Positions 1 to 64,000 of a stretch of DNA of 64,000 bases are shown here, in pieces (within the stretch, counting starts at the first letter, position 1; the number at the start of each line of letters is the position of its first letter). A program made the position numbers and the translations under genes. Where the stretch lies: assembly GCA_037042915.1 (NCBI GenBank), contig CM073199.1, forward strand, positions 310,001 through 374,000. Direction: 5' to 3'. The notes beneath the pieces were generated by a model. The model was not told where the DNA came from, did no database searches, and was given only the letters and a program-made list of their open reading frames with translations. This DNA comes from Auricularia sp. M13. Its lineage: Eukaryota > Basidiomycota > Agaricomycetes > Auriculariales > Auriculariaceae.

Positions 1-2
1 GG

Positions 3-290
3 CCGTTCCCTGTGCTGGAGGAGCTAGATCTCACCCTCAATGCAGACGTCCCATTCCCAAGCGAACCTGGCTTACCAACACTATCTTGCCCACGCTTGCG
101 GCGCCTCGTGCTGAGCGGCCAAGAGCGGGAACAACTAACTGTGCATAGCGGCGACGCTGAAGGCTTTGCCGCCAGCGCATTATCTGACGCAAAATATCCG
201 CTGGAGCTCGAGACGGTCGGAGTTGGTCTGAACGGCGTGTGGAATGAATCCCCAAAAATCTTTACCAGCTGTGTTTCCCGAATTAGGTGA
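3..290 (+). CDS. F-box/LRR-like protein, C-terminal end (gene cut by window edge)
   Basis: The reading frame is open from the first bases of the window to a stop at 288-290, so only the last ~95 residues are present. It matches the C-terminal part of the F-box proteins at 12212-13606 and 15931-17325: the segments FPVLEELDLTLNADV, GLPTLSCPRLRRLVLSG and YPLELETVGVGLNGV line up one for one with their copies. In those genes this part follows an N-terminal F-box and forms leucine-rich, solenoid-like repeats, so the product is probably a substrate adaptor of an SCF ubiquitin ligase. The F-box itself lies outside the window, so that role is inferred from the paralogues. Confidence 0.7.
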   Translation, partial: PFPVLEELDLTLNADVPFPSEPGLPTLSCPRLRRLVLSGQEREQLTVHSGDAEGFAASALSDAKYPLELETVGVGLNGVWNESPKIFTSCVSRIR

Positions 291-1898
291 TGCTGGTCAG
301 CCTGTTCGTCCGGTGTTGTATCCCCACTGCACATCGGCCGAATACACTCGCTCTACTACTTGTACCAGCATTGTCTTGTACTTTACCATTGCTTTTTTGT
401 CGCGAACTACAGTAGTACAGAATGTTGCACCAAATCACAAGAAAATCGTTACTGTGTTTGATTTATTGACTAAGGCTAATAGGAATGGTGACGAAGGAAA
501 ATGGGTTATGAATGAGCTGACAACGTTCTGCACATCAACGTGCACAAAAGCAGGAGCAAAGACAAACGGTCAAGTTTGGAAACACACGAACGCAGAGACA
601 CATCCTGAAGGCACCGGCCCCTCCTCCTGGCATGCTTCTTCTAGCGCATCCGCGTGTGGCAATACGGGCATGGGCCGGCAATCCAAGTGTCTAATGCACA
701 CGATAGTGAGTAGGGAAAAGTACTCCTTGTTGCATGGACCGGACGTACAAACGTGTTGACCCTCCCAGGACGGAACAATTCCAGAAAAATCTGTGGCACA
801 TCCAGTAACGTCGCACTGATGGTAGCCTCCAGGGTACCCGTGACTCTGACTGAGACAGCATGTAGGAGACCTGCAGTCGATGCCCTGGCAGATCCGGAGA
901 TCAGTAGTTTCAAATGGGACGATGGCGACACGTACGACTTCCTTGACGCGCTGTGCGCTGCAGTGTCTCCTAGGACAGGCTTTCCAGTAAGAGGTTCGCC
1001 TGTGCAACAGTGAGCAGTGAGACTCTGAGAGGACGATAGCCATGGATCATAATACGCACAAGCGGTACAGGCACATGGAGAGCGGATGTCGATGTGGGAC
1101 GGGTTTCGAGAAGGCCTGAGGATGAAGAGCTGAGCTGCGGCTTGGAGGCTCCAACTTATAAACCCTCAATCAAGTCACGGGAGGCAGGCGCTTCGTGGCT
1201 ATGGGTCTTCAGGGGTCATACATACATTTCTATGACCTTGCATCCTCCGCCGAGATGCCTTCATGCTGGGTGAGACTTCCCAATACGTCCGGGAGCTCAA
1301 CCTGGGGAGACCTAATTCGGACACATTGAGTCGCTCAGGCGCTGACGATGCATTTGTTTGAGCAGCGTCGCGTAGCGCGCATTTGCGTCGCAACACCGCG
1401 GAATGTGATTGCAAACTTCAGAACGGTCAGTACGCGGGCCCTTCAACAGCGTAGCGCGATCGTGGATCCGGTTTCAGATATCCGTGAGAATCATCAGTTT
1501 GTCGGTTTGCTCTGCTCGGAGGGCTGACTCGCGCAGGATAACTCTAGTCAACCACAGGGAGAAGAGTTATGTCGGCGAGTGAGGTCAACACCCAGATCCG
1601 GACGACAGCCAACACGACTAAGGATGCAGCACATCGGTTTGGATAGCCTGAGAAATAACATCCACGAGCTCAGGGTTTCCGCTGTTTTGAGTAGTACTAT
1701 GACATGAGATATTTCAAGTAGAGGCCTCATAATCCCAAGCTGAATGACGATGTTCAGAAATCTCGAAATCAATGTCCATGATCTATTCTTGCCGTTCGCT
1801 GTTTTCTATCAGCTTTCATGTATCCACTCGGAATGCGTGCCGTGCATCATCATGCTGCTGAAGCACAGTTGGCGCTTAGTTCCGTTCAGCTCCCGCAT
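291..1898. other. No gene recognised
   Basis: Short open frames occur on both strands, but none has a recognisable domain, splice-site pattern or similarity to another gene in the window. I see nothing supportable here. Confidence 0.5.
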
Positions 1899-1900
1899 TA

Positions 1901-2421
1901 GGGTGCTGTTGAAAACTGTTTGTTAATAACAATGTTATTAACAAAGTGTTATTAACACGTTAATAACAGGGGACCCCGGGAGGGCCTTGTTAAAAACAAA
2001 TTTGAACATATCAATTGCTGAGGCCCTGGCACTTTGCAGTGACATAAATCTAATTTTGTATGAGCCTGAGTGCCTCAACATGAACTCAAGCTCGTGTTTT
2101 GTAATGTCAGAAGGTATGGAGACCTAGGTCAACGCTCTCAGCTGTGAGTGTATGATGACTAAGCACTGCTCTGAGGCTTGGCCAAGGCTCCAAAACCATC
2201 AACATGAGGTGTGGACACCACAACAGCTTGTGGCATCTCCTTCGTGCAGTAATAGTTGACAAGAACATTTACAAAGGGTCATAATTGGGTCATTACTGAC
2301 TCTCAGAGCTTCCTTTGTTGTATTATGTAAGTTTGTTATTAACAGTGTTTTTAACACTGTGTTAATAACAGATTTTGTTAAAAACGTGTTAAAAACTCCC
2401 GGGGAGTTTTTAACAGCACCC
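1901..2421. mobile_element. MITE with TA target duplication, family A
   Basis: A 521-bp AT-rich element. The left end begins GGGTGCTGTTGAAAACT and the right end is the inverted copy AGTTTTTAACAGCACCC, giving terminal inverted repeats of ~17 bp with one mismatch. It is flanked by TA on both sides (1899-1900 and 2422-2423), the target of Tc1/mariner-like and some other cut-and-paste elements. Both subterminal zones are packed with short motifs of the type GTTAATAAC and GTTATTAAC in both orientations. There is no open frame for a transposase, so it is non-autonomous. The TA could also be counted as part of the repeat, so the superfamily is tentative. Confidence 0.8.
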
Positions 2422-2423
2422 TA

Positions 2424-4170
2424 TCCCGCATGTAGCGGTGTGACACAGGTTCGAGAACAGTTGGTGCACCTCCGCGCTGGGAATGTTTTTTGCAAACGGG
2501 CAGGATTGAACCATGAATAGAACTACCACTATGCTCCGATCGCCGTGCCTGGAAGCCGCGGTAACGACCGCAGGATGAATTCGCGCGTTCGGATTCAGTG
2601 TGACAGCAGGCATGTGCTCCCTAACTGAATTGAAAAATACCTCCGGGGAAACCATCGCAGACTGGGTCCTCAATGCCGATCCTGGGAGATGCAGCAGGCG
2701 TGATGCTGGCTTGGGCCGCCTTTAGCTCGCCGGCCGGGCCGCTGGCCGCCAGCGAGCTCAAGGCAGTATTGAATTCTAGCCACCACAGTTGCAGCATCGA
2801 AGTATGCTTACCGAAGATCATCCATCGCACAGAGACGTGCGCGTGGATTCATTAATTCTGTTCCATTTGAATTCAAGGGTGGCTAAGAAATGTGAGCCGC
2901 AGATAGGTCCAAACAAATCTGTCGCCGAGGCCTGCTCGACCATGGATGTTAACACCAGATAGGCGAGCCGTCTGAGCAGTTGGAGACGAGGAAGCTTCCT
3001 CGGATTGTCTCCGCCTGCCGCGCATCCAGTTACATCCTTAGCTTTCCGGGCTTCGTAAGTCATCCCACTAGCGTCGCGCAAGCACAGTCAGTGAATTCGA
3101 CTCCTCCGAGTCAACGGCGAATTGACGCGCCTGGCCGGGAGATGAAATACAGCCGCCCGCGGGTACCCGAACATGAAGATGCCGTGCCAAAGGATGTCCC
3201 AAATAAGGTCTGAAATGCGAACCCGGGACGATGCAGGCGGGCGGGCACGACGTCCAAGATTCCCCGTTGTGAATACCCGTGGATACAGTTTGCAACAAGT
3301 TTGCGACGGCAAGTCCAGGACATAACTCGAGCAGCACCCAAATTCGGCCGTTGGCTGTGTCATGCTGAATCGAGATCCAGCAAACAAACAGAAGCTGAGC
3401 GTCGGTCAAGCAGGTTTGTTTAGAGTGCCATGTTCACGCGAAGACAAAGCCAAGGAAATCCGCGGGCAGTAGACGGAAGCTGATACAGTTGGATGGGCAC
3501 CCCGGAAAGCCCCAAACGCAGGCGCCTAGGGAATTGGCATGGATGGCGAGCCGGCGAGGAGGCATAGCGCACAGCCGAAGGGTACAGCAGCACCGTCATC
3601 TCGAAGATCCTGAGGAGCCCCTGCGCACATCTTGAGCGCGCCCGGGTTATCTGTCAGCCGCTGTGTAGGAGGCGCGGGGCGCGAACTGACTCAGTGTTCG
3701 AAGAGGGCAAGTTGCGACCAGTCGGAAAATTCGGAACAAACACAACACAACAACGCGTCCCTTTCTCCTCGACCATTGCCCTCTCCTTGCTCAGAATTCA
3801 GAGTGCGGGTCTGCGTGCAATCAATCTTTTCTACCATAATCAACTATAGACGGGATGCAAATAATCGAGCTTTTTCTTAATCCTTCAATTCAATTGACTG
3901 CTACATTTCTTCGCGGTTTCGTCGCCATGCTTCACCGCTCGAAGAGTTACTCATAACGCGGTATGTACTGCGAGCCGTGGGCAGCAGTAGTGCGGACGGC
4001 AGCTAACGTGCCGTAGCTAGTCGTGTGCGACGGCAGCGACCACAACATCACTTCAGATCCGGACCTCGGCTTTTCAGCTTTTCAGTATGTACATTTTCCC
4101 CTCACATACCCATTGCGCCTCGGATGGGTCTTCCTAGGCCCCGGATCCCTTCGGCATCGCGCATAGCAAG
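2424..4170. other. No gene recognised
   Basis: This stretch holds only short overlapping open frames without domains. Its base composition is mixed and I see no clear promoter or RNA gene. Confidence 0.45.
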
Positions 4171-5249
4171 ATGCGAACGTCTAGCACCCTGGCCAGCGTT
4201 ATACTGGCCTTTGCCGGGAACGCGCAATATGTTCAAGGAACCACTGGCACGCAACTCTCGCTGGCCCGCCGCTGACACACTGGCCCGCCGAGGCGGTCGC
4301 GGCTCTGGACGCCATGATCGCCAGGAACTCAAACCAGAGCAACTACGCGGTGTTCGACATGGACAACACCTCCTCCCGGTTCGACCTCGAGGAGGCGCTC
4401 ATCCCGTGGCTCGACAACGCGGGCATCCTGACGCGCAACAATCTTGACCCGTCCCTGAAGTTAATCCCGTTCCGGGACAACGCGACGCACCGCGAGGGCC
4501 TGTACAGCTATTATCTGCATCTGTGCGAGATGGACGAGTTGCTCTGCTATCTGTGGGCGGCGCAGGTCTTCAAGGGCCTCACTCTGCGCGAGCTCAAGGG
4601 CTACCGACGCGCTCATGGCGCTTCCCGGGACGGTTCCGGCGACCTACTACGACGGCGCCGCACTCGTCGGGACCGAGATCAGCCCTCCGCGCGTCTTCCG
4701 CGGCCAGGCAGAGCTGTACAAGCGCCCGATGGCCAGCGGCATCACCGTCTACGTCGTCTCTGCCGCGTCCGAGGAACTCGTGCGGATGGTCGCATCGGAC
4801 CCGCAATACGCGTGCCCCAGGAGAACATCATCGGCGTAACGACGTTCAAGTTCCCGCGCAACACGAGCAGCGGCGCGCTGGTGACCGCGCGCCGGCAGAT
4901 CGAGCGCGGCGCGTACGACCCCATGGCGAACCTCGACCTCATTTATGCGCCGTTCCTGTGGACGCCCGCGACGTGGATGGCGGGCAAGTTTGCCACGATC
5001 CTCACGTACATTGACGAGTAGCACATGCCAGTGCTCGTGGCCGGCGGCACGCCAACAGCGACGGGCCGATGCTATTCCACGCCGTCAATGTGTGTCCAAG
5101 GGCGGTTTACGACTCCGGGTGAATCGGCGTCGGCATGGGTCGAGATCAGCGGCATGCCTGTGGACCATTCCCGCGAGCAGGTGGACGTCGGACTGAACAT
5201 CACCGCGGACAAGAACTGGGTTGTGGTGCTACCGGAGGACATCATGTGA
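4171..5249 (+). pseudogene. HAD-superfamily secreted phosphatase, decayed
   Basis: The protein pieces match a fungal HAD-family phosphatase group of the phosphorylcholine-phosphatase kind. Landmarks are an N-terminal signal-like stretch from ATG 4171 (MRTSSTLASVILAFAGNAQ), the catalytic motif AVFDMDNT near 4350 (family DxDxT), the segment TTFKFPRNTSSGALVTARRQ, the conserved PFLWTPATWMAG, then MPVLVAGG and a C-terminal NITADKNWVVV. The segments lie in the right order but in changing frames. Shifts are needed near 4273, 4605 and 4815 and again after about 5060, and a TAG at 5019-5021 follows TYIDE. None of these breaks has intron borders. It is best read as a host pseudogene. A few sequencing errors could account for part of the damage but hardly for all of it. 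Confidence 0.8.
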
Positions 5250-5732
5250 GGTGAAATCAAATCTGGGTGCCGCCTACAGTGTTCGCAGACTCCGAACTGC
5301 AGATACCCTCTTGTTCTGCTGCTATGATGAATGAGCCTGCACCGACCACAGCAGGGCTTCTAAATCTACGCTACCTACTATGCCAGGATCTATCTACCTG
5401 ACCCTGCGGCACCTGCGCCTGCAGTGTCTCCAAAGGGAACCGTGATTCCGTCGTACCAGCTTCTAGTGCTTGTGATACTCGTCCTGGCGCTGAGGGCATT
5501 AGTCAGCTTTATGGCTCTGAGAATGTTTCGGCCGTTTGGGCACGAGCCAGTTGCACTGTAAAACTTTGTATACGGAATCTGAAGAGCGGCCAAGCTTATG
5601 AAATTCCCACCCCTACTGTGCCTTGACTTGACAAAATTTCACAACATACGGGCACCTGCTCCTAGGTTGTAACAAAACAAAAAATTTGGCAAAGAAAACT
5701 TGGTAACAATCCGTGTAGGAAACAACCTAACA
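5250..5732. other. No gene recognised
   Basis: Intergenic stretch between the phosphatase pseudogene and the tRNA gene, with no supported feature. Confidence 0.4.
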
Positions 5733-5811
5733 TGACAGCTGCAGGACTCGAACCTGCGCCCTTTCGGACCGCGGCCTTAACACGGCGCCTTAACCACTCG
5801 GCCAAACTGCC
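5733..5811 (-). tRNA. tRNA-Leu (anticodon AAG)
   Basis: Read on the minus strand, the sequence folds into a complete cloverleaf. The acceptor stem is GGCAGTT paired with AGCTGTC (two G-U pairs) with discriminator A. The D stem is GCC/GGC and the D loop is typical. The anticodon stem is CCGTG/CGCGG around loop TTAAGGC, giving anticodon AAG for Leu CUU codons. The T arm is GCAGG-TTCGAGT-CCTGC. The 11-base variable region with a short GAAA-capped stem fits a class II Leu tRNA, though it is a little short. A box (TGGCCGAGTGG) and B box (GGTTCGAGTCC) are canonical. It has 79 bases and no intron. Confidence 0.95.
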
Positions 5812-8337
5812 ATAGGAAGATGAGCGTTCCCGCGTTTACTCACCCATGTGCCTCCGATACTGCACTTCGCAAAGCGTTCTGTAGGTCAATATAGGTCAGA
5901 AATCAATCCGCATCTTTATACAAATTGTGGGAAGGCCTCAGCAGCCAAAATGTACACAGAATTCAATATCAGGACCAATCTCTCAACTCTCAGACTCAAG
6001 GGCAGGCATCTTGGAGGTCAAACCCTGCAGAATTCGGGCTAAATGGTGCACTCGAGCGTACCGCCTGTGAAGTGCCGCACAGTACCCATGCTGCTTCAGG
6101 TGCTAGTAATTCTTCAGCCCGCGTCGAGCTATTTTCACAGTAGCGAGCTTTCTCGGCGACGTCCATTGACAAGGCCGCGTCTTATCTGCGTCGAAGCAGA
6201 CTGAGTCACCGTATCTAATCAATGTCCCTGGCGAGATCTCATCTCGAGACCGGCGAACTCTGCCAATGCGGCGTCTGCCAGAACGCCACGGTATCTGTCA
6301 GTGTCTGCTGTTGATGGAGTATCGCGGAGCAGCTGTCTGACAAGTACTGCAGACGGGCGTACATAGGCTATCTCAATCTGATTCTCGGTCCCGGCTCTGT
6401 CATAACCTGCTGGACGTTGGACGTTGAACGTTGAACGCCGGATCACATGGCGATATGCCACATTTCCAGTTGCCGCGGAGCGCCTGGCAGGGTGTCAATC
6501 GCGTTCCGCGCGCGACGCGAGGCGCCTCGAGCTCAATACCCGTGCCCCCTGAAGGATGCAGAACATCATTAGTCTCAGCGGCACTCCAGGCAGGGACGTC
6601 TCATATCTGAGCCTGAGCCTGATTCCAGGGTCGCGCAGCTCGTCGCCGCGTGAGGCTCGCAGAACTGTCCGAGGCTAATTGCTGGTCAGATCGGTAGGCT
6701 GGGAGACCGACCGTGACGCGCAGAGTCGTAATGTTTCGGCAGAAGTCGACATTCGAGATGCAGCCGGCCGCGGGGAACCAGTAACTTAGAAGCGCCGACC
6801 TTCGTTCGAGTATGAAGCAAAGCTGGGTCATGCGGCCGTGGCGAAGAGCGCACTGACCGCTGGCTCTGAGCATCATGCGATGACAGCCTCAGAGTAAGAA
6901 ACTGCGTGACATCATCAAGCAACGCGGCGAGAGCATGGCGACTCTCGCACGCATCGTGTTTCCCTGGAACGGTCAGGATGGGCGCATCGATGCGAGTGGG
7001 ATCTCCCGAGATAGGTATAGGCACGAAGCGGGCCAGTCCACGTAACGGTCGATCCGATCGTGGGCCAAACATGGCAGATGAATCCGGCTGCCAGGCCGGG
7101 ATTGGGCATGGGAGAGACAACGACAATGCATCGCCTCGATGCCGCGGTCTGGGGCATCGCCGCGGAATCAGCAGGTTGTTTGTCCCTTGCTGCATTGTCG
7201 AGACAGGAGGAAGGCGACGGAGTGAGGATATTGATGGCCATGGGGAGAATGGGGAGGGGGGATCCCGCAGGCTTGTATGATGTTTAACGGAGGTGCGAGT
7301 CGCCGCCGCGGAGAGACGCCAAACCCCACGGCGCCGGACACAATGGGCTGCCAGTGAATTGCCAGGAAGTATTACAACGCGAGATAGCACGATGTTTGCC
7401 GCAGCGGGTCGGTCATCTGTCCTCAGGGCAGGAGCGCTGGCGTCCCGGAAGACCCAATGGCGGGCGTGGCAGAAAGTCACCGGTGCAGAATAAACGTTGG
7501 CGGCCGAGCCACAGCCCGTCGTTCAGGAGCCGCGCCATCGATATACGGGGGAAGACGCCGCGGAGCGGGGGGTAGGCGCGCAGAAAACGCGGCGAGGGCG
7601 TGGCAGAGCGCGTCACGGGGTGATCGGCGCGCGCAGGGCGAGCGAATGGCTGGCGGTTCCCCCCACCCCCGCGTTTCTCCAGAACAGAACAGAATGCACA
7701 CGCAGTCAGCGGTCAGAGAAAACGCAAACTTCAGAGGGCCCCCGCAGCCCAGTGGGGCAAGATGCCGGGCGCGGGCCGCCTGTGATGCAATTTGTCCCGC
7801 GCGCCCAAGGTGTCCATTGTGTCACCGCGGGCGAGTGGAGATTTTTTTTCCTTTTCGCGCAGGACGGAAATCGATGGCCTGTTGAGGAAGAACAATAGGA
7901 GCTCTGCGGAAGATCCTTGCCGTGCCCTGGCGCATCATATCAGATCGGGATGGAACTGCACGCGGGGGCAATAAGATGGACAATACGTAACGTGTAGTGT
8001 TGCCGCGTGTCGCCGGCTGGGACGGTAATACATTCCGTGCGGGGCGCCAGGGCTGCTTTGCATTGCGGGCAAGGGAGATTGCAGCGAGGAAATAGTCTGT
8101 AAAATCTTTGAGGATGGAGAGAAAACAACGAGCGGCGGAGACCCAGCATTCCGCGTGGGCATGGTGATGGCCGGTGATGAGAATTTTCGTTGTGCCGGAC
8201 TCCGCGGTGCGCCCGGACTGGCTCCGCGGCAGGTCCCCACGTGAACGCGGGAGCACTGGGGGCAGGCAGGGCTGGGACACGCAGGACGAGTGTTTCTGGC
8301 GCCATAGGCTCCCACGCGGCCAGGCTTCCCGCGAGGA
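5812..8337. other. No gene recognised
   Basis: A long GC-rich stretch with many overlapping open frames on both strands, the longest on the minus strand at 6686-7480. None shows a domain, a repeat of another gene in the window or convincing splice signals. The length of the frames is explained by the scarcity of stop codons in GC-rich sequence. Confidence 0.45.
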
Positions 8338-8344
8338 TATAAGG
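8338..8344 (+). promoter_or_regulatory. TATA box of the zinc-finger gene
   Basis: TATAAGG lies about 80 bp before the ATG at 8420 and is followed by a pyrimidine-rich tract ending in TTTTTTTTTCCAG just before the start codon. That tract could be a 5'UTR splice acceptor. The placement fits a fungal core promoter, but this is inferred from position only. Confidence 0.45.
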
Positions 8345-8419
8345 CACGGACGCGGTGGGCCCCCTGTGATTCGCGCTCCGCCCCTCCGCGTGCCCTCTGT
8401 TTTTTTTTTCCAGCTTCGG

Positions 8420-9251
8420 ATGGCGCACTACTACCCGCCCGCGCCGCCGCCAGCGCTGTACGGGCCGCCGCGGTACGTCATGCGCAAGGAGTTCCGCGCC
8501 GCGGAGCTCGAGGAGCGCGTGCCGAAGCTGCAGAGCGAGGACGTCCTGCGCGCCCGCCTCATGACGCCCGATCCCGCCCGATACAGCGCGCGATCGGAGA
8601 TCCCGCGGAGCGCCAGCGCCCTGCCCGACGACGACCAGGTCTTCTATCACCCCCGACACCACCCGACCCGCCCCCGCCGCCGCCCGCGCCCGCGCCCCAC
8701 CACCCGCACGCGCACCCGGGATACGCCGTCCACCGCCCGATGACGGTCCCGCCCGGCTTCGCGCCCCGCTCCCGCCGCCCCCGCCGCCGCCGCCAAAGCT
8801 GCTGCCGGGCCGCCAGCCCGCGCCGCTGCCGAACCCGGCGGCGCGCGCGATGTCGCTCTCGTCGCCGCCCGTATCCTCGCCATCGCCGCCGCCGCCGCCG
8901 ATGCACCACCGCGCGCAGACGCCGTTCGCGCCGTCGGGGCACGTGCTCGCCGAGCAGGTGTACTCGTGTCTCGTGCCCGGCTGCGGCGAGCAGTTCGCGC
9001 ACCCCAACTTCCTCGACGCCCACATGCGCATGCACAACTGCGCCGACAAGCGCTGCCCGTGCCCCTTCCCCGGCTGCGGCTGGCGCTTCGACTTTCCCAG
9101 CGACGTCCGCGCCCACATGATGGTCCATTCTGGCGACAAGCCCTACGGCTGCGAGCACCCCGGCTGCGGCAAGCGCTACCAGCGCCAGCACGACCTCTGG
9201 CGCCACGCCAAGGACAAGCACGGCGATAACAACCCCGCCCGACGCGACCGC
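8420..9251 (+). CDS. C2H2 zinc-finger protein (putative transcription factor)
   Basis: A Pro-rich N-terminus (from ATG 8420, MAHYYPPAPPPALYGPPRY) precedes three adjacent C2H2 fingers: YSCLVPGCGEQF...HMRMH, CPCPFPGCGWRF...HMMVH and YGCEHPGCGKRY...HAKDKH (about 8950-9225). The last two are joined by a TGEKP-like linker, SGDKPYGC. Such tandem fingers bind DNA, and a nuclear regulator is likely. The N-terminal frame (8420 to about 8640) and the finger frame differ. A GT at 8639 with an AG near 8797 would join them in phase, but a ~160-bp intron is long for this region, so the N-terminal link is uncertain. After the fingers there is a possible donor GTATGG at 9252 and an acceptor at 9311-9312. The true C-terminus is not settled. 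Confidence 0.7.
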
Positions 9252-10036
9252 GTATGGTGCGCCCCCGTCTTTGCTTTTTTACGCGTTTTTATTCTGACTG
9301 TTGCTGGCATAGAAACGCGCTCGCCTCGTTCTAACGATTTTCATCAGGTTGTACACGTTATTCTCCGCGACCCGCCCGAACTGCTCTGTACTACGCTATC
9401 ACCCCGCATGCTGTCCAATACGCACTATACACACTGCATTTGTTTTCCTTCCTTTATTTCTTCATTCACCTCCCAATTCTATGTGCTGCCCATCGTCGTT
9501 CTACCCCTCCGAACTTCAACTCCTTTTCCCATCCCCGCGCCGGCATAGCTCACCGCGCATGCCCTTTTCATCCGCATTTCGAGGCGCCGGCGCTGTACAT
9601 ACACCTTCTACGCGAGCTGTATCCAATCTGACCCGTAACTCGTTCCCCGCCCACCCTGATGCTCTTCTCGCCCCGCCGATCTTCCAACGCTGGCTCTTCT
9701 AGTCTCCCGACGCCCCTCGCACGCTGCACTCCATATCTCAATCCGCTGCGAAGGTGCCGCTATACGATTTGAGCTCGTCGCCATCCTGCGAACTCATCCG
9801 ACGTCCATCGATCACCATAATCCTCGACGCCGCCCTTGCGCGCTCCTCTCTGCAACTAGAGTGGTGCTATACAGACGTCTTGAGCGCGTCGCCGTCCTGC
9901 TTCTCGACGTCCACCGATATTCCATTGTGTCGTCATAACGGGATGCTCGCCATTGAGAATCGTGCCACATATACAGTCCGAATCCCATGTACGTCGACAA
10001 CTCAACTGCATCCCAGGTACTCATCCGGTTGCATTA
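9252..10036. other. 3' side of the zinc-finger gene; no further gene recognised
   Basis: It contains the possible last intron and exon of the zinc-finger gene (exon from 9313) and then pyrimidine-rich sequence with short frames. I cannot support another gene. Confidence 0.4.
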
Positions 10037-10263
10037 GGGGGTGTCACAGTGGTCGCAACGGAATCCGCAACGGAATCCGCAACGAAAGTCGCAACAGGTC
10101 GCAACGGCCTGTTGCGACGTGTTGCGACACGTTGCGACGTTGCGACATCTCGAGTCGCAACGTCGCAACACGTCGCAGCGGGCCGTTGCGACGCGTTGCG
10201 ACTTGCGTTGCGGATTCCGTTGCGGATTCCGTTGCGACATGTTGCGACTACTGTGACACCCCC
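10037..10263. mobile_element. Palindromic MITE packed with GTTGCGAC motifs
   Basis: A 227-bp element between two TA dinucleotides (10035-10036, 10264-10265). The left end GGGGGTGTCACAGT is mirrored by ACTGTGACACCCCC at the right end. The whole interior is made of the octamer GTCGCAAC/GTTGCGAC and the unit GGAATCCGCAAC. The left half carries mainly one orientation and the right half its reverse complement, so the element can fold almost completely on itself. It has no coding capacity. TIRs plus a TA target fit a Tc1/mariner-type or similar MITE. The octamer array could be a transposase-binding site cluster, but that is inference. Confidence 0.85.
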
Positions 10264-12211
10264 TATTCTCAGGATGTTCGGTGCGTCATTTAACTCACTG
10301 AGCTGACGGCTGGGGTTAATAATGTTCGCAGCTGGCCATGGCCGGGCATCCAACGCTCGGCCCTGACTGAAGTCTTGTGCGCAGATGCTGCGTCATCGCT
10401 CTTGGGAATCCTCTTCCCGGCCTCTCGCGCGCTACTACAGTATATCTCGCCTGAGACAGAGACTGAGCCGGCCGTTCTCAACTCCCCTATCCACACTCGA
10501 CCGTCGATCATTCACTCCGCGGCGCCGGGGCACGGCTGCTTGTCATTCCACAGTGCATTTCTGCGACCAACCTCGCACCTCCCGCGCGGCTTCCACTATG
10601 AGGTGCGAGACCGTCGATATTGCTCACCTCAGGCTAAACGCTCAGGCTCGTGCGCAATGCACAAACTTATCACGACCCTACCCGCCTGCCGATTTCTCCG
10701 CGGCTTCCGACGGTGGTCGGCTTCTGCATTCAGCGCGGCCCTGAGCACGCTCGCATGGCTGAGAATCAGGCTCGCATGGCTGAGATTGCATTTTCCGTGG
10801 CGCGATGTTTGCGCCGACGGCATGCGCAGGGTGTGATATCGCCGCTCGGGAGGGGTAGGAAGGGGGAGGAATGTGGCCTCGCGCCCCGCCTTTTCTCAGA
10901 CCGGGTGTGGAACGCGTGCGCCATGTGGCATCCCACTGTAATCTCGGACGCGTTCGTCGGTCGCCATCCCCTCCAGCCTGAGCATTGAATCTCGGACGCC
11001 ATTTCGATACCCTCAGACTCATTATGATTGTCGGCGTCTTGAATAAGATTGCCTTCAGGATCGTCTGATTACTGTATGTATGTCCTGCCGGGGCCGCATC
11101 TGAATCTGAATCTCAGCTTTGGACAGTGTGGTCAGGATCAAGTTAGGAGGGCGTGCGATCGAGATGCAATCTCGTCATTCAGCCACTGGCAGTGGCCACG
11201 TTTTTGCGATTTGCGACGCCCCTGACTCAGATGGTGGGGCGAAGTTTCAAACAGATTGCATTCCATATTTGACATCGGCGCCAACCAATTATCTAGCCCT
11301 GACGCTCTGAAATTCCGGGAAAGGCGTCTCACCGCTGGCATGGCCCCATATCTTGCATTCACGTCCTCGCAGCTTGATCCTTAACCTTCCTTAAGTGAGC
11401 TGAAGCGTCTCGCTCTGGACCGCATCAGGCTGCACTGATCATGAATTGTTCGCAGCCCGTGTTGAAGCTGCCATGCGCTCTCTCTGCGTCGGGAATCGGG
11501 ACTCGGCACAACGCACCTTTGTTCTCAACGCCTCGCATCCGAGATCATGAGACCGGCTTCGCCAGGACAATAAGACAGTCCACGCCAGTTGATTACTTAC
11601 GGTCTTTTTACAGTACTCGGGTCCCGTCCCAGCTGTGTCGAAGCGAGCTGGCGTCTTAAATGTCCACGCTAGAGAGCGCGTACATACAGTAAGTATTCGC
11701 CGGAGTCGAGATCAAGTTGCATACCCATGGCGTTCATTCGTAATTCGAACGCCCCTGACGGTGTGGCAAACTTGTCGCACACATCACATCTTCCTGTCCC
11801 AACTGCTGAGAGAGACTGACAGGCTTGTCATGCCCGGCGCTTTCGTTGCGCTGCTAACAGCCTGAGAGCTTCTTCAAAGCCATCTTCTCGCCATCTGCTG
11901 ATAATGTACTGCGAAGATATATATTCATGTTAAAGCCACCTGCAATCACCTTGCCTGATACTGTACCTTCCGACACCGGAAGCTCTGCAGAGAGGAAACC
12001 TCTGTTGCTAGTAGCATCGCTCCGTAGAAGTCACTGTCACTAGTCTCCGCTACTACGGTGCTCCCCTAAACCGGTACCTGCAGAGCGGATAGGAGCCTCT
12101 GTCACGCCGGCTCCGTGGGGGCCCGAGTCAGACGTCAGCCTCAAATCACCTGTGGTTGAGAAAAATGCGGAGTTTGGAATTCCCGCCCTTCGTGCCACTC
12201 TTCGTTCCACG
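10264..12211. other. No gene recognised
   Basis: Overlapping short frames only. Two copies of a CTCGCATGGCTGAGA-like string near 10751-10785 form a small local duplication. Nothing else is supportable. Confidence 0.4.
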
Positions 12212-13606
12212 ATGGCTGAGCCACCGACTGCAGTGGAACGCTGCACGAACTTCTTGCTTCACGTGATTCTAGATCATCTGGACTTGCCAGACATCCTGCG
12301 CGCTATGCGCGTTAGCAAACTCTGGCAGGAATATGCCCTCAACCATCCGACATACTATGGAAGGCTCGAGTTGACCCCCGCGGACCCGCCAGGGGCGTCA
12401 GAAGCTTTCTTGCTGCGCCTTTCGCGCTCTGCTGGACGGCCGGTCTCTATATTTCTTGCCGCGACCGACCTGCGCCCTTTCATGCCACACATCAGTAACC
12501 ACCTCGCTCACATCCGCTCATTGGTCATGCAACAAAACGGCGAGCTTAGTTTTGAGCCTGTGTTGGAAGCGCTTTGCCAACCGGCTGATCTACTCTCTTA
12601 TCTTGTCCTATTTAATTCCAAGTCCCCGCCTGAGCAGCGCACCCCAATGCTGCCCGTCGACTTTCTTGCGGATTGCGCTCCAGCTCTCAAAAAAGTCCAG
12701 ACTTTTAATGTCGCATTTCCAGATCCGATCCCCCACTGCTTCGGCAAGCTTAGGTCTTTGTCGGTCACCTTCAATCCGATCCACTTGGACCGTCCCTTCC
12801 CCCCGCTCGTCTTACCCAACCCGTTCGAGCGCTGTCCGCTGCTACGCGAGCTTACTCTCGACAGCAAAGTCACACTCGATCATGCGGGATGGAACGCCCG
12901 GCGCGCCTGGACGCGCATGTCGAGATTGAATTTCGGCGGATCGGCTGCCAGGGTGTGGCCTGCTTTCCAGCTTCCCATTGCCGACGTGCCAAGCATCAAT
13001 TTGCTGTTTGCGCCCCGAGAGAGTGCGCTCGCCCTTGCCGACACACTCCCCGGCACATTAGAGGTCATCTTCCCGACCCCTCAGCGCCGCCCACACGCGC
13101 CACCCATCGAGGGCAAGCCGGCCATATTCTACACGGTCGTAATGCGCAGCGTATCGCATCCCGGAGACCGCACGCGCCAGATGAGGCATAATATCTCCTC
13201 GCGCTCATGCATCTCTGCGTTCTCCATGCCGGCTCTGTCAGACCGCGTCGTGCGCCTCACCCTCCCGCTGGCATTTTGGGAGAATTTCGTCAGCCTGCGC
13301 ACGTTCGGGCCGTTCAATGCCCTCGAGGAACTTGTCCTCACTCTCACCGCAGACGTCACATTCCGAATTGCCGACAACGAGGCTGGACTTCCGAAGCTCT
13401 CCTGTCCGCGATTGCAGCGGCTCGTTCTGAGCCTCGGTCCAAAGGTCAAAGACTGGACCGGTGCAATTGACGGCGTTGCGAAGTTTGCGCGCGCGTGTTT
13501 ACCGAGGGCGAGGTTTCCGCTTCGACTCGAGCTGCAGGGCGTCGTCCTTACAGGAACGTATAAGGACTTTCCAAAAACTCTCAACAGCTGCCTTATCCGT
13601 CCGTGA
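12212..13606 (+). CDS. F-box protein, family 1
   Basis: A single exon of 464 codons. I chose ATG 12212 because MAEPPTAVERC aligns with the starts of the paralogues at 15931-17325 (MTEPTPASTVERC) and 61881 (MAEPTATAAERC), although the frame is open further upstream. Residues ~10-55 (FLLHVILDHLDLPDILRAMR, then a tryptophan and a YYGRLEL segment) form an F-box-like motif that should bind Skp1. The rest is a leucine-rich, LRR-like scaffold, with the family markers AFLLRLSRSAGRPVSI, LADTLPGTLEV, DRVVRLTLPL and GPFNALEELVLTL. The product is probably a substrate receptor of an SCF ubiquitin ligase. It is intact, unlike its neighbour at 14340. Confidence 0.85.
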   Translation: MAEPPTAVERCTNFLLHVILDHLDLPDILRAMRVSKLWQEYALNHPTYYGRLELTPADPPGASEAFLLRLSRSAGRPVSIFLAATDLRPFMPHISNHLAHIRSLVMQQNGELSFEPVLEALCQPADLLSYLVLFNSKSPPEQRTPMLPVDFLADCAPALKKVQTFNVAFPDPIPHCFGKLRSLSVTFNPIHLDRPFPPLVLPNPFERCPLLRELTLDSKVTLDHAGWNARRAWTRMSRLNFGGSAARVWPAFQLPIADVPSINLLFAPRESALALADTLPGTLEVIFPTPQRRPHAPPIEGKPAIFYTVVMRSVSHPGDRTRQMRHNISSRSCISAFSMPALSDRVVRLTLPLAFWENFVSLRTFGPFNALEELVLTLTADVTFRIADNEAGLPKLSCPRLQRLVLSLGPKVKDWTGAIDGVAKFARACLPRARFPLRLELQGVVLTGTYKDFPKTLNSCLIRP

Positions 13607-13844
13607 CTGTCGACTGCCGATGCAGGGTCTCTTGTCATTTGCACAGCGCGACACATGTTGCTGCCATCTAGTGTTCATCTACCGTGGAACGATATCTCAC
13701 AAATCTCTTGATAACTCCACAATGTAGTCTTTCTTGCGCGAAGAGTGTGTAGTATCGGTATGTATCAGGAGAGAAATTAATGGTATGGCTGATTCCTGTG
13801 TTGAGCGCACGCGGCGGAGTTACGTGTGAGGAATGACGTGTGCC

Positions 13845-14209
13845 CAAGGGGTCTTCACATTTTGCTTCCGGGATATCACGTTGGTTAGTTAGTCCAGCCG
13901 GTGGGCCCCTTACCAAAAGAATATTTGAGCTGAAAATAAGCGAAATTACGACACTTGGAAGTGCAGGCAGGAGCTTGAGATACTCCTGTGAGCAGAAACT
14001 CACTCAGGGACCCAGCCAAGCACCTGAACATTATAGTTTACTGACCTCAGCCTCGGGACTGAGTCCTTCAGGTCCGGATCTGTCAGGATATAGATCCGAA
14101 TATGCCAAATCAGGAAGTCCGGAAGCAAATCAGTTAGTTAGTCCTGGCTCAGAGGGCTTACAAGAAAAAACGACGTAATATCCATAATTTTAAATGTGGT
14201 GACCCCTTG
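13845..14209. mobile_element. hAT-type MITE with 8-bp target duplication
   Basis: A 365-bp element flanked by perfect 8-bp direct repeats CGTGTGCC (13837-13844 and 14210-14217). The termini are inverted: CAAGGGGTCTTCACATTT at the left, and the inverse of CAAGGGGTCACCACATTT at the right, with weaker similarity continuing for about 35 bp. An 8-bp duplication with a CA(A)GGGG-like end is typical of the hAT superfamily. Inside are two copies of GTTAGTTAGTCC (near 13879 and 14131). There is no coding frame. It sits between two F-box genes. Confidence 0.9.
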
Positions 14210-14339
14210 CGTGTGCCCTCATCTACTGAATCAGGCCACATCGATTCCAGCCTCTCGTCCCCGACTTGCAGCGACCGCGTGCGCTCGCGAAATGCTCTTG
14301 ACTCTTTTCGTTTGAAGACGGCGCAATACCAGGGTCAAC

Positions 14340-15632
14340 ATGGTGGTCTGCGATGGCTCCAATATCACTCGTTACTTCATGAACATCCTTCTAACCACGG
14401 TGCTGGACTTTCTGGAGCTCGAGGAACTACTGCTCAGCGCAATGCCGGTCAGTATATACTGGCGCGAGCAGACCATCAAACATCCTACTTACTGGAGGGA
14501 TCTGAGTCTAGACGTAGAAAGACCCCTTCACAGTGCTGCTCGATCTGTTGACCGCTTCCTCTTGCGTCTGTCTCGCACTGGTGATAGACCCGTTCATGTC
14601 TCCGCTACATGGGACGATCTGGGCAGCATCATTTGGCCGATCTCGCAGCATCTGTACCACTTGGCGAGTCTCTATCTCCATGCGCACCTGTCATCTGCCG
14701 CTGTCGCTCTGGACGCTCTGTGCTCCTCCGGCGCACCGTTACTTTTTGTATTTACGACTGCCCGATACCGGCCGAGGTCCGACGCCTACCCAGCCTATCG
14801 CAGCATTTTGCCTGCTTATCCAAGCTCGCTCTGGGGAACTTTGTGATACTCGATGACCCGTCATTCCGTGAGGCCGCGACATGGACGCAATTGGACGAGG
14901 TCAAGCGCAGGAGTTCTCCCGCGCTCTGGGATAGCAGGAATGCGGCCATCCCGATGAGCCAGATTCGCCATGTTCGCGCTTACTGTACGACGGGCGCCGA
15001 GGTGTTCGAGCTGGCGGACACGATCCCCGGGCCATTGGCTGTGGCTGTCTCGTACCGTTATCTGATGCCTCGCCGCGTCGAAGTGTCGGACGACTACAAC
15101 GCCATTGGCATATGTATGTCCACCTTGGACGACCCCATGCACCGCGAGCGATGGGTTGAAACCTATATCCCCAGCGCCACGCCTGCACAACCCGGAGTTT
15201 TGCCAAATGGCGCAATCTTCGCATTCCAGTACGAACCGAGCCTCACGGAGCGTATCGTCCGACTCACAATTCCAATGGAAGAATGGGCAAGTCTTGTCGG
15301 TGGCGCGTACTTTATGAGCTTTCCAGCCCTGCAAACTCTGGTCGTGCTCTTGACAGAGACACTCAGTCGCACGGCATGGCACGTGCCTGCAGTGGCGGCA
15401 AAGCTGTCGTGTCCGTCCATCACGATGCTCATCCTGCGGAGAATCGAGTGGAAAAGCCGACCGCGCGTTGAATTCTCAGGTTGCTGCTTTCGCAACCATG
15501 GCTTTGCCGGATGCACGCTTTCCGCTGGTTTTGGAGTGTAACGAGGTTGCTGTGGTCAGAGAAACGGAGGGCGTTCGTGGCATCTTCTCCCACATCATAT
15601 GCACTCAAGCGGACTTGCAGGACCATGTATAA
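14340..15632 (+). pseudogene. F-box protein, family 1, broken copy
   Basis: It follows the layout of the family 1 genes: an F-box-like start from ATG 14340 (MNILLTTVLDFLELEELLLSAM...HPTYWRDLSL), then RFLLRLSRTGDRPVHVSA, then FELADTIPGPLAVAV, ERIVRLTIPMEEWASLVGG, AAKLSCPSITMLIL, and at the end ALPDARFPLVLE. These blocks lie in three frames. A shift is needed near 14740-14800 and a second one near 15470, and neither position offers a normal-sized GT-AG intron. It therefore reads as a decayed host gene. The 3' end (TAA 15630-15632) is the stop of the last frame that still matches the family. Confidence 0.7.
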
Positions 15633-15930
15633 GTCTACGTGCTGTAAATTGGTGAGGCATACTTGATTAGTACATCTCAGCGACAAATACAGCATGCCTT
15701 CATTTCGTTTCTACTATCTCCGGGTTCGCTACGACGCGAAGCGCATAGCGTTCTTGTTGTCAAAGTGAAGGAGCTGGTGCCGCGGTGGATACATATCTCG
15801 GCGTAGAGGAAGTCTTTTTACTTGAGGAATTAGTACTAATGCATAGCGGCGCCTGCAAATCACGCTGCCTCACGGGGGTCAAAGACGAATGGGTCTTTCC
15901 AGACGAATCAGATGCTAAAACCGCGGATCA

Positions 15931-17325
15931 TCATTCGTCTTCGATGATGAACGCAGTCGTCGAGTGTGGTCCTGCAGAATCGCTCGTCATCCCTGTCAGC
16001 TTGAAATCAATCCCTTCCAACTTGAGGCGCAGCGGAAACCGCGCTGCAGGTAGCGCGGCGAGCGCAAAGTCCGTCAGAGCGCCGAGATCCACCTCCCGCT
16101 CCTGGCCAAACAGGACAAGTCGTTGCAGATTTGGACACGACAGCTTCGAGGGTGCAGCACTCGGAAATTCGACGTCAATGTGAAGTGTGATGACGAGTTC
16201 CTCGAGCGCGTTGAATGGCCCGAACGACGGCAAAGCGACGAACTCCTCCCAGACGAAGAGCACGAGACCGAGGCGGACGACCCGGTCTGCCAGCGCCGGT
16301 ATGGAGAATGCGCGAATATCTCCGTGCTCGTTGAGGGCGCCCTCAAACTCGCGGGAGCGCTCGTCCAGCGGGTGCGAATGGCTGCGCATGATGACGGTGA
16401 AAAAGACGAAGTGAGCGACGCCGGTATGCGGATACTTGTAGCGCAATGGCGGTGGCATCGGGAAGTCAACGTCCAGCGTTCCAGGGAGCATATCGGCCAG
16501 TGCCAGTAGACCTTCGACGGTCCCGGCGACTACATTGACCTTGCGAACCGCGGCGAGGGGGAGCCCGAGGGTGGACCAGGTCCGCGATATATTGTCCGCG
16601 TGGAAGGTCACTGCCGACAGACGCTCCCAGCTACATTGATCATGACGCGCCTCCTCAGCAATGGAGACGTTTTGGCTGAGGACAAGCTCTCGAAGGTTCG
16701 GGCAGCGGTCGAACGGACTGGGCAACTCGCGAACAAGGTCGAAGTCAAGGTTGCGGAATATGAGCGTTTTGACGTTGTGAAAGCAGTGCGGCATCTCGTT
16801 GGGCAAGGACATGTTGCACAAAGCCACCGTCTCGAGCTCGGGCGCGCGACCTGCCAGTAGATTGGGCGGCACTTCCGATGCAACCTCCACTGATTCTGGC
16901 ATTTTCAAGGCAAGACTGCTGAGAATGTCGGCGGGTCCGCAGAGGGCTTCAAAGACAGGCGCGAGAGGGTGGTCTGCGGCTTGCTGCAACGTCATATGCT
17001 GAATGTGGGCGAGATGCTCCGCTATCGCCGGCATGATGGGACGCAGGTCGTCCAGCTCTACACGGATAGAGATGGGCCTCCCAGCCGAGCGGGATAAGCG
17101 TAGCAAGAAGAGGTCGGAAGACCCAGAACCTGGCGGGCCCCCTCGCCCGCGCTCGAACAGAATCAGCTGCCCGTAGTATGCGGGGTGGTTGATGATATGC
17201 TCGCGCCACAGCCGACTGACGCCCATAGCCTGGAAGAAGTCCGGAAGCATCATGTGGCCTACAATTTCGTCCAGCAGGATGCTGGTGCAGCGCTCAACAG
17301 TAGATGCAGGCGTTGGCTCCGTCAT
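15931..17325 (-). CDS. F-box protein, family 1
   Basis: A single exon of 464 codons, the same length as the gene at 12212. Start ATG 17325 (MTEPTPASTVERC) was chosen by alignment with its paralogues; the open frame extends 38 codons further upstream. The F-box-like segment (ILLDEIVGHMMLPDFFQAM...HPAYYGQLIL) is followed by a leucine-rich C-terminal body with the same markers: FLLRLSRSAGRPISI, LADMLPGTLDVDF, DRVVRLGLVL, GPFNALEELVITL and ARFPLRLKLEG. It is probably an SCF substrate adaptor. It is the inverted neighbour of the broken copy at 14340. Confidence 0.85.
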   Translation of the reverse strand: MTEPTPASTVERCTSILLDEIVGHMMLPDFFQAMGVSRLWREHIINHPAYYGQLILFERGRGGPPGSGSSDLFLLRLSRSAGRPISIRVELDDLRPIMPAIAEHLAHIQHMTLQQAADHPLAPVFEALCGPADILSSLALKMPESVEVASEVPPNLLAGRAPELETVALCNMSLPNEMPHCFHNVKTLIFRNLDFDLVRELPSPFDRCPNLRELVLSQNVSIAEEARHDQCSWERLSAVTFHADNISRTWSTLGLPLAAVRKVNVVAGTVEGLLALADMLPGTLDVDFPMPPPLRYKYPHTGVAHFVFFTVIMRSHSHPLDERSREFEGALNEHGDIRAFSIPALADRVVRLGLVLFVWEEFVALPSFGPFNALEELVITLHIDVEFPSAAPSKLSCPNLQRLVLFGQEREVDLGALTDFALAALPAARFPLRLKLEGIDFKLTGMTSDSAGPHSTTAFIIEDE

Positions 17326-17402
17326 CGCGGGATCAGAGTGAGGAACGGCGGTTCCAAGTCCGCTCAGGCTTCCCCAGATAGGCTGCCCTAGACTCGGGTA
17401 TT

Positions 17403-17437
17403 GAGGATGTGCAAAAATATCATTTGTGCACGTCCTC
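17403..17437. repeat. Inverted repeat (hairpin)
   Basis: GAGGATGTGCAAAAA and TTTGTGCACGTCCTC form near-perfect arms around a short loop, directly upstream of the F-box gene at 15931-17325. It could be a regulatory hairpin or a footprint of a mobile element; nothing decides between them. Confidence 0.5.
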
Positions 17438-17463
17438 AACTAAAAGATATTTGTCGCCAGTTT

Positions 17464-17511
17464 TTGCACCTTGGATAGAGATTATCCTTGCACCTTGGAT
17501 AGAGATTATCC
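17464..17511. repeat. 24-bp tandem duplication, two identical copies
   Basis: The unit starting TTGCACCTTGGATAGAGA and ending TTATCC occurs twice in a row without a mismatch. It lies upstream of the F-box gene on the minus strand. It is a recent local duplication with no known function. Confidence 0.85.
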
Positions 17512-17569
17512 TTCTAATAGCGATGGGTCTTGACACTGTATTTCTACGAGTAGCTACGAGTCCCCGATC

Positions 17570-17740
17570 TCAGGCAACGAGAAGAGCGTAAACTACGTAC
17601 AGCCAGAGGAAGACGCTGTCCCTGGACATCTCGACGGCGTGATACAGCATCAGCTCGTCGCCATTGGTCGTCTTGCCGGCTGCGAGCACGGGGTACCGTG
17701 TGGATCTTTGCTTCTTGGACTCCTCCCAGATTAATACGAG
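17570..17740 (-). pseudogene. HAD-type phosphatase, C-terminal fragment
   Basis: On the minus strand one frame reads YPVLAAGKTTNGDELMLYHA and then VEMSRDSVFLWL before a stop at 17570-17572. This matches the C-terminal motif of the phosphatase family seen at 4171-5249, where the order is MPVLxAG, a TxxxG stretch, then a Trp/Leu-rich strand. Upstream up to about 18090 only degenerate frames remain. It is probably a relic of a second family member. The match is short, so the call is tentative. Confidence 0.4.
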
Positions 17741-18121
17741 TTATGTGGCCGCATCGACGAGCAATGCGACAGTTCCGACGAAAGAGCCATACCGATCTTG
17801 TCGCAATGAGAACCCGGACAAAGACTCGCAGCACCTTGTACTGCGCAAGGGCCGTCATCCGATCATCAGTGTAGACTCTGTAAAGAGGGCGCGGACATGC
17901 TGCTCGAAGCGCGACTTCCGTAGTATCCACCAAGAATGGCAGGTCCACCCCTATAATCTGAGAACAAACAGCTTTGAATATGAGCAGCAAGGCTCGCGCC
18001 GAGGCCTGCAATCCTTTGTGGACCAAGCCAGACCGAAGCGGGCGGAACAAACACGCATGCACTGCCACCTTTCTGCCGGTCCGATGTACCGGTAATTTCC
18101 GACCATGCTTTGTCTTTCGCC

Positions 18122-19703
18122 ATGACGGCTAGCGCTGACGGTACAATTGCCCGCGACGCAGCTGCCGACGACGCTTTGTCGCCTGGAATAACACGGCGTT
18201 CATTCATTCAAGAACTACCGCCGGAGCTACTTTGCTACATTTTCACCTTCATCGAGGAGTACTCCGACCTGATTACCAGCACCCACGTATGCAAGCACTG
18301 GCGCAAACTCTCCGTAGCGTATCCGGGGACGATTTGGGCGGATGTGCGGTCGAGCAAGGCTGTTTCGGGTGTCCTTGCTCAAGTACTGGCGAGGACGCAA
18401 GACGCGCCAGCGCGCGTCTCCGTGCTCGTGCGCACGTCAAACGCTGTGGAAGTGGCCGACGCGCTCTCCGCCCACATAAGCCATATTCAGCGGCTCAGCA
18501 TCCAAATCGACCAAGAGTTGGAACTTCAGCTGGCCAAGAGGCTAGCCGAGGCACTGTCTCTACGAGCGCCCATACTCCAACACCTCGTTATAATGGACAT
18601 CTATCGTGCGATTCCGATGGTAAGTCAGTAAAAATATTTACAAGGAAGTTATATCCTGATGTGCCGAATCGAAGGGATTCGATGCGCTGGAATCACCATC
18701 TCGCATGCACGCGTTGCTTGGTGGCGAAGCGCCACGCTTGACCTGCGCTAAGCTCTACTGCATTCCGAGCCACTACGTCTCCCTGCCAGCGTTCTCTAAC
18801 GTGCGCCACGTCATGTACGCCCCCGTCGGGAATCACCTCCGTCCGCGCGAGCTAAATGCTGTATTGCGCTTCGGCCCATTCGACACGCTGGAAATGCTCG
18901 CGCTCGAAATCAAACTCTGGGCGGCTCTTCCAGCCTTCCGCGAACGACTGCCTCCTAGTCTCAAGGCGCTCTCTGTGGCGATGGAGGAGGCGTGCTTCAA
19001 CGCCGCAGAGTTCCTGCACGCACTCGACGGGCACCGCGATGTGCCGCACGTGCGCATCGCCTACACCAGCGGCTGTAATCGGGACGTAGCAGCGGCGCTG
19101 CTCGACTACTTTCTGCCCTCTGCGGGACACGTAGTCGACCTAACCATCGACTCGTCTACCTCCGATCTCGCGCTCTTCGAAGCCACAACTGCGAAAGGGA
19201 AGGTGCGCGAGCTATACGACGTCCCCGCCATACTGCCCGAGAATGCCTTCTCGCACCTCACACGGCTCTCCATCAGCGAGTGGGAATGGACGGGTATAGA
19301 CCCCTTTCCCTCGGCGCCGGTGCTCACGCACCTAATGGTCCGCCTGGTCGCGCCGCTCTTCATGGACCTCTCCACCCACCGCAGCGTATTCCTCTCTGGC
19401 GAGGGCGGGGTCCTGTGCGCGCCGCGGCTGCACACTCTCGGCATCTCGACGCGACAGCGCGGCGACCCCGCACTGCTCGGCCTCAGGCCCGCTCTGGCGC
19501 CTGGGATGATCGCCGAGTTTATCTGCGAGAAAATCGTGTTCGACGGCGAGAAGGTCCCCGTGCTTTTCCTCAACGGCGTGCGGCTCATCGAGAACATCGT
19601 CGACGAGGTTATCGAGTTGCTGGACCTGGTCGAGGAGGTGACGTGCGGACCTGGGCACGTGCATTCGCGGACAGAGCTTGAGGATGTCATTGTATGGGAG
19701 TGA
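18122..19703 (+). CDS. F-box protein, family 2
   Basis: Two exons, 18122-18619 and 18675-19703, are joined across a 55-bp intron (GTAAGT...GAAG, phase 0) to give 508 residues. Start ATG 18122 (MTASADGT). A classical F-box lies at residues ~25-75 (FIQELPPELLCYIFTFIEEY...HVCKHWRKLS). It is followed by leucine-rich repeats and a conserved C-terminal block shared with the genes at 21397 and 24990: VRLVAPLFMDL, LCAPRLHTLGISTRQRGDP, then CGPGH near the end. It is probably an SCF-type substrate receptor. Divergence from family 1 is large, so the two families are old. Confidence 0.88.
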
Positions 19704-19929
19704 TCGTAGACTCGGAAATCGGGGTTCTGTGCTATCATTTTGTCGTGCTCTTCCATCTGCACATCAATCCTACAGTAATTCTCGCCTTGAGATTGCAAGC
19801 TAAAGCCTGAACCTCTCTTCTGACACGAGTACATGTAATTATACATCCCAAGAAATAAGATATAAGGTAGAGTATGGTACAAATAATGTGATCGTAAATA
19901 AGCAGCTAGTCACGCAGGAGTAATACACG

Positions 19930-21116
19930 TCATACACTATCGCGATACGTGGAAGTCGACGCGCCTCGGCCTCGTCTCAGCTCCGCGAGCAGCACCGGGT
20001 TCAGTCCTCCGTCTGGGCTCAGCGTGAGCGCGGTGGATTCTGGCTGTTTGGACCTCGGATAAAGCGAGGTCAGAGACGCTGACGCGGCGTGCATTGCGCT
20101 GGGGCTGAGCATGATATCCGGAGGCGAGGCGTCCGCTCTCCCGAGCGCGCAACGTAGTACGATGAGCATAGGGGCAATGCTCTGATATACGTGTGAGCAC
20201 AACGATTCAGGAGAGTTTGATTGATTGGAGTTTGCGCACCATCAGTCCCGCAAAGAGCGGGAGGCTCACGGCAATCGTGTTATTTCCAGCGACAGCGGCC
20301 AGCACGAAAGTGGCGAGGACAGCCGCCGTGTGCAATATCCCACTGTCAACCAGCGTCGCAACGGGGCGCAGCCGGCGCCACAGCATCCGTCCACCAACCA
20401 AGAGAGTCAGTGCGAGGCTGAGCGTCGAAATTGCGACCGTAGCTGGGGTGCGGCTACAGATTTCGCTAAGCCGGAGGGCAGACAATACTAGAGTCAATGA
20501 GCGCTCTGTCGGCTTGTTGCCTGCAGCTATGTGCCTACCAATGGAGGCGATGAACAATAAGACCGGAAGGACCAATATGAGTTTGCGGTTCTCCCAGACG
20601 ACAAGACAGCGCCACATCTGCAGGAGCCCGGCTCAGCCGGGCACATAAATTTAACTGAAGCGCTGTCGGGGACGCACCATGAGGCTTTGTGACAGGAATA
20701 TAGTGGCTAGGAGCGACGCGTTTCGGGTGGTGTGGTACCAATCTGAGCTGTTTGGGCCTAGAAACCGCCATGGCGGCGTGTCGGGGTGAATAAAGTAACG
20801 CCTTATTGCTAGCTACTTAGCCTGAGCACAATATTGCACAAGGAGCAAGCGACGTTTGTGCGCACCCATTCAGTGATCCAAAATATTGAAGTCGAAGCAA
20901 GTAGGGCGAGCGTGAAGATGGAAAGTCCGAGGTTTCGGGTACGGCTCAGGAAGAAGTAAAGGCATGCAGAAATCAGAGCGAGGAATACGCCTGTTATCGT
21001 GAGGATCGGTGGTGTGGGCGAGAAGGAGCCGTACCATACGCCAGCGACGCCAGCATCGCTCCAGCGAACGCAGGACCTTGGAAAACCTGCGATCCCGGGG
21101 ATACAGAGGCAGACAT
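19930..21116 (-). CDS. Polytopic membrane protein of a basidiomycete family of unknown function
   Basis: A multi-exon gene with several hydrophobic segments. Exon 1 starts at ATG 21116 (MSASVSPGSQVFQGPAFAG) and is spliced to VFLALISACLYFFLSRTRN and STSIFWITEWVRT. An exon ending LATIFLSQSLM is followed by MWRCLVVWENRKLILVLPVL, where a YRC(W/Y)VVW-like motif is typical of this family. Two more TM segments come next, then intron GTGCGC...ATCAG, then the tail SIAPMLIVLRCALGRADA. About seven membrane spans and a hydrophilic tail are expected. The function of the family is not known to me. It is transcribed divergently from the F-box gene at 21397, with ~280 bp between the starts. Confidence 0.7.
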
Positions 21117-21396
21117 GAGGACAACGCGTGCCCGGACGTTTGTGCTGCGTATCCAGTATATGTAGTCATGCGTCGTGGCACCGGCGTGAATGCAGTGCAG
21201 CCACAAACATTGCACTGGATTAGGCTCATCGGCCCGTGATAAAAAAGGCAGTGTGACTTGGTTTGCATCTGGATTCCGTCGTTGGAGAAAAGGAAAACAA
21301 GAAAAGATGGGAAGACCAGCGGTATCATCGGCATTCTCCGCGGCTTTGCTCACGACGTTCACCAGCCTCCGTCTAGCTCTTGCTACTACCACGCGA

Positions 21397-22884
21397 ATGG
21401 ACAGCGCCACACATTCGGCAAATAGCGGCGACGCGGAGAGCCCTGCCGCGCGATGCTTTGTGCACAAGCTCCCATCGGAGCTCCTATGCCACATTTTCAG
21501 TTTTCTGACCGAATACGGAGACCGCCTTAGCACAGCAGCGGTCTGTCACTTCTGGCGAGACGCCTCACTATCTTCGCCTGCTTTACTCTGGAACGACGTC
21601 GTATCGCAGAGACTGAAACCAGGTGTCCTGACTCAGATGCTCGCGAGGACGCGCTTTGTGCCTGCTCGCCTTACGGTCTCCATTGGCAAAGGAAACGTGC
21701 GGGAGGTTTCAGATGCACTCAAACTGCACATGTTCCACCTCACTCACATCAGCATCCACATCAGCGAGGATCTGAAGGGATTATGCACTGTGCTCGCCGC
21801 CGGGCTTGCTACGCCTGCTCCCATTCTGGAATCGTTCATCGTGATGGATGTCTTCTCATCCATCGGAGAAGGTTTTGGCATGGACCTCTGCTCCATATTC
21901 TCGGGCAAATATCCCAGGCTTCGTTGCCTGAAACTCTTCTCGGAGGTCGCACTCTGGCGGACAGCGCCATTCTGGTCCGAGCTGAGGACTTTGCTATTCT
22001 CGCCCATCGACAACGTCAGCATGGATTCAACAGAGCTCAATAATGGCATTCTGTCTGCAAAGTCATTGAAACTCCTTGCGTTCGATTTCGGTGACTTTCA
22101 ATACAGCATTGCCGACGTGCGAATCCACGCCGCCATTGAAATCCTTGCCCTCTGCATCGGTCATCAAGTCTGCCACGACGTCCCAGACTTCGTTGCGGGC
22201 ATTCACTTCGAATCTCTTCGATTGTTGACTCTGCTCTTCCCTCACGGTTGCGGCGACGACATCGCGACACCGCTAGCGAACGATCTGTGCTCTCGCATGT
22301 CGACCGAAAGCCTCACGATTTACGGCTCACTGCAGTCTGACGAGATGATACTCGAGGGCGCGTCCAAAGACGGGCGCATCTGGGAGATGTTCGACGTCTC
22401 TCCAAAGTTCACAGCGGAAACCTTCGCGGGCCTGCGCTCTCTCTGCGTTAGCGACTCCGAGTGGACAAAGACTGCATCATGGCCTACAGCGCCTGCGCTC
22501 ACCTCTCTCGAAATCCGGTTGATCGCGCCGTGCTACATGCAGGAAGATGGCCACAAGAGTCTGTTCCTCGACGTCCGGGCCTGCGGGGTGCTGCGCTGCC
22601 CCCAAATCGACACTCTGTGCTTCTCGACCTCGCCGCGGGGAGCCATCTCCCACGCTGGGTTCGATGCTGTCCTGGCCCCGGAGATGATTACCGATTTCCT
22701 GTGCTTTGGCCTAGATTTCCCGCGCAGTCGACGTCCTGATCTCTACCTCAAGGGAGTCACAATCCTAGAGCTCGCCATAGACCACGTTGCGAGGCTACTT
22801 TCATGCATCGGAGATATTCGAGTAGGGCCCGGATACCGGCCCCACCAATCCGAGGGCGAACTCTCTATCGATTGGGAGGTCTAA
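21397..22884 (+). CDS. F-box protein, family 2
   Basis: A single exon of 495 residues from ATG 21397 (MDSATHSANSGDAES). The frame is open further upstream, but this Met places the F-box at the same distance as in its paralogues. The F-box (FVHKLPSELLCHIFSFLTEY...AVCHFWRDAS) is followed by LLWNDVVSQRLKPGVLTQML, very close to LLWSDVQSQQCKPGVFAAL of the gene at 24990. The C-terminal block RLIAPCYMQEDGHKSLF, CPQIDTLCFSTSPRG and GPGYRP matches family 2. Unlike the gene at 18122 it has no intron. It is a probable SCF adaptor. Confidence 0.88.
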   Translation: MDSATHSANSGDAESPAARCFVHKLPSELLCHIFSFLTEYGDRLSTAAVCHFWRDASLSSPALLWNDVVSQRLKPGVLTQMLARTRFVPARLTVSIGKGNVREVSDALKLHMFHLTHISIHISEDLKGLCTVLAAGLATPAPILESFIVMDVFSSIGEGFGMDLCSIFSGKYPRLRCLKLFSEVALWRTAPFWSELRTLLFSPIDNVSMDSTELNNGILSAKSLKLLAFDFGDFQYSIADVRIHAAIEILALCIGHQVCHDVPDFVAGIHFESLRLLTLLFPHGCGDDIATPLANDLCSRMSTESLTIYGSLQSDEMILEGASKDGRIWEMFDVSPKFTAETFAGLRSLCVSDSEWTKTASWPTAPALTSLEIRLIAPCYMQEDGHKSLFLDVRACGVLRCPQIDTLCFSTSPRGAISHAGFDAVLAPEMITDFLCFGLDFPRSRRPDLYLKGVTILELAIDHVARLLSCIGDIRVGPGYRPHQSEGELSIDWEV

Positions 22885-23105
22885 TAAGATAGCTCAGAAG
22901 CTGGTATGGTCTCTAGACAGTGTGAAGACCCTCAGAGTGTAGAGCAGTTACAATGGTCGTTGAACGCAGGACATCTCACGGACATTTCATACTCGATACC
23001 TGGTGCCAGACACTGCTCAGTGCCTCGGGAGGCCTCTGATTGTGTAAGGTCTACAATTTCATGACATTGACAACTTCACTCTGCGGATGAATGTGGTATC
23101 TGCGT

Positions 23106-24545
<1,440 letters not shown>

Positions 24546-24748
24546 GCGGGGGAATAGGGGGGGTGCAATTGCGTTCGCGCCATTTTGCCGCTGCGGGTCA
24601 AGATGTGTCCATCCGGATCAACAAAGACGCCGGAACGGCTCGAGGCCAGAATCAACGGCTCTCCGTGTGAGTCGTCGGCAGAAATGATAGCCACGAAGAC
24701 ATTTTCCGAGAAGATGAAAGCCCTTGCCGGGCCAATAGGTTACGGAGG

Positions 24749-24807
24749 AAAGGAAAGGACTGGAATGGATTGGAAAGGAAAGGAAAGGAAAGGAAAGGAA
24801 AGGAAAG
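24749..24807. repeat. GGAAA microsatellite
   Basis: About seven uninterrupted GGAAA units with degenerate ones before them, upstream of the ene-reductase gene. Confidence 0.9.
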
Positions 24808-24989
24808 CAAACGAGCAGGCGGGGAGGTCCCAATCAGGAACGACTGCTCCGGGGCCCTCGCCTAGTCGCCCCGGAGGGAATTGAGATAAAACAGCGGGAC
24901 TGTGAGAGGTCGAATCTGGAATAATTATCATATACAACCGCGCTGAAGCGACATCACGGCGGGAGCGGTATAACTTGCCACTGCGATGC

Positions 24990-26522
24990 CTATATCCAAT
25001 GTAGCAGCTCCTCTGACGGGAGATCAGGCGGTTGTTCGTGACCGATTCCGTAGTCAATGTCATCGAACAGGTCCAGTAACGACAGTATCGTGGTGGTGGC
25101 ATGCGGCTGAATGTGCAGACCATTCAACGCAAGACAAGGAATCTTGGGTTTCCAAAATCGTATCTGGTGGGTGACGAAGAAGATAATCGTGTCGGACCCA
25201 AGGCCGGGGTCGTATCCCATGAGAGCAGGGTCTCCTCGTCGTCGTGTGGAGAAAGTCAAGGTGCGGAGATGCGGGCATTCGAGCGGAGTGGCCGATGGCG
25301 GTGAAAACAGAACACTGTCATAGTCCTTTTGTTCCATCATGTAGACCACGGTGACAAGATAGACGGTAAGGTTCTTCAGCGCTGGAAGAGGAGGCCAGTC
25401 GGACATATGGAGCCACTCGACCTCCGTCATCCGAAGGTCGGTGAGCGACGAAGCAACGGACGGGCAAATGCACAGATGCACGTCGTAAAGGTCAAGGATG
25501 CGTCCCTGATCGGTGACGAGTTCTATACGTGAGAGTTGGTCGTACTCCCAGGCATCGACAATCATGGTCACGATATGCATGGTTGCGACAAGCTGCTGCA
25601 TAACACGCTCCGTCATTCCAGCTGGTGGCTCCGAAAGAAACAGGACGTTTATCCGTGGGACGCGGCTGTGGCGGACGCGGTTGAGAAAGTGTGTAGGATC
25701 GAAGTCGCCAACTGGTGTAATGGAAAGCGAGCGCAAGGACGAAGGAAGCCGCCAGACGTCTTCGGCTCCCTTATCATACAACTCGCGCAGTTGAAGCGAG
25801 AGGTCCTCGACAGCGGGACAAAGCTGTAGACAGGACATGAAGTGATACAAATCGAACGGGCCTTCGTACGGCGCGTAAAGCAGCTGCTGGGTATGGGAGA
25901 AGGCGGGAACGTCCAAATACGCCAATGCCCGCGCATATAATTTGATGCATCTGAGCTTGGGAGCATGCCGTGCAAAAATATTAGCGGCACCTTGTAGTCC
26001 TGAAGGAATCGAGCAGAAGATATCCATGACAATAAACTTTTCGAGTAGCGGTGCATCGACGATGAGGGCGCTGCCGAGGCGAGCTTCATTCGGAGTACTG
26101 AGTTGCTCCTTTATATGCAAGGATACGGATCGACAATGATGAAGATGTGCGGCCAAGCTCGAAGCAACTTCTTCAGCGTTTTGGTCCGTTATCGTCACGG
26201 TCACTGTGGCAGGGGCAGTCCGTGTACGGTTCATGAGAGCCGCAAATACGCCAGGCTTGCACTGTTGCGATTGAACGTCGCTCCAGAGCAGCCCCGGGGC
26301 GCCGAGAGACGCCTCGCGCCAGCGCATGCAGACATGTGTGCAACAAATGCGATCACTATGGTCGAGGAAATAGAATATGTCGCAGAGCAGTTCGTCTGGC
26401 AGTCTGGAAATGAAGCAGTAGGCAGAGTCGTCGGATTGCGCTGGCTCAGCACCACGTTGCATCTGGAGCTCGTCGAGTAGGCTCGTGGGCTCTGAAGGGG
26501 ACTGTTCATCAGCAGCTAGCAT
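24990..26522 (-). CDS. F-box protein, family 2
   Basis: A single exon of 510 residues. Start ATG 26522 (MLAADEQSPSEPTSLLDEL) was preferred over a start 70 codons upstream because it keeps the F-box at residues ~35-80 as in the paralogues. The F-box reads FISRLPDELLCDIFYFLDHS...HVCMRWREAS. Then come LLWSDVQSQQCKPGVF and VDAPLLEKFIVMDIFCSIP, followed by leucine-rich repeats and the C-terminal block CPHLRTLTFSTRRRGDPALMG, which matches the gene at 18122 closely. It is a probable SCF substrate receptor. Confidence 0.88.
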   Translation of the reverse strand: MLAADEQSPSEPTSLLDELQMQRGAEPAQSDDSAYCFISRLPDELLCDIFYFLDHSDRICCTHVCMRWREASLGAPGLLWSDVQSQQCKPGVFAALMNRTRTAPATVTVTITDQNAEEVASSLAAHLHHCRSVSLHIKEQLSTPNEARLGSALIVDAPLLEKFIVMDIFCSIPSGLQGAANIFARHAPKLRCIKLYARALAYLDVPAFSHTQQLLYAPYEGPFDLYHFMSCLQLCPAVEDLSLQLRELYDKGAEDVWRLPSSLRSLSITPVGDFDPTHFLNRVRHSRVPRINVLFLSEPPAGMTERVMQQLVATMHIVTMIVDAWEYDQLSRIELVTDQGRILDLYDVHLCICPSVASSLTDLRMTEVEWLHMSDWPPLPALKNLTVYLVTVVYMMEQKDYDSVLFSPPSATPLECPHLRTLTFSTRRRGDPALMGYDPGLGSDTIIFFVTHQIRFWKPKIPCLALNGLHIQPHATTTILSLLDLFDDIDYGIGHEQPPDLPSEELLHWI

Positions 26523-27893
26523 GGGCGGAGCAGGACAGCAGCGGATAAACACGTTCAAACTCAGGCCTGATCCGGCTGTGCTTGGACGCCACAGAACCGC
26601 CACCACTTTTTCTCCCAGGCTGAGCGCCCATGTGATGAATGTCCACAAATTCGAGGCCAGCGAGCAGGCTCTACACATATGAACTGGAAAGCCACCAAGA
26701 CGCAAGTAGCCGCCGCGAAAGCGAAGAGTCACTGCGGTTGCCTTAGGTATCTTTCTTACTCCTGTTGTTGTGCTAGCAATAACTCCAAAAGAACATACTC
26801 GGCGGTCGTCTAATCATATCGGGCTCATTACAGTATCAGTCTCCGACCAATTTTTTGTCAACACCCGCCATGGCGCCTATCTTTCCAGGCAATATCCCAG
26901 GTCCCTCTGACCCACTGGTAACATGCTTCCCTCCTCATGCGTGGATATTGCATACCTATATCGGACCACCAAATGCTTGCAGACCTTCAGGCATGTTGTG
27001 AGCAAGCGTACGATCGTGCTGTCGCCGTCGGGCCTTATCTTGAACATAGAATAGCTCTGGCGTCTCGGTATTATTCGCACAAGGAGTCTTGTCGGTACCG
27101 ACCTCTCGCACGGCCTTCTCGGCACCGGTGCTCTCACGGAGCCCCTCGACTCGCGCTTAACTGCCTTGCGAATCATCGTCGACCCTCCTCTCCTGTATTG
27201 CATGACCATCCCGAGGTGCTGTGATCTTCCAAGAACACACCTTACGCGTGCTGTCGCATTCTGGACGCGCTTGCTTTGCGAATGGCTCACAGTCTATCAA
27301 CAGAATTAACAACGGTACCGCGTAGTATCTTGGCATACTCCTCATACGTGACTTTCCCCTGCCGTTGCAACTCGGTTGCAAAAGGCTTACGGCTTCGTAC
27401 ACATGATCATGCACCGAAATAGACGCATGCTGCTTCCGCCCTCGTGAAGATCCCAACAACCCACAAGCACCCAATCACCCCCTACAGAGAAGATCCCCGG
27501 GTAGAGGGAGTGCGTGGTCCATAATACCGGCCTATACCTCACTCAGGTTTCGAACGATTATCTTCGAACGTCAAAGTCTGTGAAGGAGACTAACTCAGGT
27601 TGCAGGAGGGCGAGAAGGGAGCTCGAAACATCCATGAGAACCTTTATTGCAGGTGCGTCCAGGGCCATAATTATGGAGCGTCGCGCCGAGGCCAGAAGTG
27701 CTAGCTACGGGTCCGCAAAATCGCTCAGCGCTGACACGACGTTTGTGAGCGCAACCGAATGGTGTACTAGGGTCGAATAATCTTGGCATCCATCGAGACT
27801 GTATTCAGAGAAACGAGCGCGCGGGATGTGGTTTTGAGCCTTGTTCTCAGCACCCGGTATATCTAAAGGTTGCTCGATATACATACATTTTGC
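26523..27893. other. No gene recognised
   Basis: Short frames only, between the family 2 F-box gene and the LTR element. Confidence 0.4.
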
Positions 27894-27898
27894 AGGGC

Positions 27899-28085
27899 TG
27901 TCAAGAACTGTCGTTGGACAGTGACGCATCGCCTGGGGCTCGGGTCGTTGGACGCTGTGAGCAAGCCGGCAAGGGGTACTTCGTGATTCGCGGCAAAGAC
28001 TACCTACGGCACATTCCGGTGTACTATACAGTGAACGGAGGTTGCCGAGGGCACTACAAGCACGCAACCAGAAGATATTCTGACA
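27899..28085 (-). repeat. Long terminal repeat, left copy
   Basis: 187-bp repeat with TG...CA ends, nearly identical to the copy at 29106-29292. Confidence 0.9.
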
Positions 28086-29105
28086 CCCTCCCTCGAGCGA
28101 AGAGAGTGCCGAGGCAAGAACGGCAAAAGAAAACAAAAGAGTGAAGCAACAGGAATACAGAAGAAAAGAACATGGCAAACAGAACAACAAAACCCTCCCT
28201 GAATCCAGCAACCCTCCCTGAAGGTGCACGGAGTGAACAGAAGCGCTCACGGCCACAATGGCATGGCGGCGGTCTTGGCACCAGCAGCAGGCACAGTGGG
28301 CAGCGGCGACAACGGCGATGGCAGCAGCAACGGCAACAGCGGTGGCAAAGGTATTGGCAGTGGCGGCAATGGCGGAGGTGCGCTGGTGGTGGCCGTGGCG
28401 GAAATGCCATCGGGCTGGACTGGCTGGCATTAGGATGACTAAGCATGTGGCAGTGCCAATCCTGATGGACTGCAGGTCCAAGGGGCAAGCAGGGAGTCCA
28501 GGCCAAAGGAAGTCGAGGTGGGGCATAGCAGCCCAAGGTTGCCGGCGTTGGTGGGTGCTGACACCAAGCAGGGTTGGCAACAAGATGCGAGGAGGATGCC
28601 GCGGGCAAAGGCGCAGCGAGTCGAAGTGGAGCCCAAACGAGTGAAGAGGAATGAGGGCAAGCAATGGGCAAGTGGCGGCCCAGAGAGTGTCGTAAGTCAG
28701 CAGGTCCAGAAGCGGGGTGCTGACTACGTAGGACGACGGGGGGATGGACGAGGTGGCGGAAGGAACCGCCAAAGAACGAGGTGCAAGCTGGCACCAACGC
28801 GAGTGACTGGCCAAAGCAGGGCGAGTCGATGTGCCAAGGGCACAGCATGTGCAACAATGCACAGTGGGCGCACAAGAGGGCCCGGATGTTGGGACAACAA
28901 GTCAACCAACCACTCACACAGAGTCCGACGGCATTTAAGGCGCATAGCCCCTCCCCAACAATCAGGAGGCTACCTGGCTTGGTAACGCAGTGTGGCCTGA
29001 GCTGCGTCCGTGCGGTCAAGCAACGGAAGACACGGCGGTCAAGCCGAGGAGGTTGGTGTGCAGGCCTCACTGCACCGCGCTGGGTGGCTGGTCACCGGCC
29101 GCGAA

Positions 29106-29292
29106 TGTCAAGAACTGTCGTTGGACAGTGACGCATCGCCTGGGGCTCGGGTCGTTGGACGCTGTGAGCAAGCCGGCAAGGGGTACTTCGTGATTCGCAG
29201 CAAAGACTACCTACGGCACATTCCGGTGTACTATACAGTGAACGGAGGTTGCCGAGGGCACTACAAGCACGCAACCAGAAGATATTCTGACA
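29106..29292 (-). repeat. Long terminal repeat, right copy
   Basis: 187-bp repeat with TG...CA ends. It is followed by the second copy of the AGGGC target duplication. Confidence 0.9.
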
Positions 29293-29297
29293 AGGGC

Positions 29298-30654
29298 GTA
29301 GCCACACGAAACATCGTGCCTGCCATCGCTGGAATTGCGTCAAGTAATGTATGTATGTAGTGTATCATCGATGGCACCAACCGAGCATGGACCATAACAG
29401 GCCTTCTACGGACTATTCAGTGGATGGATAGGGGACCAGCGAATATCTGGATGTGGTTCTGTCGTTTATGTACCTGAAGACCCCAAGAAGACCCTGCAAG
29501 CCGCAGCCGTCAGCTAGTCAAGGTACCGAGCCACTGCCAAGTCGCGAGAAAAGCACGTTTTTCGCGTTTAGCAACATTTTAAGGCGCTGAAAGGGCGGCG
29601 TATGTTCCTGGAAGTGGAAATGATGGCGTCAACAAAGCAGGGTTTCGCGAACGGTCGAAACTCCGCTCCGGACTTGAAGCACATTCGACCTGACGCTGCT
29701 GAAAACGCCCTTAACCAACAAATCCGGCGGCTGAGCTCGAGCTGCTATGCGCCCGGGTCTGCGTGACGCAGGAATGCTCCCTGGGACCAATCATCGCCGC
29801 CTAAACTTCCCAGTTTGCTTCTTGACTTCGAAAAGCTGCCTCTTGTTCAGCTTTGTTCGAGCCTCGGACTGGTTGACTAATGCTGTGCCTCGCATTTGGA
29901 ACGCTACGCTCGGATGTGCCTGGCATGCGAGAACTCTTCGGAGCAACGGCCATACCGAGCGCAATTGTTCTCTTCCGAGGCGCTGTTTGTGCGGTGCAAC
30001 CGATACCGCTCTCCTACACCCTGGCGCGCGCCGTACCCTTGAGGCTGGATACCAGACATACTCGCAACGCTTGATACCGCTCTTTTGGATGTGCAAAACG
30101 CCTTGTTCTGTCCAGCGAGCAGCCTCCCAGCCACCTCGCCGTCGCCTTCCTCAACATCGCCTGACCTCAACAGCACCCGACCCGCCGACTTCTCGCACAG
30201 TCTCCGGCGCGGCAACAATCGCAAGAGGCAAAGCTAGAAGATCCCTCTATCTGGGAGCGGCGCACTGCACAGCAACATTCCTCGTCTATTTCGGACGTGC
30301 GATGCGCACGCTGGTCGGGCGCACGGTACGTATGCATGCCTTTATAAGCCTCACGCTCAGATGGATTCTCTGCTCCAATCCTCGCTCGCACTCTCGCTCA
30401 GAATGGATGAAGACATCGCGACCGTCGTGGCGTTCGCGATATACGGCCAGGCGTGCGTACTGCGCCGTTGCGCCCTGTTTGAACTTGGAGAGGCTGACGC
30501 TCGCATTGGACCCGCTGTAGATCGCGCTACGCCCATGCTGGTAGGTCTACACGCCAAGAGGTGTACTTCAACGGCTGACGTGCATGCCCTCTAGCTACCT
30601 GTGCGCCTTGGCACTCATACATCGAAGATGCATTCTACTAAACAATTTCTTTAG
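29298..30654. other. No gene recognised; may hold the first exon of the next gene
   Basis: Open frames on both strands, the longest 29747-30520 (+), lack domains and codon character. The missing first exon of the DUF6533-type gene should lie in the last few hundred bases, but I cannot identify it. Confidence 0.4.
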
Positions 30655-32186
30655 ATGCCGCGACTGTGTACGACTGGTTTCTTTGGTACGCACTTCATCT
30701 CACTCCGAACATGTCGCGTACACAATGCTCATGCCAGTTCCTCTCTCCCCTAGCATTGGGGAGGACGTCGATCTCGTACGTCTCACCGTCCTCATCGTAA
30801 ATCAGCACTTCGCAGCTGACGAACTACCAGCTATTGACCCCCGGACACGGCTTCGCCAAACTGGCATACTTCAGCTGCCGCTACCTCCTCCTTCTCAGCT
30901 ACCCCATCACGCTCTACGTCCAAGCGATGGACCACCCACTCGCCATCTGCGTCAAGACGTTCCGCATCCCCATGGTGCTCGCCATTCCGAACGTACGTTC
31001 TCGTCCTTGTCTCCTCCGCATTTTCTGATAAATTATCACGTACTCCGTCCTATTGTCCGATAAATCAACCCCTGACTGAAACAGCTGGGAGCCGCCGTTT
31101 GTGAGTCCCGCGTTCCGGGGCACGACGAGTCCGCGCACGGATGACTGATGTGCCGGTACACGAAACGTAAAGCACTCCTAACATTGCGCTTGTACGCGTT
31201 CACGGGCGGCAACTTCGTCCTCGTCGTCGTCATCGCGCTCAGCTATCTCGCGCTGTCGACGTACCATCTCTGGGTCGTCTTCGCAAGGAGCGTTCGTGCG
31301 TCTCTCTCCTATCTGCGCTACGCGCTCATTCGTGATCCCACACCGATAGTGAGCCCGTTGGGCCCGGCGGGACATGGATGCGTCCCTGCGGGCAAGGGGA
31401 ACAATTTTGAACTTTCGGCGAGTGAGATTTCGCGCTGGTCGCTTTCGTCTTTATTGACAATGCTTGCAGGGCATCTTCGTATGTTCACCTTCGTGAACGC
31501 CGCGCGTTGAGCTCAGACACCGTTCAGTTTGGCGCATTCCTGCTCGACACGTTTGTCACTGTGTGCTTCATAATAGTACCTCGTCCTTGTCAGAGCGGGT
31601 CGGCGGTAACGGGCTAACATCGGTGCAGCACGTCGTGCGGGAGGTGAAGCTTAGGTACACGCAACTGAGCCTCATCACGCGCACCTGTCTGCGCCAGGGC
31701 GTGCTGTACTTCCTCGCCATCTCGGCGGTGAACCTGCTCAACGTCGTGTCATTCATACAGTCCGTCTATTCCCCTCGATCCGCTCGGAATGCACATCTTT
31801 TACCGCGCTGCAGACCCTACAAGCCTTTTGCGGGCATCAACGTCCCCTTCAGCCTCGGTCTCCCGTCCATACTTGTAAGTGTTCATCTCCACCCTCATGC
31901 TCCCAAGTGCCCCGCTCATTGCGGCGCGTGGTCTCGCAGGCCTGCCGCATGTAAGCTCTAACCGTGCATCTCGGACCGTGGCTATCAGAGCTGACACCAT
32001 GCGAGGTTCCTGGGTCTACGGAAAGCGGGACGCGACATTACGATGTCGACGTCCGGCACCAGCGCCGGGCTGACCTTCGCTCGAAGACCCGTCAGCGCGA
32101 GCGATGGTACTTGGGTGCCGTCGCTGACGCTGCCCGACTCGCAGCTGTTCGAGCGAGATACGCCGATTGAGCTCCGAACTATCTAA
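30655..32186 (+). CDS. DUF6533-type multi-pass membrane protein, copy 1
   Basis: About ten small exons. The first recognisable exon (acceptor at 30654) encodes DAATVYDWFLW. It is followed by the mini-exon IGEDVDL and then by FAKLAYFSCRYLLLLSYPITLYVQ...FRIPMVLAIPN, LTLRLYAFTGGNFVLVVVIAL, a Cys-containing loop AGHGCVPAGKGNNFELS, AFLLDTFVTVCFII and SLITRTCLRQGVLYFLAISAVNLLNVVSFIQ. Then come INVPFSLGLPSIL, a tiny exon ACRM, and a hydrophilic tail ending IELRTI at 32186. This order matches the copies at 35786 and 51997 exon by exon. Family knowledge: N-terminal DUF6533, about seven TM helices, function unknown. The start exon was not found. Confidence 0.65.
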
Positions 32187-32517
32187 TGTCGTCAATTAGG
32201 GAAAGACTGTATGGCAGTTCATGGTGTTGGGCGCCTGTGAGTCGCAATAATCCTAGCCACTCAATTGTACTACCTGTAGATACTGGAGAGAAAAAAATGT
32301 AATATAACGTCGGGAGGATGGCCCCCACCTGGGATTTCCAACAGTCTCGCCGAGCACATTTCAGTGCTTGTTTGGCAATTCCCCCTGACAGGAAACCGAA
32401 CGTGGGATACTCGGAGCCAGTTACCGCGCGGCTGCGCAGGGACGGAAGCGGTTGTTGCCGGCAGCGTCATTTTCTTTCCCTCAATTCGTTGCCATTGTCG
32501 TCGTCGCTGAGCGCACC

Positions 32518-33055
32518 ATGTCGGCCGCTGAAGAGCAACAGCCCCTCGTCGACGTCTCCGTCCCCGGCGACGAGAAGCAGCAGCTGCGGCAGCTACAGGA
32601 GCTGCAGGACGAGAACCAGCGCGCCGCAAGACTGTACGTTGCCGCGCGCCCGCTACCCACGCGCTAAGCGCCGGCACTGACCACCGCGGCGCAGACGACA
32701 CGAGCAATACCGCGCGAAGGTCGAGCAGGCCCGTGCGCCGGTGTCGCCATGGAAACGCGTTGCGCTGCTGCTCTTCGTGTGCGCGCTCTTCTTCCTCGCG
32801 TTCCGCATGCGCGCCGTACCCCGCCGGAGCCCGCCCGTCGTCCACGCCGAGCGCTACAGCAAGCAGTTCAAGTACCGCCCCGCGGCCTCGCCCATCGTCA
32901 CCTCCAAGCTGCCCGACGGCCGCACCCGCATCCGCGGAGCCGACGTCGAGCGCCTCCGCGCGAAGCAGGCCGCCGCCGCCGCGGCCGAGCGCAAGACCCC
33001 CACGACGATGCAGGCCAGGCCGGCTGCCAAGAAGAAGACCACGAAGAAGAACTGA
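32518..33055 (+). CDS. Small single-pass membrane protein with coiled-coil-like N-terminus
   Basis: Exon 1 is 32518-32633 and exon 2 is 32695-33055, separated by a 61-bp intron (GTACGT...GCAG, phase 2). The product has 158 residues. The N-terminal 50 residues are charged and heptad-like (KQQLRQLQELQDENQRAARL). One TM helix follows (VALLLFVCALFFLAF), then a basic/Ala-rich tail ending KKKTTKKN. It is probably an endomembrane protein with the tail on the other side. I do not recognise the family. Confidence 0.7.
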
Positions 33056-33780
33056 ACTTGAATTTCTCTTGTGAGTTTTCCTCTTTCTCTCTGATTTTTC
33101 GAACAAAAATCGTGACAGGAACGCGCACAGCCCTCAGCCCTGCTTTTCCACGGACTGCCCCAGCCCTTCCTACCATTCCTGTACGAACGGACCCTTACAT
33201 TCCTTGCATTAGTACGAACCCGACCCCTCCTCCCCGTCCTTCTCCTGGCTCTCCTCGCTTTGTTGGACTTGCTCCCCTTGTTCGTGTCCGTAGCCCGTTT
33301 CGGAACCGCAATGACATCCTCCACCTTGTGGCCCAGTGCCCCACTCGTATTTCTTTCTACACTGGCAGCTGGTCGACATCACAACGCGCGGCTGCGCCAC
33401 CCATGGCCATCACTTATTACCTGCGCAGCCACTCAAGATCGACAATCATTAATCAGTTCACGTCCCAAATCGACCGTGTGCTCCAGATCGACATTGTGCT
33501 CACGACCCCGAAGGTTCTATGCTGGTTCCATGTATCGCACGCTCTCTTATCGACATTTTCAGAAACTGCTGACACTCCAACCGAAGTTTGCAGATGACTT
33601 GCAACATGTGCCATGCAAAGCTCATGCGCAAACCTGCAACACCAGCAACCCGATAATATACCATAGGCGCCTACCAGCGGCGCGATACGTACGACCAATA
33701 CAGAAAACGAAACAACAATGTCGGGGTCGGCAATACAGTACAGTACTTCACTTCAGCGCGTCCAAGTCACAACTGTACGC

Positions 33781-34553
33781 TCAGCGGCGCGGCGAGTACT
33801 TGCTCCGTCCAGGCGGCGGCACCCAGCTCGTGGGCGGCGGCGTGACCGGGCGCGCGGGCAGCGGCGTCACCTCGAGCCGCTGGCCCGCGAAGTAGAGCAC
33901 GCTGGGCGACCACGTGCAGCGCCCGTTGGCGATGTCGACCGCGTAGATCTCCGACTCGCTGCTCGCGCGCCCTCCGGGACCCTCGTCGCCGTCGGGGTCT
34001 CTGCGCTGGACGCGCCACCCGTCGGCGTCGGGCGGCGAGCCGAGCACGAGGATCCGGTGCGCGTGCGGCGGGTAGCGCGGCGAGGGCGAGGGGAGCGAGA
34101 ACGTCGACGCGGATGTGCCGGGCGTCGATGCCTCCGACACGGTGGCCGTCGCATGGCTCGGCAGCACGACGGCGCCGCTGTGCGCACGCCCCGCGTTGCC
34201 GCGCCGGAAGCGCAGCCAGAGCCAGAGCCCGCACGCGAGCGACGTGAGCGAGAGCGCGAGGATCAGGCCGAGCACTACCACAGCCCATCCAAACGCAGTC
34301 AGCATGGTGTGCGGCGTCCTCGTGATGACGCGAGTTACTCACGGACGTCCTGGAGGTGGCTGAGCGGCGCGGTGCCGCCGCCCGCGTGCGAGGGTGACGG
34401 CACGGGGGGCATGTCCGATGCGTCCTTCGACTCGGGGTTCGCGAGCGACGCCGCGGGCATCAGCTCCAACAGCCGCGCCGCGAATTCCAGAGCGTGCGCC
34501 TCGCGCGGCATCCTCGCGCCGCTGTGCAGCATGAGTGTGTTTGGGAGCAGCAT
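33781..34553 (-). CDS. Single-pass membrane protein, unknown function
   Basis: Exon 1 is 34553-34343 and exon 2 is 34274-33781. The intron has donor GTGAGT, branch-like CTGAC and acceptor TAG, and leaves a continuous frame of 234 residues. The first 70 residues are hydrophilic. A TM helix (LLGLILALSLTSLACGLWLWL) is followed by a basic stop-transfer (RFRR) and a Ser/Pro-rich cytosolic-like domain. That domain contains RILVLGSPPDADGWRV and SEIYAVDIANGRCTWSPSVLYFAG. Homology is not recognised. Confidence 0.7.
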
Positions 34554-34594
34554 GACGCGGGGAAAAGGGGCGGAGGGTCGCGCCCGCCAGCGCT

Positions 34595-34600
34595 CTTATA
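34595..34600 (-). promoter_or_regulatory. TATA box of the gene at 33781-34553
   Basis: TATAAG on the minus strand, about 42 bp upstream of ATG 34553. Confidence 0.55.
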
Positions 34601-34862
34601 CCGCGCTCCGGGGACGAGGAGAGGAGGTAGGGGCTGCTGCTCCTGCCCACTTCCGCTGTGAGCCTGGATCCGTCTCGTGCTCGCCCGCGAATTCTTCTGC
34701 ATGTCTGGTGTGGCTTGCGTCCCAGTCCGCACCGCGAGATGTGCTGCTGTTCTCAGGCTCCGGGCTGTTCTTCGGCCTATGCGTGTCGCGTATGCGCGTT
34801 GCGTCCAATATTTGCTCGCGCGTCGATCGTGCTGTGCTGTCATCAATTGTCTGGGGTGGATA

Positions 34863-35320
34863 AAGCCCTGCTGTACTAGACTGGTCTGACGTACTGTATA
34901 CGCCGGCGAGACGCTGTTACTGTTGTCTGCGCCGGCGTTGACATGATTCGACTATGATTCGCTCCGTATCATTCGGTCGCTGGCATTCGCATCGAATGCT
35001 CCCTCCCGTGTGCTTGGTCTTCATGCTCGGTACGGTTTGCGCTCAACACATACATCAAAACACGCTGATCTCAGGCTGTCCTTCTGCGCGTCGCATGCGC
35101 ATGCGCATCCCGTCGAAGAAACCTGCGCGCGGCAGTCATGTCTCTCATCAATGCTCAGGGTGGGAAGAGCCCTGCTGAACTACATTAGCAGAAGTATACG
35201 CCGGCGAGACGCTGTTATTTGTGATGCAACTGCGATTCGCTCCGTGCCATTCGGTCGCTGAATGCGAAGCGAATTCTCTCTTCCTCCCGCGTGCTTGGTG
35301 CTTGGCGCTGCCACAAAGCG
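34863..35320. repeat. Degenerate ~300-bp tandem duplication
   Basis: Two neighbouring copies (start near 34863 and near 35167) share AGCCCTGCTG, TATACGCCGGCGAGACGCTG, CATTCGGTCGCTG and CGTGTGCTTGGT/CGCGTGCTTGGT in the same order, with many substitutions and small indels between them. No gene is seen. It is an old local duplication of intergenic DNA. Confidence 0.6.
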
Positions 35321-35785
35321 CTGATAGTTCCGGATGCGCAGGGCAAATCCTTCTTCCCTTACTTGGTTGTTTGATGCGGGTGTTTCAGGCAGCAGCGGTC
35401 CCGCTGGACGGACGGCTTCTTCCCATGTACCGGTGACGCCAGCGTGTACTGCCTATAGGTCCGAGACTTATGGGTCTGAATGTCTGTTTCCCGCAGTGCG
35501 CACAAGTGCTTATCCAGACCGCCTTCAATAAAGTGGCTTATGATATCCGGGAGAGGATATTCAGGTCTTAATCTGACAGTCCGCCTGATCATGCACTCGT
35601 GATACTGACAGCTGTTTGGTCCAGCCCCGGGGCGCTCCATCGGGAGCGCGATTGCTTCCCTGCCAACTGCTCCCGTATCCGACGCATGGGAAGACTCAAG
35701 AGTCGCGTCAGACCATTGCGCCCGACGCCCAGCTCTTCTCTCTTCTACTATAGCATCTCTTTCTATAGTATCCTCCGCGACCACC

Positions 35786-37525
35786 ATGGACGGTGGAGGC
35801 ATGAACATCCCCGACCGCGCTACTATAATCCAGTACACGCACTTCACGCGAGTGTGCGTCCCGCGCGGGTGCCCATTTATGGGAAAATTTGATCTTATCT
35901 AACCGATCGCCATGCAGAGCCCGGAGCGAGCAAGTAGGCACGTCGTCTTCTGCCCGCGTATAATTCCTTCAAGTGGTTGACTCTTCGCGATGAAGCTTGC
36001 TGTGCGTTGTGGCATGGTCAACATTGCAGGTTTTGCTGACGGCTTGCCGGCGCAGACACCTTGATGGTCTATGACTGGTTATTATGGTTCGTCCTTCATC
36101 ATCTCGACCTGGGCCAGCCTTCTCTGAGCTGATCCACATTCAGCTGGGAACATGAACACGACCTCGTGCGTGACAGTTAAAATTTTTCATGAGTCGTAGA
36201 AACAAACTGGCGCGTCGCAGCTCTCGACTCGCGGCGCCCCACCGGCCAAGATTGCATACATCTTCTGCAGATACTGGCCGCTCTTCACCTACCCCCTAAC
36301 GATATGGGCGCAAGTGACGGAAACCAACCCCGTAGTATGTGCGAAGATCTTCCAACTACCACTCTTTCTCGCCATTATAAATGTGCGTCAGCTAGCTTTT
36401 TTTTTACATTGCGTTGAGACTGAGCCCCTGTCTTAGTTTTCTGCTGCGGCATGTAGGCTGCTCATGCCCTGCGCGGCGTGCTCGCTGATGAATGACGCAT
36501 TCATCAGCCATCCTCATCGTCCGAATTTACGCGTTCACGGGGTCACGGATCTTCATCGCCGCGGGTCTCATATGCGCATTCCTCGCCGCCGGAGCCTTCC
36601 AAGTGTGGGCAGTTGCAACCCAAATTGAGCGTGTGTCGTCCCATTCCTCAACAGCCCGTGGAGCTGGCGTTAATCTGCGCGATATGCAGTGGTCGATGGC
36701 GCCCCAGCATGCTTTCCGCAGGACAAACATTCGAGCAACAAGGCGCTCAGCGTGCGTCACTCCATTCCGTACAACATCTCGGAAGCTTTTCTCACGCTCT
36801 TGCTAGTGGTACTTTGTCCGTCAACCGTCGCCATTGGCGTTGCAGATGCTCATCGCCTGCTAGTTTGCCCCTTTCCTGTTCGACCTGGTAGCCACCAGCG
36901 TCTTCGTCTTTGTACGGCATCTCACTTCCGATGTTTTGGACATTTGACAAAGTTTGTCATTCCAGTGCGCGGCGCGCATAAGGTTTGCTACTGCTGGATC
37001 TAGCACGGCCGTCAGCGTCTTCATCCGCGAGGGCATCGTCTATTTCCTCGCCATCTCCGCGATCAACTTGGGCAACGCCGCTATGAGTTTCCAGTAAGCA
37101 GCAGACTGCCAGCGTAGCCTTCACGCATGCTGATAGTTTGCGACGCAGACCCCGCGTGGCGATCTCGGGCACGCTTGCAGCGTTCAGCATGTCAATGCCT
37201 AACATCCTGGTTCGTCATCCTCGCCGAACTTGCTTCCCAATGTTGACGCGCAGCGCTTCCTAGGCTTGCAGATTGTGCGTCCGCTTTCCTGAATGAGAGG
37301 TCGTCATACATACTCAGTTGACATGACAGGGTGATCAACTTGCGAAGCACCGCCTCGAATCCGCCAAAAGGAGGCACCAATTTCAGCACAGACGTCGCCT
37401 TCACGCCGCCGCCGCGCACACGGCGCCCATACCGCGATGAGATCGGCCTTGAGACGATGCCGCTGACCCCGTCTCAAGGACAGCAAGAAAGATCTGGGGA
37501 CAAACTGGATGGATCCCTGGCATGA
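35786..37525 (+). CDS. DUF6533-type multi-pass membrane protein, copy 2
   Basis: The first exon starts at ATG 35786 (MDGGGMNIPDRATIIQYTHFTR). Further exons are DTLMVYDWLLW, the mini-exon WEHEHDL, then APPAKIAYIFCRYWPLFTYP...FQLPLFLAIIN, ILIVRIYAFTGSRIFIAAGLI, ACFPQDKHSSNKALS, TAVSVFIREGIVYFLAISAINLGNAAMSFQ and VAISGTLAAFSMSMPNIL. The last ones are ACRL and a tail rich in Thr/Pro/Arg ending DGSLA at 37525. Exon sizes and junction positions match copies 1 and 3. Some central exons (36640-36960) are hard to phase, so partial decay cannot be excluded. About seven TM helices; function unknown. Confidence 0.65.
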
Positions 37526-37675
37526 GCTCACCCCACAGTTTGCGCTCACTATTATATTTACTGTAGCGATATGTAAAATGACCGATCTTCTTCATCGTCC
37601 AATGGTGCATATTCAATCATTTTGGATGAATCCCAGAACGCAGAGCCCGATTGAAGTGAAGCAGGCATTGATAAT

Positions 37676-39141
37676 TCAAGGAGAATAGAGAGGTGGCACA
37701 GTGTTGCGCTGCTCAGCCGGGTCGAGAGGCGGCGAGCTCAGTTTCTCTCGCGGGACTGTGACCGGGCGAGAAGCAGCGCCTGGGGACCATCCTGCATTAG
37801 GCGTGGAGGGGCTCTCCCCAGTCACTGATGACGGTACGTGCGAGCCAGGCTCGAAAGGATTCCTTGTGGTCGCGTAGGTCGACGCCCCAAGCAGGTCACT
37901 CGGCGTGAAAGGGCCGAACTGTATGGCTGTAGGTTGCGCCCCTGCGAGCGAATAGGCATTCGTGGGCTGAGCGCGGCTTGAGCCACCACCGTAGAAGACG
38001 GACGGCGGTGCGCCGGGCAGTTGCGTGTGCGCCTGTCGTCTGGCAGCGCGGCGACGAAGAAACCAGAAGAAGATCGCTACGATAGCAAGCCCGGCCACAA
38101 TGGGTATCAAAACCGCCAGAGCGACGGCGGTTTGGGTCGATAATCCGCCCTCACGTTTGATGGGTGGTCTGTCGGCATTGTTATCGCCTGGACTGGCAAA
38201 TGTCCCGCTAGCCGAGCGGACCGTCAGTGTCTGCGAAGAAACACAGCGTAGTCCAGACTGACGAAGAGGACTGAGTGGAACAAACGGGAATTGTGGAAGG
38301 GTCTGTCGCAGTCGCCGCAGTTTCATCACTGCTAAGAAGGGCGATGGCGTCGTCAGCTAACATCGCGGGAGGATTGGAGAGAGCGCACGTATAATAAACA
38401 AGGTAATCAAGGAGGACGAACGATTTGGGTTGAAGTGTCATGGTCAGCGCGTGGGAGCCACTGTTGAGGCCGAGCTTGGTAAAGAACGGAACATTGAATT
38501 GGTAATCTGTCACAGTCGCATCTGGCGTATATTCGTAACCGCCCTGCTGGACATCGTCAAGCGTGAAAGTGAGGTTCACGTTCTTGATGATAGGGCGCTC
38601 GCTAGTGCCGTTAACTGTGATGCCATAGACCATCACACCAATCCCTAGATGGGGGTATATATACATAAGTTGCATCATCCCAGCCTGCCGAAAGCTACGC
38701 ACCTTGGAACGTATACGACATGGTAACGGGTGCCCCGTCTGACTGACGCGCAGCATCATGCCATGTGCCGTCGTTGATAAACTGCATCTGCTCGAGGTTG
38801 GGTACGGCGCTGCAGCCGGGGCAGCTCCCGGAAGCCTGCCAGTTACCGGTGTAGTCCAAGTCCAGATCGTCGACCTTCACACTTTGCGTCTGAGCATATA
38901 GTTAATCGCGAACTGTCCGCTGGCCGCTCTGCAGGCTCACCATCGTCTCGGTCTTGTTCCGTTTCTCTGGGCCTGGCCGAGCAAATGCAGAACACCCAGG
39001 AGCCAGAGACGGAGAATGTTGCTGCGAGATGAGCTGATAGCGGACACAGATCCTTTTAAGACCTGATAGCAAATAGCATCCAGCCACAACCGAGCGTTCG
39101 GCAGTGAAGAAGGCCGAACATGAATGCAAACATATTGCCAT
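37676..39141 (-). CDS. Type I membrane protein with beta-sandwich-like ectodomain
   Basis: The exon ACG-CAA-AGT... begins after a CTCAG acceptor and encodes VKVDDLDLDYTGNWQASG and NDGTWHDAARQSDGAPVTM. After intron GTGCGT...ATCTAG come IGVMVYGITVNGT and FVLLDYLVYYT. A further intron precedes SDETAATATDPSTIP, and another precedes TLTVRSASGTFASPG. The TM helix is AVALAVLIPIVAGLAIVAIFFWFL, followed by RRRAARRQ and a Ser/Pro-rich cytosolic tail ending PPLYSP. This domain order is common in basidiomycete membrane proteins of unknown, possibly sensory, function. The first exon is unclear: an ATG at 39141 is in phase but lacks a signal peptide, while a signal-like stretch (LRLWLLGVLHLLGQA) lies in another frame. 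Confidence 0.6.
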
Positions 39142-39767
39142 GCCGGCACCGGCGGCGCCTGTACTGGATTATTGTGCGCTTGTAGCCTAATGCGAGCGCA
39201 GACGGAAGAGAAACACTGGTTCAAACTGAAAACTAGCAACGTCGGCGTGATTCGCGGTCGCAGGAGTTGCCCGCGGTGAAGCGCGTAGGACTCGCGCCAT
39301 TGGAGGTGCTGTACCTGAGGTCGACGCGGCGGCGCAGCGACGAGGACGGATTTATACGGTCTGAACTTGTGAACGTCGCTGACGAGCCGCGGAGCCGGAA
39401 TCGGGAGTGGCCGCCGGACATACACTTGATAGGTCCGCGACACGGCTTGCAATGATATTGCGCTCGACTTTGGTCCTTCCATTCGCACTATTCCAGTACA
39501 GAGTATCCATGCATTTTACAGCGGTCAGTTTGCGTGGACGGTCGTCTCCTACCCTGGAAATGGGGCACGGAAATTGAGATATAAAATGGAAAGTCTCAGG
39601 CTGATGCCCGCATGAAGCTTGAATATCGGTCTGTCGATACCACAAGGCAAGGTCAAGGAATACCGTATCCTGTACCTATAAGTGTATATGTTAAAACATC
39701 AAATTGCGTGTATTTCCGAAACCAGACCTCGCAGGTCTCAAGGCACGGGAGGTGAATAACCGAAGGT

Positions 39768-40267
39768 TCAAGCAGAGTAGGGGGGAGGGAGATCGAGAGA
39801 AGACAGGCCCAACTTCTCTCTCTTAGCCGCGAGAGGGATGGGACGGGGCGGTGGTGCGGGGAGTTGCGTGTCCGTTTCTGACTGTCGGCTTGCAGCTCGT
39901 CGAGCGCGCACGCGCGCGCGGAGATTCCAGATCGTCAACAGAGCGGTCATTGCCAGGATTGGTATCAGAACTGCCAGAGCGATCCTGGTTCCGGTAGACA
40001 ATCCGGCACCGCGTGTGCTCATCTCCCTGTCAGCGGGGGTATCTGTGCTGGGACTTGTCCCACTGAAACAGTTGAGTCGTGAGTGAGTATGAGAGATAGG
40101 AGAAGCCAGACTGACGAAGCCGGTGATGCTGACGGAATGCGAATTGTTGTATGCTCGCTGGAGATTGCAACATTTGTTTGCGAAGAAAATTCACCACCAC
40201 GTGTGATAGTCACGTTGTCGGCGGGGGAATCGCCGCTAGGGATCGTCCTGCTGGGCCGCTCAGATCG
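39768..40267 (-). pseudogene. 3' half of a transposon-split ectodomain/TM gene
   Basis: The distal part encodes a TM helix and tail (LSTGTRIALAVLIPILAMTALLTIW, then RARVRARRAASRQ and DLPPPYSA) that match the intact paralogue at 37676-39141. The part nearest the transposon (40267 downwards) aligns with the paralogue just after its last intron. The missing 5' half lies at 48324-48990 on the far side of the Plavaka element, on the same strand and in the right order. A partial second copy of the juxtamembrane segment is also present (around 40083-40230), so this half was also internally duplicated. Confidence 0.75.
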
Positions 40268-40269
40268 TA

Positions 40270-40300
40270 CTTCTGTAAAAGCCGATCTGCTCCGGAGCCG
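40270..40300 (+). repeat. Plavaka element, left terminal inverted repeat
   Basis: About 30 bp starting CTTCTGTAAAA, matching the inverted right end at 48290-48321 with a few mismatches and one gap. Confidence 0.8.
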
Positions 40301-40489
40301 GTATTAGCCGATCCGGGCGCTGCTGTTCTCTGGCTCTTGCCAGTGGCCGTCAGAGCGGCCGGAGCAGCAGAGCGTCGGCCTGCTCGCAACCGAGTCCCGT
40401 TGCTTTGGGCTCAAATATTCCGCAATATGAGCACATATAGACTCAATACTACCAGTACTGGCGATGTCGGTGCAACGACGAAGTGAGCA

Positions 40490-43400
40490 TTACAGCAACG
40501 ACCTAAACATCGGTTTATCTGCCTGGTGACTAACCCAAAACTCGCCCTTCCAGTCCTCCAAGACGTTTTCGGCTGTCAGCTCTCGAGGGATTGCAGGTGT
40601 ATCGCGACCAAGCTTCGGGGCAAGGAACGCGCTACGGCGTATGTCGACGGCCTCGATAACCGATACGGATCGTATCCTCTCAGCGCCGCGGCCTCGCGCA
40701 AGCACCATTTCCGCGGACACCTTGAACATCCCAGAATCGGGATCCCGCCTGCCTAGTTTCGTGAACCACTGTACAAACGCAAGCTTTCCCGGCAGCTCGA
40801 TCCTTGCGGCGGCGAGGTAATTCTTGATTTCTGGCGGAAGCTCGAAAAGCGCGCGAAGGTGCGCGACGCGAAGTCCTTCGAGCTTGGTCAGAAACTGACT
40901 GCAAACGAACAGTGCCTGCTCACCTTCCGTCCCGCCTTCGCCGGCAAGCTCCCCGCCCTCCTTCACGAAGACGGGAGAGAATTGTGCATGCAGGAAGGCG
41001 TCCTCGTCACCCACGTCGAGATCTGCACGGAGTCGCGGCGGTACTGCGTATGCAACATCCCGTGTGTCTTTGGCCGCGACGGTCTGAAGATCTGGTGTGT
41101 AGAACTTCATCTTGTGCCAGACTGGGAACCGAATGAAGTTGCTGATATACGGAACATCAGGCGGAGTACCGTTGCGACCACTGCTCGCCCATTCCGACGC
41201 AATGTAGTTGCCAAGGAATAGACGGAGTGCATCTTCAATGCCACATGCGCGGTGAAGGCGCTCGAGCTCGCGCAGCGTACGCTGCGCCGCCGGCTTCTTC
41301 GCGTATTCGATTGCTTCGTGTTGACGCATATCGATACGCTTTCGAGCATCGTAGGACGCGCCATCGAGGTGGGCAATCGAATGCCCCATGTAGTCCATTT
41401 GTTCTTGCCTGATTAGCCATTCGCACACCTGCTTTGGATACTGCGTCTTCTTTTTATTCGATGCCCTGTATCCATTCTTGAGGTCGTCGATGTGGAGGCG
41501 CTCGCCGATGTCGGTACTGACTGGGGTCAGCGCGCCGAAGAGCTTGATGGACGGGATGAAGTGCTGGAGCATGTGAAGTTTTGGGAACGCCAGGTCTGCG
41601 GTCGTTGTTAGTCGAGGCAGCACAGTGGACTACACTGCGAACGCACTTGGGCATGCACCAAGCTCCACGAACACGGCCTTGTTCTCATGAAAGCGGTTGA
41701 GGACTTGCTGAGCATCGGCAAGTGTATCGTCCGAGTGTGTTTCGTACTGCACCATGAAGGTAAAGTTGAGCAAGGCGCTCATTGCGCGGATGAAGCGTTT
41801 GTCGACATTGGCAGAGGCCATCGCGGCCAGCAGCTGCTTCGAGATCGCCCTATGCTCGGTGCCCGAAACGCGCTGCAGGCATGATATGCCGTCGTCGAAG
41901 TGCCGCAGGCCGTGCATCCGCATTAAGCGTGCCATCCGCGCGTCAAGCTCATCGTCGCCGAGCAAGGCTCTACACCATGCGGTAAGGTGCTTGACAAGGC
42001 CTTGGTATAGTTGGTGCAGTATGTCCGTGTCCCAAAAATCGCAAATCGGTGATCAGCGATTATGCTCTTATCAGAGCTCTATGTATCGTGATACATGCCT
42101 ATATGCACCTATGAGATGCCTTAAGCGCCTATAAGACCTGGTAAGTACTGATAACTCGTCAATGTGGAGTGATAAGCGGTGACCGGCGCTGATCAAGGCC
42201 TGATCAGAGCTCTGCGGCCTGGGATAAGGCCTCATCAGAGGTGATCAACCCTCACCAGCAACAAGTACCCCCAGTACCTGTTCACTCAAGTCCCAGCTAC
42301 TGAGAGCTCAGGCCAGTCATGAGATGGTGCTTGGGGGGCCTCCAGGAGGAAGGGGAGCCGCGGTTCAATGGAGCGGAGGTCCGGTGGAGCGGTGGAGCGG
42401 GCATGTATACTTTGCTCCACCCTTACAGACAATTGGCGTAATAGCCTAGCTGGTAGCTCGCGCCAGGGTGCGTGTGGCCATCAGGCAAGCCGTTGGTTCA
42501 AATCCAGGCTAAGTTAGAAAATATACAAGTCATGTACAACCTGGAGTAAGTCTAGAAAATGTACCCTAGTTAGTAATACCAGTAAGTAGTAAATGTACAA
42601 CTGTAAATACAGAAAGTAAGACCCAGCTGCCGCATAGGAGCGGTAGCTGGGGGAGTTTTCGTAATATCGGGCTGGGCGGCTGATCAGCTCTTATCCGCCT
42701 TGTCCGCATTATAAACTTGTATAGGCCTTGTCAGCCGTATAATAGGCCTATAAGCGAGTATACCCCCTGAAGCTGTTTGATCAGGTAGGGGGTCGGCTGA
42801 CCCTGTTATCAGGACTCATCACACTTGGTCAATCCTCATAGCCAACTTGCACTTTTTGGGACACGGCGCGATGGCCTCGTGCACGTTGACGTGTGCCCAG
42901 TCCTTCCAGAAGGGCTCAAGGATGTAATTGAGACCGTGGTTCTTGAGGTAGCGCTCAGCTGCAGCGACAGAGCCCAGTTTTGCGGCGTGGCGGACGTGTC
43001 GAAGTGTTTCTTCAGGAGACCGCGGTTGACCGACTTTGTTCTTGGCGAAGTCGCTCTTCTTGATGTCGCACTTGGGACACGCCCGGCATCCTGTGTGCAG
43101 GCACTGCTCGGGATAGTCAAGGCCTTCCATAGCAAGGATAGGGTACCCTTCGTATACATCGCCATTCGCAGATGTGAACTCCATCCCGGAATGCGAAGCT
43201 TCACGAAGCGGTTCAAAGACGACGCGCATGGCCTTGTGAATGATCCGATGCGCTAGTTCGCGCTGCTTGGACTTGGAAAGCCCCAGGCCTTTCAGGTTCA
43301 CGACGGGAAGTAGAGCGGTAAGGGCATGGGTGCGACTCGAGACATCGCGCAGCAAGCTGCTATCGATTGAAGAAATCGTCGTATACAGCGGGTACGCCAT

Positions 43401-44436
43401 GTTGCTCTCAACACCGATGAGCTGGCACAGCTGCGTCTTATCCTGGAACGTCGTGACAGGCACGACCGTCGCGCCACGTGGTAGCTGACCCTATAGTATC
43501 ATCAGGTTTAGATGCTGGGCAACCTGGCATATAACGCACCTGGACCCGCCACATCCACTGCCCAGTATTGAAGTTGTTGTAGAGCCGTACGGTACGGGAT
43601 TCGTCGGTGTACAGCTGCTCGGGTTTAAGAGCGATTCGGCCCTGTACGTTATAGCGGCTCCAAAGATCCTGTAGCACCAGGCGTGAGTTGCGGTACAGCA
43701 ATGGAAAACGACGCTTCAGGCCAGGCACTGTGATGTTGGTCTTCATCCACGGTGCCTGGCAGGGAATCTTGGCCATTATAGCTTTGAGGGCACGGGCCGT
43801 TGTGTAAGAAAGCTGAAGCGCCTCCCGAACCTGTCCAGCGTCAGATATTAAAAAAGTAAACGAGGTCTTGGTGCGTACACTCTTCTTCTTCATCAGTCGT
43901 TCAAACGCGCTGCTGCTGATGGATTCAGCAGTCAGCCAGTCGGCGAAGTCGTAATCCAACTCGTTCTTGAAGGGATAAAACTTAGAGCCTGACTGCGCAC
44001 GCGCCGCTTCGAAGCTTGCATGGGGAGGTCGAGCGCGCCGAATGCGTTGCCCAGCGGACTCGTAGATGACGCGAACGGGCTCGGTGAATTCTGCGGCCTG
44101 GATGGTGTCCAAATGAGCCATATGCTGGGCGTCATCGTCGTCGTCATTGTCAGCTCGTGCATCTGCTGCGTTGTCGTCGCCAGGTGCCCTCCATTCTTCG
44201 TCAACATCCATCCACTCATCTTGATCTTCAAGGTTATCGACCTCTGGAGGAGGCATGGGCTGCCGATTTGGATGCAGCTGGCCGCGATGCACGAGTGCGC
44301 GCAACGCTTGATGGTCCGCATCCCTTGACCTCGAAATATGGCGCTTGAGGTCACCTTCTGAGCGATACGGCCCATTCCCGCAAAGGCGACAGAAATGTGA
44401 AGCAGTAGAGCGGCGCGCCTGTAGGGCCTTAGCCAT
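40490..44436 (-). CDS. Plavaka-type transposase, interrupted by a nested element
   Basis: Start ATG 44436 (MAKALQARRSTASHF) leads into a C2H2-like finger (CRLCGNGPYRSEGDLKRHIS). An acidic linker and the conserved core follow. An intron at 43539-43491 joins WRVQ to GQLPRGATVVPV; then come QLCQLIGVESNMAYPLY, HTGCRACPKC and FWKDWAHVNVHEAIAP. Here the 836-bp element (42028-42863) intervenes. The protein would continue DILHQLYQGLVKHLTAWC, ERLHIDDLKNGYRASNKK and the C-terminal WKGEFWVSHQADK. A further intron lies near 41643-41593. Without the nested element the frame is open and has the usual Plavaka layout, a DDE-type enzyme cutting at the element ends. As it stands, the gene is inactive. Confidence 0.85.
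42028..42863. mobile_element. Nested 836-bp non-autonomous element inside the transposase gene
   Basis: The ends are inverted: TGTCCCAAAAATCGCAAAT at the left and the inverse of TGTCCCAAAAAGTGCAAGT at the right. It is flanked by CG on both sides (42026-42027 and 42864-42865). Removing the element and one CG restores the transposase codons exactly (I-A-P|D-I-L), which fixes the borders to within a base. Subterminal zones are rich in CTGATCAG, CTTATCAG and CCTGATAAGG-like motifs. It has no transposase gene. The superfamily is undetermined: the CG could be a 2-bp duplication, or no duplication if the repeat is read as GTGTCCC. Confidence 0.8.
42443..42506 (+). other. tRNA-like pol III promoter (A and B boxes), SINE-like
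   Basis: TAGCCTAGCTGG (42443-42454) fits the A-box consensus and GGTTCAAATCC (42496-42506) is a perfect B box 41 bp further on. No complete cloverleaf forms around them and the 3' part continues into unrelated sequence, so this is not a functional tRNA gene. It may be a tRNA-derived SINE head carried inside the nested element at 42028-42863. The 3' end of such a SINE is not clear. Confidence 0.55.
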
Positions 44437-44634
44437 CGGGTGTGCGGTGGTAGAGCAAGTACGAGACAGAGTCCGAATTTGCCTCGCTGTATGCCGACGG
44501 GTCAGTGTAAGCTGCAACCACTGTATACAAAATATTTCATGCAATGCAGGTGGGTTTAGGCTTTTGAAAATGTGCAGATAATGGCGAAGAGAACTATGTT
44601 ATATTATTCGTAGTTGAGCCTGTTGAGGTACATT

Positions 44635-45288
44635 CTACGGCCGGATCCTCTGGCGCTTCTTCGGGCGTTCCACCTGCTCATGGTTCACAACCTGCGGCTG
44701 GACAACCTGTTCTGAGAGTCTCAGAATGGCAAAATCAACTTCTATTTCAAAAGTCATACCATGTCTTTTGTCGGGGAGGACGGCAACATAATCTCAAGGT
44801 CCGAAGGCTCAGTTTCCGTGAAAGAAGTCTCACGCTTGAAGACAGAGGCAACGGTGCGGTTTGTATAGCGCTGTGTGACAGTGTTGATTGCTCGAGCCGA
44901 CGTTTTGTGGGTGCGGTGGACGAGGTCCCGGATGCGAGCATATGTTTGCTCCAAGAGGGCCTGCAAAGATTCAGTGGTAACTAGCGAGCCTGAGGGCTGC
45001 TCAAATTGAAGTTGAATTGTCTAATTATAATTATAATTTCTTAGATTACTTGCAGCTTTGGCGCAGATTCGACATACCGTGGAACCGTCGTTGTTGCGCC
45101 TTTGTGCGAAGCTCTTGACGTGAGGTGAAGAAGGCAGAGAGCAGGATATGAGCTGCCCGTGGAATGTGATAGACAGGGCCGGATTTTGTGGCATCTGCGT
45201 CGTGGACGGCGGTCTTCCAGGAGGCAACGTCCGAGTCACGGTCGATGAAGAAGTCGGACTTTGCGTTGGCCCCACGCGGCGGATACAT
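44635..45288 (-). CDS. Small accessory gene of the Plavaka element, unknown function
   Basis: From ATG 45288 the frame reads MYPPRGANAKSDFFIDRDSD and HIPRAAHILLSAFFTSRQE. A second exon encodes ESLQALLEQTYARIRDLVHR...TVASVFKRETSFTETEPSDLE. An intron with donor GTATGA (phase 0) then leads to a C-terminal exon PQVVNHEQVERPKKRQRIRP with a basic, NLS-like tail. The first intron (around 45050-45000) could not be phased, so the model is provisional. It starts 90 bp from the divergent DUF6532 gene, suggesting a shared promoter. The domain is not recognised. A role in transposition or regulation of the element would be a guess. Confidence 0.45.
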
Positions 45289-45378
45289 CCAACTTTCGAG
45301 AATTTGATCCCCGCTGTCCTCTCTTTTTTTCACTCCACCAACTACTCCAGACGTATACGCAACCCTCAAGGTTTACCC

Positions 45379-47280
45379 ATGGCTATGACCAGGCGTAGTA
45401 CAGCATCGGGCAGGACGTCGTCCGGACAAGAGGAGATTGTCCATGTTCCGGTCAAAAGGGTCCCCAAAAATCGTCGTTTTGCTCGAGTCAAGCAGCGCGA
45501 CGTTGCATCCAAAATCCGTGTCGTTTCTTCTTCCAAAGTTGCCCGTAAACGTACTGCTCTGCACTAGCTCTTCTACATCCTTGCTAACTGCAACACAGGC
45601 GCACAGCTACGACGTAATCGCAGGTTTGGTATGTTTGCCACACTTTTCTTGTTTCTCGCTGCTGAGTCCACCCTACTTCATTTTTTGAAGACGACAACAG
45701 CGACGTTGGATCATCCCGCGGGGAAGCGTCCGATGCTGACGTCGAGCTCGAAACACCGCACGGTTCGCCCAACAATCACCAGCGTGCTGTGTCGCCTGCC
45801 CTATCAGGTGTGTCACAGCTGTACCAAGTTGAATAATGATCACAAACTGCACGGACGCACTAGGTGGAAGCGCGTCTGACACGGAGCAGGAGCAAGAGCG
45901 CAGGCAAGCAAGCAGGCAGCGTCGGATTGAGCACCAGGTAGGCATTTGACACGACTGGGCGACACTGATGCGCTTGCAGATACTTGTGGGCTCCTCGGCG
46001 CCGCTCTCACAAACACATGGTCGCTCTCGCCCACGTACTCCGAGCAACCGACCACGAACTCCATCACCACGACCTGACGCCCAGCCTGCAGTTGTCAACT
46101 GCACCCCGTACAAGCCTATATACGACCCCAAGAAGCGCGACGAGACACTGGAGCAAGGATATTCCCCACTCAGTCGTAGGGTTGTTCGAGCTTTGAAAGG
46201 ACCATTCAAGGCGTACGTGGCAACCGAGCGCGGATTTTTTACGCAGCAGGAGGCAGACGATTACCTAACTCCGCTCCTTGACGAGCTCCTACGCCAAGGA
46301 GCAGCAGGTGACAAGAACCGCATTGCTCGCAAAGCCGACGGGATCTACTTCCCCAACATCCTCCGCCACGTGTGTTTCCCTTTACGCCAGGTGCTTTTGC
46401 TGACGCTGCTTCTGGCTAGGTTCGTGCGACGGCCAGCAAGCTACGCAATCACGTTATCACGGTTGCACGGCCCATCGTCAAAGTCCAATACGAGCTCGTG
46501 ACGCGCAAGCCGCCGCACGCCCCCGAGGATGAGACACAGCGTGCAGGCAGGGTCAAGGACTTGCTGACCGACTTCAAGTTTGCGGCCTTGGATACCGAGA
46601 CGGTGCGTCAACATTCGTGTCGCAGATTCGAGCTGAACGTGTTCAGGGCATTGGAATGTTCGAGCATCCTGCACTGCATGAAGTCATCGCAGCTGCATTC
46701 TTCCGGTCAGCAGCCCCGACCTTCAACCTTGGCGCCGACGAGCGCTACGTCGACAAATTCAAGCCGTACCCCAACGCGCTGATCGTACTGGGGGCCACTG
46801 CAGTTCGTGGTTATTCCTGCTACACAGCGCCCGCTAACTGAGCTACATGCAGGTGTTTGCAGCTCTGTCTGAGTGGATAACGGGCTCGTTCGTGAAGGGC
46901 AAATTCGAAGGCCGCAAATACGACGATGTTTTCGAAACGATGTTGGACATGCTCAAAGGCATAACAGCTGGGCGAGAGGAAGCCGAGGAGTTCGACAAGA
47001 AGCGGGGAGACTGGTATATGGATGCATGGTACGTCTGTTGATCTATTCTTCAGCCGTGGTGCTCAGTTCTGGCAGGCTTCACACACCGTTGGTTGCAGTG
47101 GCGCACAACAGCACGAATCGCGACGCCATCGTGATGCGGAACCGCGCAGCCCTGCGAGCAGCCCGGCAGCGTGCCGCAAACGACAGCGAGATGCGCGATA
47201 GCGAGGGCAACGGCGAGGGGAGCGGCGATGGCAGCGGCGATGGCAATGGCGTGGGCGGTGACGAATTCGATGGCTTCTGA
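45379..47280 (+). CDS. DUF6532-domain protein carried by the Plavaka element
   Basis: A multi-exon gene from ATG 45379 (MAMTRRSTASGRTSS). Early exons encode a basic segment (PVKRVPKNRRFARVKQR) and an acidic/Ser segment (DDNSDVGSSRGEASDADVEL). Later ones give SPLSRRVVRALKGPFKAYVA, then LLTDFKFAALDTET, FEHPALHEVIAAAFFRS, NALIVLGATA|VFAALSEWITGSF and FDKKRGDWYMDAW. The last exon ends in a Gly/Ser/Asp repeat (GEGSGDGSGDGNGVGGDEF) at 47280. The GT-AG introns I could check rejoin in phase. The pattern FEHP..V....F followed by ALVL.A...A..EW is that of DUF6532, a basidiomycete domain of unknown function. It lies fully inside the transposon ends and looks intact. Confidence 0.75.
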
Positions 47281-47328
47281 CGGGTCAAGGTCCCTAGTAT
47301 CGTATTGACCACGCTAATAGACGTTGTT

Positions 47329-48077
47329 AGGCCCCCGGCTTATCCTATGAGAGGTCCGATCTGGCCGGGGTCCCGTTTGGGGGGCGGAAAACCGCTCTCA
47401 AGGGCCAATTTGGGGGGCGGAAGATCCAACATCGGAGATTGCCGAATGCTTTCCCATGGTTCAGAATTGTGCTGGCTGGGCCGGGAAAAAGATCCCAAAG
47501 CATAAATCGGCCTAGGCAGGTGTCATATTAGCATAGGACTGTTGAACATCTTTATTTGAGTGCTAAAGTCCTTGATTCCGCCTTGATTCACAGATACTTG
47601 AGCATCCTTCCCTGGAGCTATCAGCGATATCGGGCCTTTAAGCAAACAAAGGCTACGAAGCTGTGAAGAGAGCATGACAAGACATAGATCGGGTGTATCC
47701 CGATGCTAGAGAGTTGCCATGGACATCAAATTGCGACAACATACAGTAGCAACCAGTGTCAATATGCTGCTGCCAGTATGGTCCTCAGGTGCATAGAGAG
47801 CTGCAAGTAAGGACAGAGCTAGAAGATGATATTTGTAGCAAATGCAGTTGATGGTGAAGGGAATGGCCAATGTTCAGCTACTCATGGCTCATCGGGTCCC
47901 AGGATGCCAGGCCATCTGCGACCATGGCCGTCTGGAGGATGATTTGGGGGCGGGAAGATCTGAGCTCGGCGCTGCGCACCGGCCATCTGGGGGCGGGAGG
48001 ATGGGAGGTGCGCCCTCTGCGAGGGCGCAATGTGGGGGGCGGAGGATTGGACCTATATTGGGATAAGCCGGGGGCCT
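47329..48077. mobile_element. hAT-type MITE inserted in the Plavaka element
   Basis: 749 bp with long inverted ends: AGGCCCCCGGCTTATCC at the left and its inverse at the right, with similarity extending to about 33 bp. A perfect 8-bp target duplication ACGTTGTT (47321-47328 and 48078-48085) marks a hAT-like insertion. Subterminal direct motifs TGGGGGGCGGAAGAT-like occur at least five times (for example near 47377, 47411, 47943, 48031), again in mirrored arrangement. It has no transposase gene. It lies 48 bp after the stop of the DUF6532 gene and is younger than the Plavaka insertion. Confidence 0.92.
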
Positions 48078-48289
48078 ACGTTGTTCTGCGCCCATCGTTC
48101 CGTGTGACGCGTGAGCTGAGACCTGAAAATGCAATATACATGGCCGAGGCAGACGCCTAATCAGCACTGGCCAGAGCAAATCGCTGACTCCAGCGGGCTC
48201 TAGCATTCTCCAGGTCGCGCCAGAGCAGACATGGGTTGCTCCAGAGTAGGGGTTTATCTTCGGCGCTCTGCCGCTCCGGAGCAGGCAGA

Positions 48290-48321
48290 GTGCGCCAGAG
48301 CAGATTCCGATTTTACAGAAG
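48290..48321 (-). repeat. Plavaka element, right terminal inverted repeat
   Basis: Inverse of CTTCTGTAAAATCGGAATC and following bases. It pairs with the left end at 40270-40300 and is followed by TA. Confidence 0.8.
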
Positions 48322-48323
48322 TA

Positions 48324-48990
48324 AGCGCCAGGGAGGAAACGCAACATACAGTTCGACTGACGATGAGGATGGAGAGGGAAAAATGAGAATTCTGGGAGGT
48401 TCCTTCGCATTTGCAGCAATTTCTTCCCTAAAGTCGATGAAAGCATTATCGGTTAAAATCACTCCAGAAGGTCCCGAGAGTCAAGATGACGTACTTGTAA
48501 TAAATAAGATAATCGAGGAGGACAAACGAGTGTGGTTGGAGCGCCATCGTCAGTGTGTGGGGGCCGTTGTTAAGACCAGTCTTGGTGAAGAACGGAACAT
48601 TGAGATGGTAATCTGTCACTGTATTGTTGGGCGCATATTGGTAGACGCCCTCCTGGGCATCGTCGATCGAGAAGGCCAGGTCAACATTTTTTATGTAAGG
48701 TCGGTCGGTAGTGCCATTGATAGTGATGCCATATACCACAACGCCGGTCCCTAAGTGAGAGCAGAAGTATACATATCATGATCCTGGCCTGCAAAAAACT
48801 ACACACCTTCAAAACTATACGACATGCTGACTGGTGCCCCGTCCGCCTGGCGTGAAGCATCATGCCAGGTGCCATCGTTGACGAATTTCAATTGCTCTCG
48901 GTTGGGCACAGCCGAGCAGCTAACACAGTGACCAGACACATCCCAGTTACCAGAGTAGGTCAGTTCTGTGTCATCGACATTCACACTTCG
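48324..48990 (-). pseudogene. 5' half of a transposon-split ectodomain/TM gene
   Basis: After a GGCTTAG acceptor the exon encodes SVNVDDTELTYSGNWDVSG, AVPNREQLKFVNDGTWHDAS and QADGAPVSMSYSFEG. After an intron (donor GTGTGT) comes VGVVVYGITINGT, then TVTDYHLNVPFFTKTGLN and FVLLDYLIYY. This matches the ectodomain of the paralogue at 37676-39141 almost residue for residue. The sequence stops matching at 48323, exactly where the Plavaka element begins; the TM helix and tail are found at 39768-40267. The first exon is unclear here too. It is a host gene inactivated by insertion. Confidence 0.75.
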
Positions 48991-50715
48991 TCCCTAAGCC
49001 AATGGTTAGTCGTGGATTGGCCGTACGGATCTCTACATGCGCACCATTTCCAGATATTGTTTGTCCTCAATGGGAGCGAGAAAAATGCTGACCCAGGAGC
49101 AGATGGTGGAAGGGAGACGTGGGCGAAGAGGTAGATCCCTCTAAGTTATATGGCACATCGCCATCCTACCCTGCCTTGGACAGTGCGAACATCCTCTTAA
49201 CAAGCTACCAAGGCGGCACCGAAAGCATCTGCGCCAGGCATCGTGCTCCTTGTGCTCCCTGTCAATGGACCTCGCAAGTGACAAGTTACGTTTCGTAAGA
49301 GGCCTCACGAGATGTGGTTGATTAGCGGCTTGTGTGCATGAGCGACGGCCGCCCGCGGGAACAGAACCTTGTGTTGAATCTGCGACGATCTGGCTTGAAG
49401 GCGTAAAAATGAGAAGCACCGGTGGTTGCACGGGTGCGACAAGCAGGTGACAATTTCAACCGGAGTCCCGAATACAACCGGAGAGTCGGTATTTCCGTTT
49501 CCAGGTTGGACTTAAGTGTTCTAACTCCGGCTCATAGTTCTGAGACTCGTTATTTGGCCTTAATATTTTTAGGTCTCGTGAGAGCATTGACACAGCTTAT
49601 ATACATGAATCATTACAATAATCAGGTCTTGGCTCACGCCGAAAGCGAAGAGGGCGAGAATGGAGACATGGGCCGGACAGTTGGCGTGGTCCAAGTCCCT
49701 ACCACAAAACTGCCAGACATAGGAAACTTGGCGTGCGAGCATCTCAAGGCGAGGTCAAGGGGTTGTCTATCGGACGATGCCTCGGAGCGATGATCGTCAT
49801 CGGTCAACCCAGCGTTACGCAAGCCCAGAACCCTGAAGAGATCGGGAATTTCGTCCCGGAGCCGGTAAGGACAGGGTCAGGGGCGGCGGAGATGCCTCGC
49901 GTTGCGTGGTCGGCAGCCTAGGTGGAAGATGAGGACAAGAAGGCGAATCCCGGGACGCGCCGGCATCAGCAACTCTTATCCTCCGATACCGTACCGTCTG
50001 CCCTGCCTTATTGAGCCGCATATGCAGGAGTGTGATCCGTTTTACGCCCTGATACTCCTTGCGCTCGCATGAGTTGCGCTGGCAAAGGTAAAAAAAATGC
50101 TCCATTTAACGCCGCCGCGAACCACATCCCACTGCAGCTGCCCCAGCTGGGCAGCCCAGTCGAGAGGCAGAATGCCCGAGTTCGCGTATTTGCGCCACGG
50201 GCCCGTTACCGTGCTTCATTTCACATTCTAACATATTCACTTTCGACCCTGCATTCATGAAGCACCTGGTCAGCATGTTTGCCGTGCAGTGCGCTGCTCG
50301 ACAGCTTCCTGACTATCTAGTCACTGGCGTGCTATCTGGTTGACTAATTAACAGCTCAACTACAATTTCCGCTGTTCCTGGATGGTCTGTGCAAACGTCC
50401 CGCCGGAGTTGCAGCAAGATCCTCGACGTCGCGAACCATGTACAGTATTGGCCTACGTCGACATGGGGTCGTGCCTCGAGGCTCCTCATTGAACGCGCGC
50501 GTCTGCGTATGCAATACGCCCTATGGAACTGAGCCATCGACTCGATCTGCCTCATGTTACCGTGCGCTGCGGCCTTCTTCACGTCGACTCTGACAACAAT
50601 CCCTGCGGTATCATACGTCTCGGTTCTTTCCCAGCCCCATGGACCTGCGCTCCTATGTGATCTTCCCTACCCTGCATTTGCACTGTGCACGGGCGCAGCA
50701 AACCCGACCAAGGGA
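48991..50715. other. No gene recognised
   Basis: Apart from a possible first exon of the split gene at its left edge, I see only short frames without domains. Confidence 0.4.
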
Positions 50716-50722
50716 TATAAAA
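50716..50722 (+). promoter_or_regulatory. TATA box of the P450-like gene
   Basis: TATAAAA, 34 bp before ATG 50756 and preceded by GGGA; it matches the consensus and typical spacing. Confidence 0.65.
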
Positions 50723-50755
50723 CTTCTGCTTCGAATGCAGTCTCCAACCTAAACT

Positions 50756-51898
50756 ATGGCTCTGTCGCAACATCTTCCCGTCGTCATCACCGCAGTATGT
50801 CTATGTGCGGCCTACGCGTGCATCCGCTACTTCGTTTCGCGTCTTGGCGTCGCCGCCGCGCCCTGCTACGACGGCGAAAAGGGCAAGATTTCACCTGATG
50901 GGAAGGTCAAGGCGGACATCCTCCTCGCACGCCAGCCCACCAATCGCCGACTCGTCGAGGTCTTCCAGTTTTTTACCAGTGCTTTCGTTAGCGCCGACCC
51001 GACCGTTCACACGGAATTCAAGCGCGCCGCAGGCATCCTTCTCAGCCGCGCTCGCGACTGGACTCGCCTCCGCGACGTGGCATGCGCGGCAGCCGCGACG
51101 TTTGCGCCGCCCGCACACCAAGCGGTTGCATTCGACGAGTACGTCCAGGCCGTCACGCTCGCCACTATCGTCTGTGGGGTATTCTCCACACCCGCGCATC
51201 GGGTTGCGCTGCAGGACCTATCCTTCGACGACCTTGTCCGCGTCGCGTCGGGCATTACGACGCTCTGGACGCACTCGAAGAGCTCGCTGACGCCCATGCC
51301 AGCCGAGCTCCTCGAGGTCAACTCCAGACTTCGCCGCTGGATCCTCAAGCTGCCTCCGGTACCGCGCAGCGAGGCAACCTGGACCATCGCGGCCGACGAC
51401 AACCCGCTTGAGTTCATCGTGCCAGCTTTCGAGACTCTCTGGCGCGTTGTGGCCGTCGCATTCGCCGAGGCTCACGGCAACGCTGCCTGGTCCGCATCAT
51501 TCCTCGCCCTCGCATCCTGCCAGGATGTCGGACAGGCAACGTTCCGCGACGGCGCGCCGAGCGTCGAGGGCTTTATCCACGAGGTCTTACGTCTGTACCC
51601 GCCCACGCGTCGCATCGAACGAATCTGGAACGGCGTCTCGGTGAAGGCCAACGTTGAGGCCGCGCAACGCAACGCGTCCGTTTGGGGAGCGGGTGCAAAG
51701 GAGTTCGACCCCTTGCGGGCCAGGGCGGAAGGCCTGCTTGCGTTTGGCGCGAAGCCGCTCGAGTGTCCCGGCGCGACGTGGGCGCCGCAGGCTGCTGGCA
51801 TCATCGTGGCGGCCCTGTTGAACCAAAGACTACTTCTCACACGCGGTAATAAGCTGGGAGGGCGAGACGGGTGGGGCGATTGGAGCTTGACGGCATGA
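50756..51898 (+). CDS. Compact, divergent cytochrome P450-like protein
   Basis: A single exon of 380 residues, much shorter than the ~500 usual for fungal P450s. The N-terminus has a membrane anchor (LPVVITAVCLCAAYACIRYF). The K-helix ExxR motif is clear: EVLRLYPPTRRIERIW, in which the YPPTRRI extension is typical of P450s. A PERF-like stretch (VWGAGAKEFDPLRA) is followed by the heme loop FGAKPLECPG, with the Cys and the following Gly in place. The Gly and Arg normally found upstream in FxxGxRxC are replaced by Lys and Leu. The I-helix oxygen-binding motif (A/G)Gx(D/E)T is not visible. It could be a diverged or catalytically altered monooxygenase of the ER membrane. Confidence 0.75.
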   Translation: MALSQHLPVVITAVCLCAAYACIRYFVSRLGVAAAPCYDGEKGKISPDGKVKADILLARQPTNRRLVEVFQFFTSAFVSADPTVHTEFKRAAGILLSRARDWTRLRDVACAAAATFAPPAHQAVAFDEYVQAVTLATIVCGVFSTPAHRVALQDLSFDDLVRVASGITTLWTHSKSSLTPMPAELLEVNSRLRRWILKLPPVPRSEATWTIAADDNPLEFIVPAFETLWRVVAVAFAEAHGNAAWSASFLALASCQDVGQATFRDGAPSVEGFIHEVLRLYPPTRRIERIWNGVSVKANVEAAQRNASVWGAGAKEFDPLRARAEGLLAFGAKPLECPGATWAPQAAGIIVAALLNQRLLLTRGNKLGGRDGWGDWSLTA

Positions 51899-51996
51899 TT
51901 TTTTTTTCTTGGCACTTTTCTCTGCAGGCCTATAGCATTACACAGCTGTTGCGACATCAATGCGCAGAAGCATAAATGTCCCTCGGACGCGACGAA

Positions 51997-53963
51997 TCAA
52001 ACCAGTGTGGGATCGTTGGATGCATACGAGGCCTTCTGCGAAGGTGCCCTCACATAATCATCTTCATCTTCCTCTATGGGAAGCACATCCCGATTGCGCG
52101 GCGCTTGAGAGAAACGGCCGGGAGAAAACTCTGTTCTCCGAGGTGAACCGGGAGAAAAATTGGCTCTGCGTGGAGAGGAAGGCGCCTGCGCCCACTGTTT
52201 GATGCCGCTGAATCGCCCGCGCGAACTGGGGAGTTGAGACACACGCTTCATTTCCGAGAGCGCATAATCATTGCTGTGTACGCCATTGTTGAATTGGAGA
52301 TTGCCGCCGCTGGTGATGTTGAGAGTGCTCTGGTCGCCCGTCGACACGGCACTCCGAAGGTTGAGGACGCTGTGCAGAGCATCTAAGCCATCGATCACAG
52401 CTCTGAGATCAGAATCTCACAGTCGACAGGCCTACGTGGGAAGGTTAGGAAATATGGAAGCACGAGTTGAGATGGAAGTCACTAACCAGTAAGTTGGGTA
52501 ATAACAAACTGTCAATGACCTGGTCAGCATCGCGAAGCCCCGGCCCACGAGCGTCCTCACCTCATTGGCACGTTCACAGTTTGTTCTGGAAGAACCGGTC
52601 TGCGATCGTGTCAGCACCGATCCGACACTGAGACTATCTTAGGAAGACTGACTGGAAGTTGAACCCGGCGTTTATGATGTTGATCACGGAGATCGCAAGG
52701 AAATACGCTGCGCCCTGCATCGAATGATAGCCGATGAGCTTCCGCCACAATCACGAGCAATGGCAATCTTGCACCGACCTCACGAATGAATATTCGTGTG
52801 AACTTGCTGAGTTCCGAGTAGCGGAGCTTCACGATCCTCACGGCATACTGTAATATAGTAAATCAATCAGTAATGGGTCGTGTGAACGACACTGTGCATA
52901 CGATTGCAAATGTCAGAGTGACTGTGCAGTCAAACAGCAACGCAGCTAGCTATGCCGTGCCAATGTCATCAGATGCGGACGTCGTAGGCGCCAGATCTGA
53001 GCTCACAAAGTAGCCCTATTTGAACCTCCTCATCAGCAACCCCCGTATTGAATGGTGAGTGAATAAAAAGCTTACGCTGAGGTGCTTCGCCGTCCCGGTA
53101 TCCACGGGGAAGCATCCGTTTCCCTTTGGAATGACTGGGACTGAGATATGGAAGTATAGCTGGACGACGAGCGATGTACTCACGCATAGCCCTTGCGGAC
53201 GCGACGAACGCCTGATATCCGGCTACGACGAAAAAGCACAGGGCGAGAAAAGCGACCACAAAGCTCTTCCCGCCGGTAAATGCGTATATTCGTAGGACAA
53301 GGACGCCGGCGGCCGTTCCCAGCTGAACTCGCGTTGTTAGTGTGAGGGAATACGCGTATGTTATTGGGACGCACATTCGGAATGGTCAGGAACATCGGTA
53401 TCCGGAAGATGTACTGGCATAAGGAACGGTCATGGTCGAGGACTTGCACCCAGAGAGTGATGGGGTATGTTATGAGCGGCCAATATCGGCAGAAGAGGTA
53501 CGCCATCTTTGCTCTCGATGTTCCGGGCGTGCGAACCTGTGAGAATGTCAACCGTGACGCGTGTAAGGTAGACACATGCGGCGTACGAGCTCGAACTCCT
53601 CGCCTAAGCTATGGAGGACGGAAATGTCAGAGTAGGCCTCGGGATGCTAAAGAAACGTACCACAGAAGCCAATCGTAAACGAATAATGTGTCTGAAGGCA
53701 ATCGAAGTCAGGCTGGGTAGAATGGAGACGATGGTACCACGTACACATAGCTATATGGATTTCGTGAGTATACGAGGTTCTCGTAACGACGACTGAGACG
53801 TACCGACGTGTGAGGAACGCGTTCTGCCCATAATGGTGTCATTAATACGGGATTAATCGGAGGTGCCATATCCAGAGACATACATGCGTCCGAAATACGC
53901 GCCCTCGGACGCCTCCAGCAGCGCCTCGGGCGGAATGCCAGGTGGGAGGGGGAGAAAGACCAT
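51997..53963 (-). CDS. DUF6533-type multi-pass membrane protein, copy 3
   Basis: Exon 1 starts at ATG 53963 (MVFLPLPPGIPPEALLEAS, ending YFGRM before donor GTATGT). Next come TLFVYDWLLW, the mini-exon LGEEFEL, then TSRAKMAYLFCRYWPLITYPITLWVQ...FRIPMFLTIPN, LGTAAGVLVLRIYAFTGGKSF with its TM helix, and PKGNGCFPVDTGTAKHLS. Then follows a region around 52611-52841 that corresponds to the helix containing FIRE. The long hydrophilic C-terminal exon (TLNITSGGNLQFNN to YASNDPTLV) ends at 51997. Exon structure mirrors copies 1 and 2. Some 3' exons were not resolved. Function unknown. Confidence 0.65.
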
Positions 53964-56375
53964 GATCCCGACTAGCAGGCAAGGGGATGGGCAGGTTCCA
54001 GGTATCTCACTGCACACAAGCAGACAGGGCTTACTTTATAAGGATCAGCGGCGTAGTTTGGCATGTGCGGAACACGGCTTCCGCACATGGTTCGGGAGAA
54101 GGTGGCGTGTTGACCCAGCAGTGCGGAAGGCTGCTGGGAGAATGAGCACGAGCGATGATGATCAGTGCAATCCTGCGCTTCATTTGGAATCGTCGACCGC
54201 AGACCTTCTCCGGCACGCCGGAATCGCCACTGTCCAACGAATTCGGCAGCCATCCAAAATCTAGATGGCTGTCAGCTTCGACCGCGGGTGATGGCACCCT
54301 ATTATGCTGCAATTTGCCGTCTAGTGCTATCAGTCGGGGGCGGGGTTGGTGCTGGCAGACCGAGGGGGCCCAGGTGTCCACCGTCTCGTTGAGCGTCAAC
54401 CGTGCCGGTTTCAGGATAGGTCCCTTGTCACCTGGCACGTTTCAGGCAGCGGCCCCGGGCGCGAGGAAGCAGCTAGCCAGCGGGAGCTGTATGCCCCACA
54501 CCAAGCCAAGAATTGAACGGTCATTGGTGCATAATCCCCTCAGACACATACGAATTTGCGCGCGATGCCGCCACACGGGACGCGAACTCGAAGTCGCAGA
54601 TGCTGACCAATTTGCAGCCTCGATGCGTCCCACACGTTTTCTTCGGGCGCATCGCGATGCCGACAGGAGCTGCCAGGAGGTCCGAGTTCGCAGTGCGCAT
54701 GCATCGCCCGCCAGTGTTTCTGCCGGCAGTTGGTTACGCCAGGAGTTGTAGCCACGTCCAGGAGCAGTGCGTTGCGTGAATCCGTCCCCTACGCGATCGA
54801 GAAGGTGATCGGAGCTGATCGGCTGCGATTAGATATAAAGCCTGAATGATAATCTGATGTGAACGTAGTTTGAGGACCAGTCAACGCGAGCTGCATACGC
54901 TAAAACTGAGCTAAAAGTAGCTTGATACGTCTCGTGCCTGTGCTGCTGCGATAATCGTGGTGTGGCTGCTGCTGAAGCAATGTTGTCGCAGTGGTACTAC
55001 TGGAAACCGCGCACTACACCTTGAATAGAATCAGAATATTCGTTGTGCACGAACCATCAGAACTGTTTGGCCGTATCTTTCGAGGAAGCGCCTCACCCAT
55101 CTTCAAGGACGTATCGTACGGCAGTTGGGCTGTGGCCGTTGAGCCCTCTAGCGAACCATTGGCATCGCTCTCAGGCTCACACGCGCGAACACGGCCGTGC
55201 GTCGCTCTTCGATGGCAGGGACTCGGCCCTGCAAAGTCAGAGCTTCAGATGTGTGCGGTAGCGAAGAGAGCAACCAAGAGCGCACCTCATCGTGTCCAGC
55301 ACTTCTCTGAGTCGTCAACAGAATCCGTGCTGTTACGATCTACGTCGCGAGTGATAACGGGTGGTAAAGTCAACCGAGATGTCGCAGTAAAAAGGTGACT
55401 TATCTCCCGGTAGCTGCAACAGAGTTGGCGAACCGAATCAAACGGGCTTCATATTCCATGGTCATACTATGAGACGGGGTTTACAGTATATCGCCCAGAA
55501 TAACGGTGCTGTAAAGTACGTAGACCAAGGACGAATAGGCCGCTCGGATGGGTTGGAAAGCAACGTCTGAGGCCTCCGGGGAAGAACGAGGCCCGACGTA
55601 ATGACGTCGATGCTGCGTGCAGTGATGCGCGATACCCGAGCTACGCGATGTTGGCGCGATGCATAATCGCAGTGCAGGTCTATCCGACACGCGAGCGCAA
55701 GTCTCACTCAATCTGTGCCTGTGGCGTTTAGCATTCCACAAAACCTGCGTGCAGCGAGCCTCCTCACAGAAAGCAAGACAGGTTTGCGGTCTGAACTTGA
55801 GCTAGCGGACCATCGCCGCGGGATCAACGGATCCACTTGCGCTGCGCAACATTCGCCGCGGCGGAGCGGCGTCGCCCGACGTCAGACTCACTGTCAGTGC
55901 TGCTGCGAACTGACAAGCGCGGGATTGCGTCGGTGCCGAAGGTCGCAGCAGAGCAGTGGGCTCGCAGTTGCGAATTGCGTGTACTGTAGTCCGGCGTTGA
56001 ATTTGAGCGTGGCCGTGGAATGCCGCGCCTCAAGACGCAGTGGCAAGACCCTAGGTAACCGCCACGGATGGCAATGCCTCGAGTCTAAGTTGGGAATGAG
56101 CATCCGCCCGGCTGCCAGCGCAAGTGAGGCGTCGGAACTTGCAAGGTAAAGTAGCATTAGTAGTATCAGCAGAGCAGTATGAAAACAAGAAAGGGGCGAC
56201 TAAGTATCCACAATGACGAGGTAGAGAACAACTGAGAGCGAGCGAGGGAGGCAGCGGGCAGAGTCCGGTTCCGTGTGGGGGTGTTGTACAATGTAGTGTA
56301 TTACTCGGGCAGCGGGACGAGAGGAGAGGAGCGGAGGGGAGGAAGAGAGCTGAAAAAACGAGTGGAGGTCAAAGG
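53964..56375. other. No gene recognised
   Basis: 2.4 kb with short frames only; no domain, RNA gene or clear repeat was found. Confidence 0.4.
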
Positions 56376-57452
56376 TCAGCCGGCCTCGTAGCGCGGTGGC
56401 GGGTCCTGCCCGGGCTGCAGCACGGTGCCGGTCAGGAGGTCGATGTGGCGCGCGCGGGAGGAGGTCGTGACACGGTGCACGACGATGGGCGACGCGGAGG
56501 GCAGCAGCACGGGCGACGCCGGCTGCGGCGGAGGCGGGGGCGGAGGTGGCTGCGGCGATGGGAGATGCACCTGCGAGCGGCTTGCGGAGCGGAACGGCAG
56601 CCAGTCGGTCGAGCCGAGCAGCGGCGAGGTGGGCGCGACGGGCGGGAGCAGGGGTACGGGCACGCCCTTGGGCTGCGGGAGCGGGCGCGAGGAGGAGGGC
56701 GAGCTGGCCGTCGTCGTTGTCGGCGCTGTCCCGAGCGAGGAAAACGAGTGCGCGCTCTTCAGGTGCTGGTTGTACGCCGGGGACGCAGGGGCGGTCGGCG
56801 GGCGCCGCTGGGCGTCGGAGGACGTCCGGGTAGAGTGCAGCTGCGGCGTGGAATGTTGCCGCCGTGTGCGCCGCGGCCGCTTCTCGTCCGTCGACGGGCC
56901 CGACAGGACGCGTCCGCCGGTAGCGGTCACGTCGGACGCAGTCAGGCTCGTCGTTTGGCTCTGCGTCAGGCCCGACGTTTGCGAGCGGTTTGCCGAGCTC
57001 GGGCGGCGCGACGAAGGAAGCGGCGACGTGGGCTTGCTACCCTTGGAGCCTGGACGGTGGTACGACACCAGTCGGGGCGCGTGGTCAGCTGAGGGCGCGG
57101 GCTGCGGAGGAGAAGCTGGCGCCCTACCCGGTCGCGGGGACATGGTCGGCGGGTACGTGTTGTTGCTGTCCACGCTCGGGCGCCCGCCGCGCCTGCTCGA
57201 GCTCGTCGACTGCACGTCGGGCAGGACGGGGTCTGCAGGCGACGGCGGCCGGCGCAGCGACTTCCTGGACGGCTTGGACCTGGGCGTTGCCGCGGGCGTA
57301 GGGAGCGGGACGGTGTCCGGGTTGATGTCGAGGTCGATGGTGCGCTCGGGCAGCACGAAGGCGTCGATTTGCGACGCGGTCTGGCGCGTGTTGCGCCGGT
57401 GCGCGCTGCGCGCCGCGCTGCTGCTGCTGCTGCCTCCAAAGCAGCACAACAT
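56376..57452 (-). CDS. Disordered Ser/Pro/Arg-rich protein, unknown function
   Basis: A single open frame. I prefer ATG 57452 (MLCCFGGSSSSSAARSAHRR, 358 residues) over the upstream start at 57500 because the N-terminal Cys-Cys-Phe-Gly stretch looks like a lipidation site. That is inference. The body is low-complexity: RTIDLDINPDTVPLP, Pro-rich runs (LPSPQPPPPPPPPQPASP) and a C-terminal segment HIDLLTGTVLQPGQDPPPRYEAG, which ends in a PPxY-like motif (PPPRYE). The whole protein is predicted to be disordered and may be a membrane-associated adaptor. The complementary strand is also open, but its frames are equally repetitive and lack such features. Confidence 0.55.
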   Translation of the reverse strand: MLCCFGGSSSSSAARSAHRRNTRQTASQIDAFVLPERTIDLDINPDTVPLPTPAATPRSKPSRKSLRRPPSPADPVLPDVQSTSSSRRGGRPSVDSNNTYPPTMSPRPGRAPASPPQPAPSADHAPRLVSYHRPGSKGSKPTSPLPSSRRPSSANRSQTSGLTQSQTTSLTASDVTATGGRVLSGPSTDEKRPRRTRRQHSTPQLHSTRTSSDAQRRPPTAPASPAYNQHLKSAHSFSSLGTAPTTTTASSPSSSRPLPQPKGVPVPLLPPVAPTSPLLGSTDWLPFRSASRSQVHLPSPQPPPPPPPPQPASPVLLPSASPIVVHRVTTSSRARHIDLLTGTVLQPGQDPPPRYEAG

Positions 57453-57500
57453 CCGTTTAACGGGCAGAGGAACGCGCAAGACAAGCCGCAGACGCGGCAC

Positions 57501-59264
57501 GGCGGATTAGACGTCGAGGGCTGCACAGCAGCAACACGGCCCCGGTGACGCACGGGACTGCCTTGGTCGTACAGGCTTGCGGCGCTGGGGCGCGAGTAAA
57601 GGTAACGCAGCAGCGAGAGCGCAACCGCAAGGGGCGAGAGGAGGAGAGTAGCGCGCGGACAAAAAGCAACAGCAAGCAGCGCGTCTATCGCCGTTGTGTC
57701 CCCAGTCCAGTCTTGTGTCGGCGTGCTTCCTATTGCACCCTGCGCGTCAGCACGCTTGCCCGCCGTCAAAGGCTCTCGCGGGCCCGACTCACCGCTGTCC
57801 CCGCGTCGGTTCCTTGCGTTCCTGGCCGGCGTCCAGGAGAGAGATGCCAGCAGCCAGGCGCGCCCGCACAAATTGGAAGAAGCATCATGGGTGCGCGATC
57901 CGGCGGGACAACGTGCGCGCATGTGGCCGGCACGCTTGATCCGGTTTAGTCCCTGTTTGCAGCATCCCAAAGTCGGCCCACGGATTTTCGGCTAGATAGA
58001 AAGCTCCCCTATTCAAGCGGTAAAAAAAAACTGGTAAGACGGCTACCCGAAGAGTGCAAGGTCACGCCTGAGCGAGGAGGATCGAGCGGGAGATCAAAAT
58101 CTCCGAGTCGCGCGGATGTAACAGTCTCGGGTTTCCTTCGCGCTTCTGAAGGCTCCGCGACAAGACTAAGGTTCCCCAAACCACTGCTGCAGTACAGTGT
58201 TACTGTAACCCTTCCGTGGAGAGCGCAAGTCGCGTCGGCCCGGTATCATCGACCTTCAAGACGTCAATGCGAGGCGGCGGAGGCAGCGCGACTACAAAGT
58301 CCAAATACATGCATGTGTCAGTGGTGGTCGTTTGGAATGCCATTGGACGCGCCCATGTAGCGCCAAGCACCTCTGGACACGAGACAAACGGACAAACGAC
58401 CCTGACAGCTCCAGGAAGGGAACGGAATAACCATGGAGCAGCGAGACGCTGTCGCCGATCGCAGCAGTGCTGCCCAGGAACGCGCTGCACGACCATTGGA
58501 AGACACGTGCTTCCACTCGGAGTGATGTCGACGAATTATGTAGCCCACTGAGCAGAATCGAGCAACAGAATGACGAGTTTTTGAGGCTCAAGGAAGTGCA
58601 AGCCGATAGGTAGCGCAGTGGGATGCTTGGAGTTTGTAGCAGATGAAACTGCACGCACAGGTGAACGAGCTCAGCGCGCCGCCCAAGGCGGCCGAAAAAG
58701 GCGATGGAAAGCGCGGAGCGCCGTGTGTTAGCATCTGCCGGGCGGTACAGCAGCACAGACACTGAGCAGCGTGCAGCTCACGGCGCACAGGACGTGGACA
58801 GTGGTGGAGAGACGGGAAAAGCGAAACGGCCGATCCAGCCTTTTATGTTGGCAACTCAATCGAACGCCGACGATGCAGCCTGACTGAGGAAAACGCCTCC
58901 AACAAGGTTCCCGACAATCCCGGGGCTTCGGTCTTCCGCGGCCTCTCCATCGATGATCGATTCAGGCGATCGGCCTCATTGTGCCCGCATTCTTCTGAAG
59001 GAGATGCAATACCGGCTGGGCAAACGGTACTCACGATTGGCGCAAAACATACCGAGAGACGATCATAGATGTGATTGAGAAAACGCCTTCACCGGCGCTG
59101 GGCCTGATGAATGGACCCCTTCCCAGCCTTTTAGGATTGTCTGGTTGTTCAGAACGTTTCGTACAGCAGAGAAGTATCCCATTGGTGATCAGCAAATTAC
59201 ATTCGACAAAATTAAAGGTTGTAACGTTCAATTCCGTAAACCACACGATCAGAAGGCTAACCAG
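57501..59264. other. No gene recognised
   Basis: This holds the upstream region of the preceding gene and short frames. The minus-strand frame at 58292-58762 overlaps others and has no domain. Confidence 0.4.
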
Positions 59265-59570
59265 TCACAGCAAAGCAATACAAGAAGAGGATATTGAGCG
59301 CAATGAATACTCGAACTGTGAATACGAGGGAGTGTTAGGATTCTCGAAGCTCGGAACGCGCTCAGTCTCACCGTTGGCAGAGCGAATTGACAGCAGGAGA
59401 CTCCCATTCTGATTAGAAACACTTGCCCGTTGACGTTGAGTGAGGGTCCACCCACTTCGCATGGTTCGGATAGTTCCACATGACGGCGAACTCAGTGCAA
59501 GTGCAGAAGAGACCCCGGCAAGGACGATGACGAGGGAGAGAATAACAGAGGCTGCAGCTTGAGGACGCAT
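59265..59570 (-). CDS. Small putative secreted protein
   Basis: 101 residues from ATG 59570. The N-terminus MRPQAAASVILSLVIVLAG followed by VSSALA is a textbook signal peptide with a likely cut after Ala. The mature part is polar (SSPSCGTIRTMRSGWTLTQR, then NGSLLLSIRS). A TATA-like element lies about 40 bp upstream. I do not recognise the family. Introns further downstream cannot be excluded, so the C-terminus is uncertain. Confidence 0.5.
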   Translation of the reverse strand: MRPQAAASVILSLVIVLAGVSSALALSSPSCGTIRTMRSGWTLTQRQRASVSNQNGSLLLSIRSANGETERVPSFENPNTPSYSQFEYSLRSISSSCIALL

Positions 59571-59610
59571 TCGTAGTTCAGGTTTTGACGCGGGGTGATG
59601 TATGCTGGGC

Positions 59611-59618
59611 TTAATATA
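59611..59618 (-). promoter_or_regulatory. TATA-like element of the secreted-protein gene
   Basis: TATATTAA on the minus strand, ~41 bp upstream of ATG 59570. Confidence 0.45.
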
Positions 59619-59902
59619 TGAGGAAACGAGCGTAAGTCGCACGGCGCACAATGGCAATTGTGTCCGAGGAAGCTTGGAGGAAGCCAGTAAAGAAGGCCGG
59701 GAGCTTTAGCATGCATTCCCGGCCGCTACCCAACTTCCGGACAACGGAGACGCTGCCAAGGTCAGAGCCCTGAGCAGACTCTAGCTGCTGGAAAATCCTA
59801 CTGCACTTGAATGTCGCATAAATAGATTCAGTTGAAATCGGGACGTTATATTATACTGTACATCTGCTTTATCGTCAGCGAAATACAATACACAACCTGT
59901 GT

Positions 59903-60474
59903 CTATGCGGCGGCGTTGGGATACGAAGGTGGTGCAGCACCTCCAGGCGGGGCGCCAGCGGTTGCTGCGTTCATCGCGGCAGTGTTGCTGGCCATCGCCG
60001 CATTGTTGGCAGTCATGGCTGCGTTGTTCGCTGTCATTGATGGTATGACACCGGGCCCATTCTGTGCGACAAGTGAGCCAGGATGGATTATCGAGCAGGT
60101 CGTGACATACCCCGTAGAAATAGGGCCTCCGCCGCCTGTTGCTGGCTCGTATAGCTGCTCCGCCAATGCAGCATGCGACGATGAACCAGAAGACAAGGCC
60201 CGCGATGATCAGACCAACTGAAAGAGACAGACGGTATCAGTGAGCCTGGTCAAGGTACAGCGGCAGCAATAAGTATGCGGTACTAACGAATGACCATCCC
60301 GACGGTGAATGCGATGCGCTGTCCGCGCTCGACGAGGAAACCAGTATGGTCAATGTCATTCGCGAACGGCGAGGAGTTCTGGAACGGCGAGTCGTCCGAG
60401 TCAAACTGAGGGGAGGGCGCGGCCCAGACGGAGGTGAGCGCAAAGGCGGTGATTGACAAGGCGGTTTGAATCAT
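59903..60474 (-). CDS. Small signal-peptide/TM protein with Ala/Asn-rich tail
   Basis: Three exons, 60474-60288, 60217-60111 and 60061-59903, rejoin in frame (introns GTTAGT...TTTCAG and GTATGT...CACAG) to give 150 residues. The signal peptide (MIQTALSITAFALTSVWAA) is followed by a short extracellular part and a TM helix (GMVILGLIIAGLVFWFIVACCIGG). A basic RASNRRRRP and a tail with the repeat MTANNAAMTANNAAM, ending APPGGAAPPSYPNAAA, follow. The tail contains a PPSY motif. It is probably a small type I membrane protein of the plasma membrane; function unknown. Confidence 0.75.
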
Positions 60475-60968
60475 GATTAGAGAGGATCGTCAACTCTCGA
60501 GATGTGGATACGAAGAGTATTGGCTTATATATGATTCGACTTGACCAGCGCCAATCTGCCTGAGCATTGAAGCGTGTCTTCTGCAGTGTCCGGGTGTGCT
60601 GCGGCAGTGCTGTTGCGCAGCAGAACAAATGTTTTCAAATTCCGACCATCAGCCGGTTCGCCGTAAAATCCCGGGCTCCTTCCAGTTCGCAACCAGTCCG
60701 CTCTCACGGCTTTGTTGTGCAGTTGGGAAGATTGGCCCCTGGGATTAGCCACGAATATCAATGCCAAAACGACGGTGAGCTTTTCCTGCTCCGCGCGCTG
60801 AATCAGAATGCGATGCCAGGGGCTGAATGGCAAACGTGCAGATTGTGCGTTCAGCTCGTGGAATATAACGTACGCAGTCTCGATAAGTTCCAGCTCGCCA
60901 GCATTCCGCTGGAGCTAGCAGATTGTATCAAAACCATCGTCATCAACCTAAGGCACTGACTTGCGACT
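60475..60968. other. Possible decayed 5' part of the next gene
   Basis: A plus-strand frame here ends FQLASIPLELADCIKTIVIN near 60950. Its end resembles the beginning of LRR-type F-box companions, but I could not connect it to the frame at 60969 by an intron of normal size. Confidence 0.35.
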
Positions 60969-61730
60969 GAATTACCTGCTCTGGCTCTCTTGCTTTATGC
61001 ATGTCGCAATGCGACATTCCTTCACGTCACGACACCGAGCATTACTGGATTTTCTGAGCTCCTTCCGCGACCGCTCTATAATCTACAGGACGTTATAATC
61101 ACCAGTTATCTTGCGCCGGGCCTCCCTGCACCCGAATTTACTGCGCTGGTACATGCGTTGCCCAATTTGCGGAGAGCCATGCTTCTTCCCCCTGCTTCAG
61201 ACCCAGTTGATGGCCCTGACGACGTCCACCTCGAATTCTTGTCGCTGATGACATGGCATTGCTCCGCGCTGCCGCTACTCCTATGACACTGGACAGCGCG
61301 CAGTGTTTTGCTCATGACTTTCAAAAGCACACGGGTGCATCTCGAACACGCTGACTGGACAACAGGCGCCTCTCTGCCAGAGCTCACAACTCTGCGCTTG
61401 ATTTACGAGCACTTTCACATCGGCGACCCCGCACCCGCGCTGTCCTTCATCTCTGCTTGCACTCACCTGCGAAGATTCGAGCTACGTGCGACGGACGCCG
61501 AAATCGCTGTCACCCTTCCCGCGATCCTTAGTCTTTGCTGCTTGCGTGAGTTGGAAGTCTCCTTCCGCTCACTCACTGCGCCAGAACACGTCGATGCAGT
61601 CCGCCGTCTTCTGCTGGACGGCCTGCCCAACACGATGCACATGCTCGGTATCAACCTGCCATCGCAAGAGCGTCGATTAAACGAACTACATGCGTTCTGT
61701 CGAGCGCGCCGCATTATGTGCTTCATCTGA
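60969..61730 (+). pseudogene. F-box/LRR-like protein, decayed
   Basis: One frame holds leucine-rich repeats typical of F-box companions: ELPALALLLYACRNATFLHV, LYNLQDVIITSYLAPGLPAP, ALVHALPNLRRAMLLPP, then ELTTLRLIYEHFHIGD and LSLCCLRELEVSFRSL. It ends with LNELHAFCRARRIMCFI. A single in-frame TGA at 61284-61286 interrupts it, and no GT-AG intron removes that codon. The 5' part with an F-box is not recognisable. It is probably a dying member of the host F-box/LRR set. If the stop is a sequence error, the gene might still be expressed. Confidence 0.5.
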
Positions 61731-61880
61731 GAGGCTATTGGTCGCTAGTCGAGCACGTTAATCGCTATCCTCGAGCATATTGGGTATATTTTGGTCTCCA
61801 TTTTTTCCGGATGGAGGCGGGGTCGGCCTATTCGGGTTGAGCGGCGCTTGGAATCTGCTTTGCCTCCACACCAATCCACA

Positions 61881-62454
61881 ATGGCAGAGCCCACGGCAAC
61901 AGCTGCAGAGCGCTGTTTCAGCCTGCTGTTGAGTGACTTCATGGCCTTTCTGAGTCTACCGGACATTCTGCGCGTTATGGGCGGTCAATCGTTGCTGGCG
62001 CGATCACGCAATCAATCATCCACCGTACTACGGCGACTTGCACCTATCGCTGCGGCACGCACCGTGGTAGCCTCAAATACCTGCTGAATCTTTCTTGCTG
62101 CGCTTGGAGCGCTCGGCTGGACGGCCTGTGTGGCTAGAGCTGGGCGCCGATGATCCTCCGAGTCTTATAAAGGCCGTAGCGAATCATCTCGACCATCTGA
62201 CCCTGCGCCAATTGCCAGAGCGGTCCTTTGCGCTGATTCTGAATGCCCTCTGCCGCCCCGCGCCTCTGCTGCGTAAACTGGATCTGATGTATGCGCCGCA
62301 CACAGTCTATGCTGGCTACACCATGCCGCCATTTGTGGTCCCACCATTGCAGCCTGTAATTGTGCTCCTTGCTGAATTTCTAGCGGGACTTGCTTCTCGC
62401 CCAAAAAAGCCTCAGCTAGGTTGCTGTCTCCCAAAGTTATATTTCGGAACGTAA
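61881..62454 (+). pseudogene. F-box protein, family 1, truncated copy
   Basis: It begins like the genes at 12212 and 15931: MAEPTATAAERCFSLLLSDF, then MAFLSLPDILRVMG. A frameshift near 62000 is followed by HPPYYGDLHLSL and a TAG, then the frame continues with ESFLLRLERSAGRPVWLELG, ALCRPAPLLRKLDLMY and on to 62454. The remaining two thirds of the family 1 protein are missing. It is a 3'-truncated relic 45 kb from the main cluster. Confidence 0.75.
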
Positions 62455-62646
62455 TTGCATTTTGTTGGTTTCAATTCGCCCTCTTGGTTCTGACTCATCA
62501 ACTGACCCTTTTCTCAAGTGCGTCTCGTCGAACAATAATGGAACCGTCTTACAGCGCCTATAATCCGACAGATTCCAACAGCAGAACAGACAATGACTAC
62601 AGTACTACGCCTAACGCATACGCGATGCGCACATGCACACACCGAC

Positions 62647-63550
62647 TCAGATCAGAGCCCATTCTTCTTCTTCTTGCGCTTTACTCTCAGATTCATCCTT
62701 CTTGGCATGGCGGGCTTTCTTTTTGGCCGACTTCTGTTCTGATACCACGCCTTCCAACCTGCTCTCAAGTTCCTCGAGTCTCTTCTCCAGCTGGGAAGTA
62801 TAGTCTGCGTCTTCACTCTCTAGTTCATCTGGAAGTCCGACATCAGTACCTGGAAAAAATGATTTGCAACGGCAGACGAACCACTCGAAGACCTGCGGCG
62901 CTTGTTCCCATGTCGCTTTCTGTGACGGCCGTCGCCTTCTCCGCCGTCTGACTCTTCTGCGACAGCGGTCAGTATGAATCACACATTCCCGGGGGGACTG
63001 TACGGAACCACTCTCTGGGGTATCCTTCCTATAATTGTGACTGTCCTTCTCGTGCCGGACTAGCGGGGCAGCTGCGCGGAACGCCCTGCCGCAGATCTTT
63101 GAGCCTTTGTCAACACACTCTTCCTCTCGCAACCTATCGCAGAAAACGAACCGTGCACTTGTAGGGCCTATACCACCTCGGAAGGTGGGCTGTAACCTGA
63201 TGTGAGAAATCTTCTCTATATGATCATTCCTGTAGCATGGCTTACCACGAAGGTGTATGCCAAATCCCCCCTTTTCAAAAACCCGGGTGCATTTACCCCA
63301 CTGGCACTGATAGGCCTCTCCAGGATCGATGATGGGCATATGATGCTCTATCATATGCTCCCAGAGTTCGCTGGCGCCTTCATCGGTGTGGGCGAACGTC
63401 TGGTCGCAGCGAATCCAGAGACATTGCAATTTGTCGGTGGCCGAGGAAGGGAGGCTGTGCTCGGTGGCGATGTGCTTCTTCATACTTTGGCGCGCGAGTA
63501 CAGCGTAACCGCACCCCGGCAGGCTGCAGACGTATGGGAGGTGGTCCGTA
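62647..63550 (-). CDS. C2H2 zinc-finger protein with C-terminal coiled coil
   Basis: The exon begins after a CTTTACAG acceptor (63551-63553). It contains finger 1 YVCSLPGCGYAVLARQSMKKH, finger 2 LQCLWIRCDQTF...HMIEHH, a degenerate finger YQCQWGKCTRVF...LRGKPC, and a later finger CVDKGSKICGRAF...HEKDSH. It then has a basic Arg cluster (RRRVRRRRRRRP), a linker, and a coiled coil (SQLEKRLEELESRLEGVVSE) with a Lys/Glu-rich end stopping at 62647. It is probably a nuclear DNA-binding protein. The upstream exon with the start codon was not found, because the sequence before the acceptor is the repeat at 63578 onward. The gene may be truncated by an insertion. Confidence 0.6.
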
Positions 63551-63577
63551 CTGTAAAGCTAATAATTATTACCGCGT

Positions 63578-64000
63578 CACGCGTCACGGAGGCCTCATGG
63601 CCCGGTAATAAACACGTTTTGTAGCATGTCACGGGCTCCTCATGGTAATAGGGTGTCACGGTGTTCGAATACTGAATTTCTCACCGGTAACCGTCCGGAG
63701 CGGCGCGCCTTCGGCGCGCAGATTGTACAAGTTACATAACAGCAAAATTTCACAGAATCTCTGCAGAAACACAGTGTTTGGCATCCCTATGGTCGATGTA
63801 TTGCACAGATAAAGTGTTTGAGGGCCTGAGGAGGCCCCAGAAACAGCCTAGAAATGAGATAACTGTATCAAATACTCTTTCTCACTGTCCAGTTGTGCCT
63901 TGTTCTGCTGAGAAGCGCTGATTGAGCCAAAATTTATCTTGTATGTCTGGAAATGTCACGTGTCACGGGTGCCCCAAGGTAATGTCTCCGACATGTCACG
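63578..64000. repeat. Repeat-rich edge with GTCACGG...GGTAAT units, probable transposon end
   Basis: The unit GTCACGG-(G/A)-xxCC(T/C)CA-(T/A)GG-GTAAT appears at about 63584, 63636 and 63966, with extra GTCACG copies at 63578, 63655, 63957 and at the last bases of the window. Such arrays are typical of subterminal zones of DNA transposons. No boundary or target duplication can be fixed because the element runs off the window. Confidence 0.5.

Follow-up and report, generated by a model that had tools for sequence, protein, structure and literature searches.

An 8-kb Plavaka element within a broken membrane-protein gene, and DUF6532 as a putative second transposition protein of its family

The insertion site and the broken gene

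The window, i.e., the whole stretch of 64,000 nucleotides that was analyzed (C7:310001-374000), belongs to a genome of 52.1 Mb in 14 contigs. It harbors a Plavaka element of 8.05 kb, the two halves of a membrane-protein gene on either side of this element and an intact paralogue of the gene. The exon borders of the broken gene were assigned by eye, from DNA alone.

37676-39141, minus strand: intact paralogue (ectodomain, linker, transmembrane segment (TM), tail), used as alignment reference; one exon is 70% identical to the broken copy
39768-40267, minus strand: 3' half of the broken gene, with the end of linker unit 1, linker unit 2, the last intron, TM and tail
about 40007-40188 (about 180 bp), minus strand: unit 2 of the tandem linker copy, found by self-alignment of the joined flanks
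40268-40269: target site duplication TA, left copy
40270-48321: Plavaka element, 8052 bp, termini CTTCTGTAAAA..TTTTACAGAAG
40270-40280, plus strand: left terminal inverted repeat (TIR), 11 bp, exact
48311-48321, minus strand: right TIR, 11 bp, exact; the linker-exon frame of the broken gene ends here, at TAA 48315-48313
48322-48323: target site duplication TA, right copy
48324-48990, minus strand: 5' half of the broken gene, with the ectodomain exons and the start of the linker, placed by alignment

The first-pass annotation had proposed that an element of about 8 kb split one gene, that each half matches the intact neighbor and that TA is present at both ends of the element, and had suggested alignment of the flanks with the paralogue as a check. 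Local alignment gave a score of 604 for the right flank and of 132 for the left flank, far above the shuffled sequences, which reached at most 43 and 42, respectively (n=100 each). On the gene strand, and with paralogue bases numbered from 1 within the stretch 39200-37400, the right flank matches up to base 975, which is also opposite the last base of the flank itself. A single TA then lies opposite bases 976-977, with T mismatched to G and A matched to A, and the left flank resumes on the paralogue after this TA with a gap of 0. Taken by itself, the 85-base edge of the left flank matches the paralogue weakly, 3 of 500 shuffles being equally good, so that the left side rests on the exact position and not on the score; the left edge gave no sensible alignment with the copy of the gene on C3. 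Gene, element and 2-bp target duplication all agree, and the proposed split was borne out on each of these points.

The 3' half had been described as TM and tail. Both are there, including a hydrophobic stretch recognized by eye in the ORF 39768-40190, and the description was incomplete in that a repeat of the linker segment is also present. Linker unit 1 straddles the insertion (48442-48324 plus 40269-40195), and the score of its self-alignment with unit 2 was reached neither in 500 shuffles nor by any of 244 other pieces of the window. Read by eye, the last intron of the broken gene (71 bp) lies in unit 2 and joins in frame to the TM exon, and the sites in unit 1 that match the borders of the last intron of the paralogue are not GT and AG. 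Because these borders are absent from unit 1 and no stop interrupts the frame that leads from the linker exon across the joined site to unit 2, the element most likely sits in coding sequence, within the linker exon.

No stop codon was found in the 143 aligned ectodomain codons of the broken gene. Its dN and dS values, 0.193 and 1.18 against the paralogue in the window and 0.243 and 1.24 against the C3 copy, resemble those of the two intact copies compared with each other (0.237 and 1.14), which together with the absence of stops indicates a gene that was coding until the insertion, under ordinary purifying selection and with no sign of decay. The linker exon now runs into the element, where the frame ends after Leu-Leu-Leu at the stop 48315-48313, inside the terminal repeat. 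If expressed, this allele would give an ectodomain ending in Leu-Leu-Leu-stop and hence devoid of a membrane anchor.

Two features would also suit a gene that was already a pseudogene before the element arrived, namely the internal duplication and the absence from unit 1 of the borders at which the last intron of the paralogue is spliced. However, the exons read have open frames and dN/dS is not above that of the two intact copies, which renders earlier decay improbable. Since the linker segment is present a second time in the left half, this half could furthermore represent the 3' end of another gene copy, in which case the two halves would be leftovers of two different truncated paralogues that flank the element by chance, with no gene split. 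The gap-free alignment around one TA, the open frame over the joined site and the duplicated dinucleotide argue against such a coincidence, and we consider it highly improbable.

One ectodomain exon was compared with the whole genome (E <=10) and returned six matches: the broken copy and its neighbor (70%), C3:1179474 (71%), C10:1153099 (47%) and two weak ones. None of the six is an uninterrupted copy of this gene with other breakpoints. The neighboring paralogue is uninterrupted, and the C3 copy has no element at this place, its linker being longer and too diverged to position the breakpoint.

Termini and target duplications of the element family

That the TIRs might be ordinary dispersed repeats had been named as an observation against a split gene; they recur mostly as paired element ends. 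The sequence TACTTCTGTAAAA occurs at 15 places in the genome (control, 3), and 14 of these form 7 convergent pairs with a spacing of 1.1-22 kb. The exact 11-mer CTTCTGTAAAA was found at 113 places compared to 28 for the control, so that, judged by this reversed control, chance may account for about 28 of the 113. Among the 100 of these 113 matches that were listed, at least 36 convergent pairs span no more than 25 kb, 7 of them being TA pairs; target site duplications were tested in part of this longer pair list. At one mismatch, CTTCTGTAAAATC matched 106 places (reversed control, 29). Convergent neighbors within 25 kb among the 100 of 106 matches listed, with the TA pairs left out, provided 14 test pairs that were not chosen by their flanks, and these flanks were equal at 2 bp in 13 of 14 pairs and at 3 bp in none of 14. 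The exception is the C3:382k pair, which has no equal dinucleotide and encloses both genes described below.

The proposal that TA is the target held for the present insertion, where TA is duplicated, and did not extend to the family as an obligatory rule. A strict TA target was rejected, as each of the 13 matching pairs is flanked by a duplicated AC, TG, TC, TT, CT, CA, AA, GC or AT. TA precedes 15 of the 113 CTTCTGTAAAA places, compared to a TA dinucleotide fraction of 0.033 in the window. From these counts, the duplication comprises 2 bp of mixed sequence with TA favored. That so many ends are paired and flanked by duplications implies that the family was mobile in the past, and the element would have moved by cut-and-paste, duplicating 2 bp (TA) of its target. 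Ectopic recombination between two Plavaka copies, in place of a single insertion, could draw on the many related ends in the genome, and the two recombined copies would have TA in common in more than 1 in 16 cases given its over-representation beside ends, but recombination would not be expected to join matching halves of one gene, as seen in the flank alignment, and we attach hardly any weight to it.

Long relatives were considered as carriers of cargo and rejected as such. The 22-kb element on C4 contains an ORF for reverse transcriptase/endonuclease, and the ORFs of a 6.5-kb relative on C11 are DIRS-like by eye; part of the length of the relatives therefore reflects nested elements. Three ORFs of the 14.9-kb element on C1 gave no Pfam match. 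Searches of the viral_contigs and genome_contigs collections confirmed no relatives of the transposase.

The two genes of the element and their pairing across the genome

Inside the element lie two genes in divergent orientation and two nested insertions.

40490-44436, minus strand: Plavaka transposase gene, in exons (PF18759), interrupted by a nested element
42028-42863: nested miniature element inside the transposase gene, 836 bp, termini TGTCCCAAAAA, target site duplication CG
46399-46960 (C7:356399-356960), plus strand: second gene, DUF6532 (PF20149) domain as matched exon by exon; the ORF blocks of this gene lie at 45950-47280
47329-48077: second nested miniature element, near the right end, 749 bp, termini AGGCCCCCGGCTTATCC, 8-bp target site duplication ACGTTGTT

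The assignment of the element to Plavaka was supported by PF18759, which scored 162 and 52.3 bits on two of ten scanned ORFs at a cut-off of 26.3 bits; a third ORF (21.1 bits) stayed below the cut-off. Near the N-terminus of the transposase, the ORF 42819-43490 contains CPKC and HVNVH, i.e., C(2)C and H(3)H, which by eye form a finger-like CxxC..H..H arrangement. The DUF6532 gene of this copy is split by introns.

The end motif TGTCCCAAAAA of the 836-bp element was found at 74 genome places (control, 14). Among pairs with both ends cut as loci, 2-bp flanks were equal in 10 of 11 and 3-bp flanks in none of 11; the ends of the failing pair are 19 kb apart and unlike each other. The nearest compared copy of the 836-bp element is 96% identical (7 loci tried, 6 usable). 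As C1:1456695-1462969, with TGTCCCAAAAA-type ends that resemble those of the 836-bp element, contains both a transposase and a DUF6532 match, the 836-bp element probably derives, as a miniature form, from another Plavaka lineage whose termini are those of PlavakaA. The ends of the 749-bp element gave 32 genome matches at no more than 1 mismatch and 0 for the control. Relatives elsewhere could provide transposase in trans to the window copy with its interrupted gene.

Genome-wide match counts for the two domains are lower bounds: at least 87 for PF18759 and at least 41 for PF20149. Merging matches within 3 kb resulted in at least 49 transposase loci and at least 25 DUF6532 loci. Transposase loci whose scores summed to 160 bits or more were termed strong (25 loci) and those below 100 bits weak (24 loci). 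Among the matches listed, a DUF6532 match lies within 10 kb of 22 of the 25 strong loci and of none of the 24 weak ones, the chance expectation of such a partner being about 2%. With C1:1153192-1168060, where DUF6532 is 11.3 kb off and within the same pair of ends, the number of paired strong loci rises to 23 of 25, leaving two unpaired among the matches listed. Conversely, 23 of the 25 DUF6532 loci listed are paired with a strong transposase locus, the unpaired ones being C7:2594906 and C11:1368784. The two genes are divergent, head to head, in 23 of 23 paired loci.

Among the ends listed, there are eight elements of which both ends were located and which enclose a transposase match; all eight also have DUF6532 inside. 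Seven of them are CTTCTGTAAAA-ended (C1 1.15M, C2 5.09M, C3 382k, C6 909k, C7 as the element in the window, C10 3.04M and C11 1.10M) and one, C1 1.46M, is TGTCCCAAAAA-ended. The nearest DUF6532 Pfam match is 568-711 bp from the adjoining CTTCTGTAAAA end in eight elements among the ends listed, i.e., the seven CTTCTGTAAAA elements plus C5 206k, the other end of which was not found; the distance for the window copy was computed by hand after subtraction of the 749-bp nested element and its 8-bp duplication.

In nine elements compared over at least 30 columns, transposase identity ranges from 33 to 68% and DUF6532 identity from 18 to 52%. The distances of the two proteins correlate with r=0.485, a value as high being reached in 34 of 5000 permutations, based on 35 of the 36 pairs with one pair of 3 columns only left out. 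The low identities and the correlated distances indicate an old pairing, in which the two genes diverged together to some extent at least.

A possible role for DUF6532 and comparison with known systems

We are highly confident in the overall reading that an 8-kb Plavaka element hit a functional membrane-protein gene and belongs to a family with termini CTTCTGTAAAA, the complete members of which contain transposase and DUF6532 in divergent orientation, with DUF6532 as a putative second transposition protein. As a transposon disruption, this insertion is ordinary, if well documented. The pairing weighs more, as it offers a likely role for a domain of so far unknown function in fungi, provides a way to recognize full Plavaka elements and turns the requirements for Plavaka mobility into a two-gene question.

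DUF6532 is most likely the second transposition protein of Plavaka. In the simplest version it would be a putative TNPA-like protein and bind subterminal repeats, as TNPA does in En/Spm; what was observed on this point is its co-occurrence with the transposase and subterminal palindromes in some members. The palindromes GCTCNNGAGC are found below the ends of several elements. The motif CTCNNGAG occurs 16 times in twelve 300-bp ends, compared to 1.0 expected from base shuffles that do not keep dinucleotides. Neither end of the 9-kb C3 element contains this motif, nor does one end of the 12-kb C2 element, and it is thus not a universal binding site.

A comparison of DUF6532 with solved structures gave 1q8c MG027 as its best, weak match (E 0.0031 and 0.019); neither a persuasive similarity to DNA-binding proteins nor other evidence of DNA binding was seen in the sequence. 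We take MG027 to be a NusB-like protein and treat the match as a lead only. Against NCBIfam, two weak single-member matches with unrelated names were obtained.

These structure searches would also suit DUF6532 as a passenger of Plavaka that serves a process other than transposition, e.g., in the escape from silencing, and not as a TNPA-like protein. Accessory genes of that kind are present on other fungal transposons, where TET/JBP genes are proposed to serve such an escape, according to the available text of PMC12730594. TET/JBP itself gave no match in the ten ORFs inside the element scanned against Pfam, a scan that was not exhaustive. However, among the matches listed the partner is kept at 23 of 25 strong loci despite transposase identities down to 33% in the nine elements compared, it is always head to head, and its distance to the adjoining end is confined to the narrow range given above; a dispensable passenger would be expected to be lost more often. 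We regard the passenger role as a serious possibility, if not one we would bet on. Returning to DUF6532 as a transposition protein, a wider version would make it an obligate, ancient and co-diverging second protein of a large share of Plavaka elements; most fungal DUF6532 genes would then be transposon genes, and Plavaka would, like En/Spm, depend on two proteins, the partner being unrelated to that of En/Spm. This version is put forward tentatively, at just under an even chance.

In the literature searched, including the available text of PMC9674265 and with subscription papers and supplements outside its scope, DUF6532 was not found named as a Plavaka gene. Two Ganoderma species encode DUF6532, which is listed with Plavaka among additional domains in a passage of PMC8955403 that draws no link between them.

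Plavaka transposases are described with C(2)C and H(3)H motifs, PlavakaA with termini TGT..ACA and a 2-bp duplication, and PlavakaB with termini CATCA..TGATG, in the available text of PMC12730594. The element in the window has in common with Plavaka the PF18759 domain, candidate CxxC/HxxxH motifs recognized by eye, TIRs and a target duplication of 2 bp, within the range of 2-3 bp. Its termini, CTTCTGT..ACAGAAG as fixed by the duplications, are neither those of PlavakaA nor those of PlavakaB, and thus represent a terminus type different from both as described there. The TGTCCCAAAAA elements with their PlavakaA-like termini share the 2-bp duplication with the family in the window and differ from it in terminal sequence. 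The element in the window furthermore contains a divergent DUF6532 gene, whereas the word DUF6532 does not occur in the main text of PMC12730594.

En/Spm requires both TNPD and TNPA, the latter binding subterminal repeats (PMC2613891, in the part available). The Plavaka family described here resembles it in combining a transposase with a second element-encoded protein, in repeated motifs below the ends of several members and in the presence of short derivatives. Unlike En/Spm (CACTA), it has no CACTA or CAC terminus, duplicates 2 bp and not 3 bp of its target, and carries the second protein on a separate, divergent gene.

Linker segment of the interrupted membrane-protein gene

A segment of the linker is duplicated in tandem: one copy lies at 40007-40188, and the other, of which 48324-48442 is a part, straddles the Plavaka element (40270-48321). 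When the two copies were read by hand, one of them was found to be devoid of intron borders and its frame to be open. If this reading is right, sequence that formerly belonged to an intron would now be coding.

Nested miniature elements and tRNA

Two features were recorded as follows.

5732-5812: tRNA-Leu (AAG), found by Rfam and ARAGORN
47329-48077: inverted-repeat element of 749 bp with an 8-bp duplication

Ends related to those of the 749-bp element occur 32 times across the genome, and pairs among them are spaced at ~0.4 kb in some cases and at ~0.75 kb in others. Apart from the tRNA-Leu, nothing in the window reaches an Rfam gathering score or is called by ARAGORN. Inside the other nested miniature element (836 bp, 42028-42863), a stretch resembling a tRNA was seen by eye, with GGTTCAAATCC near 42495 looking like a B box; neither ARAGORN nor Rfam called this stretch.

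Related loci elsewhere in the genome

The only two loci of the partner gene DUF6532 that lack a nearby Plavaka transposase, C7:2594906 and C11:1368784, are either remnants or candidates for host-kept genes.

The CTTCTGTAAAA element at C2:467711-480192 of the same genome contains an insert of ~8.3 kb with CTACAT on either side. GEN1_C has five matches genome-wide; those at C8:3126742 and C8:3129751 form an inverted pair. The insert codes for a GEN1-like XPG nuclease and a GCR1_C/NDC10_II protein, the latter Crypton-like.
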